Shown: positions 1 to 64,000 of the stretch, piece by piece
Position numbering within the stretch: position 1 is the stretch's first letter
Layout of the letters: every line of letters starts with the position of its first letter
DNA from: Neptunicoccus sediminis
GTDB lineage: Bacteria; Pseudomonadota; Alphaproteobacteria; Rhodobacterales; Rhodobacteraceae
Assembly (NCBI RefSeq): GCF_001719615.1
Contig: NZ_MDVX01000011.1
Location: forward strand, 62,001-126,000
DNA length: 64,000 bases
Direction: 5' to 3'
The notes under the pieces: model-generated
The model's database searches: none
What the model saw: only the letters and a program-made list of their open reading frames with translations
What the model was told of the DNA's origin: nothing
Program-made: the position numbers and the translations under genes

Positions 1-1
1 C

Positions 2-313
2 CGGCGCCGCAGCAATATCGCCGTAACCATTCTTGTGGATCGCTTCCCGCCCGCGCTGTTGCGGGCTACCGGTTTCATTTCCGACCTGACCGGCGCTGTG
101 CTGATGGGGTTCATCGCGTGGCGGGTCTGGTTACAGGGGGAACGGTTGCTGACCTACGGAGAGGTCACAATGGAACTGCGGGTGCCAAAAGGTCTGATCG
201 CACAATCCATGTCGGTGCTGCTGGTCGTGGCCGCCATTGCCTTTCTGCTCTGCGCAATCGAAGCCTTTTTGCGCAGCCAATCGGTCCAATCCAATAATCC
301 GGGGAGCCTCTGA
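2..313 (+). CDS. TRAP transporter small permease (DctQ-like), 3' part only
   Basis: The reading frame is open to the left edge of the window, so the start is missing. About 103 C-terminal residues are visible, with two hydrophobic stretches (near FISDLTGAVLMGFIAWRVW and SMSVLLVVAAIAFLLCAIEA) separated by a short polar loop, as in the last two of the four DctQ membrane segments. The stop codon overlaps the ATG of the large permease by one base (TGATG), which fixes its identity as the small subunit of the same transporter. The periplasmic binding protein gene must lie outside the window or elsewhere. Substrate unknown. Confidence 0.8.
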   Translation, partial: RRRSNIAVTILVDRFPPALLRATGFISDLTGAVLMGFIAWRVWLQGERLLTYGEVTMELRVPKGLIAQSMSVLLVVAAIAFLLCAIEAFLRSQSVQSNNPGSL

Positions 314-1614
314 TGGGCGTTTGGGAAATTGCCACGATCTCTTTTGCAGGCGTGTTTGTGCTGATGATGGGCGGGATGCCTATTGCGCTGGCCATGCTGC
401 TGGTTGGGCTTTCGGGCATCTGGATCAACCTGTCGGAACGCACCGCGATGGGGATGATCGGACAACTGCCGATCAACGCCACCATGTCCTATGAACTCTC
501 GGTGCTGCCGATGTTCATCCTGATGGGGGTATTTGTAACACGGGCGCGCATGTCCGAAGACCTTTACCGACTGTGTCACGGGTTTGTCGGCCATATGCGC
601 GGCGGGCTGGCAGCGGCGACGATCCTTGCCTGTGGCGGATTTTCCGCCCTCAGCGGGTCCTCCCTTGCCACGGCTGCAACAATGGCCAAAGTCGCGGTGC
701 CTGAAATGCGGCGTTACGGGTATAAGGACGGGTTCGCGGCCTCGGCTGTGGCGGCGGGGGGGACCCTTGGCATCCTGATCCCGCCTTCAGTTATCCTTGT
801 GCTCTACGGCATTGCCACGGGAACCGACATCGGCTCACTGTTCATTGCCGGTATCCTTCCCGGTATCCTTGCGATCCTGTTGTATCTGGCGGCGATCCGC
901 GTCGCCGCGCAGCTTGATCCGGAACGCGCCCCTGCTGCACCCCGTGCCGGATGGGACGTGCGTTTACGCTATCTGCGCAGCGTCGGGCCGATCCTCTTGC
1001 TGTTTATCGGGATCATTGGCGGGCTCTATAAAGGTGTGTTCACCCCGACCGAGGCAGGCGGTGTCGGCGCCACAGGAGCGCTGGCCTTTGCGCTTTGGCG
1101 GCGGTCTTTGTCCTGGCGCGATCTGGTGGAGTCCCTTGTGGAGACTGTCCAGACCACCGCGAGCCTGTTTCTGGTGTTGATCGGCGCATTGGTCTTTTCC
1201 AATTATATGAACCTGATCGGCCTGCCGTCTGCCCTGTCCGACCTGATTACCTCGCTCGGGTTGGGTCCGATGGCGGTCATTCTGGCGATCCTTGTGATTT
1301 ACCTGTTTTTGGGCATGTTCATGGAGAGCCTCTCGATGATCCTGCTGACCATTCCGATTTTCTTTCCGATTGTCACGCAACTGGGCTTTGAACCGGTCTG
1401 GTTCGGAATTTTTGCGGTGATGGTGACAGAACTCTCGCTGATTACGCCGCCGGTGGGCTTGAACCTGTTCGTCATCAAATCGGTCATCGACGATCTGTCG
1501 GTGGGCGAGATGTATCGGGGTATCCTGCCGTTTGTTCTGGCCGATATTTTGCGGATCATCATTATCATCGGCTTTCCCTGGATTGTGATGGTCCTGCCGG
1601 AAATGGCGAGGTGA
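313..1614 (+). CDS. TRAP transporter large permease (DctM family)
   Basis: 433 residues, the usual size for DctM, hydrophobic throughout with about 12 membrane segments. Family hallmarks are visible: a GGFSALSGSSLATAATMAKV stretch followed by a GGTLGILIPPSVILVLYG stretch, and near the C-terminus a TELSLITPPVGLNLFVIKS repeat of the same theme. DctM is the channel subunit that uses the sodium gradient to import organic acids handed over by a periplasmic binding protein. It is translationally coupled to the small permease upstream and overlaps the MarR gene downstream by four bases if that gene starts at its GTG. Confidence 0.95.
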   Translation: MGVWEIATISFAGVFVLMMGGMPIALAMLLVGLSGIWINLSERTAMGMIGQLPINATMSYELSVLPMFILMGVFVTRARMSEDLYRLCHGFVGHMRGGLAAATILACGGFSALSGSSLATAATMAKVAVPEMRRYGYKDGFAASAVAAGGTLGILIPPSVILVLYGIATGTDIGSLFIAGILPGILAILLYLAAIRVAAQLDPERAPAAPRAGWDVRLRYLRSVGPILLLFIGIIGGLYKGVFTPTEAGGVGATGALAFALWRRSLSWRDLVESLVETVQTTASLFLVLIGALVFSNYMNLIGLPSALSDLITSLGLGPMAVILAILVIYLFLGMFMESLSMILLTIPIFFPIVTQLGFEPVWFGIFAVMVTELSLITPPVGLNLFVIKSVIDDLSVGEMYRGILPFVLADILRIIIIIGFPWIVMVLPEMAR

Positions 1615-2156
1615 CTATGGCAAAGCTTCAAAAATCGGCCCATGCGGACGATGCCCCGCTGGAGTACGGAACGGATGTTGCACCCGATGGGGCATCCATT
1701 GATCAGGGTCTGTTACAGGATTTCATGGGCATGTATCTGCGCCGCGCCTATGAAGTGGCCTATGAGGATTTCCGCCGCCGGCTTGGCAAGGATGCGATGC
1801 AGCCGGGCTATTTCACCATCCTGACGCTGATCGTGCGCAATCCCCGCATCAGCCAGACCCAGATCGGTGCAGCCTCGGCGCGGGATAAATCTAGCGTGAC
1901 CAAGGCTTTGCGGGCAATGGAGGATGCAGGACTGATACAGCGGCTGCGCTCGGGCAGCGACCGGCGCATCCATCTGAGCGTGGCAACCGAGGAGGGTATC
2001 GCGATGCAAAAGCAGATGGAGATCAAAGCCGCGGACCACGTCAAAGCCCTGCACGATGCAATCGGGCCGGACCGCTACGAGGCGTTTCTGACGACGATGA
2101 AAGACATGATCCGCACCTTGGAAGAAACCGCAGTCGCCAAAGACGCCAAGCTGTAA
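1611..2156 (+). CDS. MarR-family transcriptional regulator
   Basis: 181 residues. A winged helix-turn-helix is centred on residues 65-125 (ISQTQIGAASARDKSSVTKALRAMEDAGLI, then the wing SGSDRRIHLSV), the standard MarR pattern, with helical dimerisation segments on each side. The GTG at 1611 overlaps the TGA of the TRAP permease (GTGA). An ATG at 1617 is an alternative, but GAGGTGA lies only two or three bases from it. As last gene of the TRAP operon it probably controls that transporter in response to the imported acid (inference). An acidic N-terminal tail of about 30 residues precedes the core. Confidence 0.88.
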   Translation: MTMAKLQKSAHADDAPLEYGTDVAPDGASIDQGLLQDFMGMYLRRAYEVAYEDFRRRLGKDAMQPGYFTILTLIVRNPRISQTQIGAASARDKSSVTKALRAMEDAGLIQRLRSGSDRRIHLSVATEEGIAMQKQMEIKAADHVKALHDAIGPDRYEAFLTTMKDMIRTLEETAVAKDAKL

Positions 2157-2181
2157 ACCGGCGCGAATGTGCGCGCCGGTT
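2156..2181. terminator. Bidirectional hairpin between convergent genes
   Basis: A perfect 10-bp inverted repeat, AACCGGCGCG and its complement with a six-base loop (AATGTG), starts at the last base of the MarR stop codon and ends 12 bases before the stop of the convergent RLP gene. There is no clear T-run on either strand. The convergent position suggests it terminates or stabilises both transcripts. Confidence 0.6.
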
Positions 2182-2193
2182 CGGATCGGACCG

Positions 2194-3324
2194 TCAGTTT
2201 GCGGACAGGGCCGTTCGCATTTCGCGGATCGCATCGCCAATGTCATCGCCGTAGCGCAGCAGACTGCCGCCCAGCAGATAGACGCAATCCTCCCCGTAAT
2301 GGGACATCATATCGCCAAGCCGGTCGAGCGACATACCACCCCCCGGACTGGGCAGTATCGCCGGACCGATGTTGGCGGGATCACGACAGGCATCTACAAT
2401 TGCGCTGCATTCCTGCTTGGAAAAGCCGAAGCGTCCGCCGTAGTTGGGAAAGACGGAAACATCCGCCCCTGCCAGTCGCATCAACTGGCCAAAAAGCATC
2501 CCGTGGCTATAGCCGTGATCCGGCGAGAGCACATAGGGTCCAAGGTGGCTTGGATGGGCCATGATCGGCAACCCGAAATCCGCATCCTGCGCCAGACTGT
2601 TTATGGCATCAAAGCCAACCAGCCCCGGAATGAGCAAAACACCCCCCGCGCCTGCATCCTTGGCATAATAAGCCAGATCGCGCAGGTTTTCACCGTGCCC
2701 CCCAATGCTCGCGAAATAGAGCGCGCGGCTGGTGTCGCCCTGATCCGCACGCTCTGCGTTGGCCTGCTTCACCGCTGCAGCACAGGCTTTGGCACGGGTC
2801 TTGAATGGCGCAGCGTCCTGATTGCACAGGCCGTGGTCTTCTTTCACGATGTCCGCACCCGCCACTGCGGTCAGGTAACACAGTCGTGCAAGGGTTTCTG
2901 ATGAACTGCCCTGTGGCTTGATCACCGGACAGACATAGCCCCCTGACTTGCGCCCTGTCAGTGCTCGCAATCCCGCCGCGCCAAATCGGGCGCCGGGAAA
3001 CCGGTCTGTCAGATCGGCGTTTGGGTTCAGGTCGATGGCTTTTACACCGCGCAGGATAGAGGCATTGCCAAGGATCACATTCAGCAGTTGGGGCAATTCG
3101 CGCCCCACCGCATCCACGTGATACCCGATCCGCCCGACCCAGACTCCATTGCCACAGGCCGTGACCGCTTCGACGCGGCCAAGCACAGTATCCTCGACAT
3201 AGCCCGACGGGACCACATCGCGGGGGATTTCAACCGTGTCCTCCAGCGCGATGGCTTCGGCGCGGGCCATCGCATCGGCATCATCCTCTGCAACGATCCG
3301 GTAGGTTACAGAAAACCGGTCCAT
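2194..3324 (-). CDS. RuBisCO-like protein (form IV, RLP)
   Basis: 376 residues, shorter than true RuBisCO large subunits (about 450-480) and in the size range of RLPs. Landmarks by eye: VIKPQG with Lys136 (RuBisCO Lys175); GADIVKEDHG with Lys161 (the lysine carbamylated in RuBisCO) and Asp163, but His164 where RuBisCO has Glu; His257 and His260 (AHPSH); SPGGG at 326-330 and LLGGS at 351-355 for phosphate binding. Loop 6 reads PNYGGRFGFS and lacks the Lys334 needed for CO2 fixation, so it should not be a carboxylase. Known RLPs catalyse enolisation or isomerisation in methylthioribose salvage (Bacillus MtnW, Rhodospirillum rubrum RLP) or act on 3-oxo-isoapionate-4-phosphate in apiose catabolism. 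mtnK and mtnA nearby favour a methylthio- or deoxy-pentulose phosphate, but apionate chemistry is not excluded. It starts one base inside the transketolase stop (TAATG), with a GGAGGG ribosome site. Confidence 0.88.
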   Translation of the reverse strand: MDRFSVTYRIVAEDDADAMARAEAIALEDTVEIPRDVVPSGYVEDTVLGRVEAVTACGNGVWVGRIGYHVDAVGRELPQLLNVILGNASILRGVKAIDLNPNADLTDRFPGARFGAAGLRALTGRKSGGYVCPVIKPQGSSSETLARLCYLTAVAGADIVKEDHGLCNQDAAPFKTRAKACAAAVKQANAERADQGDTSRALYFASIGGHGENLRDLAYYAKDAGAGGVLLIPGLVGFDAINSLAQDADFGLPIMAHPSHLGPYVLSPDHGYSHGMLFGQLMRLAGADVSVFPNYGGRFGFSKQECSAIVDACRDPANIGPAILPSPGGGMSLDRLGDMMSHYGEDCVYLLGGSLLRYGDDIGDAIREMRTALSAN

Positions 3325-4328
3325 TACAGACCCTCCGCCTTGGCCAGAGAGTGTACCGCATCCACACGGGCTTCCGCCAGATCAGTTTCGGTAATGCCGA
3401 GTTTCTGGCCCAACAGATCCTCAACCCCTTGGGTCAGCGCCAGCGCATCCAGCCCGTAATACCGCATAAGATAGGCGCGGCTGCCCCCGTGTGCGTAGGT
3501 GTCTTTCAGACCCAAACGGCGCAGTTTCTTGCCAACACCATTGTCCGCCATGACCTCTGCCACCAATGACCCGATACCCCCTTCGGTAACGTGGTTTTCC
3601 AGCGTGATCACCCCGCCTTTCACCGCGTTGATATGGTCAAGGATCGCTTCGGCGTTGAAAGGTTTGATGGTGTGCAGATGCAGGTGACGCACGGAAACGC
3701 CCGCCGCTTCCAGCGCTTTGGTTGCACGCATGGCTTCTTCGGTGGTGATACCGGCGGTGACGATCAGCACATCGTTTCCAAGACTCAGCTCGCGCATCTC
3801 ACCGACTTTGATCGGCGTGTCGAACAGGCGGGGCATGGAGCCGCGCAGAACGCGGCAATAAACCGGACCGTCAATGCTGTCAGCCGCTTCACAGATGCTC
3901 TCCACCTCGGTCGCATCGCCGGTTTCAAGGATCGTCATGTTCGGCATGGAGCGCATGACCGCAATATCCTCAATCGCCTGATGGGTCATCCCCCCGGGCG
4001 TGGTGATACCGGGCAAAAACCCCATGATCCGCACCTTGCGCCGTGGATAGGCAATCGAGGCCATCAATTGGTCATAGGGACGACGGTAGGTGAAGACCCC
4101 GAAGGTGTGGATGAAGGGACGATACCCCGCAAGACCAAGCCCGCCACAAAAGCTCATCATGTTTTGTTCGGCCATCCCCATCGACAGGAACTGGTCGGGG
4201 TGGTTGTCGCGGAATTTATCAATCTCGCAAGATGATGTCAGATCCGCAGAGATACACAGAACCTCGGGATTGGCGAGTGCGTGTTTTTCAAAAGCCCGCT
4301 CATAGGGGCGGCTTACCATTTCTACCAT
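3324..4328 (-). CDS. Transketolase-like protein, C-terminal (Pyr + C) subunit
   Basis: 334 residues covering the pyrimidine-binding and C-terminal domains of transketolase. The GMAEQNM motif carries Glu54, the glutamate that activates the thiamine pyrophosphate ring in the family. PGGMTHQAIEDIAVMRSMPN is the typical Pyr-domain stretch, and ITLENHVTEGGIGS lies in the C-domain. With the upstream gene it forms a two-subunit transketolase that would transfer a two-carbon unit from a ketose phosphate. Split transketolases occur in specialised sugar pathways, such as apulose-4-phosphate transketolase in apiose catabolism. It has a GGAGCC ribosome site and overlaps the RLP gene, so the two should be made together. 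The donor substrate is unknown. Confidence 0.9.
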   Translation of the reverse strand: MVEMVSRPYERAFEKHALANPEVLCISADLTSSCEIDKFRDNHPDQFLSMGMAEQNMMSFCGGLGLAGYRPFIHTFGVFTYRRPYDQLMASIAYPRRKVRIMGFLPGITTPGGMTHQAIEDIAVMRSMPNMTILETGDATEVESICEAADSIDGPVYCRVLRGSMPRLFDTPIKVGEMRELSLGNDVLIVTAGITTEEAMRATKALEAAGVSVRHLHLHTIKPFNAEAILDHINAVKGGVITLENHVTEGGIGSLVAEVMADNGVGKKLRRLGLKDTYAHGGSRAYLMRYYGLDALALTQGVEDLLGQKLGITETDLAEARVDAVHSLAKAEGL

Positions 4329-4342
4329 TTTAACGGCTCCGG

Positions 4343-5284
4343 TCAGTGGGCGTAGTCGATGGGATCAACACCCAAGGATTCAGCGATTGAGATGTTCATG
4401 CGGGCGCGTTCTTCTTCGGATTTGAAACGCACGTAGTGGAGGCGCGGGAAGCGTTCTTCCAGAATCGGCATGGCGTGGAACGGGTTGGAATTGGCCAGAA
4501 TGATCAGGGGTTTACCATCATGTTTGGTCTTGGCCGCCTCGCGCATGTCGTTCACATTATGGGCGTCTACCTCCACAACAACCGCGCCGAACGTTTCCAT
4601 CTTGGCCTTGATGTCCCCCACTTCCATGACGGAATCCATCGCCCCGTCACATTGCTGGCGGTTCACATCCATGATTGCCTTGACGTTGTCGATCCGGTGG
4701 TGCGCACAGCACTGGATCGCTTCCCATGTCTGGCCTTCCTGCACCTCTCCGTCGGACATATAGACCCAGACGCGGCCCTTTTCGCCCTTGCGTTTGCGCG
4801 CCCAAGCCAGACCTGCGGCAGTGGACAAACCAATGCCAAGCGTGCCGTTATGCACCTCCATGCCGGGGCTGTGCTCTGCGCCGATCATCTCAACGCTGGA
4901 CCCGTCCTTGTTGAACATCTCCAGACCTTCAGCCGCCATACGGCCTGTTTCGATCAACGTCGCATAAGCCACCAGCGCATAATGGGCGGGGGCGATAAAC
5001 AGACGGTCGTATTCCGGTTCAAACGGACCGTTGTAACCGGCCCCTGTGTGATAATCCGGATTGTCCGCATGGGGCACACCGCCGAAAGGTTTCGGGATCA
5101 TCGGCAGGGTCGGCGCCCCAAGGTTCAGCTCCTCGTTATAAAGCCAGGCCAGTTGTTCGGCAGAGGAGCAGGCTTGCGACAGATACCCGCCATTGTTGCG
5201 CATCGCATGTTCAAACACGCGGCGGCGGATTCCAAGGGCGATGTCTTCGGTGGTTCGTTCGTTCTTCACGGCAATATTCCACAT
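4343..5284 (-). CDS. Transketolase-like protein, N-terminal (TPP-binding) subunit
   Basis: 313 residues. The thiamine-pyrophosphate motif is clear: SDGEVQEGQTWEA at about 177-189, followed about 28 residues later by DVNRQQCDG, with Asn208 as likely Mg ligand. Ser replaces the usual first Gly of GDGE. MEVHNGTLGIGLSTAAGLA is the standard preceding segment. A region rich in Pro, Gly and aromatic residues at about 60-90 (PKPFGGVPHADNP and following) is larger than in ordinary transketolases and may shape the substrate site. The ATG at 5284 was chosen. A TTG at 5296 is in frame, but neither has a good ribosome site, and a palindrome lies just upstream. The stop is 14 bases before the partner subunit. 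Confidence 0.88.
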   Translation of the reverse strand: MWNIAVKNERTTEDIALGIRRRVFEHAMRNNGGYLSQACSSAEQLAWLYNEELNLGAPTLPMIPKPFGGVPHADNPDYHTGAGYNGPFEPEYDRLFIAPAHYALVAYATLIETGRMAAEGLEMFNKDGSSVEMIGAEHSPGMEVHNGTLGIGLSTAAGLAWARKRKGEKGRVWVYMSDGEVQEGQTWEAIQCCAHHRIDNVKAIMDVNRQQCDGAMDSVMEVGDIKAKMETFGAVVVEVDAHNVNDMREAAKTKHDGKPLIILANSNPFHAMPILEERFPRLHYVRFKSEEERARMNISIAESLGVDPIDYAH

Positions 5285-5544
5285 TGGCCGGCGCAAGCGC
5301 CGACAGGTTGAAGGGGACCGGCAGGTCGGTGTTGGGGCGCAATGCTCGGTGGGATCACCACCGCTTTACGCAGAAAAGTCAGGCAGTGGGGCGCATCTCG
5401 GAGCATTTCGCAACAGCGCAAACACGGGCGGGTCGCTGGAAAATGACGGGCGCGGCAGTCTGGGCAAGGCAGATACCCTCGGGGCGTTGGAACTGTAAAT
5501 GGGGTGTCCGGCCCGCCACGTCAGCAGGCCGGACAGGGATCGGT
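5285..5544. other. Intercistronic gap with start-proximal palindrome
   Basis: This 260-base gap separates the binding-protein gene from the transketolase genes although all point left. Besides the hairpin at 5505-5535 it holds a perfect palindrome, CGGCGCAAGCGCCG, at 5289-5302, immediately upstream of the transketolase start and able to fold over its ribosome-binding region. I see no convincing gene. The short open frames here have no recognisable product. An internal promoter or a small RNA is possible but not demonstrable from sequence. Confidence 0.4.
5505..5535 (-). terminator. Hairpin just downstream of the sugar-binding-protein gene
   Basis: A perfect 9-bp stem, TGTCCGGCC with GGCCGGACA, encloses a 13-base loop and lies 9 bases past the stop of the binding-protein gene on the minus strand. 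No T-run follows. It is likely to attenuate transcription or protect the upstream mRNA, leaving more binding protein than transketolase. Confidence 0.55.
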
Positions 5545-6585
5545 TTAGCGTTTGGGCAATGGCATCCAGTCGGCCATCGCAACATCTGCATGCTGGAATT
5601 GTGGCATCTTGGCGCCCAGTTCTTCCATGTTGCTGACGTCCTGTTCGTTCAGGAAATCCTGCGTGATCAGGGTCGGTGGAACCACTACGGATTTACCGGG
5701 ATTTTCGCCTGTCAGCTGAAGCGCCAATGTGCGCACCGAAACCTCGCCCACAACAGACGGGTTGGTAGCAACGGTCGCGACCCAAGCGGAATCCGGTTCC
5801 CGCATGGCGGAAATATCAGCGGTAGAGACATCGGCAGAATAGATTTTGATGTCCTGTGTCAGTCCGGCCTCATCCACCGCGATTTTCACCCCTTTGGCAA
5901 ATTCGTCAAACGGCGCAAACATCACGTTGATGGTCGGGTTGGCCTGCAAAATGGAGCGGGCTTGGTTGGCAACCGCATTGGCAATCGGATTGTCGAGCGT
6001 GCCGAACACAGCCGCTTCCTTGATGCCCGGATTTGCCTGTTTCACTTCTTCCCACGCCACATCGCGTCGGTCCAGCGGCGCGATGCCCGGAACATAGACA
6101 TAGCCGGCAGTGAATTCGGTGCCGTTATCCGCAATCGCCTGATCCAGAGCCAGTTTACCCAGCAGATAGTCAGACTGTTCAATCTGCGGAATAGCCTCGT
6201 TTTCCACATCCACGTCGAAGGCAACGACTTTGATGCCCGCGTCCACTGCCCGCTGTGCAGCTTCTTTCATGGATTCAGTCAGACCGTGCTGGATGATGAT
6301 CCCGTCCACGCCAAGCGCGATAGCCTGATCCACCATATCCGCCTGCAACGCCGCATCCTGACGGCTGTCAAACACCCGCAGGTCCATGCCAATCGCTGCG
6401 GCTTGGGTCTCCACGCCGGACAGATAGGACTGGAAAAAGTCACCTGTCGAGAGGTAACGCACCAGCGCGATTTTAACGTCCTCGGGTTTGTCCAGAGGTG
6501 CGGGCATCTGCGCAAGCGCGGCGCTGCCCAGACCAGTCGCAAGGGCTGCCAGCCCGGCGAATTTGATAAAATGACGTCTCAACAT
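5545..6585 (-). CDS. Sugar ABC transporter periplasmic binding protein (ribose/AI-2 type)
   Basis: 346 residues. A Sec/Tat-like signal peptide (MLRRHFIKFAGLAALATGLGS, ending near ALAQ at about residue 25) is followed by a Peripla_BP_4 fold: VKIALVRYL, DMVDQAIALGVDGIIIQHG, GIKVVAFDVDV and a C-terminal NPSVVGEVSVRTLALQL. It should capture a monosaccharide or modified pentose and deliver it to the permease encoded upstream. Start is supported by GGGAGG six bases upstream of the ATG. Gene order ATPase, permease, binding protein, transketolase, RLP on one strand ties uptake to the metabolic genes. Ligand unknown; methylthioribose, 5-deoxyribose or a branched pentose are candidates by context. Confidence 0.93.
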   Translation of the reverse strand: MLRRHFIKFAGLAALATGLGSAALAQMPAPLDKPEDVKIALVRYLSTGDFFQSYLSGVETQAAAIGMDLRVFDSRQDAALQADMVDQAIALGVDGIIIQHGLTESMKEAAQRAVDAGIKVVAFDVDVENEAIPQIEQSDYLLGKLALDQAIADNGTEFTAGYVYVPGIAPLDRRDVAWEEVKQANPGIKEAAVFGTLDNPIANAVANQARSILQANPTINVMFAPFDEFAKGVKIAVDEAGLTQDIKIYSADVSTADISAMREPDSAWVATVATNPSVVGEVSVRTLALQLTGENPGKSVVVPPTLITQDFLNEQDVSNMEELGAKMPQFQHADVAMADWMPLPKR

Positions 6586-6608
6586 GATTTTTTCCTCCCA
6601 TCAGTTGA

Positions 6609-7625
6609 TCAGGTTTTCCCACCGGCGCCCCGCTTGGCGCTAAGGTAGAAGGTAAATACAAGCGCAATCACCAGAACCGCGCCTTTCACGAAATCTTGGG
6701 TGTAATAGGGTGCGTTCATCATGGTCAGCCCTTGCAAAAGGATGCCGACAAACAACGCGCCAACCGCTGTGCCAAAGGCATTAGGGCGGGCCGCGCCAAG
6801 CACGGCAAAGCCGATCAATGCCGCCGCCACACTGTCCAGCAACAGGTTGTTTCCGCTGGCAATATCACCGCGCCCCAGACGCGCCGCCAACAGGATGCCC
6901 CCGATAGAGGCGGTCACGCCAGAGATCATATAGGCCGCAATTTTGTAGCGGTTCACATTTGCACCGACCAAGGCCGCCGCCCGCTCGTTCGAGCCAATCG
7001 CATACATCAGACGCCCGTGACGGGTCAGTTCCAGAAACACCCAAATTGCAAAAGCGGTGATCAGGAAAATGACGACCGGAACCGGAACCAGACGCTCTAC
7101 CACCAGATCAAAGCGGTGCCGCCCGAGCCACAGGAACGCCTGCGAAAACGCGCCTTCCGCTACGCTGCCGTCGGGCAGCTTCATGCCGGTCGCGATGGAA
7201 TTGCCCTGTGTCGGGATACGTTGCAGGCCGATCAGCAGAAACATCATCCCCAAGGTGGCCAGCAGGTCGGGCACCTTGAACTTCACGATCAGCAGACCGT
7301 TGATCAACCCCACCACAGCGCCCATCAAAAGGCACAACATCACAGCGGAAAAGGCCGACATTTCAAGGATCACCATCGCATAAGCCGAGAGCATCAGCGA
7401 CGTTGTTGCCACCGATCCGATCGACAGGTCAAACCCGTCCACCACCAGCGTACAGGTCACGCCAAGCGCCAGAATCCCCGTGATCGCTACCGACTGCAGG
7501 ATGAAGGCCGCTGATCGGGGAGAGGCAAATCCGCTGGCAGACAGGCTGAAATACAGCACCAGCCCCATCAACAGGATCAAAAAGCCGAAGCGGATCGCAA
7601 AGTTCAGGATTTTCTCGTTGGTCAT
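6609..7625 (-). CDS. Sugar ABC transporter permease (RbsC type)
   Basis: 338 residues with about 8-10 membrane segments. Family-typical stretches are ILALGVTCTLVVDGFDLSIGSVATTS (residues about 51-76), the cytoplasmic ATPase-coupling region TRHGRLMYAIGSNERAAALVGANV, and GILLAARLGRGDIASGNNLLLDSVAAALIG near the C-terminus, as in ribose-type BPD_transp_2 permeases. Two copies would form the channel. The gene starts two bases after the ATPase stop, indicating one transcript and coupled translation. Confidence 0.93.
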   Translation of the reverse strand: MTNEKILNFAIRFGFLILLMGLVLYFSLSASGFASPRSAAFILQSVAITGILALGVTCTLVVDGFDLSIGSVATTSLMLSAYAMVILEMSAFSAVMLCLLMGAVVGLINGLLIVKFKVPDLLATLGMMFLLIGLQRIPTQGNSIATGMKLPDGSVAEGAFSQAFLWLGRHRFDLVVERLVPVPVVIFLITAFAIWVFLELTRHGRLMYAIGSNERAAALVGANVNRYKIAAYMISGVTASIGGILLAARLGRGDIASGNNLLLDSVAAALIGFAVLGAARPNAFGTAVGALFVGILLQGLTMMNAPYYTQDFVKGAVLVIALVFTFYLSAKRGAGGKT

Positions 7626-7627
7626 AA

Positions 7628-9136
7628 TCAGTTCGCCTGTATTCGGGCGTCTTTGGCCCCTGAGACCTGGGCAATCAGCACGTCCAGATCAATATTGGAA
7701 TTGGAATGGGTGCCAACCACAGCCCCTTCGTGAAGGACGATGATGCGGTCCGCAATTTCGAGGGCTTCGTCCAGCTCGGCTGCGAACACCAGTGTGGCGC
7801 GGCCCTTGGCGGTGGCGCGGATGTGGCGGCCGATGTCGCGGCGTGCGCCGATGTCTACACCCTGAAACGGTTCATCCAGCAACAACACGCGGCTGTCTTC
7901 CAGCAGCCAGCGGCCGATCATCACCTTTTGCTGGTTGCCCCCCGACAGGGTGCCGATGCCGTCATAATCGGACTGGCATTTGACTCCGATCTGCCGGATC
8001 ATATCATTCGCCGCCCCGCGCTGTTTGCGTTTGCTCAGCAGGGACAAGCGGCTGAAACTGCCCAGAAACGGCAGCGTCATGTTATTGGCGATGTCAAAGG
8101 CGGGGATCACGGCGTTGGTGCTGCGATCCTTGGAGGACATAAACACCCCTGCGGCCACCGCATGGGTGGCGGATCGGGGCGCATAGGGCCGCCCGTCAAG
8201 CCGCAACTGGCCCGATTTGACAGGTCTCTGCCCGAAAATCATATCTGCAAGCTGGCTTTTCCCACTGCCGAGCAGTCCGGTAATGGCGACCACCTCGCCG
8301 TCATGGGCGGTAAAGCTGACCGGTGTATCGCCACCGTCAAGCCGCACCTGATCCACCTCAAGGATGGCAGGACCGCCGGAGACAACGTCAATATCCACAT
8401 CGGTCATCTTATGGCCAAGCATCGCCGTCACTGCGCCATCATAATCCAGCGGCGCCTGATCGAAAACGCCGGAAATCCGACCGTCCCGCATACAAACGAT
8501 CCGGTCGGCAATGCGGCGTATATCGGACATGCGGTGGGAAATATAAAGAATCGCCACACCCTGATCCCGCAGCCTGTCCAGAAGCGCGAACAGGCGGTCG
8601 GCCTCGGATGCAGAGAGGGATGACGTCGGCTCGTCCAGAATAAGGACTTTCGGCTCATAGGCCATTGCGCGGGCAATGGCGATCATCTGGCGGTCGGCTA
8701 CGGACAGATCCGCCACCCGCGCCCGCACATCCAGATCAAGCCCCATATTGTCTGCCACTTTACGTGCCGCGACCCGCAGCGCACGGTCACGCACCAACAG
8801 CCCGGCCCCCTGCTCTGTCAGCCGGTTCAACATCAGGTTTGTCGCTACGTCCAGATCGGGAATCACCCCGTCATCAATGGACTGGTGCACCGTCACAACC
8901 CCGCGCGAAATCGCATCCGCCGCATCCAACGGCTGGAACGGTTGGCCCTCAAGCTGTATCGAGCCTCCATTGGCCCCCTGAAACCCGCAAAGTATCTTAA
9001 CCAGCGTAGATTTCCCCGCGCCATTGGCCCCCATCAAAACAACAACTTCGCCCGCAGACAGGTCCAGATCGATTCCGCGCAATACGTGATTGCGACCGAA
9101 AGATTTCTCCAGACCTCTGATTTCACAGGCTTTCAT
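7628..9136 (-). CDS. Sugar ABC transporter ATP-binding protein (RbsA type, two ATPase domains)
   Basis: 502 residues with two ABC domains, as in ribose/autoinducer-2-type importers. The first Walker A is GANGAGKST at about 36-44, with Walker B VLILDEPTSSL and a degenerate signature LSVADRQ. The second domain has GLLGSGKSQ at about 287-295, signature LSGGNQQK, and Walker B LLLDEPFQGVDIGAR. Degeneration of one site is common in this subfamily. ATG at 9136 was chosen because the conserved sequence begins at once (MKACEIRGLEKSFG) and GAAGAG lies just upstream; the frame runs on to 9205 without conserved residues. First gene of the leftward operon, facing mtnK. Confidence 0.93.
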   Translation of the reverse strand: MKACEIRGLEKSFGRNHVLRGIDLDLSAGEVVVLMGANGAGKSTLVKILCGFQGANGGSIQLEGQPFQPLDAADAISRGVVTVHQSIDDGVIPDLDVATNLMLNRLTEQGAGLLVRDRALRVAARKVADNMGLDLDVRARVADLSVADRQMIAIARAMAYEPKVLILDEPTSSLSASEADRLFALLDRLRDQGVAILYISHRMSDIRRIADRIVCMRDGRISGVFDQAPLDYDGAVTAMLGHKMTDVDIDVVSGGPAILEVDQVRLDGGDTPVSFTAHDGEVVAITGLLGSGKSQLADMIFGQRPVKSGQLRLDGRPYAPRSATHAVAAGVFMSSKDRSTNAVIPAFDIANNMTLPFLGSFSRLSLLSKRKQRGAANDMIRQIGVKCQSDYDGIGTLSGGNQQKVMIGRWLLEDSRVLLLDEPFQGVDIGARRDIGRHIRATAKGRATLVFAAELDEALEIADRIIVLHEGAVVGTHSNSNIDLDVLIAQVSGAKDARIQAN

Positions 9137-9284
9137 ACACTCTTCCCAGATCTCGTTCCCTAGCCGCCACCGGATGGCGTGTTCCTTCGATAGTAACCAT
9201 TTCAACAGTTGTCAAACCATTTGTCTATTGACTAGAAAGCGCACCGCCGCGATAAACATCTCATCAAAAACGGGAGACTGCGGG
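9137..9284. promoter_or_regulatory. Divergent control region between ABC-importer and mtnK operons
   Basis: This 148-base gap must hold promoters for both operons. It contains a palindrome CAACAGTTG at 9203-9211 and two TTGTC copies 11 bases apart, starting about 9210 and 9221, in an A+T-rich stretch. These are reasonable candidates for binding by the SorC-type regulator encoded in the rightward operon. The assignment is inference from position only. Confidence 0.45.
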
Positions 9285-10541
9285 ATGGAGTACGCGAATT
9301 ATGAGGCCCTGACGCCAGAGACACTTTCTACACGGTTGGGCAGCCTGCCGGCGGTGACGAAACACCTTGGAACCGACCCATCGGGCTGGCAGGTCAGGGA
9401 AGTCGGTGACGGAAATCTGAACCTTGTGTTTATTGTGCAAAGCGATCAGGGCAGCGTTATTGTCAAACAGGCCCTTCCTTATGTGCGCCTTGTGGGGGAC
9501 AGTTGGCCGATGCCGCTGTACCGCGCCTTTTACGAATATCACGCCCTGACCCGTCAGGCCGCCCGTGATCCTGGAACCGTGCCGGAAATTTATTATTTTG
9601 ACGCGGATCAGGCGCTGATCGTGATGGAGTTTCTTTCCCCCCATGTGATCCTGCGCAACAAGCTGATTGCCGGTGAAAAAGTCAAAGGACTGGGGGCGTT
9701 CTGCGGCAAATTCTGTGCACGCACGGCGTTTCGCGGTTCTGAACTCTCCCTGAAATCCGCTGACAAAAAGGCCGATGTGGGGCTGTTCTCGGGCAATGTG
9801 GAAATTCCTGCGATCACCGAAGGATTGGTCTTTACCGATCCCTATTTTGAGGCGGAGCTGAACAATCACACACCGGGACTGGAACCGGTGATAAATGAGC
9901 TGCGCAACAATATCGAGCTAAAGCAGATCGCCCAGCAGATGCTGACTAAATTTGCCTCTAACACGCAGACAATGGTGCATGGTGATTTGCACTCCGGTTC
10001 GATCATGGCCACCGACAGCGAAATCCGCGTCATTGATCCCGAATTTGCACAATATGCGCCGATGGGTTTTGATATTGGGATGCTGACCGCCAATTACCTG
10101 ATGGCCTTTTTCAGCCAGCCCGCCCATCGGGGCAGTGATCTTGACAGCTATCAGGACTGGATACTCTCGGTCATCACGGACTGCTGGGCCAGTTTCGAGG
10201 CAGAGTTCCGCAGCCTGTGGGACAGCGAAAGAACCGGTATGCTTTACCCTAAAACGCTGTTTGAGGATCAGGGCCACAGTTCGGGCGCTGCCTGTGACGG
10301 GGTTCTGGCGGAAATCTGGCGCGATGCGCTGCGGTTCTGCGGCATAGAAATGCACCGCCGCTGCCTGTCGCTGGCCCATAATGCGGACTTTGAGACCATC
10401 GAAGACACCGCCGTTCGCGCCCCTCTGGAGGCGCGGAACCTGCAAATGGGCGCGGAACTGGTGCTCAAATCCGATACACTGAAAGATGCCAAAGCGCTGG
10501 TAGCGCTGGCACGGACTTATAACGCAAGGAACATCCTATGA
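9285..10541 (+). CDS. mtnK: S-methyl-5-thioribose kinase
   Basis: 418 residues with the MtnK version of the aminoglycoside-phosphotransferase/choline-kinase fold. Visible: nucleotide loop EVGDGNLNLVF (39-49), Lys61 in VKQALPYVR, catalytic loop VHGDLHSGSI (231-240), and metal-binding DPEFAQYAPMGFDIG (251-265). These closely match the known MtnK pattern. The enzyme phosphorylates the C1 hydroxyl of 5-methylthioribose with ATP and in some bacteria also 5-deoxyribose. ATG at 9285 was chosen because CGGGAGA precedes it; the frame stays open upstream but without conserved residues. It overlaps mtnA by four bases (ATGA). No MTA phosphorylase or nucleosidase gene is nearby, so a free pentose is the expected substrate. 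Confidence 0.93.
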   Translation: MEYANYEALTPETLSTRLGSLPAVTKHLGTDPSGWQVREVGDGNLNLVFIVQSDQGSVIVKQALPYVRLVGDSWPMPLYRAFYEYHALTRQAARDPGTVPEIYYFDADQALIVMEFLSPHVILRNKLIAGEKVKGLGAFCGKFCARTAFRGSELSLKSADKKADVGLFSGNVEIPAITEGLVFTDPYFEAELNNHTPGLEPVINELRNNIELKQIAQQMLTKFASNTQTMVHGDLHSGSIMATDSEIRVIDPEFAQYAPMGFDIGMLTANYLMAFFSQPAHRGSDLDSYQDWILSVITDCWASFEAEFRSLWDSERTGMLYPKTLFEDQGHSSGAACDGVLAEIWRDALRFCGIEMHRRCLSLAHNADFETIEDTAVRAPLEARNLQMGAELVLKSDTLKDAKALVALARTYNARNIL

Positions 10542-11635
10542 AAGTAAACGGCACCCATTACCGCTCTTTGTGGTGGAATGCACAGGATGACGTGTTGGAA
10601 ATCATCGACCAGCGCTCCCTGCCTTACGAATTTATCACCCAGCAAGTGAAGACGTTGGAAGATTTTGAAGACGCAATCGTGGAAATGCGCGTGCGCGGGG
10701 CGCCGCTGATCGGGGCGACAGCCGCTTATGGCATGGCGCTCGCACTTAGGCTGGACCCCTCCGATGCCCATATGGATGCAGCATGGGAGCGGTTGAACGA
10801 GACCCGCCCAACAGCAATCAACCTCCGCTGGGCCTTGAACCGGTGCCGCGAGGCAATGCGACCGCTGCCCGAAGCAGACCGCGCCGCAGCCGCCCTGAAA
10901 CTGGCCCATGACATTGCGGATGAAGACGTGGAAATCTGCCGCCAGATCGGGGAGCACGGATTGAAACTGATCAAAGAGATCGCAGCGAAAAAACCGGCGG
11001 GCGAACCTGTCCGGCTGCTGACCCATTGTAATGCGGGCTGGATTGCGACCGTGGATTGGGGCACCGCCACCAGCCCGATGTACCACGCCCATGACGCAGG
11101 AATCCCGCTGCATGTATGGGTCGATGAAACCCGTCCGCGCAACCAGGGGGCATTGACCTCTTGGGAATTGGGCAGCCACGGTGTACCACATACCTATGTG
11201 ACAGATAACGCCGGAGGCCATTTGATGCAGCACGGACAGGTCGATATGGTGATCGTCGGCACCGACCGCACCACGCGGCGCGGTGATGTCTGCAACAAGA
11301 TCGGCACCTATCTAAAGGCGCTCGCGGCCCATGATAATGGTGTGCCTTTCTATGTGGCCCTGCCCTCCCCTACGATTGACTGGACGGTGGATGACGGCGT
11401 TGCCGAAATCCCGATCGAGGAACGCAGCCCCCGTGAGACCACCCACATCCAAGGGACAATGGAAGACGGTTCTATCGGTGTGGTTCAGGTCACACCAGAC
11501 GGCACACCGGGGGGCAACCCTGCCTTTGATGTGACACCGAACCGTTTGGTCACAGGTCTGATCACCGAACGGGGCATATGCGAAGCGACACCCGAGGGTC
11601 TTGCCGCACTCTTCCCCGAAATGGCAGGCGCATAA
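10538..11635 (+). CDS. mtnA: S-methyl-5-thioribose-1-phosphate isomerase
   Basis: 365 residues, full length for MtnA. RVRGAPLIGATAAYG (51-65) binds the substrate phosphate. THCNAG has Cys164 and VIVGTDR has Asp243, the catalytic pair of the family (Cys160/Asp240 in Bacillus numbering). PRNQGALTSWEL and GDVCNKIGTY are further hallmarks that separate it from eIF2B. It converts the aldose-1-phosphate made by MtnK into the ketose 5-methylthioribulose-1-phosphate, or the 5-deoxy analogue. The ATGA overlap with mtnK and the regulator two bases downstream show one operon. Confidence 0.95.
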   Translation: MKVNGTHYRSLWWNAQDDVLEIIDQRSLPYEFITQQVKTLEDFEDAIVEMRVRGAPLIGATAAYGMALALRLDPSDAHMDAAWERLNETRPTAINLRWALNRCREAMRPLPEADRAAAALKLAHDIADEDVEICRQIGEHGLKLIKEIAAKKPAGEPVRLLTHCNAGWIATVDWGTATSPMYHAHDAGIPLHVWVDETRPRNQGALTSWELGSHGVPHTYVTDNAGGHLMQHGQVDMVIVGTDRTTRRGDVCNKIGTYLKALAAHDNGVPFYVALPSPTIDWTVDDGVAEIPIEERSPRETTHIQGTMEDGSIGVVQVTPDGTPGGNPAFDVTPNRLVTGLITERGICEATPEGLAALFPEMAGA

Positions 11636-11637
11636 GC

Positions 11638-12633
11638 GTGGCGCCGGCCTCTGCCTCCTCTGCGCGTCCGGGCGTTGATGCAGCCGGACGCGGGTCGCGG
11701 CAGGACGATCTTATCATCGAAACCGCATGGCTTTATTTTCACGACGGGTTGAACCAGAATGAAATCGCCAAGCGGCTCGATGTCAGCCGCGCCTCTGTCG
11801 TGAACTATCTGGCAGAGGCCCGACGGCGCGATTACGTGCGCATCACGCTGGACAGCGACGTGTTTCGCAACAACCGATTGGCGTCCGAGTTGCGGGCGAA
11901 ATTCGGTCTGGTGGATGTGCTTGTTGTGCCCGAAGACGGAAGCTCTGCGCAGCGCACGGCAGAACGGGTGATCCGCGCCGCATCGGACTGGCTGCCCCAT
12001 CTTCTGGAACCGGGGGACCATCTGGGTATTGCCTGGGGGGAAACCATTTACCGGCTGGCGCAGATCGCACCCAAGCTGATAATGGAGGATCTGACAATCG
12101 TGCAACTGTTGGGGTCCAAACCGTCCGACATCGGTTTCGCCGCAGAAAATTGCGCGGCAACACTGGCGCAGCGGTTCGGGGCCTATTGTGCCAACCTGCA
12201 TGTGCCCCTGATGCTGTCCACACCGCAGCTTTGTGACAGCCTCAAGGCGGAACCGATGGTGGCGGCGCAGTTGCAGATGGTAGCGGATTGTAAAAAGGTC
12301 ATCTTTGCGGCCGGAACAACCGATCCGGACAGCCATATCGCCATGACCGGCCTGCTGGACGCCCCGACCCTGTCGCAAATGCGCAAGGACGGTGCGGCCG
12401 CTGTCATTTGTGGCCGTGTGATTGATGTTGAGGGCACCCCGATGCCCGCCCCGAATGAGGACCGTTTGATCGGTGTCACGCTGGAGCAGATGCGCAACAA
12501 GGAGATGGGCATTCTGGTCTCCGCAGGGCTGGACCGCGTAGATGCCGCCGCCGCCGCAATTCGCGGCGATTACGTGACCCATTTCATCACATGCTCGGCC
12601 TCTGCCGAGAAACTACTGGACGACACACCATGA
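11638..12633 (+). CDS. SorC/DeoR-type sugar-binding transcriptional regulator
   Basis: 331 residues from the GTG at 11638, two bases after the mtnA stop. The frame also extends back to 11578 inside mtnA, but that part has no family similarity. An N-terminal helix-turn-helix (LNQNEIAKRLDVSRASVVNYLAEARR, about 38-63) is followed by a sugar-phosphate-sensing domain with GDHLGIAWGETIYRL and VKKVIFAAGTTD-like strands typical of SorC regulators. It probably senses a phosphorylated intermediate such as the ketose-1-phosphate and controls both divergent operons (inference). It overlaps the aldolase start by four bases. Confidence 0.9.
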   Translation: MAPASASSARPGVDAAGRGSRQDDLIIETAWLYFHDGLNQNEIAKRLDVSRASVVNYLAEARRRDYVRITLDSDVFRNNRLASELRAKFGLVDVLVVPEDGSSAQRTAERVIRAASDWLPHLLEPGDHLGIAWGETIYRLAQIAPKLIMEDLTIVQLLGSKPSDIGFAAENCAATLAQRFGAYCANLHVPLMLSTPQLCDSLKAEPMVAAQLQMVADCKKVIFAAGTTDPDSHIAMTGLLDAPTLSQMRKDGAAAVICGRVIDVEGTPMPAPNEDRLIGVTLEQMRNKEMGILVSAGLDRVDAAAAAIRGDYVTHFITCSASAEKLLDDTP

Positions 12634-13289
12634 CCCCCGCCAAAGACACCGCCCTGCGCCAGAGCATCATCGACGGATGTTTATGGATGAAGAACAGCGG
12701 TCTGAACCAAGGCACCTCTGGCAATATTTCCGTGCGATACAAGGACGGGATGCTGATCACCCCGTCCGGTGTCCCCTACGAAAAGTTGCGGCCCGACATG
12801 CTCTGCGCCATGCCGTTGGAGGGTGAACCGGATCTATCGGGCGACATCCGCCCGTCAACCGAATGGCGCTTTCACCAGTCGATCCTGCGCAGCAAGCCGG
12901 ATGTGACGGCGGTGGTGCATGCCCATCCGGTCCATGCCACAGCAATCGCCGTGCAACGCCGCGCGATTCCGGCCTGCCACTATATGATCGCCGCTTTTGG
13001 CGGTAATAGCGTGCCACTGGTGGATTACGCGTTGTTTGGCAGTGACGATCTGGCCCGTATGGTTGCCAAGGCAATGGCAGAGCGGACCGCATGTCTGATG
13101 GCCAATCACGGCGCGGTGGTGGCGGGGGAAACCCTTGACCGCGCACTCTGGCGGATGGAAGAACTGGACAACCTGGCGCGGGTCTATCTGTTGGCGCTGT
13201 CAACCGGAACGCCCGAAATCCTGACCGATCCCCAGATGCAAGAGGTTGTCGCCGCCTTTGGCAATTATGGCCCTAAAGACATGGATTAA
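12630..13289 (+). CDS. Class II aldolase, Ald2-like (probable 5-methylthioribulose-/5-deoxyribulose-1-phosphate aldolase)
   Basis: 219 residues of the AraD/FucA fold. Zn ligands His98, His100 (VHAHP) and His160 (MANHG) and the catalytic Glu78 (PSTEWRFH) are all present, with the phosphate-binding TSGNIS (29-34) and TPSG (44-47). FucA-type aldolases split a ketose-1-phosphate into DHAP and an aldehyde. After mtnK and mtnA this matches the DHAP shunt, giving DHAP plus methylthioacetaldehyde from methylthioribose or acetaldehyde from 5-deoxyribose. The alternative MtnB dehydratase is related, but the usual MtnC/MtnD partners are absent here. ATG overlaps the regulator stop (ATGA). Confidence 0.88.
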   Translation: MTPAKDTALRQSIIDGCLWMKNSGLNQGTSGNISVRYKDGMLITPSGVPYEKLRPDMLCAMPLEGEPDLSGDIRPSTEWRFHQSILRSKPDVTAVVHAHPVHATAIAVQRRAIPACHYMIAAFGGNSVPLVDYALFGSDDLARMVAKAMAERTACLMANHGAVVAGETLDRALWRMEELDNLARVYLLALSTGTPEILTDPQMQEVVAAFGNYGPKDMD

Positions 13290-13576
13290 ACCGCGATCAA
13301 GCCTTAACCGGACGCGCGCCCGTGATCAGCCGTTGAACCTGCAAGCTGCATCGCGCGCACGCACCCCACCCAAGGTTGTACCCCGCCCTGCCAACGCGCA
13401 TTTTTATTGCAAGAAATTGCCAAAACCCGTGGTATTTATTTTGATTTCCCCCCGACTCTTGGGTCATAAGCTGTTACAAACACGACAAAACCGTCCGGTT
13501 TTGGTGTAAAATTTGACGTGAGCGCGGCTAGGGTTTTGGCGATTGCGCTGACACAGCTTCCACAGGAGGAACTACA
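13290..13576. promoter_or_regulatory. Intergenic region with an 18-bp palindrome upstream of a TRAP operon
   Basis: A 287-base gap between the aldolase gene and the TRAP binding-protein gene, both rightward. It holds a perfect palindrome at 13486-13503 (CAAAACCG, TC, CGGTTTTG), about 73 bases before the TRAP start. It could be a repressor operator or a stem-loop. A strong ribosome site (AGGAGGAA) precedes the TRAP start. No convincing small gene is seen. Confidence 0.45.
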
Positions 13577-14587
13577 ATGAAAAAACTGATCCAAACGCTC
13601 GCACTCGGTGTGACGGCCCTCGGGACATCCCTGTCGGGTGTCAGCGCGGAAGAATGGCGGTTTAACAATTTTCTGCCTGAAACCCGTCCTGAAACAGCCG
13701 AGATCGAACAGTTTGTCAAAGACGTGAATGCTGCGGTTGACGGCGACTTTGAACTGAAACTCTACAGCGGCGGGTCCCTTGGCCTGCCCAACACCGACAC
13801 GCTGCGCTTCCTTCCTAAAGGCGCAGTAGAGATGAGCCTGATGTGGGCGAACTATCTGGGCCGCGATGCACCCGCGCTGAGTTCGGTTGTCGTGCAGGGC
13901 ACCATCGGGTCCATCGACGAGTTTGAAAAAGCCATTCCCGCGGTTCAGGAAATCTATGAAGAGGAATTTGCTGACTGGGATGTAACCTCTGTCGGGTATG
14001 TGGCGATTCCGATGCTGTCTGTGTCCGTATTCTGCCGCGATGAACCCGTACGCACTATCGAAGACCTGAAGTCCAAGAAACTGCGCGTCTGGGCGCGGGA
14101 TCAGGTGGAAACCTTCACCCGTCTTGGCGTTGCAGCACAGATCATTCCACAAGAAGAAATGTATGTGGCGATGAAAACCGGCGTTGTGGATTGTGCGCTA
14201 TATCCCGCACTTTATGCCCACACCGTTTCCCTGCAAGAAGTGGCCAGCCATGCGTCTTTCCTTTATCCGATGGCATCCGGTCCTTACGTGATCGGTGTGG
14301 CCACCGACCGTTGGGAAAAAACAGACGAGAACATCAAATCCGCCATCACCACTGCGGCTGATGATCTGTGGAACCGTACAAACCAGTACGAAGATGATCA
14401 GGCCCGCGAAATGGAAGCCCGTGAAAAACTGGCCGAGCAAGGCGTGACATGGGCCGAGGATTTCTCTGATGCGGACCGCGAGTTGTTTGTCTCCTCTGTG
14501 ACCGAAACATGGGCGATGCTGGCAGAGGAAGCCGGTGGCAATGCCCCCGCCTACCGCGAGCGTGTTCTTAAAGCTTTGGGTCGTTAA
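13577..14587 (+). CDS. TRAP transporter periplasmic binding protein (DctP family)
   Basis: 336 residues with a signal peptide (MKKLIQTLALGVTALGTSLSG, cleavage near VSAEE at about 24-26). The mature part follows the DctP pattern: DGDFELKLYSGGSLGLPNTDTLR, then SKKLRVWARDQVETFTRLGVA with the family's conserved Arg (about 171) that binds the substrate carboxylate, then MKTGVVDCALYPALYA. It should bind an organic acid in the periplasm. Start supported by AGGAGGAACTACA before ATG. The permease genes follow 10 bases later. Confidence 0.92.
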   Translation: MKKLIQTLALGVTALGTSLSGVSAEEWRFNNFLPETRPETAEIEQFVKDVNAAVDGDFELKLYSGGSLGLPNTDTLRFLPKGAVEMSLMWANYLGRDAPALSSVVVQGTIGSIDEFEKAIPAVQEIYEEEFADWDVTSVGYVAIPMLSVSVFCRDEPVRTIEDLKSKKLRVWARDQVETFTRLGVAAQIIPQEEMYVAMKTGVVDCALYPALYAHTVSLQEVASHASFLYPMASGPYVIGVATDRWEKTDENIKSAITTAADDLWNRTNQYEDDQAREMEAREKLAEQGVTWAEDFSDADRELFVSSVTETWAMLAEEAGGNAPAYRERVLKALGR

Positions 14588-14597
14588 GTCGGATCTG

Positions 14598-15131
14598 ATG
14601 CAGAAGATCAAACACATCATTGCGCAAGGGCTGAACGGTTTGGCCCTTGCCTGTGCAGTTGCGGCGGCACTTGGGATGGTGTCCATTGTGGGCATCATCA
14701 TGTATTCCGTGCTGATGCGCAAATTTGCCAATGCGCCGGTTCACATCACCGAAGAGGTGGTCGGACTGTTGCTGAGCGTTTCGCTGTTTCTGGGTCTGCC
14801 TATGGTCACGCTGAACGCCAAACACGTGCGGGTTGCGCTGCTGGCGGACCGTCTGAAAGGGTCCCTGCAGACCGTCATTCAGATCGCGGCCCTGCTGGTT
14901 GGCATCCTGTTTTTTTCATGGCTGATCTACGAGACAATCCCCTGGTTTGAATTTGCCTACAAACGCAGTCTGAAAACCGAAACCTCGCGGATTTTGCTGT
15001 ACCCGTGGATGGCGCTGATGCCGCTGTCCCTGTTCCTGACGCTGGTCATTTTCGTGGCGCGGTTGTTTGGAGTGATCGACCGGATACCTCAATCCGACCC
15101 TGACCAAACCCTTAGCGGATCCGCACACTGA
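14598..15131 (+). CDS. TRAP transporter small permease (DctQ family)
   Basis: 177 residues with four hydrophobic segments (about 10-35, 50-70, 85-105, 130-155), the DctQ layout. VLMRKFANAPVHITEEVVGLL matches the conserved region after the first membrane segment, and LNAKHVRVALLADRL the loop before the third. ATG at 14598 was chosen; the frame extends upstream into the binding-protein gene without hydrophobic character. It overlaps the large permease by one base (TGATG). Confidence 0.9.
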   Translation: MQKIKHIIAQGLNGLALACAVAAALGMVSIVGIIMYSVLMRKFANAPVHITEEVVGLLLSVSLFLGLPMVTLNAKHVRVALLADRLKGSLQTVIQIAALLVGILFFSWLIYETIPWFEFAYKRSLKTETSRILLYPWMALMPLSLFLTLVIFVARLFGVIDRIPQSDPDQTLSGSAH

Positions 15132-16423
15132 TGTCTTTCTGGCTTACCTTGATCGGCGGTCTTCTGGCCACCGCCAGCACCGGCGTGGCTTTGGGCGTTG
15201 CCCTTGGCCTGACCGGTCTGACCATCCTGCACTTCTTTTCCAATGGCGCAACGTCGCTTGCGATTGATGCAATCTGGAATGTATTCAACTCTTTCACGCT
15301 TAGTGCTGTGCCGATGTTCATCCTTCTGGGGGAAATCCTGCTGCGCAGCGGCATCAGCCAGAAAGCCTATGCCGCGTTTTCGCCCCTGTTCCGCAGGGTT
15401 CCGGGCGGACTTTTGCACACAAACATCGCCGTCTGCACCCTGTTTGGCGCAGTCAGCGGGTCGAGCCTGTCGACCGCTGCCTCTGTCGGGCTGGTCGCCT
15501 ATCCGGAGATGACGAAACGGGGTTACGACAAAGACACCATCACCGGCAGTCTGGCGGGTGGTGGCACCCTTGGCCTGTTGATCCCGCCAAGCCTGTCATT
15601 CCTGATTTACGGGGCGCTGACCGAAACCTCGATCGGACGTCTGTTCGCGGCGGGGATTATTCCCGGACTGCTCGCCGGATTGCTGTTCATGGCCTATCTG
15701 CTGGTCAAAAGCATCCGCAATCCCCATATCGCGCCCCGCGATGACACCCCTGTGGGCTTTTGGCTGGCGCTGCGCGGTTTCCGTCAGATCTGGCCGCTGC
15801 TGGCGCTGATCTTTGCGGTGATCGGCAGCATCGTTGCAGGGCTTGCCACCCCCACCGAAGCTGCCGGTGTGGGGGTTGTCCTTGCGGTGATCATATCGTC
15901 CATTTGGGGCGAACTGACCTTCCGGAAACTGGTTGAGGCGGTCTACCAATCCGTACTGTTGTTCACCTCGGTCGGGTTTCTGGTGCTTGGTGCCACGATC
16001 CTTGCCCAATCGGTCAGCGTGTTGGGCATCCCCCAGCAAATCCTGTCCACCGTGGCGGACAGCGGGCTTGGCACCTATAGCGTGCTGCTGATCGTCGTGC
16101 TGGTGTATCTCGTGCTCGGCTGTTTCTTTGACGGCTTGTCGCTGATGATCATGACCCTGCCGGTGGTGTTTCCGCTGCTGACGGGCCTTGGTTTTGATGC
16201 GATCTGGATTGGCGTTATGATTACCATCGTGATTGAAATCGGCCAGATCACCCCGCCGGTGGGATTGAATCTTTCGGTGCTCAGCGCACTAACAAACGGG
16301 CAGGTCAGTCTTGGCCGCGTGGCCATTGCCACCATACCTTATTGGGTGATCCACCTGTTTATGATCTTCATCCTGACCCTGTTTCCCGCGATCGCGCTCT
16401 TCCTTCCTGACCTGTTATTCTAG
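15131..16423 (+). CDS. TRAP transporter large permease (DctM family)
   Basis: 430 residues, about 12 membrane segments. Diagnostic repeats are FGAVSGSSLSTAASVGLV followed by GGGTLGLLIPPSLSFLIYG, and IVIEIGQITPPVGLNLSVLS near the C-terminus. It completes the three-part transporter with the two genes upstream. Organic acid substrate unknown. An OsmC-like gene and a P450 follow closely on the same strand. Confidence 0.95.
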   Translation: MSFWLTLIGGLLATASTGVALGVALGLTGLTILHFFSNGATSLAIDAIWNVFNSFTLSAVPMFILLGEILLRSGISQKAYAAFSPLFRRVPGGLLHTNIAVCTLFGAVSGSSLSTAASVGLVAYPEMTKRGYDKDTITGSLAGGGTLGLLIPPSLSFLIYGALTETSIGRLFAAGIIPGLLAGLLFMAYLLVKSIRNPHIAPRDDTPVGFWLALRGFRQIWPLLALIFAVIGSIVAGLATPTEAAGVGVVLAVIISSIWGELTFRKLVEAVYQSVLLFTSVGFLVLGATILAQSVSVLGIPQQILSTVADSGLGTYSVLLIVVLVYLVLGCFFDGLSLMIMTLPVVFPLLTGLGFDAIWIGVMITIVIEIGQITPPVGLNLSVLSALTNGQVSLGRVAIATIPYWVIHLFMIFILTLFPAIALFLPDLLF

Positions 16424-16435
16424 AAAGGCCCAGAA

Positions 16436-16840
16436 ATGGCTTTGAAACTGAAACCGAAACCCTTTGGTCCCGTCTTTGTCATCTTTGAAGGCAGCGATAG
16501 TTTCCTTTATGCCTACGGTGATCCGGACAAGGCCACACCGCATCCGCCGGTAAATTCGCCAGTGGATACGATGCTGGCCTCGCTTGGCTCTTGCATCGTG
16601 AAATCGGTGCAATGGGCGGCAGACCAGCACAAGGTAACGCCGCAGCCGTTTCAGGTTAAGGTGGAAGCGTTGAAATCCACCGATCTGCCGGGGCGGGTTG
16701 AATCCGCTACAATTACCGTGATCGGTGCCATTGTTGAGGATGCGGAACTTGCAGAGAAGATCGTCAAACAGGCGAAATCCGTTTGCACGGTCAGCAACTC
16801 CCTGACCACCAAAGTTGAAATCGTCATCGCGGCTGGATAA
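16436..16840 (+). CDS. OsmC/Ohr-family protein
   Basis: 134 residues. Cys53 in the helix LASLGSCIVKSVQWAA and Cys117 in KSVCTVSNSL fit the two redox cysteines of OsmC/Ohr thiol peroxidases, and the length is normal. The family reduces organic hydroperoxides, though many distant members have unknown roles. It begins 12 bases after the TRAP permease stop, so it is probably cotranscribed with the transporter and the P450. A role in coping with oxidised substrate or leaky P450 turnover is plausible inference. Confidence 0.82.
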   Translation: MALKLKPKPFGPVFVIFEGSDSFLYAYGDPDKATPHPPVNSPVDTMLASLGSCIVKSVQWAADQHKVTPQPFQVKVEALKSTDLPGRVESATITVIGAIVEDAELAEKIVKQAKSVCTVSNSLTTKVEIVIAAG

Positions 16841-16883
16841 TCCTGTCGCCCGCATTCCCCCATTCCGACCAGAGGCCCCCCCT

Positions 16884-18059
16884 GTGAGCAAGACCGTTCC
16901 GATTGATACAATAACCACGCTCGACATGCTGGATCGTGATCCGGAAGCCGTCTACCGGCGACTGCGCCGTGAGATGCCGATCGCGCGGATTGCGGCGATT
17001 AACCGGATCATTCTGACCAAGGCGGATGACACCTATCTGGCCAAGACGGACACACAGCATTTCGGCTCCAGCGATACGACAACGCCGATGCAGCGGGCCT
17101 TTGGCGGGCATACTCTGATGCGCAAGGACGGTGAGGCCCATCAGGTGGAACGGGCCGCCATGACGGAAACCTTCCACATTTCCGCCGCGCGCAGCCATTG
17201 GCAAGGCGTCTTTGATGCAATCGCACAGCAGGCGGTTGACGCGCTACCGCAAGGGGAAACCGTAGACCTGCGCAGCGCCCTTGCCGTGCCCATGACGGTG
17301 GCGTTTCTGAAACAGGTTCTCGGCATCGAACCAAAACCGGACAGGCAGTTGTTTGACTGGGCCAATGCACTGATCACAGGGGCGATGAACGCCGGTTTCT
17401 CTGAAGATGTGTTTGCGATCAGTGATCGGGCAAACGACGAGATGAACGCCTGTTTTGACAGAATGATCGAACAGCACCGCGCAGCCCCCAATCCTTCGGT
17501 GCTGGCGGTTATGGCCAATGCGGGGGATGCGCTGCCGCTCAGCCAGATCCGCACGAATATGAAAATCTGCATCGGCGGGGCCGTTGTTGAAACCCGCGAT
17601 GCGCTGCTGAGCACGCTACACGGTTTGCTGCAAAACCCCGATCAGATCCGCTATTGTCAGGAAACCGGTCGCTGGGATCTGGCAACCGAGGAAGGTCTGC
17701 GCTGGGTCGCGCCGATCCAGACCAGTCCGCGCATTGTACAACAAGAGTACAGCTTGCGCGGTGTCACCCTGCCCGCCGGTGAAACCGTCCTCGTCAGTCA
17801 GGCCTCTGCCAATTATGATGAGGATTACTGGCACGAACCGGAACGTTTCGACATCCACCGCACCGGCCCCGCAAACCAGACGTTCGGACTGGGGCCGCAC
17901 CGCTGTATGGGGGGTGGCATTTACCGCCAGTTTATCAGCGGATCGGTTTTGCCAGCTCTGTTCGACCGATTCTCGCAGATGCAGCCTGTTGCGGGATCAA
18001 CGGTAGAGTTCCGGGGCTTTGGTTTCAGAGGTCCGACAGCCCTGCCCGTACAACTGTAG
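16884..18059 (+). CDS. Cytochrome P450
   Basis: 391 residues from the GTG at 16884, which has AGAGG eight bases upstream; an in-frame ATG at 16815 would overlap the OsmC gene. All P450 marks are present in this numbering: I-helix GGAVVET at 231-237, ExxR as EGLR at 270-273, and the haem loop FGLGPHRCMGG with Cys341 as the iron ligand. There is no membrane anchor, so it should be soluble and need a ferredoxin and reductase, neither of which is encoded nearby. Position after a TRAP operon suggests it hydroxylates or demethylates the imported acid (inference). Confidence 0.93.
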   Translation: MSKTVPIDTITTLDMLDRDPEAVYRRLRREMPIARIAAINRIILTKADDTYLAKTDTQHFGSSDTTTPMQRAFGGHTLMRKDGEAHQVERAAMTETFHISAARSHWQGVFDAIAQQAVDALPQGETVDLRSALAVPMTVAFLKQVLGIEPKPDRQLFDWANALITGAMNAGFSEDVFAISDRANDEMNACFDRMIEQHRAAPNPSVLAVMANAGDALPLSQIRTNMKICIGGAVVETRDALLSTLHGLLQNPDQIRYCQETGRWDLATEEGLRWVAPIQTSPRIVQQEYSLRGVTLPAGETVLVSQASANYDEDYWHEPERFDIHRTGPANQTFGLGPHRCMGGGIYRQFISGSVLPALFDRFSQMQPVAGSTVEFRGFGFRGPTALPVQL

Positions 18060-18146
18060 ATTTGATCGACAAAGTACCTCACTTTTCGATGGGTGACACA
18101 TAGATAGACCGTAGGCGCGGTGTATTTGGGTCAAAAACCTGCAACT

Positions 18147-18167
18147 CTTTGGGTATTTTACCCAAAG
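18147..18167 (+). promoter_or_regulatory. Hairpin overlapping the ribosome-binding site of the class V PLP gene
   Basis: CTTTGGGTA, a TTT loop and TACCCAAAG form a perfect 9-bp stem whose 3' arm includes the first bases of the Shine-Dalgarno sequence AAAGGAGG (18164-18171). A second TTTGGGT lies at 18125-18131. It could be an operator for the neighbouring Lrp-like regulator or an RNA structure that hides the ribosome site, or both. Confidence 0.5.
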
Positions 18168-18177
18168 GAGGTGCCCC

Positions 18178-19614
18178 ATGTCTTTATCTACATTCCGCGA
18201 TGCCCTGAAATCCGACGATCTGGTCGCCCAACTGCGCAACAGCGTGATCGGGGACGGTATGAAAATCCCCGGCCTGTTCGCGGATGTATCGCTGGTCTAT
18301 GCGGATTACGTGGCATCGGGACGCGCCCTTGCGCCGGTAGAGGATTACATCCGCGACCACGTCCTGCCTTATTACGCCAATTCCCACACCGAGGCATCCT
18401 ATTGCGGGGCTTACATGACACGCCTTCGCGCCGAAGCGCGGGCGGAAATTGCGCGGCTGACCCGTGCAGACAAATGTAGCGTGATCTTTACCGGTTCCGG
18501 CGCAACGGCCGGATTGAACCGGCTGGTTTCTCTGTTCGGGGTGAACTCTGCACGCAAAGCGGTGGTGTTCGTCGGGCCTTATGAACATCACTCCAACCTG
18601 CTGCCGTGGCGCGAAAGTAATGCAGAGATCGTGGAAATCCCCGAAACCGCGCAGGGTGGACCTGATCTGGCGGTGCTAGAGGCAGAACTGCTGGCCCGCA
18701 GCGATGCGGATCTCAAAATCGGCAGTTTTTCTGCCGCCAGCAACGTGACGGGCATTGTGACCGATCCGATGGAAACCACCCGTTTGTTAAAAGCCCACGG
18801 CGCTTTGTCGGTTTGGGATTACGCCGGCGGCGGGCCTTATCTTCCGATTGATATGAACAGCACGCCGGAGTGTTTGATCGACGCAGTGGTTGTTTCCACC
18901 CATAAATTTCCCGGCGGTCCGGGGGGCAGTGGCGTGCTGATCGTGCGAGACACATCTGTTGTCCGCGACACCCCCACCTGGCCGGGTGGAGGCACCGTGA
19001 CTTTTGTCTCGCCGTGGGACCACGCCTATTCCACCAGCATCAGCGCGCGGGAAGAGGCCGGAACCCCCAATGTGATTGGCGATATACGCGCGGCATTGGC
19101 CTTTATGGTGAAAGATGCCATCGGACAGGATTTCATCACACGACGAGAAGCAGAACTGAACCGGATGGCTTTTGACGGGTGGCGCGACAATGCGCAGCTG
19201 TCCCTGCTGGCCCCTGACCAGCAAGAGCGTCTGCCGATCTTTTCCTTCCTCGTAAGTCGCGCTGATGGCACCCCGTTTCACCACCAGTTGTTCACCCGTA
19301 TGCTAAGCGATGTCTACGGTATCCAGACCCGTGGCGGCTGTGCCTGTGCCGGACCTTATGCGCATCGGTTGTTGAAAATCGCGCAAGCGGAGTCGCAAGA
19401 CCTGTTTAACGACCTGCAAGCGGGTAAGGAAATGCGCAAACCCGGTTGGGTGCGGTTGAACTTCAGCTATCTGATGGATGACGCACAGGTGCGTTACGTT
19501 CTGGACAGCGTAAACGAATTGACCACCCGTCTGGAAGAACTGGAACAACACTATACCGTCGATGCCTCGACCGCCCGATTCTCGATCAAACCGGACAGCC
19601 GCGCCGTAGCCTAA
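18178..19614 (+). CDS. Class V aminotransferase / cysteine-desulfurase-like PLP enzyme
   Basis: 478 residues. The PLP lysine is Lys243 in VVSTHKFPGGPGG. TGSGATAGLNRL (105-116) binds the cofactor phosphate, EHHSN (136-140) contains the histidine that stacks on PLP, and VWDYAGGGPYLPIDM holds the PLP aspartate. RGGCACAGPY supplies Cys388 and Cys390 where desulfurases carry their active cysteine, although the loop differs from IscS/SufS. It is about 70 residues longer than SufS. Desulfurase, lyase or epimerase activity are all possible. Strong AAAGGAGGTG ribosome site. It ends overlapping the stop of a convergent Lrp-type regulator, its probable controller. Confidence 0.8.
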   Translation: MSLSTFRDALKSDDLVAQLRNSVIGDGMKIPGLFADVSLVYADYVASGRALAPVEDYIRDHVLPYYANSHTEASYCGAYMTRLRAEARAEIARLTRADKCSVIFTGSGATAGLNRLVSLFGVNSARKAVVFVGPYEHHSNLLPWRESNAEIVEIPETAQGGPDLAVLEAELLARSDADLKIGSFSAASNVTGIVTDPMETTRLLKAHGALSVWDYAGGGPYLPIDMNSTPECLIDAVVVSTHKFPGGPGGSGVLIVRDTSVVRDTPTWPGGGTVTFVSPWDHAYSTSISAREEAGTPNVIGDIRAALAFMVKDAIGQDFITRREAELNRMAFDGWRDNAQLSLLAPDQQERLPIFSFLVSRADGTPFHHQLFTRMLSDVYGIQTRGGCACAGPYAHRLLKIAQAESQDLFNDLQAGKEMRKPGWVRLNFSYLMDDAQVRYVLDSVNELTTRLEELEQHYTVDASTARFSIKPDSRAVA

Positions 19615-20060
19615 AGCGGTAACGCGCGGTTGTTGGCGATGGCCTCCATTGTGATCAGCGAGGTGACGGATTCCAGCGCTTCGTCCACGATCAGTTTCTG
19701 GTACACCCGATCAAAATCGGTTATGTCAGCGGCCACGACCTTTAGCATATAGTCGTACTCCCCTGCGATCCGGAAGAAATCGACTACGTTCGGGATCAAA
19801 AGAACGCGGCGGCGGAAATCCTGCAACCAAGTCACCGAATGCTGGCGCGTTTTCAGCATGACAAAAACCGTCAGCCCCATGCCCAGCTTGGCAGGATCGA
19901 GCCGCACGGTTTCCCCGACGATCACGCCTGCATCCTTCATGGTTTTAATCCGCCGCCAGCAAGCGTTTTGCGACAGACCGATCTGATCGGCAAGCTCCCG
20001 TTGCGGAATTGACGAGTCTTCTTGCAGCTTTTGCAGGATTTTGAGGTCGATATGATCCAT
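19611..20060 (-). CDS. Lrp/AsnC-family transcriptional regulator
   Basis: 149 residues from the ATG at 20060 (MDHIDLKILQKLQEDSS), preceded by AAGGTG. The frame is open upstream but carries no conserved sequence. N-terminal helix-turn-helix (IPQRELADQIGLSQNACWRRIKTMKDAGVI) and a C-terminal RAM ligand-binding domain (GEYDYMLKVVAADITDFDRVYQKLI) are clear. Such regulators sense amino acids and control adjacent catabolic genes. It is convergent with the PLP enzyme gene, sharing four bases of stop-codon overlap. Confidence 0.92.
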   Translation of the reverse strand: MDHIDLKILQKLQEDSSIPQRELADQIGLSQNACWRRIKTMKDAGVIVGETVRLDPAKLGMGLTVFVMLKTRQHSVTWLQDFRRRVLLIPNVVDFFRIAGEYDYMLKVVAADITDFDRVYQKLIVDEALESVTSLITMEAIANNRALPL

Positions 20061-20091
20061 GTCCGGCACCTTTTTTGGTGCTTTATACAGA

Positions 20092-20116
20092 AAATGACCC
20101 GATTGTCGGGTCATTT
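20092..20116 (-). terminator. Terminator-like palindrome downstream of znuA, upstream of the Lrp gene
   Basis: An 11-bp perfect inverted repeat (AAATGACCCGA, loop TTG on the plus strand) lies 44 bases past the znuA stop, followed in that direction by TTTTCT. It fits a Rho-independent terminator for znuA. It is also 31 bases upstream of the Lrp-type start, so an operator role is possible. Confidence 0.6.
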
Positions 20117-20160
20117 CTTTTGGTATCAGGCAGGTTTTCGCAAGAAACCTTGCACAGCGA

Positions 20161-21234
20161 TCACAGACAGCCCGCCAAAGTCCGCGCCAGATTGCGCAGC
20201 ACCTCGGGGTAAAGCGCAGCACCCGGTTCAAGATCAGCGCCAAGGGGATCAAGCACGCCGGTGTTGACCTTAGCCCCCTCCATCACAGCCTGAATGATTC
20301 CGGGGTTGAACTGGGGTTCGCTTAGCACACAGGTGACATTCTGCTCTGCAACACGGGCCTGAACCTGCGCAATGCGGGCCGGACTCGGGTCCGAAGCATC
20401 AGACAAAGAAATCGCGCCGGATGCGGGCAGTTCGAAGGAATTCTCGAAATACTGGTAGGCATCGTGGAACACGATGAAATTCCGGCCGCGCACCGGTTCA
20501 AGCAGCCCGCTGATTTCCGTTTCCAACGCGGCGAGTTCCGCTTGTCCTTCTTGCGCGTTTGCTTGATAGGCTTCGGCGTTTTCCGGATCAACGTCGGACA
20601 GTTGCGCCGCGATTACGTCAAGCCAATGCGCCCCGTTATCAATAGACAGCCAGGCGTGGGGGTCTTCTGAACCGTGCGCATGACCGTGGTGCCCGTCTTC
20701 AGCATGATCTTCATGATCATCGTGTTTTTCATCGTGGGCGTGGTCTTCGCCGTGATCGTGGTCGGCATGATCTTTATGGTCGTGGCCCTCATGGTCATGG
20801 TCCTCATGATCATGTTCGTCGTGGTCGTGATCCTTATGATCATCATGTCCCGCCTCTTCCCCATGATCATGAGAGAACAGCGCATTCTGGCGGAACGGCA
20901 ACCGCAGCGTGCCTTCCGTTTCCAAAAGCTCCACCACCGCCGCGTTTGTTGCCAGCGTCTCCACCCCGTCCTTCAGCCAAGGCGTCATCCCGCGACTGAC
21001 CCAGAACACCACGTCCGAGTCTTGCAAGGCGCGGGCCTGAGAGGGGCGCAGGCTGTATTCATGGGGGCTGGCACCGGGGGAAACGATCAGGGAAGGCGTG
21101 CCCACCCCCGCCATAACGCGGGACACAAGCGAGTGGACCGGCGCAATATCCACCGCCACGCGCGGCATTTCTGCCAGCGCGGCACCGGCAGGCATCATAG
21201 CGGTCAGGAGAAGGGAGAAGAGGTTTCTGGACAT
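20161..21234 (-). CDS. znuA: Zinc ABC transporter periplasmic binding protein ZnuA
   Basis: 357 residues from the ATG at 21234, which has GGAG six bases upstream; an earlier in-frame ATG at 21246 has no better site. Signal peptide to about residue 22 (MSRNLFSLLLTAMMPAGAALA). Zn ligands by family position are His58 (SPHEYS), His193 (DPHAW) and the His of FIVFHDAYQYF. Between them, at about 122-188, lies an exceptionally long loop of His, Asp and Glu with about 24 histidines, longer than the E. coli loop. It is thought to gather zinc or act as a sensor. Divergent from zur-znuC-znuB, with Zur-box-like sites between. Confidence 0.95.
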   Translation of the reverse strand: MSRNLFSLLLTAMMPAGAALAEMPRVAVDIAPVHSLVSRVMAGVGTPSLIVSPGASPHEYSLRPSQARALQDSDVVFWVSRGMTPWLKDGVETLATNAAVVELLETEGTLRLPFRQNALFSHDHGEEAGHDDHKDHDHDEHDHEDHDHEGHDHKDHADHDHGEDHAHDEKHDDHEDHAEDGHHGHAHGSEDPHAWLSIDNGAHWLDVIAAQLSDVDPENAEAYQANAQEGQAELAALETEISGLLEPVRGRNFIVFHDAYQYFENSFELPASGAISLSDASDPSPARIAQVQARVAEQNVTCVLSEPQFNPGIIQAVMEGAKVNTGVLDPLGADLEPGAALYPEVLRNLARTLAGCL

Positions 21235-21246
21235 CAACGGCTCCAT

Positions 21247-21264
21247 GTGATTTTATTACATTAC
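21247..21264. promoter_or_regulatory. Zur-box-like site, znuA side
   Basis: The minus strand reads GTAATGTAATAAAATCAC, an imperfect palindrome close to the Zur operator pattern of A+T-rich halves around ATGTNATA. It lies 13 bases upstream of the znuA start, where a zinc-bound Zur dimer would block transcription or translation start. Confidence 0.65.
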
Positions 21265-21277
21265 AAAACGAGTAATG

Positions 21278-21295
21278 GAAATGTAATAACATGAC
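21278..21295. promoter_or_regulatory. Zur-box-like site overlapping the zur start
   Basis: GAAATGTAATAACATGAC is a good match to the Zur consensus, with ATGT/ACAT half sites. It covers the zur start codon at 21291, so zur-znuC-znuB should be repressed by its own product at high zinc. Confidence 0.7.
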
Positions 21296-21809
21296 AAGTG
21301 CGGCACCGCAGAAAAAAGCGACCGGCCCGGATACGGTCGGGTTTGAACACCACGATCACAGCCATTGCATCACCGAGGCCGTGGCCGCAGCAGAGACTTA
21401 TTGCGCACAGAAAGGGTTGCGTTTCACGCCCGCCCGCCGCAAGGCGCTGGAGATATTGTTGCAGCAACATCGCGCCCTTGGTGCCTATGAAATGCTCGAC
21501 AGATTGCGCGAGTCAGGCTTCGGCTCGCAGCCCCCTGTGGCTTACCGTGCGCTTGAATTTCTGGTCGCCAACGGGTTTGCCCATAAGATCGAACAGCTCA
21601 ACGCGTTCATTGCCTGCGCCCACCCCGGTGCCAGCCACACCCCTGCCTTTATGATCTGTCGCAAGTGTCAGTCCGTGGCCGAGGCGAAATCCACACCCGC
21701 CCGCGGTGCCCTTGGCGATGCTGCACGGGCCGCAGGGTTTCAGATCGAACGCACTGTGGTCGAAGCGGAGGGCATCTGCCCCTCCTGCGTTGAGAAAGCG
21801 CCCGCATGA
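21291..21809 (+). CDS. zur: Zinc uptake regulator Zur (Fur family)
   Basis: 172 residues. Winged helix (GLRFTPARRKALEILLQQHRALGAYEMLDRL, about 42-72) with VAYRALEFLVANGF as recognition region, as in Fur proteins. Two CxxC pairs, Cys123/Cys126 and Cys163/Cys166, make the structural zinc site. A His-rich N-terminal motif HHDHSHC (20-26) may add a metal site. It represses zinc uptake when zinc is plentiful. First gene of the rightward znu operon, overlapping znuC by four bases. Confidence 0.95.
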   Translation: MTSAAPQKKATGPDTVGFEHHDHSHCITEAVAAAETYCAQKGLRFTPARRKALEILLQQHRALGAYEMLDRLRESGFGSQPPVAYRALEFLVANGFAHKIEQLNAFIACAHPGASHTPAFMICRKCQSVAEAKSTPARGALGDAARAAGFQIERTVVEAEGICPSCVEKAPA

Positions 21810-22567
21810 GTCTGGTTTCCGTTGAGAATGTCAGCGTCGGTTACGGCGCAAATACCGTGTTGCGCAATGTCAGTTTTGCCGTCACCCCGAAAGAGATTGT
21901 CACCATTGTCGGGCCGAACGGATCGGGGAAGACAACGCTGCTGCGCACATTGATCGGGGCCGTACGTCCGTCCACGGGGCGGATCAACCAAAAGGCGGGC
22001 TTGCGGATCGGCTATGTCCCCCAAAAACTGCACATCGACCCGACCCTGCCAATCACCGTGGACCGGTTTCTGCGCCTGACAGACCGCAAGGCGGATCGCG
22101 CCACCTGTGCGGCTGCGCTGGAACGGGCGGGCGTTCCCGACCTGACCAACCGCCAGATGTCGGCTTTGTCGGGGGGGCAATTGCAACGGGTTCTGCTGGC
22201 CCGCGCCCTGATCAATCGACCGGATCTTTTGCTGCTGGATGAGGCCACCCAGGGGCTGGACCAGCCCGGATCGGCCGCGTTCTACCGCCAGATCGAAGAG
22301 GTCCGCCGCGACACCGGCTGCGCGGTTGTGATGATCAGTCACGAACTTCATGTGGTGATGAGCGCGTCGGACAGGGTGATTTGTCTGAACGGGCATGTGT
22401 GCTGCGAAGGGACGCCGGATATTGTTTCTGCCGCACCGGAATACCGCGCCCTGTTTGGCACGGGCACCGGCGGGGCGCTGGCGCTTTACCGGCATGAACA
22501 CGACCACAACCACGATGAAAACTGCACCCATGACCACACCCACACCCCGACCGAGGCCGCTGAATGA
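21806..22567 (+). CDS. znuC: Zinc ABC transporter ATP-binding protein ZnuC
   Basis: 253 residues. Walker A GPNGSGKTT (36-44), signature LSGGQ (121-125), Walker B LLLLDEATQG (141-150) and the switch His in VVMISHELHVV. A C-terminal tail (about 230-253) is rich in His, with HEHDHNHDENC and HDHTHT, echoing the ZnuA loop. It powers zinc import with ZnuB. Overlaps zur and znuB by four bases each. Confidence 0.95.
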   Translation: MSLVSVENVSVGYGANTVLRNVSFAVTPKEIVTIVGPNGSGKTTLLRTLIGAVRPSTGRINQKAGLRIGYVPQKLHIDPTLPITVDRFLRLTDRKADRATCAAALERAGVPDLTNRQMSALSGGQLQRVLLARALINRPDLLLLDEATQGLDQPGSAAFYRQIEEVRRDTGCAVVMISHELHVVMSASDRVICLNGHVCCEGTPDIVSAAPEYRALFGTGTGGALALYRHEHDHNHDENCTHDHTHTPTEAAE

Positions 22568-23358
22568 TGCTTGATGATTTTATGACCCGCGCCGCCCTTG
22601 CAGGCATTGGTGTCGCCTGTGCCGCTGCCCCTCTGGGCAGCTTTGTGGTCTGGCGGCGTATGGCGTATTTTGGCGACGCCACATCCCACGCAGCAATTTT
22701 GGGGGTGGCGCTCTCGCTCGCCCTGCAGATGTCGATTTTTGCAGGGGCGATGGCGGTTGCACTGGGCATGGCGCTGACTGTGACGCTGCTGGCGGGGCGG
22801 GGTTATGGCATGGACACGCTTCTGGGGGTGCTGGCCCATTCCGCGCTGGCCTTCGGTCTGGTGGCCGTGTCCTTTTTGTCAGGCGTACGCATTGATTTGA
22901 TGGCCTATCTGTTCGGGGATATTCTGGCGGTGTCGCGCAGTGATTTAATGGTGATCTGGGGCGGCGCACTGCTGGTGATCGGCCTGATTGCATGGCGCTG
23001 GTCGGCCCTCCTGACCGCTACGCTGAGCGAGGAGCTTGCCTATGCCAGCGGCATTGATCCCAAGCGGGAGCAGTTGATCCTGACCCTGTCTCTCGCTGTG
23101 ACCGTCGCGGTGGCGATCAAGGTGGTAGGTGCTCTGTTAATTGCTGCGATGCTGATCATCCCTGCCGCTGCGGCCCGCCCGCTGGCGCGCACGCCCGAAC
23201 AGATGGCCTTTGTCGCCGCGCTAACCGGCGGGGCGTCAGCCGTGATTGGCTTGCAGGCCGCCTACGCGCTGGACACGCCAGCCGGTCCGACAATCGTTTG
23301 CGTGGCGGCAGTCACCTTTGTGCTGACCAGCCTGCTGCGGCCTATTCTGCGGTCCTGA
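22564..23358 (+). CDS. znuB: Zinc ABC transporter permease ZnuB
   Basis: 264 residues, about eight membrane segments, ABC-3 family. GSFVVWRRMAYFGDATSHAAILG is the conserved N-terminal region with the His typical of metal permeases, and SEELAYASGIDPKREQL is the ATPase-contact loop. Starts at overlapping ATGATG codons inside the znuC stop. Ends 15 bases before the convergent IclR gene. Confidence 0.95.
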   Translation: MMLDDFMTRAALAGIGVACAAAPLGSFVVWRRMAYFGDATSHAAILGVALSLALQMSIFAGAMAVALGMALTVTLLAGRGYGMDTLLGVLAHSALAFGLVAVSFLSGVRIDLMAYLFGDILAVSRSDLMVIWGGALLVIGLIAWRWSALLTATLSEELAYASGIDPKREQLILTLSLAVTVAVAIKVVGALLIAAMLIIPAAAARPLARTPEQMAFVAALTGGASAVIGLQAAYALDTPAGPTIVCVAAVTFVLTSLLRPILRS

Positions 23359-23373
23359 TCGGGGGCAAAGAGG

Positions 23374-24222
23374 TCACTTCAGATAGAACGGAGTCTCAAA
23401 TAGTCCGGTCATGCGAATGGACTCTGCCGCCTTGGCCATGCGGGGACCGAGATCGTTTTCCACATAGTCCTCTCGCGCGCTGAAACGGGGAAGACCGCAG
23501 GCAAGTGCCACATAAAGTCCGTCAGAGGTCAGCCCCAAAGGGGTCCCCAGTGCAACGATATTCGGGCGCCAGTCCCCATAGGATGCACAGAAGCCTTCGG
23601 TCCGGCACCGTGTAATCGCATCTGCGGTCAAACTGGAATGTTCCTCAAATTCATCGGGGAAATTGTGCCGCAGGTTGGCCAACATGTCGTAAAGATCCTG
23701 CCCTTCGAGTAAGGACAACAACGCCCGCCCGCTCGCAGACCGGTGCAGCGGGCCGGTGATGCCCGGTTCGGGCACATGGGGGAAGCTGGACGGGTTCCCG
23801 ACCGAATAGACCTGCACGAACTGGTCGCCCGAAATTACCGCCAACGTGCAATTCCCCGAGCTCATTTCTGCGATTTCCCGCATCGGCCCGACAAGCTGGT
23901 GCCGCCAGCGGGTGGCCGACAGCACCGGATAGGACAGGGCCAGAATGCGGGGCGCCAACAGGAACTGCCCCTTGGGATCGCGCCGCAAATACCCCATATG
24001 GATCAGGGTTTTGCACAGCCGCGACACGGTCGCGCGGTTCAACCCCAACTGGCGGGCAATTTCTGCGTTTGAAAGACGATCCACGCTGTCATTGAACAGG
24101 GCCAGAATCTCCAGCCCGCGCATCAGGGTCGATGAAAGCGCATGATCGACAGCATAAGATGCTTCCGGCTCTACCGCGCCTTCATCCGCCCATTGGTTGA
24201 GGATCGTCTTGCTGTCCGTCAA
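23374..24222 (-). CDS. IclR-family transcriptional regulator
   Basis: 282 residues. N-terminal winged helix (RLSNAEIARQLGLNRATVSRLCKTLIHMGYL, about 49-79) and a C-terminal effector domain (GITGPLHRSASGRALLSLLEGQ, then TRCRTEGFCASYGDWRPNIVALGTPL) match IclR. The start is a TTG at 24222 that overlaps the TGA of the CoA-transferase (TTGA). The next Met is at residue 34, just before the conserved core. It is coupled to the CoA-transferase and probably controls the divergent acyl-CoA dehydrogenase operon, with a CoA-pathway acid as effector (inference). Confidence 0.92.
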   Translation of the reverse strand: MTDSKTILNQWADEGAVEPEASYAVDHALSSTLMRGLEILALFNDSVDRLSNAEIARQLGLNRATVSRLCKTLIHMGYLRRDPKGQFLLAPRILALSYPVLSATRWRHQLVGPMREIAEMSSGNCTLAVISGDQFVQVYSVGNPSSFPHVPEPGITGPLHRSASGRALLSLLEGQDLYDMLANLRHNFPDEFEEHSSLTADAITRCRTEGFCASYGDWRPNIVALGTPLGLTSDGLYVALACGLPRFSAREDYVENDLGPRMAKAAESIRMTGLFETPFYLK

Positions 24223-25433
24223 AGGATTTCTTGCTCCCGATACTTTTCGATTTCTTGTTCGGTCAGATTCAACAACCTATTATAGATGTAATCATTGTCG
24301 GCTCCCAGCGATTTCGCAGCCCAGCGGATTTCTCCGGGGGCGTTGCGGAACCGCGGCACAAGGCCCTGCATGCGGACCTCACCGAAATCCTCATCCTCAA
24401 CCGGAACGATTGCATTGCGGGCTTTGAACTGGGCGTCTTCAAATATCTGGTCGATGCTGTAGATCGGGGCAATCGTGCCGTTTGCTTTGTGAAATGCGTC
24501 CAGAACCTCTTCTAATGTATGGGATGCGATCCAGCCGCCAAAGATCCGGTCCAGCTCTGCCGTATGGGCCACGCGGGCGGCATTTGTGGCAAAGCGTTCG
24601 TCGTCCACCAGTTCGGGCTGGCCGATGGCGATGGAGTTATAACGGAAGGTGCGATTGGTCGATCCGGCGAGAGAGACATAGCGTTTATCCGCAGTCATAT
24701 AAACATCCGAGGGCGCGGAATACGTGTTCTTGTTGCCGACCCTTTCGCGCACATCGCCCAGTTGGTCGTATTCAATCGCCAGTGATTCGAGCGTGCGCAG
24801 CACCGCCTCTGTCAGCGCGAGATCAATCTCTTCCCCTTCATCCTTGCCCGACAGTTTCACCTTCAAAAGCGCAGCACAGATTGAGAAGGCACCAAAGATT
24901 CCGCCAATGGAATCGGCCAGCGGATAGCCGGTGTGGACAGGGGCACGATCCGGATCGCCGGTGATATGGGTCAGCCCGCCCATAGCCTCAAAGATCCGCG
25001 CGAATCCGGGTTGGGTGGCGTTCGGGCCGTCCTGCCCGTAGCCGCTCACCCGCAGGACCACCAGCTTGGGGTTGGCCTTCCAAAGTGTATCAATATCAAG
25101 CCCCCAACGCGCCAATGTGCCGGGGCGGAAATTTTCAATCAGAACATCACTTTGTGCCACCAATTCAAGGAACAGCTTCGCGCCGTCCGGCTTGCGCAGA
25201 TCAAGCGTGCCGTGGCGTTTGCCGCGGTTGGTCACTTTCCACCACAGGGATTTGTTTTCCTTGAACGGAGGAAAGCCGCGCAGCCCATCGCCCACTCCGG
25301 GCAGTTCCAGCTTAACCACTTCTGCGCCGAAATCCGCGAGAAGTGACCCCGCCATCGGACCGGCAATAATCGTAGCAATATCAAGAATGCGAAGACCGGA
25401 GAGCGGCCCGGACCCTTTTTCAGTAGTCGTCAT
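24219..25433 (-). CDS. Family III CoA-transferase (CaiB/BaiF)
   Basis: 404 residues. GLRILDIATIIAGPMAGSLLADFGAEVVK is the family N-terminus. The catalytic Asp (Asp169 in formyl-CoA transferase) is Asp174 in GYPLADSIGG, and DVLIENFRPGTLARWGL is another signature. It moves CoA between acyl-CoA and a free acid, here probably activating the acid brought in by the TAXI transporter. Strong GGAGGAAAG site before ATG. It faces the acyl-CoA dehydrogenase operon across a 92-base promoter region. Confidence 0.93.
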   Translation of the reverse strand: MTTTEKGSGPLSGLRILDIATIIAGPMAGSLLADFGAEVVKLELPGVGDGLRGFPPFKENKSLWWKVTNRGKRHGTLDLRKPDGAKLFLELVAQSDVLIENFRPGTLARWGLDIDTLWKANPKLVVLRVSGYGQDGPNATQPGFARIFEAMGGLTHITGDPDRAPVHTGYPLADSIGGIFGAFSICAALLKVKLSGKDEGEEIDLALTEAVLRTLESLAIEYDQLGDVRERVGNKNTYSAPSDVYMTADKRYVSLAGSTNRTFRYNSIAIGQPELVDDERFATNAARVAHTAELDRIFGGWIASHTLEEVLDAFHKANGTIAPIYSIDQIFEDAQFKARNAIVPVEDEDFGEVRMQGLVPRFRNAPGEIRWAAKSLGADNDYIYNRLLNLTEQEIEKYREQEIL

Positions 25434-25457
25434 TTCTTTCCTCCAAATGAAACTTAT

Positions 25458-25510
25458 TTGACAAACGTTACGATATTTGAAATACAGAGGTCAAGAAGTA
25501 CGAATATTTA
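25458..25510 (+). promoter_or_regulatory. Promoter with two direct repeats before the acyl-CoA dehydrogenase operon
   Basis: A consensus -35 TTGACA (25458-25463) has AATACA 17 bases downstream as weak -10. TACGATATTTGA (25469-25480) and TACGAATATTTA (25499-25510) form a direct repeat with exactly 30-base spacing, about three helical turns, covering the promoter. This is a good candidate IclR binding arrangement. Confidence 0.5.
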
Positions 25511-25525
25511 ACCTTGGGAGGGGCT

Positions 25526-26797
25526 ATGCACTTCGGACATTCTCAGAAAATGCTTGATTTTCAGGAACGGGTTTCGCGATTCTTCAACGCGGAGGTGCTG
25601 CCCCGACACAGGGACTGGGTGCAGCAGGTGATTCGCGACGGCAAGGAAGCAGACTTCCTCCCTGCGCTGCGCCAAAAGGCCCGCACCGAAGGGTTATGGA
25701 ACCTCGCCCTGCCGGAACTGGCGGAAACCGAGCCGGGCACCCGTCTGAGCAATCTGGAGTTCGCACCACTGGCCGAGATCATGGGCAAACTGCCTTGGGG
25801 ATCACAGGTTTTTAACTGTCAGGCCCCCGATGTGCCCAATATGGTGATGCTGCAATCTCTGGCGACACCCGAGCAAAAACGCAGCTGGCTGAACCCGCTG
25901 CTGGACGGGACCACCCGCTCCGCTTTTGCCATGACCGAACCGGATGTGGCCTCGTCTGACGCGTCCAACATCGCAACGCGAATGGCTTTTGAAGGCGACA
26001 ACATCCGCATCAACGGTCGCAAGTGGTTTGCCACCGGCGGCGGGCATCCGGACTGTTCCTTCCTGATCGTTATGGGCGTCAGTGATCCCGATGCGGCCCG
26101 CACAGCGCGGCAAAGCATGGTGATCGTTCCGACCGACACGCCGGGTGTGAATATCACCCGCAACCTGCGTTATCTCGGCTGGGAAGATCACGTGGCCCCT
26201 ATTGCCCAGATCGAACTGGAAGATGTTGTCGTCCCCGCAAGCAACCTGATCGGGGAACGGGGCAAAGGGTTCAAGGGCGCACAGGTCCGCCTAGGGCCGG
26301 CTCGGGTTCACCATGCAATGCGGTGCATCGGTATGGCGGAAATGCTGGTGGAACTGATGATCGCCCGCGCAAGGGAGCGCACGGCCTTCGGGCGGGATGT
26401 GATTGACTACGACACAACCCAGCGCTGGGTTGCCGAGGCGCGGGTCGAGATAGATATGAACCGGCTGGCCGTGCAACACGCCGCATGGCTGCTGGATCAG
26501 GGCGGCGAGAGTGCAAGCTGGCGCCCCGTTTCCATGATCAAGGTTTCGGTTCCCAACATGCTGCAAAAGATTGCCGACCGCGCCTTGCAGATTTTCGGGG
26601 CGATGGGCGGCGTGGATGATGTGCCGATCCACCACGCCTTTAGCTACGCCCGCTGGTTCCGCATCGGTGACGGTCCGGACGAGGTCCACCTGCGCCAGAT
26701 TTTCCGCACCGAACCACAGCCGGACTGGACCATCGCGACCAGCCCCTATGTTTCGATCCCCGAGATTGCGCAAGCACAGATGAAAGCGGCGGAATGA
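25526..26797 (+). CDS. Acyl-CoA dehydrogenase (ACAD10/11-like)
   Basis: 423 residues from the ATG at 25526 (GGGAGGGG before it). AFAMTEPDVASSDASNI is the FAD/substrate motif, and the C-terminal RIGDGPDEVHLRQI is typical of the ACAD10/11 type. At the position of the MCAD catalytic glutamate (YEGTSQI) this protein appears to have Asp or Gly by eye, so catalysis may use another residue. Q-I-F-G-A-M-G-G and KWFATGGG are further family marks. It oxidises an acyl-CoA at the alpha-beta bond. First gene of the operon, overlapping the TAXI permease by four bases. Confidence 0.92.
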   Translation: MHFGHSQKMLDFQERVSRFFNAEVLPRHRDWVQQVIRDGKEADFLPALRQKARTEGLWNLALPELAETEPGTRLSNLEFAPLAEIMGKLPWGSQVFNCQAPDVPNMVMLQSLATPEQKRSWLNPLLDGTTRSAFAMTEPDVASSDASNIATRMAFEGDNIRINGRKWFATGGGHPDCSFLIVMGVSDPDAARTARQSMVIVPTDTPGVNITRNLRYLGWEDHVAPIAQIELEDVVVPASNLIGERGKGFKGAQVRLGPARVHHAMRCIGMAEMLVELMIARARERTAFGRDVIDYDTTQRWVAEARVEIDMNRLAVQHAAWLLDQGGESASWRPVSMIKVSVPNMLQKIADRALQIFGAMGGVDDVPIHHAFSYARWFRIGDGPDEVHLRQIFRTEPQPDWTIATSPYVSIPEIAQAQMKAAE

Positions 26798-28719
26798 CCA
26801 TGACCAGATCCCTCACCCCCAGAAACATCGCCCTGTTCATTGCAGCCACCCTTTCGGCGCTGCTTGCAGTTCAATCGGTCTATGTGGCCTATGCCGGTCC
26901 GTGGGACATCGCATTCGGGCGCAACATGCTGCTTGGGGCGGCGGTCGTGATTACGCTTCTGGCCAATCCGCTGTTCACAGAGCTGGACGCCCCCAAAGCC
27001 AAACGCATTTTCGGGGGCATAATAGATATGGCGTTGATCGCGCTGGTCATTGTCGCTGCGATACGCTTCACCGAAGTAGAGCGACTGACCGCCCTGACCT
27101 TTTATATCTTCACGCCTTATGATGCGTGGATTGCCCTTGGCGGCAGTGTTGTGCTGCTGGAGGCAACCCGCAGGCTGTTCGGTCTGCCTATTGTCATTAT
27201 TGCCGCGCTGATGCTGGCCTATTGTTTTTATGGCTATGTGCTGCCCGGTTTCCTGAACCATGCGGGCGTTGATCTGAACCGCGCCATGCAGAATATCTGG
27301 TACGGCTATCAGGGTGTCTTTGGCATGCCGACCGGCGTTGTGATCCGCGTCGTTCTGGTGTTTGTGGTCTTTGGTCTGATCCTTGAAGGCACCGGCGCCA
27401 GCGATGCGCTGATCCGTACCTCGGTGGCGTTGACGGGCGGTACACGGGGCGGTCCGGCCCATTCGGCGGTTGTGGCCAGTGCGCTGTTCGGGTCCATGTC
27501 CGGCAGTGTAACGGCCAATGTTGTCGGCTCCGGCTCCTTTACAATCCCGATGATCAAGCGGCGCGGGTTTTCTCCGGCGATGGCGGGCGGGATTGAGGCG
27601 GCGGCCTCTACCGGCGGGCAGATTGTGCCGCCGGTCATGGGGGCTGCTGCCTTTCTAATGGCCGATCTGACGGGCGAGCTTTATGTGACCATCGCGCTCG
27701 CCGCGTTGATCCCGGCGCTGTTTTTCTACGGCTCCCTGTTTGCAGCGATTTCCGTGCAGGCCGCCGCCAATGGCATCCAGCCGATCCCCAAGGAAGAGCG
27801 CATCCGCCTGAACCGCGCGGATTATATCGCGTCCCTGCAATTTGCCCTGCCGATCCTTGCGATTGTGGCTGTGCTGGTGACGGGACGTTCCCCCGCGATG
27901 GCCGGTTTCGTTGCGGTGATCCTCGCGCTCGTGCTTGGCCTGTTTCGCAAGGACAACCGCCGCGACCTGACGCGCTATTTCCAGATTGCGGCCAAGGCAG
28001 GCAAGTCCTGCGCGGCCATTCTGGTAGCAGTTGGCTGTATCGGGATCATCCTTGGCGTGCTGAACCTCACCGGGCTTGGCCTTACCTTTGCCTCGATCAT
28101 CTCTACCTTCAGCGAGACATGGCTGTTCGGTTCCCTGCTGGTCACTGCATTTGCCTGCCTTGTGCTGGGGATGGGGATGCCGACCCTGCCCGCCTATCTG
28201 ATCATTGTGCTGGTGCTTGGCCCTGTCATGACCAAACTGGGCGCTGAAACGCTCGCCGTGCATATGTTTGTCTTTTACTTTGGTGTGCTCTCCGCGATCA
28301 CACCGCCCGTGGCCATTGGCGCCTTTGCTGCGGCCCCGATTGCGCAATCCAATCCGATGCGCACCGCATTCGTGGCGGTCCGCCTTGCACTGGTCGGCTT
28401 TGTGATCCCGTTCATCTTTGTCTACGAGCCGTCGCTTTTGCTGATCGGAGAGTTTGATCCCCTCGGCTTTATGCGGGTCTGCGTGGCACTGGCGCTTGCT
28501 ATCTGGTTGCTGAACACGGGGCTGGTCGGCTTTGCCGCCGAACGCCTGACACCAGCCAGCCGTGCCCTGCGCATCGCAATCGCTGCCGGTCTGGTGGTGC
28601 AGATACCGCTTCTTCAATACGCGCTGATCCTGATTGCAATCGGGATACTGGTTCTGCCAGGCCGCATTGGCACCAACGGGAGTGGTGCCGCAATTCCAAC
28701 ATCAAATATCAAATCCTAG
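26794..28719 (+). CDS. TRAP transporter fused permease (TAXI type, DctQM fusion)
   Basis: 641 residues, about 16-17 membrane segments. The N-terminal ~150 residues stand in for the small permease and the rest is DctM-like: GSMSGSVTANVVGSGSFTIP, then STGGQIVPPVMGAAAFLMAD, and LGMGMPTLPAYLI and SAITPPVAIGAFAAAPIA later. Fused permeases work with TAXI binding proteins, and one follows. It is translationally coupled to the acyl-CoA dehydrogenase upstream, tying uptake to CoA metabolism. Confidence 0.93.
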   Translation: MTMTRSLTPRNIALFIAATLSALLAVQSVYVAYAGPWDIAFGRNMLLGAAVVITLLANPLFTELDAPKAKRIFGGIIDMALIALVIVAAIRFTEVERLTALTFYIFTPYDAWIALGGSVVLLEATRRLFGLPIVIIAALMLAYCFYGYVLPGFLNHAGVDLNRAMQNIWYGYQGVFGMPTGVVIRVVLVFVVFGLILEGTGASDALIRTSVALTGGTRGGPAHSAVVASALFGSMSGSVTANVVGSGSFTIPMIKRRGFSPAMAGGIEAAASTGGQIVPPVMGAAAFLMADLTGELYVTIALAALIPALFFYGSLFAAISVQAAANGIQPIPKEERIRLNRADYIASLQFALPILAIVAVLVTGRSPAMAGFVAVILALVLGLFRKDNRRDLTRYFQIAAKAGKSCAAILVAVGCIGIILGVLNLTGLGLTFASIISTFSETWLFGSLLVTAFACLVLGMGMPTLPAYLIIVLVLGPVMTKLGAETLAVHMFVFYFGVLSAITPPVAIGAFAAAPIAQSNPMRTAFVAVRLALVGFVIPFIFVYEPSLLLIGEFDPLGFMRVCVALALAIWLLNTGLVGFAAERLTPASRALRIAIAAGLVVQIPLLQYALILIAIGILVLPGRIGTNGSGAAIPTSNIKS

Positions 28720-28733
28720 GGAGGACTATCAGG

Positions 28734-29759
28734 ATGAAACAAACGATTAAAACCACAGCGCTGGCGGTGGCCACAGGGGCGGGCCTGCTGCTCGCCGGTG
28801 TGGCCGCACAAGCCGAGACATTGCGCATGGCGTCACTCGGTCAGGCTTCGCCAACGACAGTGTTTTCCATTGCGGCATCGCAGATCATCAAAAAGGAACA
28901 CGGATATTCAACGCAGCTTTCCACAGGGTCTTCTGCGGTCCGTCAGGCTGTCGAGGCGGCAAACCAGCAGCTTGAACTGTTCGTCACGGCGGTGTCCATC
29001 AACGGCTACCTGAAAAACGGGACGCGGATGTATAAAGACATGGCCAACGCGCCAGAGCTTTTTGGCAATCTGCGCAGCATCCTGAATTATCCACTGGGCG
29101 CCTATCACGGGATCGCTTGGGCGGATTCCGGCATCAACAGCATGCAGGACATTAAGGGTAAGAAGGTCTTTATCGGCCCGCCATCCAGTGCAGGCCGCAC
29201 CGTTATCACGCAAGTGATCGAAGGTGTGACAGGGTTCAAGGAAAATGACGACTTTGAGCCGGTGAACCTTGATTGGGCCTCTGCCGAGCAAGCCTTTCAG
29301 GACCGTCAGCTTGATGTCTACTTTGTACCTACCCCGATCCCGAGTTCCGAATTGCAGCAGTTGTCCGCCCTTGGCAAATTCCGTGTGCTTGGCATACCGG
29401 ACGACAAGATCGAAAGTGACGGTGTGAAAGCCGCCTCGAACGTTCCGGGACGGGAATTCGACTTTCTTCAGCCGGGCACCTATTCCGGTCAGGTGAACGA
29501 GGAACCGGTGCGTATGGTCAGTTCTATCGTTGGGCTTGGCACCAACAAATGGATGTCCGAGGACGTCGCCTACAACATCACCAAATCCATCTTTGAAAAC
29601 AGCGCCGATCTGGTGGCAGCGGCCAAGTGGATGGAGATCATCACCCCGGAAAACGCGCTGAACCAGATGAATGCGCCGCTGCATGTGGGGGCGCTGAAAT
29701 ACTACCGCGAAATCGGTATCGAGGTTCCCGAAGACCTGATCCCGCCGGAAGCGAAATAA
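28734..29759 (+). CDS. TAXI-family TRAP periplasmic binding protein
   Basis: 341 residues with a signal peptide (ending near AAQAET, about residue 27). LRMASLGQASPTTVFSIAASQIIKKEHGYSTQLSTG and KKVFIGPPSSAGRTVITQVIE correspond to the TAXI motif regions of the NMT1/TAXI family. It should bind a carboxylic acid for the fused permease. AGGGAGGA precedes the ATG. A 9-bp hairpin follows the gene. Confidence 0.9.
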   Translation: MKQTIKTTALAVATGAGLLLAGVAAQAETLRMASLGQASPTTVFSIAASQIIKKEHGYSTQLSTGSSAVRQAVEAANQQLELFVTAVSINGYLKNGTRMYKDMANAPELFGNLRSILNYPLGAYHGIAWADSGINSMQDIKGKKVFIGPPSSAGRTVITQVIEGVTGFKENDDFEPVNLDWASAEQAFQDRQLDVYFVPTPIPSSELQQLSALGKFRVLGIPDDKIESDGVKAASNVPGREFDFLQPGTYSGQVNEEPVRMVSSIVGLGTNKWMSEDVAYNITKSIFENSADLVAAAKWMEIITPENALNQMNAPLHVGALKYYREIGIEVPEDLIPPEAK

Positions 29760-29773
29760 ACCTTTACCGCACC

Positions 29774-29800
29774 CCCTGCGGCGCGGCCTGTGCCGCAGGG
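29774..29800 (+). terminator. Hairpin after the TAXI binding-protein gene
   Basis: CCCTGCGGC and GCCGCAGGG form a perfect 9-bp stem with a 9-base loop, 14 bases past the stop codon. No T-run follows, so it more likely protects the binding-protein mRNA or partly attenuates the downstream acyl-CoA dehydrogenase genes. Confidence 0.5.
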
Positions 29801-29836
29801 ACTATTTGACCGCCCAAGCCTGCTGAGAGACCGGAC

Positions 29837-31015
29837 ATGGACCTTTTCTACACCAAAGCGGATATCGCGTTTCGCGATGACGTCCGCGCCTTTCTGAACA
29901 GCCATCTGCCACAGGAACTGTCGGAAACCTTTTTCAACTTCAAGCGTCACAGTTGGGAACAAATGATCCGCTGGCACAAGATACTTGCGCAAAAGGGTTG
30001 GGTCGCAGCCCATTGGCCGATGGAACATGGCGGCACCGGCTGGACGCCGATGCAGCAGTATATATTCGACTCCGAAGCGATGATGGCCGGCGCCCCGCGT
30101 CTGCGCCCCTTCGGGCTAAAGATGATCGGTCCCGTTCTGATGCGCTTTGGCACGGATGAACAGAAACAAAGGTTCCTGCCCCGCATCCTTTCTGCCGAAG
30201 ATTACTGGTGTCAGGGCTTTTCCGAACCCGGCGCCGGGTCCGATCTCGCCAGCCTCAAAACCCGCGCCGTGCGGGACGGTGAGGATTACATCGTGAACGG
30301 TCAGAAAACATGGACGACGACAGCACAACACGCCAACTGGATGTTCACGCTGGTGCGCACCGACCCGCAGGCGGAAAAACCACAAGCCGGAATTTCGATG
30401 CTGTTGATCGACCTCAACAGCCCCGGTGTCACCGTGCGCCCGATCCGCACGATTGACGGCGATCACCACGTAAACGAAGTCTTTCTGGAGGACGTGCGCG
30501 TTCCTGCAAACCTTCTGGTCGGTGAAGAAAACAAGGGCTGGACCTGTGCGAAGTTCTTGCTGGGCAATGAACGGGTCAGCATCGCCAATGTCGGGCAGAG
30601 CAAGGCCGAGATGTCCCTGCTTAAACGGCTGGCGCGGGATCGGACTGTCGATGGCGTGGCCTTGATTGACGATCCGGTTTTTGGTGCGAAACTGGCCGAT
30701 CTGGAAGCGGATTTTCTGGCGCAGGAAGTCACCAACCTGCGCATGCTTGCTGGTATCAAACCGGGACAAGAGGTCGGCCCGCTGTCGTCCTTGCTGAAAT
30801 TGCGCGGCTCTGAAATCCAGCAGCGGATTCAGGAACTGTCGATGGAAGCGGCTGGTGCCGATGCCGCCCCGTGGCGGGCGGATCGCGCAGCGGGCGGCGG
30901 GAAAGGGGACGGTTACGGCGTGCACGGCTGGCTGACCTCCCGCGCCTTCACAATCTTTGGCGGTTCCAGCGAGGTGATGAAAAACATCGTCGCCAAACAG
31001 ACACTCGGGCTTTGA
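29837..31015 (+). CDS. Acyl-CoA dehydrogenase, probable large subunit of a heteromeric enzyme
   Basis: 392 residues. CQGFSEPGAGSDLASLKTRA and NGQKTWTTTAQHANWMF are FAD-binding marks. The end, RAFTIFGGSSEVMKNIVAKQ, lacks the MCAD-type Glu, but LGNERVSIAN offers a Glu at the alternative IVD/LCAD position. A Gly/Ala-rich insertion (about 345-360) is unusual. The next gene is a shorter, more divergent acyl-CoA dehydrogenase. Such pairs form alpha2beta2 FadE enzymes in steroid and branched-acid degradation. GAGAGACC precedes the ATG. Confidence 0.9.
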   Translation: MDLFYTKADIAFRDDVRAFLNSHLPQELSETFFNFKRHSWEQMIRWHKILAQKGWVAAHWPMEHGGTGWTPMQQYIFDSEAMMAGAPRLRPFGLKMIGPVLMRFGTDEQKQRFLPRILSAEDYWCQGFSEPGAGSDLASLKTRAVRDGEDYIVNGQKTWTTTAQHANWMFTLVRTDPQAEKPQAGISMLLIDLNSPGVTVRPIRTIDGDHHVNEVFLEDVRVPANLLVGEENKGWTCAKFLLGNERVSIANVGQSKAEMSLLKRLARDRTVDGVALIDDPVFGAKLADLEADFLAQEVTNLRMLAGIKPGQEVGPLSSLLKLRGSEIQQRIQELSMEAAGADAAPWRADRAAGGGKGDGYGVHGWLTSRAFTIFGGSSEVMKNIVAKQTLGL

Positions 31016-31025
31016 GGAGAGCGTG

Positions 31026-32072
31026 ATGGATTTTACACCCAACAGCGAACAACAGATGATCGCAGACAGTTTCGCCAAAGTATTTGCCGCCGCCAATGAA
31101 CCACGCAGGGTCTGGCAGGAACTGGGCGAACTGGAACTGCTGCGCCTGACATGGCCTGAAGACTTTGGCGGATTTGGCGCGGGTTGCTCTGATCTGGTTC
31201 CGGTTCTTTGCGCGGCCGGTGCCAGCGGCGCCCCCGAACCACTGATCGGTGCCGCCGCCCTGCCCGGTCTGGCCCTGACCCGCGCGGGCACTACGGCCCC
31301 TGCCGTGCCGGACGGCGAAATTAGTCTGGTCCTTGCGGAGAGCGACTTGCACCTCGTAGACGGACGGTTGAGCGGCTTGGTCAAAGTCGCACCCGGCGCT
31401 GATGTGGCGAACACGCTGCTGCTGTGCCTGCCCGATGACCGTCTTGTTGCGCTACCTGTTGACGCCAAGGGCTTGTCCCGTGAAGTTTACGAACTGCTCG
31501 ACGGGCGCGGTGCGGCGGATCTTCACTTTCAGCAGGTAGAATTGACTCAAGGGTCCGTCGGCGGCTCAACAGCCGGTTTGCACGCATGGCTTTGTGATGC
31601 GGCGGCGATGGCATTTGCGGCAGATGCGCTTGGTGCGTTGTGCGCTATTCGGGATATGACACAAGAGTACCTCAGAACACGCAAACAATTCGGCAAAACC
31701 CTTTGCAGCTTTCAGGCATTGCAGCACGCGATGGTGGATATTTACCACGACACCGAGCATTTCCTGTCTCTGGTTCATCTCGCCGCCAAAACCTGTGACA
31801 GTGATGATGTTGCGATGCGGAAGCGGGCCGTTTCATCGGTGAAACGCTATCTTGGCGGGCGGATGCGGGATTGCATCGCCTCGGCCATCCAGCTTCACGG
31901 TGGCATCGGTGTGACCGAGGAGTATCCGCTCGGCGCGCTGGCCAAACGGGTGATTGTCGCGGATATTCTGAACGGCAGTAGCGCCAGCCATGGCGCAAGG
32001 CTCGCCCGGTTGATCGCAGAGGAAACCCGTGCGGAACTCAACGTAACAGGACAAGAAAAGGACGTCGCCTGA
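31026..32072 (+). CDS. Acyl-CoA dehydrogenase, short divergent subunit
   Basis: 348 residues from the ATG at 31026 (GAGGAGA upstream); a GTG at 31023 is possible. The N- and C-terminal helical domains are recognisable (QEYLRTRKQFGKTLCSFQALQHAMVDIYHD is the classic helix), but the middle FAD domain is short and poorly conserved and the C-terminal catalytic motif reads LNGSSASHGARL, with no catalytic Glu. It probably partners the upstream subunit, as in two-gene FadE enzymes where one chain carries only part of the FAD or active site. It is 10 bases after its partner. Confidence 0.85.
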   Translation: MDFTPNSEQQMIADSFAKVFAAANEPRRVWQELGELELLRLTWPEDFGGFGAGCSDLVPVLCAAGASGAPEPLIGAAALPGLALTRAGTTAPAVPDGEISLVLAESDLHLVDGRLSGLVKVAPGADVANTLLLCLPDDRLVALPVDAKGLSREVYELLDGRGAADLHFQQVELTQGSVGGSTAGLHAWLCDAAAMAFAADALGALCAIRDMTQEYLRTRKQFGKTLCSFQALQHAMVDIYHDTEHFLSLVHLAAKTCDSDDVAMRKRAVSSVKRYLGGRMRDCIASAIQLHGGIGVTEEYPLGALAKRVIVADILNGSSASHGARLARLIAEETRAELNVTGQEKDVA

Positions 32073-32074
32073 AC

Positions 32075-32875
32075 ATGAACACCCCACCCGAAACCGAAGT
32101 CCGCACCGAACGGAACGGCAGCGTTCTGATCCTGTCTCTGGACGGCGCAAAGACCCGTAACAGTATTTCGCCTTCGGTCTATAAGGACGTGCAGACCGCC
32201 ATCATTAACGCTGGCAATGATCCCAGCGTCCGCGCAATCGTGCTGACCGGTCTTTACGGATTTTTCAGCTCCGGTGGCAACATCGCCAACCTGCGCAAAA
32301 GCGCGGAGAGCAGCCTTGCGGATGTGTCCCGCAACACGGATGCGCTAAATTCGATGATCCTGTCGATCCGAAATTGCCCCACGCCTGTTATTGCTGCCGT
32401 GGAAGGCGGAGCAGCAGGGGCGGGCGCGTCCCTTGCGCTGGCTTGTGACATGATTGTTGCAGCAGAGGATGCGAAATTCACCGTGGCCTATGTCAAAGTC
32501 GGACTGGCACCGGATGGTGGTATCACCCATTTCCTGAGCGAGGGCCTGCCCCGTCAGCTTGTCTCTGAAATGTGCCTCACAGGGCGCCCTGTCGAGGCGA
32601 CACGCCTGTATAATTTGGGTCTCGTCAACAGTATCGCCTCACCGGGCGGTGCGCTGGAGGCGGCACAGAAACTGGCGGCATCACTGGCCGCAGGCGCGGT
32701 TGGGGCGATGGCGGTTATCAAGGCGGAAATCGCTGCCGCTCCCCATAACGATCTGGCCAGCCAACTGGTGCTAGAGGCCAAAGGCATCAATGCCGCCCGC
32801 TACGGGGATGAAGCCGCCGAAGGGCTGGCTGCTTTTCTGGAAAAACGCAAACCGGATTTTACGGACAAGGGATAG
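32075..32875 (+). CDS. Enoyl-CoA hydratase/isomerase (crotonase family)
   Basis: 266 residues. The two oxyanion-hole segments are visible: FFSSGGNI (63-70) and EGGAAGAGASLALACD (110-125). At the catalytic position in VGLAPDGG, Asp147 stands where many hydratases have Glu, and the first Glu (about 130-135) is in AAEDAKFT. It may be a hydratase, isomerase or hydrolase. It sits two bases after the acyl-CoA dehydrogenase stop, so it probably acts on the product of those enzymes. Confidence 0.88.
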   Translation: MNTPPETEVRTERNGSVLILSLDGAKTRNSISPSVYKDVQTAIINAGNDPSVRAIVLTGLYGFFSSGGNIANLRKSAESSLADVSRNTDALNSMILSIRNCPTPVIAAVEGGAAGAGASLALACDMIVAAEDAKFTVAYVKVGLAPDGGITHFLSEGLPRQLVSEMCLTGRPVEATRLYNLGLVNSIASPGGALEAAQKLAASLAAGAVGAMAVIKAEIAAAPHNDLASQLVLEAKGINAARYGDEAAEGLAAFLEKRKPDFTDKG

Positions 32876-32887
32876 CGGGTTAAGGTC

Positions 32888-34057
32888 ATGATTACCGACA
32901 AAACAAAACTCGACAGGTTGCTGTCAGATGTTCACGCTTGGGTGCGCGATGTGGCCCATCCGAACGAAGACCGCGTGGCAGAAGCCAATGAAGTCCCCGC
33001 TGAAATTGTGGCAGACATGGCAGAACGCGGCTTTTTCGGCTGGTCCATCCCGAAAGAATACGGCGGCGCAGGACTGACCACCGAGGAACTGGTCATGGGC
33101 GCGATGGAACTGTCCCAATGTGCCGTGGCCTACCGCGCCCGCGTTGGCACCAACACGGGGATCGGCTCTGAAGCACTGGTCGCGGATGGGACGGACGCGC
33201 AGAAACAAAAATACCTGCCTGCTATGGCGCGGGGGGAACTGACGGGGTGTCTGGCGCTGACCGAACCGAACGCCGGATCAGAGGCAAGCAACATCGAAAC
33301 CACAGCGCAGCGTGTCGGGGATCATTACGTGCTGAACGGTATGAAACGCTACATCACCAACGCCCCGATTGCGGATGTGTTCACTGTGTTCGCCCGCACT
33401 GATCCGGACAGCAAGGGCGCGAAAGGTGTGTCTGCCTTCATCGTGGAACGGGGCTTTGACGGCCTGTCCACAGGTGCGCCTTACAAGATGATGGGGCAGA
33501 GCGGATCGCCCGTCGGGGAGGTCTATTTCAACGACTGTATCGTGCCCGCAGAAAACCTGCTGGGACAAACCGAAGGCACCGGTTTCAAGACAGCGATGAA
33601 AGTGTTGAACAAACAACGCATCCATCTGGCAGCCCTTTGTACCGGTCCTGCGATCCGGATGCTGGATATGGCGATGGATCACGCCTGCACCCGACAGCAA
33701 TCGGGGCAGAAGATTGTGGATTTCCAACTGGTTGCAGCCCTGCTGGCGGATTGCCGCGCTGAAATCGAGGCTGCCCGCCAACTGGTGCTATCAACCGCAC
33801 GGGCGCGGGACGCGGGCAAAGACATCGCGCTTGAGGCGTCGATCTGCAAATATTTTGCATCAGAGATGTGCGGACGGGTTGCAGACCGCTGCGTTCAGGT
33901 GTTTGGTGGCGCCGGATACGTTGCCGACCACAGTTCAATCGAACGCTACTACCGCGACGTGCGGCTATTCCGTCTTTATGAAGGCACAAGCCAGATCCAC
34001 CAGTTGAATATCGTGCGCCAGATGCAGCGCAGGCGTAAAGAAGACAGTGCAGCGTGA
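32888..34057 (+). CDS. Acyl-CoA dehydrogenase
   Basis: 389 residues and the most canonical of the four in the cluster. GCLALTEPNAGSEASNIETTA and NGMKRYITNAPIADVFTVFARTD match the FAD/substrate region, and RLFRLYEGTSQIHQLNI carries the catalytic Glu of the MCAD type. It should oxidise a short or branched acyl-CoA. It follows the hydratase by 12 bases and is the last gene of the operon's catabolic part. Confidence 0.95.
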   Translation: MITDKTKLDRLLSDVHAWVRDVAHPNEDRVAEANEVPAEIVADMAERGFFGWSIPKEYGGAGLTTEELVMGAMELSQCAVAYRARVGTNTGIGSEALVADGTDAQKQKYLPAMARGELTGCLALTEPNAGSEASNIETTAQRVGDHYVLNGMKRYITNAPIADVFTVFARTDPDSKGAKGVSAFIVERGFDGLSTGAPYKMMGQSGSPVGEVYFNDCIVPAENLLGQTEGTGFKTAMKVLNKQRIHLAALCTGPAIRMLDMAMDHACTRQQSGQKIVDFQLVAALLADCRAEIEAARQLVLSTARARDAGKDIALEASICKYFASEMCGRVADRCVQVFGGAGYVADHSSIERYYRDVRLFRLYEGTSQIHQLNIVRQMQRRRKEDSAA

Positions 34058-34100
34058 CCAGAACCTTCCCCTTTAACCAACCAATCGACCGGAGCCTCGG

Positions 34101-35027
34101 GTGAGCGATCTCGCCTTCGCCATCGCGCCGGTTTTTGTGCTGGTGATACTGGGGAACCTGCTGCGGCGGGCGGGTATTGTTGAGGAAAGTTTCTGGAGAC
34201 ACGGGGCGCGGCTCGGCTATTGGGTGCTGATCCCCGCGCTGTTGTTTTACAAGCTTTCCACCGCAGAAATCGACATCGGCTTGATGCTGCCCTTTGCCAT
34301 CACCCTGTGCGGCGCATTCTTTATCGTCGGTGCAATCATCCTTGTGATCACCCGCTGGCTGCGCACGCCTGCGCCTACGCGGGGCTCTGCCCTGCAAGGG
34401 GCGGTCCGGCATAATTCCTTTATGGCCCTGGCGCTGGCCGAGAACCTTTATGGCACCGAGGGACTGTCGCTGGCGGCGCTGGCCTCTGCGGTTCTGGCGA
34501 TGGTGACGAACCTGTCTATCGTGCCAGCGCTTCTACTGATGAAAGAGGATCGGGGTGAGCGGTCCATGCTGAAACAGGTGCTGCGCGATCTTGTGCAGAA
34601 CCCGTTCATCCTGTCCATTTCCGCAGGTCTGGCAGTGAATTTTCTGGTGCCCGGCCGCATTCCGATCCTGCATGACACGACGGCTATGCTTGGCGCGGTG
34701 GCGCTGCCTTTGATGCTGCTCTGTGTCGGGGCAGGGTTGAAGGTGCGGGGCTTGCGGGCGGGGATCGCTCCGCTTGGCCTGTCGGTTTTCGGGCGTTTTG
34801 TGCTGTTTCCGTTCTTCGTACTGCTAATGCCCTTCGGGCTCGGCTTTCAGGAAATGATGATCCTGCTGCTCTTTGCTGCGGTGCCAACAGCGCCATCCTC
34901 GGTTGCTTTGGCGTCCGAGACCGGCGGCGATGTGCCGGTGATGAATGCGATCATCACCGTGCAAACCGCGATGGCCTTCTTTACCATCCCGCTCACTCTC
35001 GCCATCGGCGCTGTGGTTCTGGGCTAG
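34101..35027 (+). CDS. AEC-family permease (auxin-efflux-carrier type)
   Basis: 308 residues, about ten membrane segments arranged in two halves. AIAPVFVLVILGNLLRRAGIV is the usual N-terminus and RHNSFMALALAENLYG the conserved central region; AAVPTAPSSVALASETGGD is the C-terminal family motif. Members export or exchange organic acids such as malonate or malate. GTG start at 34101 with GGAG upstream. It could serve as an additional carboxylate carrier for the preceding pathway. Its last four bases overlap the convergent gene. Confidence 0.88.
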   Translation: MSDLAFAIAPVFVLVILGNLLRRAGIVEESFWRHGARLGYWVLIPALLFYKLSTAEIDIGLMLPFAITLCGAFFIVGAIILVITRWLRTPAPTRGSALQGAVRHNSFMALALAENLYGTEGLSLAALASAVLAMVTNLSIVPALLLMKEDRGERSMLKQVLRDLVQNPFILSISAGLAVNFLVPGRIPILHDTTAMLGAVALPLMLLCVGAGLKVRGLRAGIAPLGLSVFGRFVLFPFFVLLMPFGLGFQEMMILLLFAAVPTAPSSVALASETGGDVPVMNAIITVQTAMAFFTIPLTLAIGAVVLG

Positions 35028-35563
35028 TCGAGCGGGTTTTGCGCCAGTTCTGCTGCGATGTCATCGTCGATCGGCGTGTCATAGGTCTGCAATAGATAAC
35101 CGAGCACGGAATAAAACCCGACCGTTGCGATCAGATCAATCACCGCCTTGCGCCCGATGGCCTTGGCAAGTTCGGCTTCCTGCGCAGGCGACAGTTTTTT
35201 GTCGTCAATCAGGGCATCCACCGCCCGCACGATCAACCCGTCTTCGCCCTCTGGCATGTCCCGCACCGCTGCAATCCGCGCGTCCGTCATGCCAAGCGCA
35301 CGGGCGCGGCTGACGTGATGGGCCCATTCATAACCCGAACCGAGCCGTAGACCCGTGCGCAGGATCACGATTTCCGAGCGGATCGCCCCAAGCTGGCTGT
35401 CCTTGACCACATGCTGACGCAACGGCGCCCAAGCCGCAAGCAGTTCGGGGTGATGCGCCATCGTACGATAAACATTCAACCTGCCTGCAAATCCGTCCCG
35501 CAGGTCGGTAATTTCTTCGGGCCAGTCCGCATCGGTTACGGGTGGGCAGGGGGACTTCGTCAT
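35024..35563 (-). CDS. Carboxymuconolactone decarboxylase-like (AhpD-fold) protein
   Basis: 179 residues from the ATG at 35563, with AAGGAAA upstream. SEIVILRTGLRLGSGYEWAHH is the family core, with YEWAHH as in 4-carboxymuconolactone decarboxylases. It lacks the CxxC of the AhpD peroxidase, so a redox role is unlikely. The duplicated helical architecture can be traced at NVYRTMAHHPELLAAW. Real substrate unknown. The gene is alone on this strand between AEC and MFS genes. Confidence 0.82.
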   Translation of the reverse strand: MTKSPCPPVTDADWPEEITDLRDGFAGRLNVYRTMAHHPELLAAWAPLRQHVVKDSQLGAIRSEIVILRTGLRLGSGYEWAHHVSRARALGMTDARIAAVRDMPEGEDGLIVRAVDALIDDKKLSPAQEAELAKAIGRKAVIDLIATVGFYSVLGYLLQTYDTPIDDDIAAELAQNPLD

Positions 35564-35727
35564 GGCGTTTCCTTTCTGTGCTGCTGTCTTCCCTACCCTG
35601 AACCGCACTGCAGGGAAACACGGTTTCCCACCACCAGCAGCGCCCTTCGATTTGAGGCACTTGTGAAAGGCGGGGGCTTGTGGTTCGTTACGCTGAACCG
35701 TGCCCGGTAATATAAGGTGGCCTCTCC

Positions 35728-36933
35728 ATGACAGCTCTCTCCCGCCCCAGAACACACCTCGCCGTGCTGGTTATTCTGGGGATTACCCATCTGCTGAACG
35801 ATCTGATGCAATCGCTTATTCCGGCGTCCTATCCGATCCTGAAAGACGCCTACGGGCTGGATTTCACCCAGATCGGTATGATTACCCTGACGTTTCAGGT
35901 CGCGGGTGCGATGTTGCAGCCGGTGATCGGGATGATCACCGACAAACACCCCGCCCCCTATTCGCCGGTGGTGGGGATGATGTTCACCCTGTCCGGTCTG
36001 GTTTGTCTGGCCTATGCGCCGAGCTATGGCACTATTCTGGTGTCGGTGGCCCTGATCGGCATCGGATCGTCCATCTTCCACCCCGAGGCCACGCGCATGG
36101 CACGCTATGCCTCTGGCGGACGGCAGGGGCTGGCGCAGGGCATTTTTCAGGTGGGCGGACAGGCAGGCGGTGCGCTCGGTCCTGTTTTTGCAGCGCTGAT
36201 TATCGTGCCTTGGGGCCAGCCGAGCCTTGCGGGATTTGCGGTGCTTGCGTTGATGGCAATGATGTTCCTGACATGGATCGGCAGCAAACAGCGTAGTATC
36301 AGTGCAGAGTTTGCCCGTCTGCGAACCAGCAGCAGCGCGGCGCAGGGCGGCCCCCGCCACGGGCCTGTAACCATTGGCATCGGTCTGTTCGTGCTGACCT
36401 TCCTGATGTTCACCAAGAACACCTATAACGAGAGCTTCCGCTCCTATTACACCTTCTATCTGATCGAACAGTTCGGCCTGTCTATCCCCTCTGCGCAGAT
36501 CATGCTGTTCATCTTTTTGCTGGCCGCAGCAGCGGGCGTTCTGATTGGCGGCGTTCTGGGGGACCGGATCGGGCGTTACCGTATCATCTGGATCTCCGTG
36601 CTCGGCCCGCTGCCCTTTACCCTGATCCTGCCTTATGCGGATTTGTTCTGGACCGGCGTTTTGACTGTGGTGATCAATCTGATCATGGCCAGCGCCTTTG
36701 CGTCGATCCTGATCTACGCAATGGACCTGCTGCCAAACCGGATCGGGATGATCGGCGGATTGTTTTACGGCCTGAACTTCGGTTTGGGCGGAATCGCCGC
36801 GGCCTTGCTCGGCGGGCTGGCGGACCGATACGGGGTGGAGTCAGTCTATCTGTTCTGCTCTTTCCTGCCCCTTGCCGGTCTGGCCACATGGTTCTTGCCA
36901 AGGCTGGACGACGGCAAGGGGCGGACACCTTAA
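35728..36933 (+). CDS. fsr: MFS exporter, fosmidomycin-resistance (Fsr) family
   Basis: 401 residues, 12 membrane segments. ITHLLNDLMQSLIPASYPILKDAYGLDFTQIG and SSIFHPEATRMARYASGGRQGLAQGIFQVGGQAGGALGP closely follow the E. coli Fsr pattern. Fsr exports fosmidomycin and related compounds; whether this copy does so is unproven. It is separated from the AhpD-like gene by a 164-base gap that must hold its promoter. Confidence 0.85.
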   Translation: MTALSRPRTHLAVLVILGITHLLNDLMQSLIPASYPILKDAYGLDFTQIGMITLTFQVAGAMLQPVIGMITDKHPAPYSPVVGMMFTLSGLVCLAYAPSYGTILVSVALIGIGSSIFHPEATRMARYASGGRQGLAQGIFQVGGQAGGALGPVFAALIIVPWGQPSLAGFAVLALMAMMFLTWIGSKQRSISAEFARLRTSSSAAQGGPRHGPVTIGIGLFVLTFLMFTKNTYNESFRSYYTFYLIEQFGLSIPSAQIMLFIFLLAAAAGVLIGGVLGDRIGRYRIIWISVLGPLPFTLILPYADLFWTGVLTVVINLIMASAFASILIYAMDLLPNRIGMIGGLFYGLNFGLGGIAAALLGGLADRYGVESVYLFCSFLPLAGLATWFLPRLDDGKGRTP

Positions 36934-36948
36934 CCGAAAACCTTAGCT

Positions 36949-36975
36949 AAATTCCCCTTAGATGGGGGTAAATTT
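36949..36975. promoter_or_regulatory. Imperfect inverted repeat downstream of the MFS gene
   Basis: AAATT-CCCC and GGGG-TAAATTT halves with a short loop lie 16 bases past the MFS stop and about 85 bases before the next gene. Possible weak terminator or operator. Pairing includes a bulge. Confidence 0.25.
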
Positions 36976-37059
36976 CGTATGTGAGAATCCGTTGTTGCTT
37001 TTTGATAACCGGTGGATAGCTTGACGACCGTAGGAATCGCTGCGAAGGGTCAAGCTTTG

Positions 37060-38223
37060 ATGTCCAATACATCCATCACAGTAGATGTCATTGTCATCGG
37101 CGCAGGGATCGCAGGTGCGTCAATTGCGGCTGGCCTGTCCGAACACTGCAGTGTTTTGCTGGCTGAAATGGAGTCCCAACCCGGCTATCACACAACCGGA
37201 CGCTCGGCCGCTGTATTTGCCCCGAGCTATGGGCCGGCTGGCGTGCGCGCCCTGACACGGGCGTCCCGCGCTTTTTATGATGCGCCGCCCACAGGGTTCT
37301 GTGATGGCCCGTTGCTGACACCCCGCGAGATCCTGATGATCGCGCGGGACGATCAGGGTGGAGCACTTGACGCGCTGATTGAAACGGCCTCCCGTGAAAC
37401 AGTGGTAGAACGCCTAGATGCAGCGGGTATGCAGAACCATCAACCTTTGCTGCGCTCCGGTTACGCGACAGCAGGCATGCTTGATCGGGGCGGTCAGGAT
37501 ATTGACGTCGCTGCCCTGCACCAAGGCTATTTGCGCCAGTTCAAACACCGCAGCGGCACCCTGTTGCGAAATGCCGAAGTGATCTCGTTGACGCATGACG
37601 GCACCGACTGGACCGTTGAAACCAAAGCCGGCTTGATCAAAGCGCCGTTGGTCGTGAACGCAGCAGGTGCATGGGCCGACAAGATCGGCGCACTGGCGGG
37701 GGCGGAAATTATCGGATTGGAACCGAAACGCCGCACTGCAATGATGATACAGGAACCCGCAGGCTTCACCCGCCGCGACGCACCGATCACCATCGACGTG
37801 GACGAACAGTTCTACCTGAAGCCCGATGCGGGGCGGTTGCTGCTGTCTCCGGCGGATGAAACCCCGAGCGAGCCATGCGATGCCCAGCCCGATGAAATGG
37901 ACGTTGCAATCTGCGCCGACCGGATCATGAGTGCCTTTGATATTGATATCCGCCGGATCGAAAATAAATGGGCAGGATTACGCAGCTTTGTCGCTGACAA
38001 GGAACCCGTGATCGGATTTTCTACCAGGGTAGAAGGCTTTTTCTGGATGGCCGGACAAGGGGGATATGGCATCCAAACCGCTCCCGCCGCTGCCAAGCTG
38101 GCCAGCGCACTGGCACTGGGCAAAACGGTTCCGGGCTGTTTGACAGATCACAGGTTCGATCCGGGGCGGCTTTCTCCGCAACAGGCAGGACCGGTCGTCG
38201 AGAACCTGATTTCCACCCGATAA
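37060..38223 (+). CDS. FAD-dependent D-amino-acid dehydrogenase (DauA-like, DAO family)
   Basis: 387 residues from the ATG at 37060. The dinucleotide motif is VIGAGIAGAS (about 11-20). HTTGRSAAVFAPSYGPAGVRALTRASRAF, RTAMMIQEP, EQFYLKPDAGRLLLSPADE, KWAGLRSFVADKEPVIG and WMAGQGGYGIQTAPAAAKL run parallel to Pseudomonas D-arginine dehydrogenase (DauA) along nearly its whole length. It should oxidise a D-amino acid or similar amine to the keto acid plus ammonia. An in-frame GTG 48 bases earlier is less likely. Orientation with the following MarR and tartrate genes suggests a shared locus but not a proven pathway. Confidence 0.88.
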   Translation: MSNTSITVDVIVIGAGIAGASIAAGLSEHCSVLLAEMESQPGYHTTGRSAAVFAPSYGPAGVRALTRASRAFYDAPPTGFCDGPLLTPREILMIARDDQGGALDALIETASRETVVERLDAAGMQNHQPLLRSGYATAGMLDRGGQDIDVAALHQGYLRQFKHRSGTLLRNAEVISLTHDGTDWTVETKAGLIKAPLVVNAAGAWADKIGALAGAEIIGLEPKRRTAMMIQEPAGFTRRDAPITIDVDEQFYLKPDAGRLLLSPADETPSEPCDAQPDEMDVAICADRIMSAFDIDIRRIENKWAGLRSFVADKEPVIGFSTRVEGFFWMAGQGGYGIQTAPAAAKLASALALGKTVPGCLTDHRFDPGRLSPQQAGPVVENLISTR

Positions 38224-38333
38224 TCATCAGACGAACAGTTTTCCGCCAGATCCGCTTTCCTGCTGCAAAGCCGCTGGTCTTATCTGACAAAAAGAGAGAG
38301 AATGAACAGGTAATTCAATAACCGGTTTTTCCT

Positions 38334-38774
38334 ATGACGACAAAAATTCCCTCCACGTCCCGCTCTCTGCCTATTGCCTTGATGCGCGCCCGCGAGGGTG
38401 TGATGATTCCGATCCGCGAGATGCTGTCGGACACCGGAATCACCGAGCAGCAGTGGCGGGTTCTGCGGGTGTTGGCGGAATATGGCGCGCTTGATTCCTC
38501 GACACTGGCAGACCGTGCCAGTCTGCTGTTCCCGAGCCTGACACGCATTGCCGCTACCATGCGCGACAAAGGGTTAATTACCCAAACCCGTAGCGCAACG
38601 GACCGGCGCAAGCAGATCGTCGCAATCGCGCCCGAAGGCCAGAAAATCATCGACGACCGCACCGAAGAAGCAGTGCAAATCGTTGCGGATTTCAAAGCCC
38701 GATTGGGGCAGGAGAAATACGAACAACTCTTGGACCTGCTTGGCCAGCTTGATCCGGGTCATCGCAGCGAATAG
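38334..38774 (+). CDS. MarR-family regulator, HpaR-like
   Basis: 146 residues. SLPIALMRAREGVMIPIREMLSDTGITEQQWRVLRVL resembles HpaR/HpcR, the repressor of homoprotocatechuate degradation genes, and the winged helix SSTLADRASLLFPSLTRIAATMRDKGLI with SATDRRKQIVAI follows. No aromatic ring-cleavage genes occur here, so it has probably been recruited to the adjacent dehydratase gene, 12 bases downstream. Weak ribosome site. Confidence 0.9.
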   Translation: MTTKIPSTSRSLPIALMRAREGVMIPIREMLSDTGITEQQWRVLRVLAEYGALDSSTLADRASLLFPSLTRIAATMRDKGLITQTRSATDRRKQIVAIAPEGQKIIDDRTEEAVQIVADFKARLGQEKYEQLLDLLGQLDPGHRSE

Positions 38775-38786
38775 GGCGGAAACATC

Positions 38787-39950
38787 ATGCGGATCATAGA
38801 TATTGTCGAAGTCACCAAGCCCATCGCTTCCCCGATCCGCAACGCCTATATTGATTTCTCCAAAATGACGGCCAGTCTGGTGGCCGTGGTCACGGACGTT
38901 ATTCGCGACGGTCGGCCTGTGGTTGGATACGGCTTTAATTCCAACGGGCGCTACGGGCAAGGCGGGCTGATCCGCGAACGTTTCAGGGACCGCATTCTGA
39001 CCGCTGATCCGGCCTGTTTGCTGGATGAAACCGGCGACAACCTCGACGGTCACAAAATCTGGGCGGCCATGATGCAGAACGAAAAACCGGGAGGGCATGG
39101 CGAACGCTCTGTCGCGGTTGGGACGCTAGATATGGCGGTTTGGGATGCGATTGCCAAAATCGCGGAAAAGCCACTGTTTCACCTGCTGGCAGAGCGCAAG
39201 GGGATCACGCCCGACCCCCGTGTCTTTGTCTATGCGGCGGGGGGCTATTACTATCCGGGTAAGGACGACAACGCCTTGCGCCGCGAAATGCGCAGCTATC
39301 TGGATCGCGGCTATACAGTCGTGAAGATGAAAATCGGCGGCGCATCACTGGCCGAGGACCAGCGCAGGATCGAAGCCGTGTTGGATGAAATCGGCACCGA
39401 GGCGCAGCTGGCGGTAGATGCCAACGGCCGCTTCGATCTTGAAACTGCTATCGCCTACGCCAAGATGCTGCGGAGCTATCCGCTGTTCTGGTACGAAGAA
39501 ATCGGCGATCCACTGGACTATGCGTTGCAGGCCGCGATCTCCGAATTCTATCCGGCCCCTATGGCCACCGGCGAGAACCTGTTTTCCCATCAGGACGCCC
39601 GCAACCTGCTGCGCTACGGCGGCATGCGGCCGGATCGGGACTGGCTGCAATTTGACTGCGCCCTGTCTTACGGGCTGGTGGAATACGAACGCACGCTTGA
39701 TGTGCTTGCACAGTTCGGCTGGTCCCCGAAACGCTGCATTCCCCATGGCGGGCATCAGATGTCACTTAACATCGCGGCAGGGCTGGGGCTTGGCGGTAAC
39801 GAAAGCTATCCCGACCTGTTCCAACCTTATGGCGGGTTTCCTGACGGGGTAGAGGTGATTGACGGTCATATCACCATGCCAGAACTGGTCGGCATCGGGT
39901 TTGAGGGCAAGGCCGATCTGATCAAGGTCATGCGCGAACTGGCCGAATAA
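38787..39950 (+). CDS. tarD: D(-)-tartrate dehydratase (enolase superfamily)
   Basis: 387 residues. Very close to the Bradyrhizobium D-tartrate dehydratase pattern: IASPIRNAYIDFSKMTASLVAVVTDV, GYGFNSNGRYGQGGLIRERF and GGHGERSVAVGTLDMAVWDA. Catalytic Lys180/Lys182 (KMK), metal ligands Asp211, Glu237 and Glu263, and His320 or His323 in CIPHGGHQMS occupy enolase-superfamily positions. It dehydrates D-tartrate to oxaloacetate. The gene converges on a LuxR-type regulator six bases away. Confidence 0.92.
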   Translation: MRIIDIVEVTKPIASPIRNAYIDFSKMTASLVAVVTDVIRDGRPVVGYGFNSNGRYGQGGLIRERFRDRILTADPACLLDETGDNLDGHKIWAAMMQNEKPGGHGERSVAVGTLDMAVWDAIAKIAEKPLFHLLAERKGITPDPRVFVYAAGGYYYPGKDDNALRREMRSYLDRGYTVVKMKIGGASLAEDQRRIEAVLDEIGTEAQLAVDANGRFDLETAIAYAKMLRSYPLFWYEEIGDPLDYALQAAISEFYPAPMATGENLFSHQDARNLLRYGGMRPDRDWLQFDCALSYGLVEYERTLDVLAQFGWSPKRCIPHGGHQMSLNIAAGLGLGGNESYPDLFQPYGGFPDGVEVIDGHITMPELVGIGFEGKADLIKVMRELAE

Positions 39951-39956
39951 CCCAGC

Positions 39957-40562
39957 TTATTTCCGGTTGCCAGACACCACATGTTCACTGTCGATACCGC
40001 CAAGGGAATGGAACAGCCCGCCGGTATTGCTGACCCCGAATTTCTTTAAAAGCTTGGCGCGGTAGACCTCTACCGTGCGATAGGAAATATCCAGCTTCAG
40101 CGCGATTTCCTTGCTGGTCAGACCGTCTGACAGATGGCTCAGGATTTCCCGTTCCCGCCGTGTCAGGGGCAGATAGGGACGCACGGCAGACAGATCGGCA
40201 AAGCTCCAGACCGCCCGTTCCAGCGGATTTTCCGGCGTGAAAGTATGGCCGCGCACACGGCACCAGAACAGGGTGGCATCTTTACGCGCCATGATCCGTT
40301 CGTCCCAATAGGTGTTGGTAGTCCGCAACTGCTGCACCCCGCGGTCACGGATGTTCACAAACTCCTCTTGTGACGGGTATAGGATCGAAAACAACTGGTC
40401 GCGCAATTCGTCCCGCGAATAGCCAAACATCAGCGCAAAAGCGGCGTTACATTCGCGAATAACGCGGTTCTGGGTGACGACAAGCCCTACCGGAGCATGA
40501 ATAAAAGCCAGCTCAGCCAGGGAGTTATCGCCAAATTCCGATGACATACGTATTTCCACCAT
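39957..40562 (-). CDS. PAS-LuxR transcriptional regulator
   Basis: 201 residues from the ATG at 40562; a TTG nine bases earlier and an ATG at 40547 are alternatives. The N-terminal PAS domain (HAPVGLVVTQNRVIRECNAAFALMFGYSRDEL) is followed by a LuxR helix-turn-helix (LTRREREILSHLSDGLTSKEIALKLDISYRTVEVYRAKLLKKFGV). This layout is known in regulators of sensory or catabolic genes. It faces the branched-chain-type ABC operon across an 88-base gap and is its likely regulator. Confidence 0.9.
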   Translation of the reverse strand: MVEIRMSSEFGDNSLAELAFIHAPVGLVVTQNRVIRECNAAFALMFGYSRDELRDQLFSILYPSQEEFVNIRDRGVQQLRTTNTYWDERIMARKDATLFWCRVRGHTFTPENPLERAVWSFADLSAVRPYLPLTRREREILSHLSDGLTSKEIALKLDISYRTVEVYRAKLLKKFGVSNTGGLFHSLGGIDSEHVVSGNRK

Positions 40563-40659
40563 CTTGTTCAAAGAGGTTCAATGCGGGAACCTTCGGGTTC
40601 AAGCTAAACAACGGGTCTGCGCAGGGCAACAGCCGCGCGGCCCGTTATGGGAGGATATT

Positions 40660-41859
40660 ATGAAGTCATTAACTCGACTGGCCGCAGCGCTGGCCGGTGC
40701 GGCTGCCTTTGCAGGGGCTGCATGGGCAGAAGACCCGATCAAAATCGCCCTGATCCACGGTTTGTCCGGCAGCAGCTTTGAAGCCTTTTCCAAACAGGCA
40801 CAGACCGGATTTGAACTGGGTCTGGAATATGCCACCGAGGGGTCCAACACCGTCAAAGGGCACCCGATCGAAGTGATTATCAAGGACACGCAGTTCAAAC
40901 CGGATGTGGCCCGCGCGGTTCTGGCCGAGGCTTATGGCGACGACGAAGTGCTGCTGGCTGTGGGCGCAACATCGTCCGGCGTGACCAAAGGTATGCTGCC
41001 CATTGCCGAGGAATACGAGAAAATCCTGATCGTTGAACCGGCGGTGGCAGACAGCCTGACAGGGCCGGACAGCAACCGTTATGTTTTCAAAACCTCGCGC
41101 AACTCCAGCATGGACATGCAGGCACAGGCGCTGGCGCTGAAGCCGGACGAGAACCTTTATGTGGCCACGATTGCGGAAGATTACGCCTTTGGTCAGGACG
41201 GTATCGCCGCCTTCAAAACAGCCCTTGAAGGAACGGGCGCCACGGTCGTGACAGAGGAATACGTCCCCCAAGGCACCGCGGATTTCACCGCCGCAGCCGA
41301 ACGGATGTTCAACGCGCTGAAAGACAAGGAAGGCCGTAAGGTGATCCTCGTTTACATCGCGGGTGGGGGCGATGCGCCGGGTAAAATTCAGGCACTGGAC
41401 CCGAGCCGTTATGGTATCGAGATTTCCATGGGCGGGCATATCCTGCCGGTTCTGCCAACCTACAAACGTTTTCCGGGTATGGAAGGTGCCGTTTATTACT
41501 ACTACGAAGCCTACGATAATCCGGTGAACAACTGGCTGGTCAAGGAACATCAGGCCCGTTTTGACGGCCCGCCGGATTTCTTTACCGCTGGTGGTATGGC
41601 GGCAGCGCTGGCTGTGGTGAAAGCGATTGAGACAGCCGCCAGCCTTGAAACCGAAGATCTGATTAAGGCGATGGAAGGCATGTCTTGGGACACACCAAAA
41701 GGCGAAATGACCTTCCGTCCCGAAGACCATCAGGCGCTGCAATCCATGGTGCATTTCAAAATCCGTGTGGATGAGAACGTGGACTGGGCGATCCCTGATC
41801 TGGTGCGCATTATCGAGCCATCAGAGATGAACATCCCCGTAGGCCGTACCAACGACTGA
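40660..41859 (+). CDS. Branched-chain-amino-acid-type ABC binding protein (LivJ family)
   Basis: 399 residues from the ATG at 40660, with GGGAGGATATT upstream. Signal peptide MKSLTRLAAALAGAAAFAGAAWAEDP. The type I periplasmic fold appears as IKIALIHGLSGSSFEAFSKQAQTGFELGLEYA, VLLAVGATSSGVTKGMLPIAEEYEK and the late GGHILPVLPTYKRFPGMEGAVYYYY. This family binds amino acids, but also aromatic acids and amides. The ligand here is not deducible. It is followed by a strong hairpin and the two ATPase genes. Confidence 0.92.
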   Translation: MKSLTRLAAALAGAAAFAGAAWAEDPIKIALIHGLSGSSFEAFSKQAQTGFELGLEYATEGSNTVKGHPIEVIIKDTQFKPDVARAVLAEAYGDDEVLLAVGATSSGVTKGMLPIAEEYEKILIVEPAVADSLTGPDSNRYVFKTSRNSSMDMQAQALALKPDENLYVATIAEDYAFGQDGIAAFKTALEGTGATVVTEEYVPQGTADFTAAAERMFNALKDKEGRKVILVYIAGGGDAPGKIQALDPSRYGIEISMGGHILPVLPTYKRFPGMEGAVYYYYEAYDNPVNNWLVKEHQARFDGPPDFFTAGGMAAALAVVKAIETAASLETEDLIKAMEGMSWDTPKGEMTFRPEDHQALQSMVHFKIRVDENVDWAIPDLVRIIEPSEMNIPVGRTND

Positions 41860-41867
41860 TTGCCAAA

Positions 41868-41897
41868 GGACCGGCGCGCGACAGGCTGCGCCGGTCC
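41868..41897 (+). terminator. Hairpin after the Liv-type binding-protein gene
   Basis: GGACCGGCGC and GCGCCGGTCC form a perfect 10-bp stem with a 10-base loop, eight bases after the stop codon. There is no T-run, so it probably stabilises the upstream mRNA so that binding protein exceeds ATPase and permease. Confidence 0.6.
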
Positions 41898-41917
41898 TGA
41901 CAACAGGAATTATATCC

Positions 41918-42685
41918 ATGCCCGAACCATCCCTCGTCACGCGGGATCTGACCATTCGTTTTGGTGGTCATGTCGCCGTCAATCAGGTGTCCTGCGCCTT
42001 TCATCCCGGTGAACTGACCGTCATTGTCGGTCCGAACGGGGCGGGTAAGACCACCTATTTCAACCTGATCTCGGGTCAGTTAACGGCGACCTCCGGTCAG
42101 GTTCTCAAAGGCGGGCAAAACCTTGTTGGCCTTTCCCCCTCTGCCCGTGCACGCCTCGGGGTCGGGCGGGCGTTTCAACTGACCAACCTGTTTCCCCAAC
42201 TCAGCGTTCTGGAGAACATCCGCCTTGCGGTACAGGCCCGTTCCGGCCACGGCTGGCGCGTATTAAGTCGCGCCGACAGCTTTACCGAGCTGACCCGAAA
42301 GGCAGAACACTATCTGGAGGCCACCCGCCTGTCCGCTGTCGCCCATACCACAGCCGCCGCCCTGCCCCACGGGGATCAGCGCAAGCTGGAAGTAGCGCTT
42401 TTGATGGCGATGGAGCCGGATATTTACATGTTTGACGAACCCACAGCGGGCATGTCGCTGGATCATGCGCCGGATGTGCTCCACCTGATTTTCCAGATCA
42501 AGGCAGACCCGACGAAAACCGTGCTGCTGGTGGAACACAAAATGGACGTGGTGCGCAAACTGGCCGACCGGATCATCGTGCTTCACAACGGCGAGTTGCT
42601 GGCAGACGGTCCGCCCGAAGAGGTGATGACCAGCCAGATTGTGCGGGATGTCTATCTTGGCACCGCAACGGAGGAAACCGCGTGA
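41918..42685 (+). CDS. Branched-chain-type ABC ATP-binding protein (LivG-like)
   Basis: 255 residues. Walker A GPNGAGKTT (38-46), a degenerate signature LPHGDQRKLEVALLMA, Walker B MFDEPTAGMSLD and switch His VEHKMDVV. LivG-type proteins end with a C-terminal extension as here. Coupled to the next gene by a GTGA overlap. Confidence 0.93.
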   Translation: MPEPSLVTRDLTIRFGGHVAVNQVSCAFHPGELTVIVGPNGAGKTTYFNLISGQLTATSGQVLKGGQNLVGLSPSARARLGVGRAFQLTNLFPQLSVLENIRLAVQARSGHGWRVLSRADSFTELTRKAEHYLEATRLSAVAHTTAAALPHGDQRKLEVALLMAMEPDIYMFDEPTAGMSLDHAPDVLHLIFQIKADPTKTVLLVEHKMDVVRKLADRIIVLHNGELLADGPPEEVMTSQIVRDVYLGTATEETA

Positions 42686-43386
42686 CCCTTCTGAGCCTGA
42701 ACAATATGAAAACCGACATCGGCCAATACGCCGTGCTGCACGGGGTAACGCTGGATGTTCCCGAAGGCGGCGTCTTTGTCCTTTTGGGACGCAATGGCGC
42801 GGGTAAAACCACCACTCTGCGATCCATCATGGGACTGTGGAGCCCGACCCCCGGTTCCGTCACCTTCCGAGGCGCGGATATTACCGGATTGCACACGGCC
42901 GACATTGCCCGCAAAGGGATTGCCTATGTGCCGGAAAATATGGGCATCTTTGGCGGTCTGACGGTAGAGGAAAACCTGATCCTTGCCACAGATAAAGGAC
43001 GATTTGACCAACCCCGCCTGAAACGAATTTACGCGCTGTTTCCCGCACTGGAGCAGTTCTGGACCAAACAAGCGTGGAGCCTGTCTGGCGGGCAGAAACA
43101 AATGTTGGCGGTGGCCCGCGCCATTATCGAACCCCGCGCGTTGATCCTGATTGACGAACCGACCAAAGGGCTTGCCCCGTCAATCGTTGCGGCGATGGCC
43201 GAAGCCTTTCGCGAGATTTCCCAAAGCGCCACGATCCTGCTGGTGGAGCAGAACTTTCACTTTGCCAAAAGCATCGGGCGCGACATGGCGGTGATTGACG
43301 ACGGGTTGGTGGCCCATGCGGGAACAATGGCGGATTTTGCCGCTGACACGGAATTACAAGAGCGGCTGCTGAGCCTGTCTGCCTAA
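42682..43386 (+). CDS. Branched-chain-type ABC ATP-binding protein (LivF-like)
   Basis: 234 residues, GTG start inside the LivG stop. Walker A GRNGAGKTTT, signature LSGGQKQML, Walker B LILIDEPTKGLAPS, matching LivF, the shorter of the two Liv ATPases. With LivG it drives the permease pair downstream. Confidence 0.93.
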   Translation: MTLLSLNNMKTDIGQYAVLHGVTLDVPEGGVFVLLGRNGAGKTTTLRSIMGLWSPTPGSVTFRGADITGLHTADIARKGIAYVPENMGIFGGLTVEENLILATDKGRFDQPRLKRIYALFPALEQFWTKQAWSLSGGQKQMLAVARAIIEPRALILIDEPTKGLAPSIVAAMAEAFREISQSATILLVEQNFHFAKSIGRDMAVIDDGLVAHAGTMADFAADTELQERLLSLSA

Positions 43387-43394
43387 GGAGTATC

Positions 43395-44387
43395 ATGGAA
43401 AACCTTTCACAGATTTTAGGGCGTTTGGGCGGAGTTTACCTGCTGCCCGTCGGACTCGCGCTCGGGGCGTTTGTGCTGATCGGCGCTCCGGCATCTTGGG
43501 CCACGCTGACAATAGCGGGGCTGTCCATGGGGATGATGGTGTTCCTGATGGCCTCGGGGCTTAGCCTGATTTTCGGGCTGATGGACGTGCTGAACTTCGG
43601 TCATTCTGCCTTTATCAGCTTTGGCGCTTTCGTGGCCGCTACGGTACTTTCAGCATTGAGCGGTTGGGTCGGGGCCGACAGCGTGTTCCTGAATTCTATG
43701 GCGCTGGTGTTTGCGCTGCTTGCGGCAATCTCTTTCGGCCTCGCGGCGGGGTGGTTCTTTGAATCCGTGATTATCCGCCCTGTGTACCATGATCACCTGC
43801 GCCAGATCCTGATTACGATGGGCGCATTGATCGTATCCGAACAGATCATTCTGGCCCTTTGGGGTGGCACACCGATTACTGTCTTGCGGCCGCATTTTCT
43901 GGAAGGCGCCATCATTCTTGGGAATGTCAGCGTAGAAATTTACCGCCTGTTTGCCTTCGCCTTGGGTCTCGTCGCTTTTATCGGGCTTTATCTGGTGCTG
44001 AACCGCTCGCGCATCGGACTGCTGGTGCGTGCAGGCGTAGAGAACCGCGAGATGGTTGAAGCACTCGGCTTTCGCATCGACCGCCTTTTCATCGGTGTCT
44101 TCATGGTCGGATCGGCACTGGCTGCGGTGGGCGGTGCGATGTGGGCGGGATATGAAACCCTGATCACCCCTGCCCTTGGCGGTGAGATGATGATCGTGGT
44201 GTTTATCGTTGTGATCATCGGCGGATTGGGGTCGATCGAGGGCACGTTATTGGGTGCGATCATGGTGGGGCTAACCGCGAATTATGTAGGCTTTCTGGCA
44301 CCGAAACTGGCGCTTGCGTCCAACATGATCCTGATGACCATCATCCTTTTATGGCGGCCAAACGGCCTGCGTCCGGCGGTGAAATAA
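43395..44387 (+). CDS. Branched-chain-type ABC permease (LivH-like)
   Basis: 330 residues, about nine membrane segments. SLIFGLMDVLNFGHSAFISFGAF is the LivH hallmark. RAGVENREMVEALGFRIDRLFIGVF is the ATPase-contact loop and the C-terminal IIGGLGSIEGTLLGAI repeat is typical. AAGGAG precedes the ATG. The next permease ATG follows the stop directly. Confidence 0.93.
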   Translation: MENLSQILGRLGGVYLLPVGLALGAFVLIGAPASWATLTIAGLSMGMMVFLMASGLSLIFGLMDVLNFGHSAFISFGAFVAATVLSALSGWVGADSVFLNSMALVFALLAAISFGLAAGWFFESVIIRPVYHDHLRQILITMGALIVSEQIILALWGGTPITVLRPHFLEGAIILGNVSVEIYRLFAFALGLVAFIGLYLVLNRSRIGLLVRAGVENREMVEALGFRIDRLFIGVFMVGSALAAVGGAMWAGYETLITPALGGEMMIVVFIVVIIGGLGSIEGTLLGAIMVGLTANYVGFLAPKLALASNMILMTIILLWRPNGLRPAVK

Positions 44388-45470
44388 ATGTCTGCTCCTG
44401 TCTCTAAACCCACTGTTGGTGACATTGCGGTTAAAACTGCTGTCCTGCTGATTGCAGCCCTGCTGTGTTTCGCCCCCTTCCTGTTTCAGGACGTGCGGGC
44501 CTTGGAAGTCGCCGCGCGGATCTGTGTCTTTATCGTGCTGGTGGCGAGCTATGACCTGCTCATCGGCTATACAGGTATCGTCAGTTTTGCCCACACCATG
44601 TTCTTTGGCTTCGGCGCTTACGGTGCGGCGATCCTGCTGCGCCAGATGGGGCCGGGATGGGATGCTGTAATCCTCGGCGGTCTGGCGGGTGTGCTTGTAT
44701 CCCTTGTGGTGGCTACGGCAATCGGCCTGCTGAGCCTGCGGGTGAAGGCAATTTTCTTTGCGATGATCACGCTGGCCGCCGCCTCTGTCGCGCTGGTTCT
44801 GGCCTCGCAACTGTCCCATTTCACCGGCGGGGAGGACGGGATAACCTACCGCGCTCCGGATGTGTTCAAACCTTCTTTCAAACTGCTGACCGACGAAAAC
44901 GGCAAGGTGCTGCGCCTCTTCGGGGTTAAACTGAACGGCAAGCTTGCGGCCTATTACTTTGTCTTTGCAAGCAGCCTGATCCTGTTTCTCGTTATGTTGC
45001 GGGTGGTGGGTTCGCCGCTTGGCACAGTCCTGAAGGCCATCCGCGAGAACGAGGCCCGCGCCGAGGCGATTGGCTACCGCGTTGTTGCCTACCGGACCTT
45101 TGTGTTTTGCCTTTCTGCCGCGATTGCGAGCCTTGCAGGAACGGTTTACGCGGTCTGGTTGAAATACACCGGACCCGACACCGCGCTGTCCTTTGCCATT
45201 ATGATCGACATCCTTTTGATGGTTGTGATCGGGGGCATGGGCACAATGTGGGGTGCGGTTATCGGGGCGGTTCTGATGGTGATCGCGCAATATTACCTGC
45301 GGGATCTGATGGGTGTTGCCGCCGATGCCACCGCCAGCATTCCACTGCTCCCAGAACTGCTTAACCCTGACCGCTGGCTGTTCTGGCTGGGGATCATTTT
45401 CATCCTGCTGGTTTATTTCTTTCCCAAAGGCATCGTCGGCACGATCACCCAGAAAGGGGGGCGCGGATGA
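44388..45470 (+). CDS. Branched-chain-type ABC permease (LivM-like)
   Basis: 360 residues, about ten membrane segments. SYDLLIGYTGIVSFAHTMFFGFGAYGAAIL is the LivM equivalent of the LivH motif; AIRENEARAEAIGYRVVAYRTFVF is the ATPase-contact loop and VVIGGMGTMWGAVIGAVLM ends the core. It contains a soluble insertion near residues 148-185 between membrane segments. Overlaps the hydrolase start by four bases. Confidence 0.93.
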   Translation: MSAPVSKPTVGDIAVKTAVLLIAALLCFAPFLFQDVRALEVAARICVFIVLVASYDLLIGYTGIVSFAHTMFFGFGAYGAAILLRQMGPGWDAVILGGLAGVLVSLVVATAIGLLSLRVKAIFFAMITLAAASVALVLASQLSHFTGGEDGITYRAPDVFKPSFKLLTDENGKVLRLFGVKLNGKLAAYYFVFASSLILFLVMLRVVGSPLGTVLKAIRENEARAEAIGYRVVAYRTFVFCLSAAIASLAGTVYAVWLKYTGPDTALSFAIMIDILLMVVIGGMGTMWGAVIGAVLMVIAQYYLRDLMGVAADATASIPLLPELLNPDRWLFWLGIIFILLVYFFPKGIVGTITQKGGRG

Positions 45471-46309
45471 CCGGACCCCGTTTTTCATTTGTTCCGGTGA
45501 TGGACCATGAAATCCACGTGTCCGAATGGGGCGATCCGGCCAATCCGCCGCTGATTATGTCCCATGCGATGGCGCGGACGGGACGGGATTTTGACGAACT
45601 GGCCCGTGCGCTTTCCGACCGTTATTACGTGCTTTGCCCTGATATGATCGGGCGCGGCCTGTCCAGTTGGTCTGCCAACCCCGAGGCCGAATATTCCATC
45701 GAATATTACGCCGGTATCAGCGCGGATCTGTTGGATGTGTACGGGCTTGATACGGTGTCATGGTTGGGCACGTCGATGGGCGGACTGATCGGAATGCGTC
45801 TGGCCTCGGGGCGGGATGCGGACCGGATCAACCGGCTGATGATCAACGACATCGGACCGGAAGTTCCCAAAACCACCATAGAGCGTATCCTGTCCTATGT
45901 GGGCGACCTGCCCCGTTTCGCCGGATATAAAGCAGGTGAGAACTGGTTGCGCGGGGCCTATCATCCCTTTGGTCCGGCAGGGGACAGTTACTGGCAGCGC
46001 ATGGCACGCACCTCTCTGCGGCGCACCGCCACTGGCGCCCTGACGTTGCATTACGATCCGGCGATCACCATCCAGTTTTCCGCCTCCGCGAATGAGCTTC
46101 AAAGCTGGCCCCGATGGGAGCAGATAACCGTCCCGACCCATGTGCTGCGCGGCGGCCTGTCCGATATGCTAAGCCCCGCGATTGCCGCGCGGATGTGTGC
46201 CAGCGGACCAAAACCGCAACTGACCGAATTTGCCAGCTGCGGCCATGCGCCCAGCCTGTCGAGAGCCAAGGACGCCATGGTGCTTCGGGGCATACTGTCG
46301 GAGTGTTGA
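45467..46309 (+). CDS. Alpha/beta hydrolase
   Basis: 280 residues. The nucleophile elbow is GTSMGG with Ser103. The likely acid is Asp in GGLSDML and the base His in CGHAPSLSR. The oxyanion region reads MSHAMARTGRDF instead of the common HG-containing motif. It is translationally coupled to the last Liv permease gene, so it likely cleaves an ester or amide brought in by this importer (inference). Confidence 0.88.
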   Translation: MTGPRFSFVPVMDHEIHVSEWGDPANPPLIMSHAMARTGRDFDELARALSDRYYVLCPDMIGRGLSSWSANPEAEYSIEYYAGISADLLDVYGLDTVSWLGTSMGGLIGMRLASGRDADRINRLMINDIGPEVPKTTIERILSYVGDLPRFAGYKAGENWLRGAYHPFGPAGDSYWQRMARTSLRRTATGALTLHYDPAITIQFSASANELQSWPRWEQITVPTHVLRGGLSDMLSPAIAARMCASGPKPQLTEFASCGHAPSLSRAKDAMVLRGILSEC

Positions 46310-46325
46310 ACCCGAAAGGGACGGC

Positions 46326-47249
46326 TTAAATCTGCGGGATGATGAAATCCGGCACGATACCACTGCGCGCGATCAGCGCCTGCGGGTCAGCGCCGGCATG
46401 GACGCCAAACCCTGTGACCAGCGCGGTCGATGCGCCGATCAAACCGCCGCCAAGAATGTCCGTGTGCAACGTATCCCCGACCATCAGGACACGGGCCGGA
46501 TCGAATGGTATGGAATGACGGGCCAGCGCCAGTTCAAACACGCTGTCAAAGGGCTTGCCCAGAAATACCGGTGCTACCCCTGTGGCATCGGCCAGCCCGT
46601 GGGCGAAATACCCCGGCTCGCGGGAGAGACCGTTCTCGCGCGGGGCCACAATGTCGGGATTGCCGACGATGACAGGCCGGTTATGCCGCCCGATTGCGTC
46701 GATGAGCAGGGACTGGCGGTGGTCTGTCCAACCGTCCGACCCGACCAGCAGAAAGCCTTCGACCTGATCATAAAGCGCAGGATCATCGGCCAGAAAACTG
46801 ATGTGCTGGTTTTCAAACTCCACAGTTCCATAGGCCGGATTCAGCATCACCCCCCAATGGCGCGGAGGGCTGGTTGACAGATACTGCAGCAATGCCTCGC
46901 GACTGGTGACGACTTCTTCGGGGGTGAAATCAAAGCCCAGACGGGCGTAGCGATCCATCATCACTGATTTGGGATAGCCAGCGGAATTTGACACCACCAT
47001 GACGGATTTTCCCGCCGCCCGCAGCGCTGCAATCCGCTGCGCCGCCCCTGCAATTGCTGTTTCGCCAAGGTTTAACACGCCATAAGCATCAAACAGGATC
47101 AGTGCAAAGGGCGCGGCCACTAGCTCCAGTGACGGGGCGGTTTGCGGTGTGGTGGTGTCAAAGGTAACTTGGGGTAATCGCGGGCGCACGGCTTCGTAGG
47201 TTTGAAACACCCATTCCGCCCGCGATTGTATATCCGGCAGGTCGATCAC
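46326..47249 (-). CDS. HAD-superfamily subfamily IIA phosphatase
   Basis: 307 residues. Motif I is LFDAYGVLN, with nucleophile Asp and the variant DAYGVL for the common DVWGVL. VVSNSAGYP is motif II and VLMVGDTLHTDILGG motif IV, with a long C2-type cap between. Members are p-nitrophenylphosphatase- or NagD-like sugar phosphatases. Its start overlaps the stop of the next upstream gene by four bases on this strand, so the two are cotranscribed. Confidence 0.9.
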   Translation of the reverse strand: MIDLPDIQSRAEWVFQTYEAVRPRLPQVTFDTTTPQTAPSLELVAAPFALILFDAYGVLNLGETAIAGAAQRIAALRAAGKSVMVVSNSAGYPKSVMMDRYARLGFDFTPEEVVTSREALLQYLSTSPPRHWGVMLNPAYGTVEFENQHISFLADDPALYDQVEGFLLVGSDGWTDHRQSLLIDAIGRHNRPVIVGNPDIVAPRENGLSREPGYFAHGLADATGVAPVFLGKPFDSVFELALARHSIPFDPARVLMVGDTLHTDILGGGLIGASTALVTGFGVHAGADPQALIARSGIVPDFIIPQI

Positions 47250-47680
47250 GCGTCTGCGGCGCTTTCAGTAACCTCGATCACGGTCAGGGTCCGACGCTCA
47301 TCACCTCTGGTGTCCCAAAAGAAACTGGCCCCTTCGGAAAGCCCCAGCAAGGCCACGCCAATCGGGGTCATCACAGAGATCCGCTGCCGGTCAATATCCG
47401 CATCCTCAGGATAGACGAGCGTGACAGATTTCACCTGACCTGTGGTTTCATCGCGGTACGTCACCTTGCGCCCGATAGACACCACATTGGCCGGCATCTT
47501 GGCCGGTTTCACGATCCGCGCACGCCCCAGTTCACCCAGCAGGCGATCGGCAAGATCAGGGTTACGATCAAGCGCACCCTCTGCCAGCGCCTCGATATGG
47601 CCGAGCTCATCCTCGTTGATAACAATTTTCGGCGCACGGGGCGTGCGGGTTTTGCGGCTCGCCGCAGGGGATAGGGTCAT
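47246..47680 (-). CDS. Rnk-like protein with GreA/GreB C-terminal domain
   Basis: 144 residues from the ATG at 47680 (MTLSPAASRKTRTP), with GGAGATC upstream. The N-terminal region (IVINEDELGHIEALAEGAL) resembles Rnk, and the C-terminal FKBP-like GreA/B domain is clear (RKVTYRDETTGQVKSVTLVYPEDADIDRQRISVMTPIGVALLGLSEG). Rnk-type proteins bind RNA polymerase and affect nucleotide metabolism. Cotranscribed with the HAD phosphatase. Confidence 0.85.
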   Translation of the reverse strand: MTLSPAASRKTRTPRAPKIVINEDELGHIEALAEGALDRNPDLADRLLGELGRARIVKPAKMPANVVSIGRKVTYRDETTGQVKSVTLVYPEDADIDRQRISVMTPIGVALLGLSEGASFFWDTRGDERRTLTVIEVTESAADA

Positions 47681-47779
47681 CGGGTGATCTCCTTGATCGT
47701 GTATTAAGTTAAAGTCGACAAAATCCGGCGCAGCACATGCCACACCGGAACGTTGTTTTTCGGTTGTAAGGGGGCCGCG

Positions 47780-48244
47780 TCAGGCGGTCGGGCTGACGTG
47801 TTCCACACGTAGGGTTGCTGTCGTGCCATCTTCACACAACAGGGGGGCTTCTTCACCAGCGCGCATTCCGATCAACGTTGCCCCAAGAACTGAGGACACC
47901 GGAATCACACCGCCCCCGACACCGGGTCTGGCGCGATGCACAAGCAAACCGGAGCGTTGCGGACCGTCGTCAATCGTGTAGCTGACCACGCTGCCACCCG
48001 TGACCGCATCATTGACCTGCACAGTATCCAGCACCCGCGCACCCAAAATCTTGCGCTTCAGAAGGGCCGTGATCAGCGGAGTCGACGGACGGCGTCCGGT
48101 CTCACACTGACGCAGGTGACGCTGAAGCTGCTGGTGTTCCTGATCACTGATTGCACCGGAAAACGGAGGGACTTTGGCAGGCAGGCGGGATGTGGTGCCG
48201 TGCGTATCGACGCTGGCTACAGATGGACGACGGATATTGCTCAT
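47780..48244 (-). CDS. Second GreA/Rnk-domain protein, divergent
   Basis: 154 residues from the ATG at 48244, with GAGGAG upstream. The C-terminal half (ARVLDTVQVNDAVTGGSVVSYTID..., ISSVLGATLIGMRAGE-like) is a GreA/B-type domain, while the first ~60 residues are poorly conserved and Ser/Thr/Pro-rich. It resembles the neighbouring Rnk-like protein only in this domain. Probable RNA polymerase-binding factor; function unknown. Confidence 0.75.
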   Translation of the reverse strand: MSNIRRPSVASVDTHGTTSRLPAKVPPFSGAISDQEHQQLQRHLRQCETGRRPSTPLITALLKRKILGARVLDTVQVNDAVTGGSVVSYTIDDGPQRSGLLVHRARPGVGGGVIPVSSVLGATLIGMRAGEEAPLLCEDGTTATLRVEHVSPTA

Positions 48245-48610
48245 GTTTACTCCTCGGACGCATTTGCGTCCTGTTTCATAACTGGCTGTTTGAAAACGCC
48301 CCAGGAAGCCTTGCAAGCGCACATGCGCCGTCGCCGCCCGGGGTTAAGAGCGGTTGAGTAAAGGAAATCGCGAAAGTTCAGCTTTGTTCAACATATCAAA
48401 AAGCTAGGCATTCGGGGGACGATAGTCAATCGCTCTTGGCGATTCCGCTGAAAACAGGCGAGACTCTACCAAGTTTCCGCCTTTCCAGCCGCTTTTGCCG
48501 GTGAAGGGTAAAAATTGCTTTGTTGCCAACACCACTTATATAACAGTTTGAAACAGTTACCAAACCCGTCCGCCACGCATTACAGCGCCAGAGACGACCG
48601 AAAAGGGGCG
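48245..48610. other. 366-base intergenic region between divergent genes
   Basis: It separates the second GreA-like gene from the EEP gene. It holds a perfect inverted repeat GGACGCATTTGCGTCC at 48256-48271, which will fold in the 5' leader of the leftward gene next to its ribosome site, another short stem (AATCGC and GCGATT, 48428-48444), and a promoter-like pair for the rightward gene. No gene or RNA gene is recognised. Confidence 0.5.
48515..48542 (+). promoter_or_regulatory. Probable promoter for the EEP-cls genes
   Basis: TTGCTT (48515-48520) and TATATA (48537-48542) are separated by 16 bases, a sigma-70-like arrangement about 70 bases before the EEP start. Confidence 0.45.
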
Positions 48611-49336
48611 ATGAACCAGCCGATGCAGAACCGAACACATTTGCGTGTGGCCAGCTATAACATCCGCAAGGCTGTGGGGCTGGACTGGCGGCGGGATTCC
48701 GACCGGATCCTGCAGGTTCTGCATGAAATCGACGCCGATGTGGTGGTCCTGCAGGAGTCTGACAAACGGGTCGGCCAGCGCTCCGGCGTGCTGCCTGCCG
48801 CGCAACTCAAAAGCGATCTGGGATATGTCATGGCCGATCTGTCGATCCGGCCCCGCAGCCACGGCTGGCACGGCAATGCGATCTTTTACCGTCAGGAAGG
48901 GCTGGACCTGAAACAGAGCAACCGCATCCATCTGCCCACGCTGGAGCCCCGCGGTGCCGTTGCCGCGCGGTTTACCCAGCCCGGAGTGGAAATTATCGGC
49001 GTGCATCTTGGATTAACCCGACGCATCCGCGCCCGTCAGCTATCAGCGCTGCGGGCCTATATGGAGCGCGCCGACCATCCGGTGCTGATGGCGGGCGATT
49101 TTAACATGTGGGCGCGGGGCGGTAAGGCAGGTGATCTGCTGGGGCGGGAATCCGAAATGATCCTGCCCGGGAACAGCTTTCATGCGGCCCGCCCGACTGC
49201 GCCGCTGGACCGTTTTGTGCTGCGCGGGGAAATCCGGCAGCTTTCAAGCCATGTCCATCACTCGCCCCTCGCGGCGAGAGCCTCTGACCACCTGCCCGTG
49301 GTGATTGACGCCGAGGTATCCCAGACGTGCATGTAA
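48611..49336 (+). CDS. Endonuclease/exonuclease/phosphatase (EEP) family protein
   Basis: 241 residues from the ATG at 48611 (AAAAGGGG upstream). VASYNIRKAVGLDWRRD, DADVVVLQESDKRV, LMAGDFNMW and ASDHLPVVIDAE are the conserved metal-binding and catalytic blocks of the DNase I/exonuclease III fold. Function may be nuclease or lipid/sugar phosphodiesterase. Its C-terminus overlaps the start of the cardiolipin synthase gene by 10 bases, a pairing that suggests a phospholipid role. Confidence 0.9.
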   Translation: MNQPMQNRTHLRVASYNIRKAVGLDWRRDSDRILQVLHEIDADVVVLQESDKRVGQRSGVLPAAQLKSDLGYVMADLSIRPRSHGWHGNAIFYRQEGLDLKQSNRIHLPTLEPRGAVAARFTQPGVEIIGVHLGLTRRIRARQLSALRAYMERADHPVLMAGDFNMWARGGKAGDLLGRESEMILPGNSFHAARPTAPLDRFVLRGEIRQLSSHVHHSPLAARASDHLPVVIDAEVSQTCM

Positions 49337-50763
49337 ACATCCTTCTCTGGCTCCACGGGATTATCGTATTAATCTTTACACTTCGCATCCTGCTGCGGGA
49401 CGATCTTTCGCCCCCTGCCCGTCTGGCATGGTTTGTGGTGCTGAACGTGGTCCCCTTTGGGGGCAGCGCCGTCTATTTTCTGTTCGGGGAAATCGACCTG
49501 GGCAAAAAGGCAAAACAGGCGCGGCGGCTGGTGACGCGCAACATCTATGACCACGCCGGAGATCTGAAGGGCCGCGAAGAAGACGTGAACACCGACATCG
49601 CGCGGCAGTATCGCTCTGTGTTTCGCTACGGGGCGTCCATCAACGGGTTTTATCCTGTCAACGGCAACCGCGCAGCGCTGATGGCAGATGGTGCCGAAAC
49701 GCTGGAGCGCATGGTCGCGGACATCGACGCGGCAAAACACAACGTTCATATGCTCTGTTATATCTGGCTTGAGGATCACACCGGCACCGATCTGGCAGAG
49801 GCGCTGATCCGCGCCACCAAACGGGGTGTGACCTGTCGCGCGGTGGCTGACGGTCTGGGATCGCGGCGGCTGATCAAGTCACCGCTCTGGCAGCGGATGA
49901 AGGATGCGGGGGTGAAACTGGCGGTGGCGCTGCCGTTGGACAGGCCGCTCCACACCATACTGACCAGCCGGCTCGACCTGCGCAACCACCGCAAAATTAC
50001 AGTGATCGACGGTAAAATCACCTACTGCGGCAGCCGCAATTACGCCGATCCGGAGTTTCTGGTCAAAGCCAGATACGCCCCTTGGGTAGATATTATGGTG
50101 CGGTTTGAAGGTCCGATCGTGGCGCAGAACCAGCTTTTATTCGTGAGCGATTGGGCACAGGCCACGGGGGAAACGCTCGACGATCTGGTGCAGCCGGTTG
50201 CCCCGTTCAAGGACGGTTTCCCCGCGCAGGCGTTGGGTTTCGGACCGGTGGAGCGGCGGGGCGCCACGCCGCAACTGTTTTCCGTCGCCATCGCCAGTGC
50301 GCGCGACAGGATCATCCTTTCGACCCCCTATTTCGTTCCCGACGGCACCGTGCTCGACGCGTTATGCACGGCGGCCTTGCGGGGGGTGCAGGTCACTTTG
50401 ATCTTCCCCAAACGCAACGACAGCAAAATCGTCGCCGCGGCCAGCAAAAGCTATTACCTGAAGCTGCTGGAAGCGGGTTGTGAAATATTCGAGTACAAGG
50501 GCGGCCTGCTACACGCCAAAACACTAACGGTGGATGGACGGCTGGGACTGGTCGGCTCTTCCAATCTGGATATTCGCAGCTTTGACCTCAACTTTGAAAA
50601 CAACATTCTGTTTCAGGACGAGACCCTAGCCGGTGAAATTTATGAGCGTCAGGAGGTTTACCTGTCAGGCTCTGATCCGGTGACGTTGATCCATGTGTCG
50701 AACTGGCCCTATCACCGCCGGATCTGGAACAACATTATCGCCACCATCGGGCCGATCCTTTAG
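49327..50763 (+). CDS. cls: Cardiolipin synthase (phospholipase D superfamily)
   Basis: 478 residues, normal for bacterial Cls. Two N-terminal membrane segments (about 5-22 and 33-53) precede two HKD motifs: HRKITVID at 221-228 and HAKTLTVD at 396-403, each followed by GS(R/S)N. It joins two phosphatidylglycerol molecules into cardiolipin at the inner membrane. GTG start at 49327 lies inside the EEP gene. The AraC gene on the opposite strand begins its stop 14 bases beyond. Confidence 0.9.
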   Translation: MHVNILLWLHGIIVLIFTLRILLRDDLSPPARLAWFVVLNVVPFGGSAVYFLFGEIDLGKKAKQARRLVTRNIYDHAGDLKGREEDVNTDIARQYRSVFRYGASINGFYPVNGNRAALMADGAETLERMVADIDAAKHNVHMLCYIWLEDHTGTDLAEALIRATKRGVTCRAVADGLGSRRLIKSPLWQRMKDAGVKLAVALPLDRPLHTILTSRLDLRNHRKITVIDGKITYCGSRNYADPEFLVKARYAPWVDIMVRFEGPIVAQNQLLFVSDWAQATGETLDDLVQPVAPFKDGFPAQALGFGPVERRGATPQLFSVAIASARDRIILSTPYFVPDGTVLDALCTAALRGVQVTLIFPKRNDSKIVAAASKSYYLKLLEAGCEIFEYKGGLLHAKTLTVDGRLGLVGSSNLDIRSFDLNFENNILFQDETLAGEIYERQEVYLSGSDPVTLIHVSNWPYHRRIWNNIIATIGPIL

Positions 50764-50776
50764 GGTCGCCAGCGCC

Positions 50777-51826
50777 CTAACTGCCGCTGGCCTCCCGCAT
50801 CTTGCCGCGCCGGCCGTAAGGGGTCTCGTTGAAACGGGCCTTGTAGTGGCGGGTAAACAGACCGTTAGAACTGAACCCCGATGCCATCGCGATTTCCGTC
50901 ACGTTCAGGTTGGTTTCCGTCAGCAGGGTGCGGGCGCGATCCAGCCGCATATTGCGATAGACGGTGGCAGGGGTTTCATCGAACAGCTTCTTGAACTGGC
51001 GTTCCATCTGGCGGCGGGAAAACTCCCCCTCCTCTGCCAGTTCCTCCAGTGTCAGCGGGTCTTCGATATTGGCCTGCATCGCCTGCAACACCGCCAGAAC
51101 CTTGGGGTCACGGGAATTGATCGCCTTGGCAATAGAAGAGCGCTGTTCCCGAGCAGGGGAAAGGTCTCCGCCGCTCAGACACATATCCGATACCGCAGTG
51201 GCAAAAGCCTCACCGTAGTCTTCGAGGATGATCGACAGCATCATTTCGGTGGCAGCAGCCCCGCCGCCACAGGTGTAAAGCCCGCGATCCGCTTCAAAGC
51301 GGCGGCTGGTGGGTTCCAGTTCGGGGAAGGTTTCCACAAAACCGGGTTGGTTTTCCCAATGCAGCGTAAAGCGGCGGTCCTGCAACAGACCCGCCCGCGC
51401 CAGACTGGCCGCGCCGGTGCAAATGCCGCCCATGTTTCCGCCAAACCGCGCATGTTTGCGCAGCGCCTGCAACACTGCTTCAGAGGCCACTTCGGTGCCC
51501 CTGTTACCCGAGCAAACCCAGAGGTGCATGTCCGGTGTGATCCCGTCGAGGTCTCCATGCGCCCCCACATCTACACCGGAAGAGGAATATACCGCATCGC
51601 CGCTTTCCGACAGAACCACCCAACCGTACAGCGGTTTTTGCGCCAGCTGGTTGGCAATGCGCAGCGGATCAAGCGCAGAGCTGAACGCCAGCAGCGTAAA
51701 CTCCGGCAAGAGAAGAAACCCAAAGCGGCGGGTTTCCCTGACGCGCGTTACAGGAAAGCTGAAAGCCCCCGCAGGAACAACGTCCACGGGTGCGTTAAAG
51801 GCAGGTTGTCGAGAGGCAGGACACAT
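50777..51826 (-). CDS. GlxA-type AraC-family transcriptional regulator
   Basis: 349 residues. The N-terminal DJ-1/PfpI-like domain contains Cys136 in GGICTGAASLARAGLL, and the C-terminal double helix-turn-helix AraC domain (about 245-345) contains LTLEELAEEGEFSRRQMERQFKKLF and VTEIAMASGFSSNGLFTRHYKARF. It belongs to the CdhR/GbdR-like group that controls quaternary-amine and amino-acid catabolism. It lies behind the terminator of the amidohydrolase/ABC operon, in the same direction. No clear ribosome site. Confidence 0.9.
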   Translation of the reverse strand: MCPASRQPAFNAPVDVVPAGAFSFPVTRVRETRRFGFLLLPEFTLLAFSSALDPLRIANQLAQKPLYGWVVLSESGDAVYSSSGVDVGAHGDLDGITPDMHLWVCSGNRGTEVASEAVLQALRKHARFGGNMGGICTGAASLARAGLLQDRRFTLHWENQPGFVETFPELEPTSRRFEADRGLYTCGGGAAATEMMLSIILEDYGEAFATAVSDMCLSGGDLSPAREQRSSIAKAINSRDPKVLAVLQAMQANIEDPLTLEELAEEGEFSRRQMERQFKKLFDETPATVYRNMRLDRARTLLTETNLNVTEIAMASGFSSNGLFTRHYKARFNETPYGRRGKMREASGS

Positions 51827-51850
51827 GGCGGAGCGAAATCTTTTCTAAAA

Positions 51851-51876
51851 ACATCAGACCGGAACAGGTCTGATGT
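51851..51876 (-). terminator. Rho-independent terminator of the oligopeptide ABC operon
   Basis: A perfect 10-bp stem (ACATCAGACC and GGTCTGATGT, loop of six) followed on the minus strand by TTTTTAG. It lies 63 bases past the stop of the last ABC gene and 25 bases before the AraC start, so it separates the two units. Confidence 0.85.
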
Positions 51877-51938
51877 AAACTACACCATTTCGCCCCGGCA
51901 ACAAAAGGGCTGTTCTGCATTCCGCACGGCTCAGACGG

Positions 51939-52949
51939 CTAAAGTGCCACCGGAACAGGGTCCGCCGTTTCTGCAGCCTGAGCGACAAAACAGGCGACTT
52001 TGCCTTCTGGCGAGACGGGGCAAAGATCAGGTGCGCTCTGGCTGCATTTGGACAGGGCCACAGGACAGCGGGGGTGAAAGGCGCAACCGCTTGGCGGGTT
52101 GAGCGGGCTTGGCGGCTCTCCGGCCTGCGCCTCTACGCGGCGTTTGGGATTTTCGATGTCCGGTATCGTGGCCAGCAGCAGTTTGGAATAGGGATGCTGG
52201 GGGTTGGTAAACAGCTCCTCCACGGGGGCTTGTTCGACGATCCGCCCCAGATACATCACCGCGATGTGGTTGGACATATGGCGCACCACGCTCAGATCAT
52301 GGCTGATGAACAGATAGGTCAGACCCAGTTCGTCCTGCAAGCGGCGCATCAGGTTCAGGATTTGCGCCTGCACCGATACATCCAGCGCCGAAGTCGGCTC
52401 GTCACAGACCAGCAGTTCGGGTTCGGAGGCCAAAGCCCGCGCGATGGAAATCCGCTGGCGCTGTCCGCCGGAAAATTCGTGCGGGTATTTCAGCGCGTCA
52501 TCCGCGCCAAGCCCCACAGTTTCCAGCAGTTCGCGCACCCGATCCAGTGTTTCCTTCTCTGTGTCTCGCAGTTTCATTTCGCGGATCGGTTCCGCGATGA
52601 TGTCCCCGACGCGCCAGCGGGGGTTCAGACTGGAATGGGGGTCCTGAAAGATCATCTGCACCTTGATCGGGCGGCCTTTGGCCCCTGTCCCGAAACGAAT
52701 GTCGCCGTTGGTGGTGGCATAAAGCCCAGTCACCAGCCGCGCCACAGTGGATTTACCGCATCCCGATTCCCCGACGATGCTGAAACAGGTGCCTTTCTCC
52801 ACAGTAAAGGATATGTCGGAAACCGCCTCGACATAAAGTTTGGGGCGGCGTTCGATAACGCGGTTCAGCCAGGGGGCAGAGACGTCAAACACCTTGCTGA
52901 CATGGCTTACCGACAGGGCGGGGGCTGTATCTTCTAGAACGACGTTCAT
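51939..52949 (-). CDS. Oligopeptide/dipeptide ABC ATP-binding protein (DppF/OppF-like)
   Basis: 336 residues from the ATG at 52949 with GGAGGAAC upstream; the open frame runs on to 53066 without conserved residues. Walker A GESGCGKST (60-68), signature FSGGQRQR, Walker B LLVCDEPTSALDVS, and the C-terminal oligo_HPY segment with [12 protein letters not shown], which carries the [4Fe-4S]-type cysteines of this subfamily. Overlaps the partner ATPase by four bases. The substrate in this operon need not be a peptide. Confidence 0.93.
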   Translation of the reverse strand: MNVVLEDTAPALSVSHVSKVFDVSAPWLNRVIERRPKLYVEAVSDISFTVEKGTCFSIVGESGCGKSTVARLVTGLYATTNGDIRFGTGAKGRPIKVQMIFQDPHSSLNPRWRVGDIIAEPIREMKLRDTEKETLDRVRELLETVGLGADDALKYPHEFSGGQRQRISIARALASEPELLVCDEPTSALDVSVQAQILNLMRRLQDELGLTYLFISHDLSVVRHMSNHIAVMYLGRIVEQAPVEELFTNPQHPYSKLLLATIPDIENPKRRVEAQAGEPPSPLNPPSGCAFHPRCPVALSKCSQSAPDLCPVSPEGKVACFVAQAAETADPVPVAL

Positions 52950-53959
52950 TCTGTTCCTCCTTGTTGCAACCAGCAGGCGGCACGGGTGGAGCCGACCTGT
53001 TGCAGCGGCGGTTTTTGCGCCGCGCATTTTGCTCCCGCATAGGGGCAGCGGGGATGGAAGGCGCAACCCGAAGGCCGCGCATTGAGACGAGGCATGGACC
53101 CGTCAATCTGCGACAGAACCTCTACACGGTCATGCAGGCTCGGGATCGCGGCCATCAGACCCTTTGTATAGGGATGCTGCGGATTGTGGATCACATCGCT
53201 GACCGGACCGCTTTCCACCACGCGCCCTGAATACATTACACAGACCCGATCCGCAGTTTCCGCAATCACACCCATATCGTGAGTCACAAGCATGATGCCC
53301 ACGCCGGTTTCATCACACAGTTTGCGCAACAGCGCGGTGATCTGCGCCTGAATGGACACATCCAGCGCGGTGGTCGGTTCATCAGCGATAATCAGACGCG
53401 GCCCCGCCGCCAGAGCCAGCGCGATGACAACCCGTTGCCGCATCCCGCCGGAAAACTGGTGGGGATACTGGCGAAGGCGTTCTTCGGGGGCCGGAATACC
53501 GACGCTGCGCAGCAGTTCCAGCGCGCGTTCCTCGGCCTGCGCTTTTGACAGGGGCGTGTGCAGGCGGATGGTTTCCACCAGTTGCTTGCCCACTGTGAAC
53601 AGCGGGTTAAGTGCCGTCAGCGGGTCCTGAAAAATCGCGCCCATTTCGCGGCCGCGCACTTTGGTCAGTTCGGCCTCGCTCAACGTATCGACGCGGCGCC
53701 CCCCCACATGGATGGCGCCCTGCGCGATGCGGCCGGGATGTTCGAGCAGCCCAAGCACCGCCAGTCCGGTGATGGATTTACCTGCACCGCTTTCGCCGAC
53801 TACCCCGAGGATTTCCCCCGGTGCGATCTGCATGGATACGTCGTCAATTGCTGTCAGAACCCCGCGTCTGGTCGGAAACTCGACGCTCAGCCCCTGCACA
53901 TCCAGCGCAGGGGTGGCGTTGATCGAATCTTCGGGCACGGGAATGGGCTGAACCATCAT
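52946..53959 (-). CDS. Oligopeptide/dipeptide ABC ATP-binding protein (DppD/OppD-like)
   Basis: 337 residues from the ATG at 53959 (GGAGA five bases upstream); an earlier ATG at 53971 would overlap the amidohydrolase stop. Walker [10 protein letters not shown] (55-63), with Ile where Thr is usual, signature FSGGMRQR, Walker [15 protein letters not shown], and the oligo_HPY tail with [12 protein letters not shown]. It pairs with the other ATPase to power the permease. Confidence 0.92.
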
Positions 53960-53960
53960 G

Positions 53961-55433
53961 CTAGTCTCCATTCATCAGGGGAAAGGTGGGTGGGAAAATC
54001 TGCTCAACAGGCGGATGCCCGAGGGTGCGTTCGGGATATTTTTCAACCAGTCCGTCGAACTGGTCCTGCATTGCGGCGCGGGCGGCTTGCATGTCGATAC
54101 CAGCCACATCGCCGTTGCGCATGGACAGGCGACCGTCCACGATGGTTGCCCGTGTTACACGGCCCGTTGCGCCAAGGATCAGGGTTTGCACCGGATCAAT
54201 GCGCGGCGCCATGTAGCTGTCCGCCATGTCGAACACAGCAATATCCGCCTTGGCCCCAGCCCGCAGCACGCCGATGTCGTCACGGCGCAGCGCCTTGGCC
54301 CCGTTCAGGGTCGCCGCATCGAACATCTCTGCCGAGGTGATCGAGGTATGGCCGTCCTGCATCCGGCAGGCCATCATCCCCACCGCCATATTCAGCACCA
54401 TGTCGGGCGGTGCCGTATCGGTGCCCATGGCAAGGTTTATCCCCATGTCCCGCAGCCGCGCGAAAGAGCGCAGCGCACCGCCGTGACGGGCTGCAACCAG
54501 CGGACAATGGATCACGGTAACACCGTTATCGCGGTAGAGCGCAAGATCGGTGTCATCCGCCACAGTCCCGTGGGGTGCGAGCAGTCGGGGTGACAGGGCG
54601 TCAAAGCTGTTCAACCACTGCGGCGCGGTTTTGTTGTGCAGCGACTGCACGGTTTGCAGTTCCATCATGCCCTGCGCCATATGCAGGCGTACCGGACAAT
54701 CCAGATCCTCTGCCGCGGCCATTGTGCGTTCCAGCAGGGTCTGCGTGCAGGTTTCTACACGATCGGGCGCGAGCATCGGGGACACGAGATCGCGGCCCTG
54801 CACGGACTGCGCAAAACCGATCGCATCGTCCAGCCCTTGCAATCCGCGGTCTTCGTCAAATCGGGCGTGCATGGCGCCGGTTTCATCCACCACCATTCCG
54901 CCCGCGCGGTACGCAGGGCCAAGCCAGACCCGCAGGCCCATGTCCTGCGCGGCATCGGCGGCGGCAGAAAACTCGGCCACGGTTTCACCCCATTCGCGGT
55001 AAAATAGGGACGCAATCGGCGCGGCAGAGGTTATCCCGTTCAACAGCAGCTGCCCGAAGGCAAAGCGTTTCTGCGCCACAAGTTCTTCGGGCGAATACAT
55101 CTCATAGGGGCCGCGATCCACATAGGACTGGGGCCAGACGCGGCCCTTTTTCTCGCTCGGCCAGTTGTCATGGGCCAGCAGCGTGGTGTCGAGATCAGAC
55201 AGGGCGTCCAGATCGACGAAACCGGGGGCGACCAGCGCCGCGCCCATGTCAAAACGGGCGCTGACCTCTCCGTCAAAACGTTTTCCGGCAAAGAGGATCC
55301 GGTCGTTTTCAATTACAACCTCGCCGCCGTGAACCAGACGGCGACCCTGATCCGTGTCCACCACGATCCAGTCGGCTGTTAGGCTCCAGCGGCCTGCGGG
55401 ACGTTGCCCGAGGGGAAGATCGTCAAAGCGCAT
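53961..55433 (-). CDS. Amidohydrolase-superfamily protein (ATZ/TRZ-like), atypical metal site
   Basis: 490 residues, subtype III-like amidohydrolase. The metal strand 1 motif, normally PGFVNxHxH, reads APGFVDLDALSDLD (69-82), so the HxH pair is lost and Asp appears instead. Other ligands look intact: His251 (RLHMAQG), His288 (APHGT) and Asp339 (MGTDTAPP). TAALNGAKALRRD-like and GAKADIAVFD motifs are normal. It may bind one metal or be a deaminase with changed chemistry. It overlaps the start of the next gene by one base and lies inside the ABC operon. Confidence 0.88.
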   Translation of the reverse strand: MRFDDLPLGQRPAGRWSLTADWIVVDTDQGRRLVHGGEVVIENDRILFAGKRFDGEVSARFDMGAALVAPGFVDLDALSDLDTTLLAHDNWPSEKKGRVWPQSYVDRGPYEMYSPEELVAQKRFAFGQLLLNGITSAAPIASLFYREWGETVAEFSAAADAAQDMGLRVWLGPAYRAGGMVVDETGAMHARFDEDRGLQGLDDAIGFAQSVQGRDLVSPMLAPDRVETCTQTLLERTMAAAEDLDCPVRLHMAQGMMELQTVQSLHNKTAPQWLNSFDALSPRLLAPHGTVADDTDLALYRDNGVTVIHCPLVAARHGGALRSFARLRDMGINLAMGTDTAPPDMVLNMAVGMMACRMQDGHTSITSAEMFDAATLNGAKALRRDDIGVLRAGAKADIAVFDMADSYMAPRIDPVQTLILGATGRVTRATIVDGRLSMRNGDVAGIDMQAARAAMQDQFDGLVEKYPERTLGHPPVEQIFPPTFPLMNGD

Positions 55434-56629
55434 TACGGCGCCTCGATCAGCGTGGCACCGTCACGGGCGGTAACTCTGCCCGCTTTCACCACCAGTTTGC
55501 GCGGTGTGTGGGACACGATGGCATGGGCAACCGCAACACCTTCCACCAGAACCAGATCCCCCGGCGCGCCTACTTCCAGCGTGCGCCGTTCCTTGCCCAT
55601 GGCTACTGCCCCGCCACCAGCACAAATATCCAGCGCCTGATACATTTCCTTGTCAGACCGCAGGTTGTTCCGCAGCCCGACAAATTTCGCCCGCTCCAGC
55701 ATGTCGCCGTTACCATAAGGCCCCCAGGTGTCCTGAATGCCGTCATTGCCGGACCCGATGCGAATACCATGCGCCTGCAATTGTTTAACCAGAGGAGCCG
55801 GACTGCTGGCGGGCGCGGTGGTCATGATCGCAACATCCAGTGCCGCCAGCCGTTCCAACAAGCCTTCGACCCGCGCCTGATCCGGCATCCCGAGACAAAA
55901 GGCATGGGAAATCGTGATCATGCCCTTCATGCCCAAAGCCTCCGCCCGATCAAGGGTTTGCTCCATGGAAAACGCGCCAAGTTCGCCCCGTTCGTGTAGA
56001 TGGATGTCGATGCCTTTGCCGTGTTTGTCAGCCAGTGCAAAGATCGTGTCGAGATGCCCCTTCGGGTCGTGATCCACGCCACAAGGGTCCAGCCCGCCCA
56101 TCAGATCAGCCCCCATTCTCAGCGCGTCGTCCAACAGTTCCGCTGTACCCGGACTAATCATCAGACCGGATTGCGGGAAGGCGACAGTCTGGATCTCCAC
56201 CACATCGGCCAGCTTTTCGGCGGTCTCCATCACCCCTTCCAGCGCGCGCAATCCGCCGGTGGTATCAATATCCACATGGCTGCGGATCAGGGTTGCCCCA
56301 TATCCGGCGGTCTGCAAGGCATGGCGCATGGATTGCACATGGGGGTCCATGCCAAGGCGGGTTTTCATCTGGCGTTCGTTGTCGATCATCGCCATCAGAT
56401 TTCCGCCGCCAACATCGTTATGATACCACGGATAGCCGAGCAGGGATTTGTCCAGATGGGTATGCGCCTCGGTCAAAGCAGGGATCGCGATACACCCGCC
56501 TGCGTCTTCTACTGGCGTGGTGCCTGCCTCCTGATCCGGTGCAATTTTCGCAATCCGCCCGTTTTCGATCAGCAGGTCGGTCGGCTCTCCGTCAAGGATA
56601 CGCAGATTTTTAATCATCAGGTTATTCAT
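55433..56629 (-). CDS. Cytosine-deaminase-like amidohydrolase (CodA/AtzC clan)
   Basis: 398 residues. EAHTHLDKS carries His56 and His58. DIHLHERGE, ISHAFCLG and the GSGNDGIQDTWGPYGNGDML stretch match the cytosine deaminase clan. An ATG at 56617 is an alternative start. It should deaminate a cyclic amine such as a pyrimidine, or an s-triazine-like compound. Between the permease and the other amidohydrolase in a five-gene transporter operon. Confidence 0.9.
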   Translation of the reverse strand: MNNLMIKNLRILDGEPTDLLIENGRIAKIAPDQEAGTTPVEDAGGCIAIPALTEAHTHLDKSLLGYPWYHNDVGGGNLMAMIDNERQMKTRLGMDPHVQSMRHALQTAGYGATLIRSHVDIDTTGGLRALEGVMETAEKLADVVEIQTVAFPQSGLMISPGTAELLDDALRMGADLMGGLDPCGVDHDPKGHLDTIFALADKHGKGIDIHLHERGELGAFSMEQTLDRAEALGMKGMITISHAFCLGMPDQARVEGLLERLAALDVAIMTTAPASSPAPLVKQLQAHGIRIGSGNDGIQDTWGPYGNGDMLERAKFVGLRNNLRSDKEMYQALDICAGGGAVAMGKERRTLEVGAPGDLVLVEGVAVAHAIVSHTPRKLVVKAGRVTARDGATLIEAP

Positions 56630-56655
56630 AGTCTTTTTCCTTAGAACGCTTGCGC

Positions 56656-57597
56656 TTAGCGCAATTTCGGGTTCAGCGCGTCGCGCAGCCAGTCACCCAG
56701 CATGTTTACAGCCACCACAAGAATGCAAAGCTGGATGGAAGGGAACAGCACGATCCACCACGACCCCGAGAACAGATACTGGTTGCCCACGCGGATCAAT
56801 GTCCCAAGCGAGGGCTGGTTCGGCGGCATCCCCACACCCAGAAAGGACAGGGTCGCCTCAATCAGAATGGCCAGACCGAAGTTTAGCGTCGCCGCCACAA
56901 AGATCGGCGTCAGCGTGTTGGGCAGGATGTGTTTCAGCATCAAACGCCGCGCCGGAGTCCCCACAAGGCGTGAGGCCATGACATATTCCTTGCGCCGCTC
57001 CACCATCGTTTGCGCACGGACCACACGGGCGTATTGCACCCATGAATACATCGCAATGGCCAGCACCAGAACAGCAGCCACGCCCACTTCACGGAACGCA
57101 GGGGGCAGGAACTGCTGCGCGACGGAGCTGACAAGGATTGCCACCAGAACAATCGGGATCGACAACAGCACATCGCCAATCCGCATCAGCACATTGTCAA
57201 TCCAGCCGCCATAATAGCCCGCCATCAGGCCAAACCCGATGCCAACCACCAGCGACACCGCAACAGAGGCGATACCGATGACAATCGAAATCCGCGTACC
57301 ATAGAGAATACCCGACAGAATATCGCGGCCCTGCACATCCGTTCCCAACAGGAAGGGCATCTGACCGCCTTCCATCCAGATGGGCGGAAGTTCGGCATTC
57401 CACAGTTCCAGGGCCGCTAGATCATAGGGGTTTTGCGGGGACAGAACAGGCGCCAGAAAGGCCGTGATGATCACCAGCAACAGCACAATCGCGGCCCCGA
57501 CTGCGGATTTGTGGGATTTGAAAGACCACCACAGATCACTGTCCCAGAAACGTTCCATTCGTGTCGGCACAGCTTTGACAGAGGTTTGATCGCTCAT
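56656..57597 (-). CDS. Oligopeptide/dipeptide ABC permease (DppC-like)
   Basis: 313 residues, N-terminal cytoplasmic part, one membrane segment, then five more. GLMAGYYGGWIDNVLMRIGDVLLSIPIVL is the DppC signature, and VRAQTMVERRKEYVMASRLVGTPARRLMLKHILPN is the coupling loop. Overlaps the DppB-like gene by four bases. Its stop lies 27 bases upstream of the deaminase start. Confidence 0.93.
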   Translation of the reverse strand: MSDQTSVKAVPTRMERFWDSDLWWSFKSHKSAVGAAIVLLLVIITAFLAPVLSPQNPYDLAALELWNAELPPIWMEGGQMPFLLGTDVQGRDILSGILYGTRISIVIGIASVAVSLVVGIGFGLMAGYYGGWIDNVLMRIGDVLLSIPIVLVAILVSSVAQQFLPPAFREVGVAAVLVLAIAMYSWVQYARVVRAQTMVERRKEYVMASRLVGTPARRLMLKHILPNTLTPIFVAATLNFGLAILIEATLSFLGVGMPPNQPSLGTLIRVGNQYLFSGSWWIVLFPSIQLCILVVAVNMLGDWLRDALNPKLR

Positions 57598-58565
57598 TTT
57601 TCGGCTCCTCTCAGGCGGGGATCAATCACCGCATAGGTCATGTCTACGATTGCGTTCAGGACAACAAAGATCAGGGCGACGATACACAGGTAGGCGGCCA
57701 TGATCGGCACATCCACAAAGGTCACGGCCTGAATGAACAGCAGCCCCATACCCGGCCACTGAAAGACGGTTTCCGTCACCAGCGCAAAGGCGATCAGCCC
57801 GCCGATCTGCATGGCTGTCATGGTTACAACCGGCATCAAACAGTTGCGCAGCGCGTGGCGGAAATGGATGGAGCGGGCGGGAATACCCCGTGCGCGGGCG
57901 AATTTGATAAAGTCTGATCGCAGAACCTCCAGCATTTCGGCCCGTACCAGCCGCATGACCAGAGTGATCTGGAACAGCGACAGGGAGAGTGCCGGAAGAA
58001 CAATGGACATGCGGCCCGAAGGAGTCAGCAGCCCCGTTGTCCACCAGCCGAGATCCACCGTGTCGCCCCGCCCGAAGGCCGGAAACCAGCCAAGCCAGAC
58101 CGAAAAGACCAGGATCAACCCGATGCCAACCACAAAACTGGGCAGGGAAATGCCGATGATAGAGGTAAACTGCATGGTTTCGGCGTACCAGCTTTGTCGT
58201 TTGATGGCGGTAATCACCCCCATCGGCACACCGACGATCAGCGAGATAAATGTCGCCACCAGCACCAGTTCAAAGGTTGCCGGAAAACGTTCCCCGATCA
58301 TATCCAGCACGTCACGCTGGTTGCGAAAGGAAATTCCGAAGTCTCCTGTCGCGGCACGTCCGACGAAAGAGGTGAATTGCACAAGAAAGGGTTTGTCGAG
58401 CCCGAGCCGTTCGCGCAGATCGTCGCGCTGCTCTTGGGTGGCTTGCTCGTTCAGCATCTGATCCACAGGATCACCGACAAAGCGAAAGATTACAAAGGCC
58501 AGAAACGTCACGGAGAGCATGACAAAAACGGCATTGGCGAGGCGCTTTATGATAAAAGCCAGCAT
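57594..58565 (-). CDS. Oligopeptide/dipeptide ABC permease (DppB-like)
   Basis: 323 residues, six membrane segments. MLAFIIKRLANAVFVMLSVTFLAF is the standard N-terminus, FRNQRDVLDMIGERFPATFELVLVA the conserved loop, and LRSDFIKFARARGIPARSIHFRHALRN the ATPase-coupling loop. It follows the binding-protein gene after a terminator-like hairpin. Confidence 0.93.
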   Translation of the reverse strand: MLAFIIKRLANAVFVMLSVTFLAFVIFRFVGDPVDQMLNEQATQEQRDDLRERLGLDKPFLVQFTSFVGRAATGDFGISFRNQRDVLDMIGERFPATFELVLVATFISLIVGVPMGVITAIKRQSWYAETMQFTSIIGISLPSFVVGIGLILVFSVWLGWFPAFGRGDTVDLGWWTTGLLTPSGRMSIVLPALSLSLFQITLVMRLVRAEMLEVLRSDFIKFARARGIPARSIHFRHALRNCLMPVVTMTAMQIGGLIAFALVTETVFQWPGMGLLFIQAVTFVDVPIMAAYLCIVALIFVVLNAIVDMTYAVIDPRLRGAEK

Positions 58566-58598
58566 TGCAAGGGTCTCCGTTGCGAGAGCTAGAAAAGA

Positions 58599-58625
58599 GG
58601 GGCGACGGCAGAAGGACGCCGCCCC
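58599..58625 (-). terminator. Attenuator-like hairpin after the oligopeptide-type binding-protein gene
   Basis: On the minus strand a 9-bp stem (GGGGCGGCG with CGTCGCCCC, one G-T pair) and a 9-base loop are followed by TCTTTTCT. It lies 12 bases past the binding-protein stop and probably limits transcription into the permease genes. Confidence 0.6.
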
Positions 58626-58637
58626 AGTCCGGGAGAA

Positions 58638-60209
58638 TTACTTGGTTACATACCACATACGTGGCTTGTTATCGGGGAACTGTGGGAAATCGCTGAACGT
58701 GTTGGACACGGCCCAAGCCATCGGCTGCTGGTGCAGCGGCATCATGATCACCTCGTCCTTGGCGATTTTCAGCGCGTCCGTTTCCATTTGCAACCGGGTG
58801 TCGCGGTCCAGTTCGATTGCGGCGGATTGGGTCAGCTTGTCCAGTTCGGGATAGGACCAGTCGCCCCAGTTAAACACGCCGGAGTTGCCGGTTTTGGAAT
58901 GCAGCACCTGAACCAGAATGGAATAGGTGTCGAGCATCGGCAGCGTAGCCCAGCCAAGCGTGTAAACATCCGCTTTGCCGTTGGCACGTTTGGGTGTTTG
59001 CTTGGCGGTCGGTCCAATGTCGAGCTTCGGGCTCAGGCCCACACGGGACCACATGGATGCGATGGCCTGACAGAATTGTTCCTCGTTGACATAGCTTTCG
59101 TTGGTGCAGACGAAATCAAACTCGAAACCGTCCTCGTAACCCGCCTCGGCCAGCAAAGCCTTGGCCTTTTCGGGATCGTATCCGGCTGGCGTGTCCAGCT
59201 CTTCGGAATAGCCCGGAATGGATGGCGCAACCAGCAGACCGGCATTGCGGGACTTGCCCCGCATAACTTTCTGCTGGATCAGGTCCATATCAACGGCAAG
59301 CTGCATGGCCTGACGGACGCGCAGATCGTTCAGCGGGTTTTCACCCCCCGCCACCAGTTCGTCACGACGGTTGAACCCCAGCATGACAGTCCGCAGGTCG
59401 GTCCGCTCCAGCACTTTCAGATTGCTCGCCGCCTCCAGACGGGGCAGATCCTGCACAGGGGCGGAGTCTACAAAATCCACCTCGCCGGACAGCAGGGCAG
59501 CAACACGGGTCGCCGCAGAAGAAATCGGCTGGAATTCGATGCGTGTCAGATTGTGCTGCGGCTCATCCCACCAGTTCTCGTTCACATTCAGGATGGTTTG
59601 CGCTTCGGGCGTGCGGGATTCCAACACGAAAGGTCCGGTGCCGTTGGTGTTGAAGGTTGCGTAGCCCTCTACGCCCGCGCTTACATCTGTCGGCTTTTCG
59701 GCATTGTTGGCAACCAGCCAGTCCTTGTCGAAAATATGGATGTTGGTCAGGTCGTTCAGCAACAGCGGGTAAGCACCGTTCAATTCGATGTCGATGGTGT
59801 AGTCATCAACCACCGTCGCGCTTTTATAAGCGGGGAGGTTTCCTTTCAGCGGCGAGGTTTCATCGGTCACACGTTGCAGACTGGCCAACACATCTTCGGC
59901 GGTGAAATCCGCGCCGTCATGAAATTTGACGCCTTCCCGCAGGGTGAAACGCCAGGTGGTCGGTGACACCACTTCCCAGCCTGTCGCCAGCGCCGGTTCA
60001 AGTTCCAGATCGCGGTTATAGCGCACCAGACCTTCGTAGATGTTGTTCAGAAAGTTGATGGTGTAGCTGTCGCCGTAAGAATAGGGATCAAGCGAGACAA
60101 TATCGCGCGGCGCCCCCCAGCGGACGGTCTCTGCATGGGCGGTGGTTGCGAGCAGAACAGCGGCCAGTCCGCCAAGGGTAATACTCTGCAGTTTCCTCGT
60201 AAGTTTCAT
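58638..60209 (-). CDS. Oligopeptide/dipeptide ABC binding protein (SBP_bac_5)
   Basis: 523 residues from the ATG at 60209, with GGGAGTGAA upstream; an earlier ATG at 60236 has no site. Signal peptide MKLTRKLQSITLGGLAAVLLATTAHAET. Typical blocks are VRWGAPRDIVSLDPYSYGDS, WRFTLREGVKFHDGADFTAEDV and DTPAGYDPEKAKALLAEAGYEDG. It captures a peptide-sized or other solute. Here the two amidohydrolase genes in the same operon point to a nitrogen compound instead of a peptide. Confidence 0.93.
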   Translation of the reverse strand: MKLTRKLQSITLGGLAAVLLATTAHAETVRWGAPRDIVSLDPYSYGDSYTINFLNNIYEGLVRYNRDLELEPALATGWEVVSPTTWRFTLREGVKFHDGADFTAEDVLASLQRVTDETSPLKGNLPAYKSATVVDDYTIDIELNGAYPLLLNDLTNIHIFDKDWLVANNAEKPTDVSAGVEGYATFNTNGTGPFVLESRTPEAQTILNVNENWWDEPQHNLTRIEFQPISSAATRVAALLSGEVDFVDSAPVQDLPRLEAASNLKVLERTDLRTVMLGFNRRDELVAGGENPLNDLRVRQAMQLAVDMDLIQQKVMRGKSRNAGLLVAPSIPGYSEELDTPAGYDPEKAKALLAEAGYEDGFEFDFVCTNESYVNEEQFCQAIASMWSRVGLSPKLDIGPTAKQTPKRANGKADVYTLGWATLPMLDTYSILVQVLHSKTGNSGVFNWGDWSYPELDKLTQSAAIELDRDTRLQMETDALKIAKDEVIMMPLHQQPMAWAVSNTFSDFPQFPDNKPRMWYVTK

Positions 60210-60248
60210 AAGTTCACTCCCTGTTATTGCACACAAATCATTTTCAGA

Positions 60249-60268
60249 TCGTATACACGGTTATACGA
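60249..60268. promoter_or_regulatory. Candidate GntR-type operator, upstream of the ABC operon
   Basis: TCGTATA and TATACGA are perfect 7-bp inverted halves with a six-base spacer. The core GTATA/TATAC matches FadR-subfamily GntR sites. It lies 40 bases before the binding-protein start, in the divergent gap shared with the GntR gene. Confidence 0.6.
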
Positions 60269-60384
60269 ATAAAACCGTTATCACAGCGTACAGCCCCTTA
60301 TTTTACTGCTTAGGAACCATGATCCGGCCTTATGACAAGCGACGTTAGACCGGAAATTTCAATTTGGCTACAAAAAAATAAAAT

Positions 60385-60409
60385 ATTGTATTCAATCATT
60401 GTATCCAAT
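60385..60409. promoter_or_regulatory. Tandem repeat upstream of the GntR gene
   Basis: ATTGTATTCAAT and ATTGTATCCAAT repeat with a 13-base period, each near the FadR-type TTGTATACAA pattern. Location 55-79 bases before the GntR start suggests autoregulation, and supports the downstream start at 60464. Confidence 0.55.
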
Positions 60410-60463
60410 ATTATGACGGAAATCGCTGACAATATGTTGGCGGATATATGCTATAGGGTTCAC

Positions 60464-61156
60464 ATGTATAAATCTTCGACACGCAGTTTTCCGGTCTATG
60501 ATTCGCTTCGTAAGGCGATTATCGAGCAGGCGCTCAGGCCCGGTGTGAAACTTCCAGAGGATTCGATCGGGGAAACATTCAGCGTCAGCCGCACCACCGT
60601 GCGAAATGCGCTGGTGCGGCTGGACGCCGAAGGACTGGTGGATCTCCAGCCCAATCGCGGCGCATCTGTTGCAGACCCGACGATTGAAGAGGCGCATGAT
60701 ATTTTCGAAATGCGCCAGTGTCTGGAACGGGAGGTCATGCAGCGGCTGTGCAAGATGGATTCCAAACCTATCGTTAAGGCGCTGAAGGCCCATTTGGCCG
60801 AAGAGCGGAAGTATCTCGATGTGGACACCACCCGTTCCATCCGGCTGGCAGGGGAATTTCATATCCTGCTGGCGGAACTGACCGGATCGAAAATCCTTGC
60901 CAATTATGTGAACGAAATTGTGTCCCGTTGTTCTTTGGTGCTGGCCCGCTTTGCGCAGGCCCATTCCGCCCAATGCGGTCTGGAGGAACACACTGAAATT
61001 ATCGCAGCGATTGAAGCGGGGGATGCGGATCGCGCAACCCGCCGGATGCACAACCATCTGCATGGTGTGCAGGATCGCGCGCTTCTCAATCCGGATGACG
61101 ACGACAAAGACAACGTCAGCGATATTCTCGCCCGTTACGTCACGCCGAACAGCTAA
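60464..61156 (+). CDS. GntR-family regulator (FadR subfamily, FCD domain)
   Basis: 230 residues from the ATG at 60464, with AGGG upstream; in-frame starts at 60332 and 60413 would place operator-like repeats inside or next to the coding region. GntR helix-turn-helix LPEDSIGETFSVSRTTVRNALVRLDAEGLVDLQPNRGASVA (30-70), then an FCD domain with His133 (EFHILL), His176 (EEHTEII) and His198 as probable metal ligands. It is divergent from the ABC operon and likely controls it and the flavin reductase genes, sensing a carboxylic or nitrogen compound. Confidence 0.92.
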   Translation: MYKSSTRSFPVYDSLRKAIIEQALRPGVKLPEDSIGETFSVSRTTVRNALVRLDAEGLVDLQPNRGASVADPTIEEAHDIFEMRQCLEREVMQRLCKMDSKPIVKALKAHLAEERKYLDVDTTRSIRLAGEFHILLAELTGSKILANYVNEIVSRCSLVLARFAQAHSAQCGLEEHTEIIAAIEAGDADRATRRMHNHLHGVQDRALLNPDDDDKDNVSDILARYVTPNS

Positions 61157-61200
61157 TACACGCCAGCCCCCCTTTTCACATTTTATCCAAGGAGATTTCC

Positions 61201-61869
61201 ATGGAGACCGTTTCCAAAACACAAGACAGTTTCGACTTTTCGCAACTGGCCGCGCGGGATCGCTACAAATTGTTGATCGGTTCCGTGGTGCCGCGACCGA
61301 TAGCATGGGTGACAACCGTGGACGAACACGGCCGCCCCAACGCGGCCCCTTTCAGCTTTTTCAACTGCCTGTCTTCTGATCCGGCAATTCTGGCGCTTGG
61401 GGTGGAGAACCACGAAGACCTGCGTTTCAAGGATACCGGCCACAACATCCGCGTGACCGAGGAATTTACTGTCAATATCGTGGATTTTGCGAACCTGCAT
61501 CCGATGAACACAACAGCCGTGAATTTTCCCGCCGATGTGGATGAAATAACCGCTGCAGGGCTGTCCATGATCCCCGGAGAATTCGTGAACTGTCCCCAGA
61601 TCGCAGAAGCCCCGATCCGGTTTGAGTGCAAACGCCATGTGACCCTGAATATCGGCAAATCCCGCGAGATCGTTCTGGGCGAGGTGCTGGCCATGCACGC
61701 CCGCCCCGGACTGGTAAACGAGCGCTTCCACGTGGATGCTGCCGCGCTGGACGCATTGGGTCGCATGGGCGGGCACGGCTATTGCCGCAGCTTTGAGACC
61801 TTTGACCTGCCCACCCCGTCAGAGGAAGAATGGCGTACCCGTCAGCAACCCAAAGCGGTGGCTTTGTAA
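61201..61869 (+). CDS. Flavin reductase-like protein (FMN-binding)
   Basis: 222 residues. RYKLLIGSVVPRPIAWVTTVDEHGRPNAAPFSFFNCLSSDP is the flavin-reductase (DIM6/NTAB) signature. Members provide reduced flavin to monooxygenases or act alone as oxidoreductases. No RutA-type monooxygenase is seen in the window. AAGGAGA precedes the ATG. It overlaps the racemase-like gene by one base (TAATG). Confidence 0.9.
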   Translation: METVSKTQDSFDFSQLAARDRYKLLIGSVVPRPIAWVTTVDEHGRPNAAPFSFFNCLSSDPAILALGVENHEDLRFKDTGHNIRVTEEFTVNIVDFANLHPMNTTAVNFPADVDEITAAGLSMIPGEFVNCPQIAEAPIRFECKRHVTLNIGKSREIVLGEVLAMHARPGLVNERFHVDAAALDALGRMGGHGYCRSFETFDLPTPSEEEWRTRQQPKAVAL

Positions 61870-62528
61870 TGCCGCCGCATCTGCTGGTGGTGAACCCCAA
61901 CGGCACCGCCGAAATGACAGCGCGGATCGGTGCCGAGGCCAGACAGCATCTGCCCGACACCATCACGCTGACGACTTGTACCAATCCCAGCGGTCCACCT
62001 TCTATTCAGGGGGCAGCGGATGGCGCGGTAGCCCTTCCCGGTACGCTCGACATTCTGCAGCAGGGCGAATTTGATCTGGCGTTGATTGCCTGTTTCGACG
62101 ACACCGGACTGACCGAGACCACGAACAGAAATGTCATTGGTATCGGTCAGGCCGCCATGCAGACAGCCCATGAACTGGGCCAACCCTATGCCGTTCTGAC
62201 CACGTCAGAGCTGTCGGTTCCGGTGCTTCAGGCCAATGTCGCGGCCTATGGGCTTGGCGAGCATCTGGTCTGCATTCGCGCCAGCACCATCGCAGTTCTC
62301 GACTTTGAGCAACATCGCGAGTCTGCAAACCAACGGCTGATCGCATCGGCCCGCAGGCTTCTTGCGGATCATCCCGAAATCCGGGCAATTGTTCTGGGCT
62401 GTGCGGGAATGGGCGGTCTGGCAGTTGAGATGGAGCGCCAGTTAAACCTGCAAGTGATCGACCCGATCAAAGCTGCCGTCGGCAAAGCCGTAGCGTCGCT
62501 TGTGGTTCCGGCCCCGTCCATGCATTAG
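61869..62528 (+). CDS. Asp/Glu/hydantoin racemase-like enzyme
   Basis: 219 residues from the ATG at 61869. VNPNGTAEMT (8-17) is the family N-terminus. Cys75 (ACFDDTG) and Cys178 (LGCAGMGG) are the two catalytic cysteines. Members include hydantoin racemase and maleate isomerase; the CFDDTGL and VLGCAGM surroundings favour the hydantoin racemase branch. It follows the flavin reductase in one operon and faces the convergent NCS1 symporter gene. Confidence 0.9.
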   Translation: MPPHLLVVNPNGTAEMTARIGAEARQHLPDTITLTTCTNPSGPPSIQGAADGAVALPGTLDILQQGEFDLALIACFDDTGLTETTNRNVIGIGQAAMQTAHELGQPYAVLTTSELSVPVLQANVAAYGLGEHLVCIRASTIAVLDFEQHRESANQRLIASARRLLADHPEIRAIVLGCAGMGGLAVEMERQLNLQVIDPIKAAVGKAVASLVVPAPSMH

Positions 62529-62558
62529 GACAGGGCCGCAACAGTTTCAGGTCCGCGC

Positions 62559-63977
62559 TTATTTGCTGCGCAGATAGTAGATAAATCCGCCCAGCAACGA
62601 CCCGATGATCCAGGCATAGCCGGAAAGCTGGCTTAGAACCGGCACCCAGACGGTGGCTACGGAGAATACCGCTGCAATGGCAAAAGCAACCAGCGCGTGT
62701 TCGTTCCAGCCGTTGCCATAGTGATAGGTTCCACCGTCCATGTTATAAAGATCGTCGCGGTTCAGTTCCTGTTTGCGCAGGATGTAGTAATCCACAATCA
62801 GAATACCATACAGCGGCGCCAGCGTTGCCCCAAGCGTGTTCACAAATCCACCGATCCCGAACTGGCTGATAAAGGCCGTCCACAAACCACCGATCACCAG
62901 CGCGAAAGCCGAGGTGATCAGTCCGGCCTTGCGAAAGCTGATGGTCTTGGGCGACAGGTTTGCAATCCCGTTCACCGCCGGAATGAAGTTTGCCACAAGG
63001 TTGATGCCAACTGTCGCGGCAAAGAACGTGATCGCGGCAATGACGCCCAAAAGGACACTATCCGTGCGGGCAACGATCTCGGTCGGGTTGATGATCTCTT
63101 CCCCGTAAACCACCGCAGCACCCGCCGTTGTCAGCAAGGCCAGCGCGGAAAACAGAATCATGTTGAACGGCAAACCGGCCAGATTGCCCTGCACCATTGC
63201 AGATTTGTCTCTGGCGTAGCGGGAAAAGTCGGAGAAGTTGATCATAACAGCGGCGAAATAGGCCACCATTGTGCCGATGATGGCGACAAAACCTGTGAAC
63301 TCTGTGCCCCATGTGGAGTCTTCGTTCACAAAAATCGTCTGCGCCTGTGACAAAAGCTGGCCGTCCGCTTTGACCCAAAGCACCGCCAGAAGACCGATCA
63401 TCACCAGATAAACGAACGGACCTGCAATGTTGAGAAACGTCTCAACCCAGTTCATTCCACGCCAGAAAATGACAATGTGAAAGCCCCAGACGATGACAAA
63501 AGACAACCAGTCGATGCCGGTGAGCCCCAAAAACTCCGCACCGCCGCTGGCCCCTGTGAGAGAGCGGATCAGCAAGGCAACCGCAGTCGAGGCGAAATAG
63601 ACCTGCACCCCGTACCAGAACACCGCAACAATCGCACGCAAGACAGAGGGCAGTTTCGCACCCGAGGTCCCCATGCTCGCCCGTGCGAACACCGGATAGG
63701 GGATGCCATATTTCTCTCCCGCGGCCCCTGAAAGGTTCACCAGAAACATCACCATCAGGCCCGCAACAATCAGTGCAGCAAAGGCGGTCCAGCCGCTCAC
63801 CCCGTAGGAAATGAACAGAGATGCCACCAATGAATAGCCAAAGAGCGACTGGATGTCGTTCGCCCAGATGTTAAAAATGGCAAAAGACCCCCAAGTCTTT
63901 TCCTGCGGTGTCACCGGACGAAGCGCGTCACCCTGCATCCCGCCGCCCGAATGATTTCCGGCTGTTGTCGTCTCCAT
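62559..63977 (-). CDS. NCS1-family nucleobase/hydantoin-type cation symporter
   Basis: 472 residues, 12 membrane segments. KTWGSFAIFNIWANDIQSLFGYSLVASLF is the conserved start, NFSDFSRYARDKSAMVQGNLAGLPF is the family loop, and ATLAPLYGILIVDYYILRKQELN is the C-terminal mark. NCS1 members import uracil, cytosine, allantoin, hydantoin or thiamine precursors. Neighbours suggest hydantoin-like or pyrimidine-like substrates. GGGAGTT before ATG. Transcription starts beyond the right edge of the useful region, where only 23 bases remain. Confidence 0.93.
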   Translation of the reverse strand: METTTAGNHSGGGMQGDALRPVTPQEKTWGSFAIFNIWANDIQSLFGYSLVASLFISYGVSGWTAFAALIVAGLMVMFLVNLSGAAGEKYGIPYPVFARASMGTSGAKLPSVLRAIVAVFWYGVQVYFASTAVALLIRSLTGASGGAEFLGLTGIDWLSFVIVWGFHIVIFWRGMNWVETFLNIAGPFVYLVMIGLLAVLWVKADGQLLSQAQTIFVNEDSTWGTEFTGFVAIIGTMVAYFAAVMINFSDFSRYARDKSAMVQGNLAGLPFNMILFSALALLTTAGAAVVYGEEIINPTEIVARTDSVLLGVIAAITFFAATVGINLVANFIPAVNGIANLSPKTISFRKAGLITSAFALVIGGLWTAFISQFGIGGFVNTLGATLAPLYGILIVDYYILRKQELNRDDLYNMDGGTYHYGNGWNEHALVAFAIAAVFSVATVWVPVLSQLSGYAWIIGSLLGGFIYYLRSK

Positions 63978-64000
63978 AAACTGAACTCCCTGTTCTAACG

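Follow-up and report, generated by a model that had tools for sequence, protein, structure and literature searches.

Introduction

The use of SAM leaves MTA and MTR as waste, and their salvage yields methanethiol. In the MTA-isoprenoid shunt of Rhodospirillum rubrum and Rhodopseudomonas palustris, a RuBisCO-like protein (RLP) of the DeepYkr type is combined with a cupin methylsulfurylase. RLP1 is a measured 5-methylthioribulose-1-phosphate 1,3-isomerase, as reported in PMC5893883. A second described system is the DHAP shunt (MtnK, MtnA, and Ald2, or DrdK-I-A), which in E. coli is repressed by a DeoR-family protein according to PMC12632272.

Here, we describe a locus in a 64-kb window (the whole stretch of DNA that was analyzed) of Neptunicoccus sediminis in which an importer, an RLP isomerase, and a two-part transketolase appear to take up and degrade methylthioribose as a branch of methionine salvage. 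We put a probability of roughly 0.55 on the reading that the locus serves the uptake and breakdown of a 5-modified ribose, most likely MTR, through the RLP and then the split transketolase. An earlier note on this DNA could match such a route to no described pathway. Our literature search, which covered open papers and a minority of subscription papers, found no paper that connects RLPs and transketolases with methylthio sugars.

Results

The earlier note had described a ten-gene composite locus. This locus is real: all ten open reading frames were confirmed at their given positions, and the gene set is kept together as a unit among relatives. On the minus strand lie the RLP gene (positions 2194 to 3324), the genes for the C-terminal half (TKC, 3324 to 4328) and the N-terminal half (TKN, 4343 to 5284, in a frame open to 5296) of a split transketolase, and those for an ABC importer with a periplasmic sugar-binding protein (5545 to 6585, Peripla_BP_4), a permease (6609 to 7625, BPD_transp_2), and an AraG/RbsA-like ATPase (7628 to 9136, ABC_tran). 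The plus strand encodes MtnK, of the S-methyl-5-thioribose kinase family (9285 to 10541), MtnA, of the 5-methylthioribose-1-phosphate isomerase family (10538 to 11635), a SorC/DeoR-type sugar-binding regulator (11638 to 12633, Pfam Sugar-bind), and a FucA-like class II aldolase (12630 to 13289, Aldolase_II). A codon-score gene finder gave likely starts at 5284 for TKN, 9136 for the ATPase, 9285 for MtnK, and 12630 for the aldolase; the regulator start at 11638 is uncertain. Both MtnK (TIGR01767, 459.1 versus 275 bits) and MtnA (TIGR00512, 427.8 versus 279 bits) exceed their NCBIfam cut-offs. The RLP matches Pfam RuBisCO_large (46.6 versus 30.1 bits), TKC comprises Transket_pyr and Transketolase_C, and TKN matches Transketolase_N. 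The aldolase, a candidate DHAP-shunt exit, scores under the cut-offs of both the FucA-like model (231.4 of 264 bits) and MtnB (69.6 of 137 bits). Rfam and tRNA scans of the 64-kb window gave no matches.

The divergent promoter region contains a degenerate palindrome, TGTCAAACCATTTGTCT (9210 to 9226), that has 2 mismatches against TGTCAA-N5-TTGACA and is either an operator candidate or a pair of back-to-back -35 boxes. Within 2 mismatches, the pattern is found in 32 of 33 such divergent promoter regions; among the transketolase promoters, the only nondivergent examples are in the sister loci L047 and L057. For the palindrome (TGTCAA-N5/6-TTGACA), we do not claim a proven role as SorC operator, because each half-site equals the -35 consensus and divergent promoters hold most of the sites.

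In the tree, the RLP group is sister to a cupin-linked group that holds the R. palustris RLP1-like structure 3qfw, the best PDB match of the RLP; support for the transketolase-linked clade is moderate (93/57). The motif K-x-D-H / HP / N..GGRF is common to both groups. By analogy with the sister group, the RLP is a predicted 5-methylthioribulose-1-phosphate 1,3-isomerase that would make 1-methylthio-D-xylulose-5-phosphate. Two other identities were rejected. Against MtnW (DK-MTP-1-P enolase), the RLP scores 170.4 of 409 and 128.6 of 513.6 bits and has KEDH where MtnW has the KDDE metal motif; against OiaX, it scores 50.3 of 700 bits, and its motif and clade are different.

Both transketolase halves have their best PDB match in the split transketolase of Carboxydothermus hydrogenoformans (6yaj for TKC and 6yak for TKN), which has the same two-subunit layout; TKC carries LPGITT-PGGMTHQ, and the C. 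hydrogenoformans counterpart is HAGLTVGEDGASHQ. In an alignment of 49 RLP-linked and 5 RLP-less transketolases, the columns of H66, D155, E411, and H473 (E. coli numbering), the ThDP/Mg and catalytic residues, are kept in every row, and the N185 column is variable. The donor-binding residues H26, H100, H461, and D469 are replaced by Y, M, F, and G in the 49 RLP-linked rows (with one gap at H26) and in the 5 RLP-less rows. R358 is likewise changed in these rows, and the L074 transketolase has L at the H100 column. We dropped these changes as proof of a donor that lacks a C1 hydroxyl because other split transketolases carry related ones: in L115 and L116, which adjoin threonate/erythronate dehydrogenase genes, the H26 column holds Y and the H100 column M, and L105 has Y and A there. 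The changes are thus not specific to a route through the RLP and transketolase, and we counted this against that route. The genome also encodes an ordinary transketolase.

The genes of the proposed route are present in 25 of the 390 sampled genomes of the host order. TKC adjoins the RLP in 53 of 54 loci, with a gap of at most 25 bases in 52 of these 53 pairs, and it adjoins all 25 close RLPs of the host order (the 25-RLP and 54-locus sets may share species). TKN is present in 50 of the 54 loci, and MtnK and MtnA are present together in 36. The association of RLP and transketolase is not due to chance. In L074, MtnA and TKN are fused, and a nucleoside transporter and a purine-nucleoside phosphorylase are encoded close by. 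Six of the 54 loci have, in place of MtnK-MtnA, a purine-nucleoside phosphorylase, a deaminase-like amidohydrolase, and MtnA. The phosphorylases of such nucleoside-type loci are not MTA phosphorylases (50.7 bits in L033 and 62.8 bits in L074 on the MTA phosphorylase model, cut-off 274.85), which is a point against methylthioribose.

By the family models, the locus unites MtnK and MtnA with a class II aldolase, the combination that the earlier note had assigned to a DHAP shunt and in which the aldolase has a predicted role. As a member of a shared gene set the aldolase fares less well: it is optional among relatives and outside the core, with the class II form in only 5 of 54 loci, a bifunctional aldolase/SDR in 29, and neither in the six phosphorylase-type loci (some of the 54 loci are cut by contig ends).

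Two kinds of exception count against the RLP-transketolase route: the transketolase occurs without the RLP in 5 of 30 genomes, and the RLP occurs once without the transketolase (L027). The RLP-less transketolases are near-identical to the RLP-linked ones. All five lie beside an S-oxide reductase, and a xylulokinase-like kinase and a dehydrogenase also belong to the RLP-less cluster, which points to sulfur-bearing ketose phosphates as substrates; the reductase, kinase, and deaminase calls are all under the curated cut-offs of their models. In L026, the S-oxide reductase shares one operon with a phosphorylase, MtnA, the transketolase, and the RLP. A linked methanethiol-using enzyme was considered and rejected as too rare (a single MetY-like gene of L033, assigned by eye; L115 and L042 carry homologues).

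Next to the sister-group RLPs, a cupin methylsulfurylase is encoded. No such cupin was found in the genome studied here (best E value, 0.33) or in any of 32 genomes with the transketolase, and the search was positive in 13 of 15 control genomes. The earlier note's statement that phosphorylase and nucleosidase are lacking holds at the locus only, since an MTA phosphorylase is encoded on another contig (298.6 versus 274.85 bits); an MTA/SAH nucleosidase was not found in the genome. Because that phosphorylase can supply the MtnA of this locus, and no second MtnA was found in the genome, the external pentose that the earlier note took as the likely substrate is not the sole source. Universal methionine salvage was rejected, as the acireductone dioxygenase MtnD (PF03079) was not found in the genome; the control search was positive in 5 of 14 known genomes.

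Taken together, conservation, the MtnA-TKN fusion, the fit of the RLP tree and motif, and the absence of the cupin from the searches support a modified-pentose route from MtnK and MtnA through an RLP isomerase to a split transketolase. The earlier interpretation is therefore partly supported, with the substrate and the transketolase reaction staying predictions.

Discussion

In the route that we favor, the importer would take up MTR and MtnK would phosphorylate it to MTR-1-phosphate, of which the genomic MTA phosphorylase could be a second source from endogenous MTA. MtnA would convert this to 5-methylthioribulose-1-phosphate, and 1,3-isomerization by the RLP would shift the carbonyl to give 1-methylthio-D-xylulose-5-phosphate, as in the measured enzymes of the sister group. 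The split transketolase would take the place that the cupin methylsulfurylase has in the MTA-isoprenoid shunt, cutting this ketose between C2 and C3 so that glyceraldehyde-3-phosphate is released while a CH3S-CH2-CO unit stays bound to thiamine diphosphate (ThDP). This unit may exit as methylthioacetaldehyde, may come off as methanethiol and an acetyl unit, or may be moved to an aldose. We tentatively propose, while thinking it somewhat doubtful, that the enzyme is a methanethiol-eliminating ketolase, in which the ThDP-bound CH3S-CH2-C(OH)= loses methanethiol to form acetyl-ThDP and then acetate or acetyl phosphate. Phosphoketolase and sulfoacetaldehyde acetyltransferase follow the same elimination logic to acetyl-ThDP. 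The aldolase would be a side exit; it already provides a way out from 5-methylthioribulose-1-phosphate, which we counted against the RLP-transketolase route.

The same chemistry could act on 5-deoxyribose from 5'-deoxyadenosine, with the RLP forming 1-deoxyxylulose-5-phosphate and the transketolase yielding glyceraldehyde-3-phosphate and an acetyl or acetaldehyde unit. According to PMC6079011 and PMC12632272, the MtnK, MtnA, and class II aldolase sets of Bacillus thuringiensis and E. coli act on 5-deoxyribose, and the amidohydrolases of phosphorylase-type loci score 280.0 (L032) and 281.7 bits (L031) on the 5'-deoxyadenosine deaminase model, both under its cut-off of 522. However, the transketolase-linked S-oxide reductase genes would be pointless if the sugar carried no sulfur, and 1-deoxyxylulose-5-phosphate could enter isoprenoid synthesis directly, with no need of a transketolase; we consider 5-deoxyribose unlikely. 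Were the substrate plain ribose or nucleosides, the RLP would turn ribulose-1-phosphate into xylulose-5-phosphate and the split enzyme would be an extra, ordinary transketolase. The ribose-type importer and the purine-nucleoside phosphorylases of the phosphorylase-type loci and L074 fit this, but it is improbable given that MtnK passes the MTR kinase cut-off, that the genome needs no further ordinary transketolase, that the canonical donor residues are replaced, and that sister RLPs use a methylthio sugar (PMC5893883).

The two enzymes might also not act in succession, the transketolase using a ketose-1-phosphate, or a 5-modified ribose as acceptor, and the RLP product going to isoprenoids or another fate. 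PMC8102628 suggests transketolase-type cleavage of 5-deoxyribulose-1-phosphate for Methanocaldococcus and reports 5-deoxyribose as a transketolase acceptor in Synechococcus, and each enzyme here does occur alone. The tight RLP-TKC adjacency speaks against such independence, as does the kinase beside the RLP-less transketolases, which is expected with a ketose-5-phosphate donor, and we think it quite unlikely. Apiose catabolism, the main alternative of the earlier note, would make the RLP an OiaX-type decarboxylase and the transketolase one for apulose-4-phosphate. A split transketolase does occur in the apiose pathway, and the residue changes are compatible with a branched donor. That RLPs work in apiose pathways is reported in PMC6302742. 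This alternative nevertheless fails for the RLP on OiaX score, motif, and clade, and OiaK, which adjoins an OiaX-like RLP in L106, is absent from the ten genes. To our knowledge, MtnK and MtnA have no role in that pathway, and we consider the reading highly improbable.

If the favored route through RLP and transketolase is true, isomerase-type RLPs would have a further fate for their product, and a transketolase would act on a new donor, or even catalyze a new reaction, in a sulfur-salvage route present in the 25 sampled genomes. If the eliminating ketolase is also true, methylthioribose would be fully catabolized for carbon and sulfur without dioxygenase or cupin, and a RuBisCO relative would supply central metabolism. 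The route is testable with a few purified proteins.

Among known systems, the DHAP shunt shares MtnK, MtnA, a class II aldolase, a transporter, and a Sugar-bind regulator with this locus, in which the RLP and split transketolase are extra. The D-apiose pathway (OiaX, OiaK) has in common an RLP in sugar breakdown and differs in RLP clade, motif, and partner genes. The proposed or promiscuous steps of Methanocaldococcus and Synechococcus resemble our proposal in that a transketolase acts on products of 5-deoxyadenosine, but there it acts directly on the ketose-1-phosphate or the free sugar, without an RLP, as described in PMC8102628. The MTA-isoprenoid shunt shares an MtnA-type isomerase, a sister-group RLP with the same motif, and, from the accounts in PMC5893883 and PMC4958253, the same expected intermediate; in place of its cupin, which was not found here, stands the split transketolase.

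Results

The locus at 2194-13289 comprises ten genes in two divergent sets. The minus-strand set holds, in order, the ATPase, permease and binding protein of an importer, the N- and C-terminal halves of a split transketolase (TKN and TKC; together TK) and the RuBisCO-like protein (RLP); the plus-strand set holds MtnK, MtnA, a Sugar-bind regulator and a class II aldolase. TKC and RLP overlap by 1 base and MtnK and MtnA by 4 bases. In profile searches, both MtnK and MtnA passed the curated family cut-offs, and RLP reached none of the specific RLP models, scoring 170.4 and 128.6 bits against the two enolase-type (MtnW) models (cut-offs 409 and 513.6) and 50.3 bits against the apiose-pathway model OiaX (cut-off 700). 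By eye, TRAP-type transporter-like genes lie on either side of the locus (313-1614 and 13577-16423); relatives of the left one and its next gene adjoin the locus in L019 and L030.

The earlier note had called for a search for this gene set in other genomes, and the search revealed a recurrent core. In 53 of 54 homologous loci, the yield of one scan of genome contigs, a TKC relative lies directly before RLP, at a spacing of at most 25 bases in 52 loci and 69 bases in a MAG locus, L062. TKN is present in 50 of the 54; in L034, L054 and L061, the contig stops before TKN would come. A MAG contig, L027, retains RLP with neither TK half between binding protein and RLP (3653-4159). MtnK plus MtnA occurs in 36 loci; another 6 lack MtnK but combine MtnA with a purine-nucleoside phosphorylase and an amidohydrolase, and 2 have MtnA alone. 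None of these combinations was found within the fetched stretches of 10 loci, several of which end at a contig edge; L065 is among them and is not cut, its TK-RLP genes being flanked by ~5.8 kb upstream and 6.5 kb downstream. Among 390 Rhodobacterales genomes, which may share species with the 54 loci, RLP was matched at E≤1e-20 in 31 (25 at ≥50% identity, 6 at 27-30%) and TKC at ≥71% identity in 30 (next best, 44%). Judged from coordinates, each of the 25 close RLPs adjoins such a TKC; five genomes (G401, G425, G429, G637 and G726) have TK without RLP.

Two loci carry gene fusions. The L074 fusion is a single ORF of MtnA (residues 3-333, 425.5 bits) and then TKN (from ~436), with TKC, RLP, a DeoR-type regulator, a nucleoside transporter and a purine-nucleoside phosphorylase as neighbors; it is the strongest single sign that TK belongs to the MtnA route. 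In L065, TKN and TKC are joined in one ORF. Directly after RLP in L033 (11147-13489), with a homologue in L032, lies a 780-amino-acid protein with pyruvate-dehydrogenase-E1/transketolase-type domains, a putative second ThDP enzyme in the cluster.

The motif TGTCAA-N5/6-TTGACA, at ≤2 mismatches, was found in 32 of 33 MtnK-ATPase intergenic regions (21 exact, 28 within 1 mismatch), compared with a mean of 0.4 and a maximum of 2 for single-base shuffles. It was missed in L049, whose gene calls leave no intergenic space, and the window's copy has 2 mismatches. At ≤1 mismatch, it also stands ahead of aldolase/SDR and regulator genes (7 loci), of TKN (L047, L057 and L064) and of the L026 phosphorylase operon, and 11 of 60 such hits are intragenic. 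The motif may be the operator of the locus regulator or two divergent -35 boxes.

In an 82-row RLP tree, the 62 rows labeled TK-linked (including L027, without TK) cluster together (support 93/57; recovered in 94% of bootstraps). The sister group (100/98) comprises 14 RLPs from other Alphaproteobacteria plus 3qfw, presumably Rhodopseudomonas palustris RLP1; enolase and OiaX-like rows stand apart from both groups, on long branches under a midpoint root. The 14 were drawn from the 18 of 385 class genomes with an RLP match, the other 4 being Neptunicoccus sediminis itself, TK-type G202 and G344, and OiaX-like G036. K-x-D-H and GGRF are invariant across the 62 TK-linked rows; the enolase and OiaX-like rows carry E in place of the terminal H. 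An N stands ahead of GGRF in 60 of the 62, and HP is present in 61, with a gap in one. Cupin-group RLPs share this motif except for one A within GGRF. As described in PMC5893883, R. palustris RLP1 was measured to be a 5-methylthioribulose-1-phosphate 1,3-isomerase whose product accumulates upon cupin deletion.

The cupin methylsulfurylase gene adjoins RLP in 13 of the 14 sister-group genomes; in the fourteenth, the contig ends beside RLP and the cupin query found none in that genome. The cupin was not found in the fetched stretches of the 54 loci or in any of the 32 TK-type genomes queried (25 order genomes with RLP, 2 from the class and the 5 RLP-less). Among 15 control genomes, the same query hit 13; the two without a match were the cut-contig and the OiaX-like genome. 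RLP plus cupin and RLP plus TK are mutually exclusive in the genomes examined. Most simply, the RLP product would pass to TK instead. The N. sediminis genome has an MTA phosphorylase, one ordinary full-length transketolase and, within our search, MtnA only in the window; no MTA/SAH nucleosidase, acireductone dioxygenase or cupin was found in it. Any salvage of endogenous MTA by way of MtnA would run through this locus.

In E. coli transketolase numbering, both the 49 RLP-linked and the 5 RLP-less TK rows retain H66, D155, H261, S385, E411, H473 and R520. The H26, H100, H461 and D469 columns are Y, M, F and G in the same rows (one gap at H26; L at H100 in L074), and R358 and N185 are not kept. 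Since other split TKs (L105, L115 and L116) show related changes, the altered residues would indicate an unusual donor but not which one. The more distant TKs of L115 (9293-11088) and L116 (9222-11035) lie by L-threonate/D-erythronate dehydrogenase genes.

A link to sulfur appears in L026, ordered phosphorylase, amidohydrolase, MtnA, S-oxide reductase, TKN, TKC and RLP, with 4-base overlaps at each side of the reductase gene; its tree sister L025 preserves the end of this reductase gene ahead of TKN, where the contig breaks off. L026 is labeled Enemella evansiae (Actinomycetota) and L025 Nitratireductor, yet their RLPs and TKs are sisters, which points to gene transfer, a contaminant or mislabeling. 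The five RLP-less TKs (L100 to L104), which nest among RLP-linked TKs in a quick tree, all have nearby an S-oxide reductase (scanned in all except L102, assigned by similarity; TIGR00509 best at 766-873 bits, under the 1017.55 cut-off), a zinc-type dehydrogenase (scanned in the same four) and a kinase of the FGGY family (L101 and L104 score highest on the xylulokinase model, below cut-off; the remaining three are assigned by similarity). In three of the five there is also a member of the class II aldolase family, nearest L-ribulose-5-phosphate 4-epimerases in the two scanned (L101 and L104). L101 additionally has SsuA-like binding protein and sulfatase-modifying-factor-like genes. A gene of the same similarity cluster as these kinases lies upstream of the RLP-linked TK of L028 (1-1072), at a contig edge. 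The RLP-less clusters have the look of a pathway that handles a different sugar, perhaps an S-oxidized one.

Discussion

From the observed gene identities, conservation, RLP clade, motif and missing cupin, we infer a route in which the importer would supply a substrate, RLP of this clade would convert 5-methylthioribulose-1-phosphate to 1-methylthioxylulose-5-phosphate, and TK would cleave the latter to glyceraldehyde-3-phosphate and a C2 thioether unit. A xylulokinase-like enzyme could reach the same xylulose phosphate, a convergence that would favor methylthio over 5-deoxy sugars. Transketolase steps on 5-deoxyribose compounds, without RLP, have been suggested or shown according to PMC8102628; an incomplete literature search found no paper combining RLP, transketolase and methylthio sugars. 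The C2 unit might be released as methylthioacetaldehyde, be transferred to an aldose, or shed methanethiol to become an acetyl unit, the last of which we give a fairly low probability.

Regarding known systems, the best PDB match of both TK halves is the split transketolase of Carboxydothermus hydrogenoformans. We place the system outside the MTA-isoprenoid shunt because that shunt's cupin was sought at TK-type loci and not found. The locus aldolase would provide the known DHAP-shunt exit from 5-methylthioribulose-1-phosphate. We file the system as a variant of RLP-based methionine salvage.
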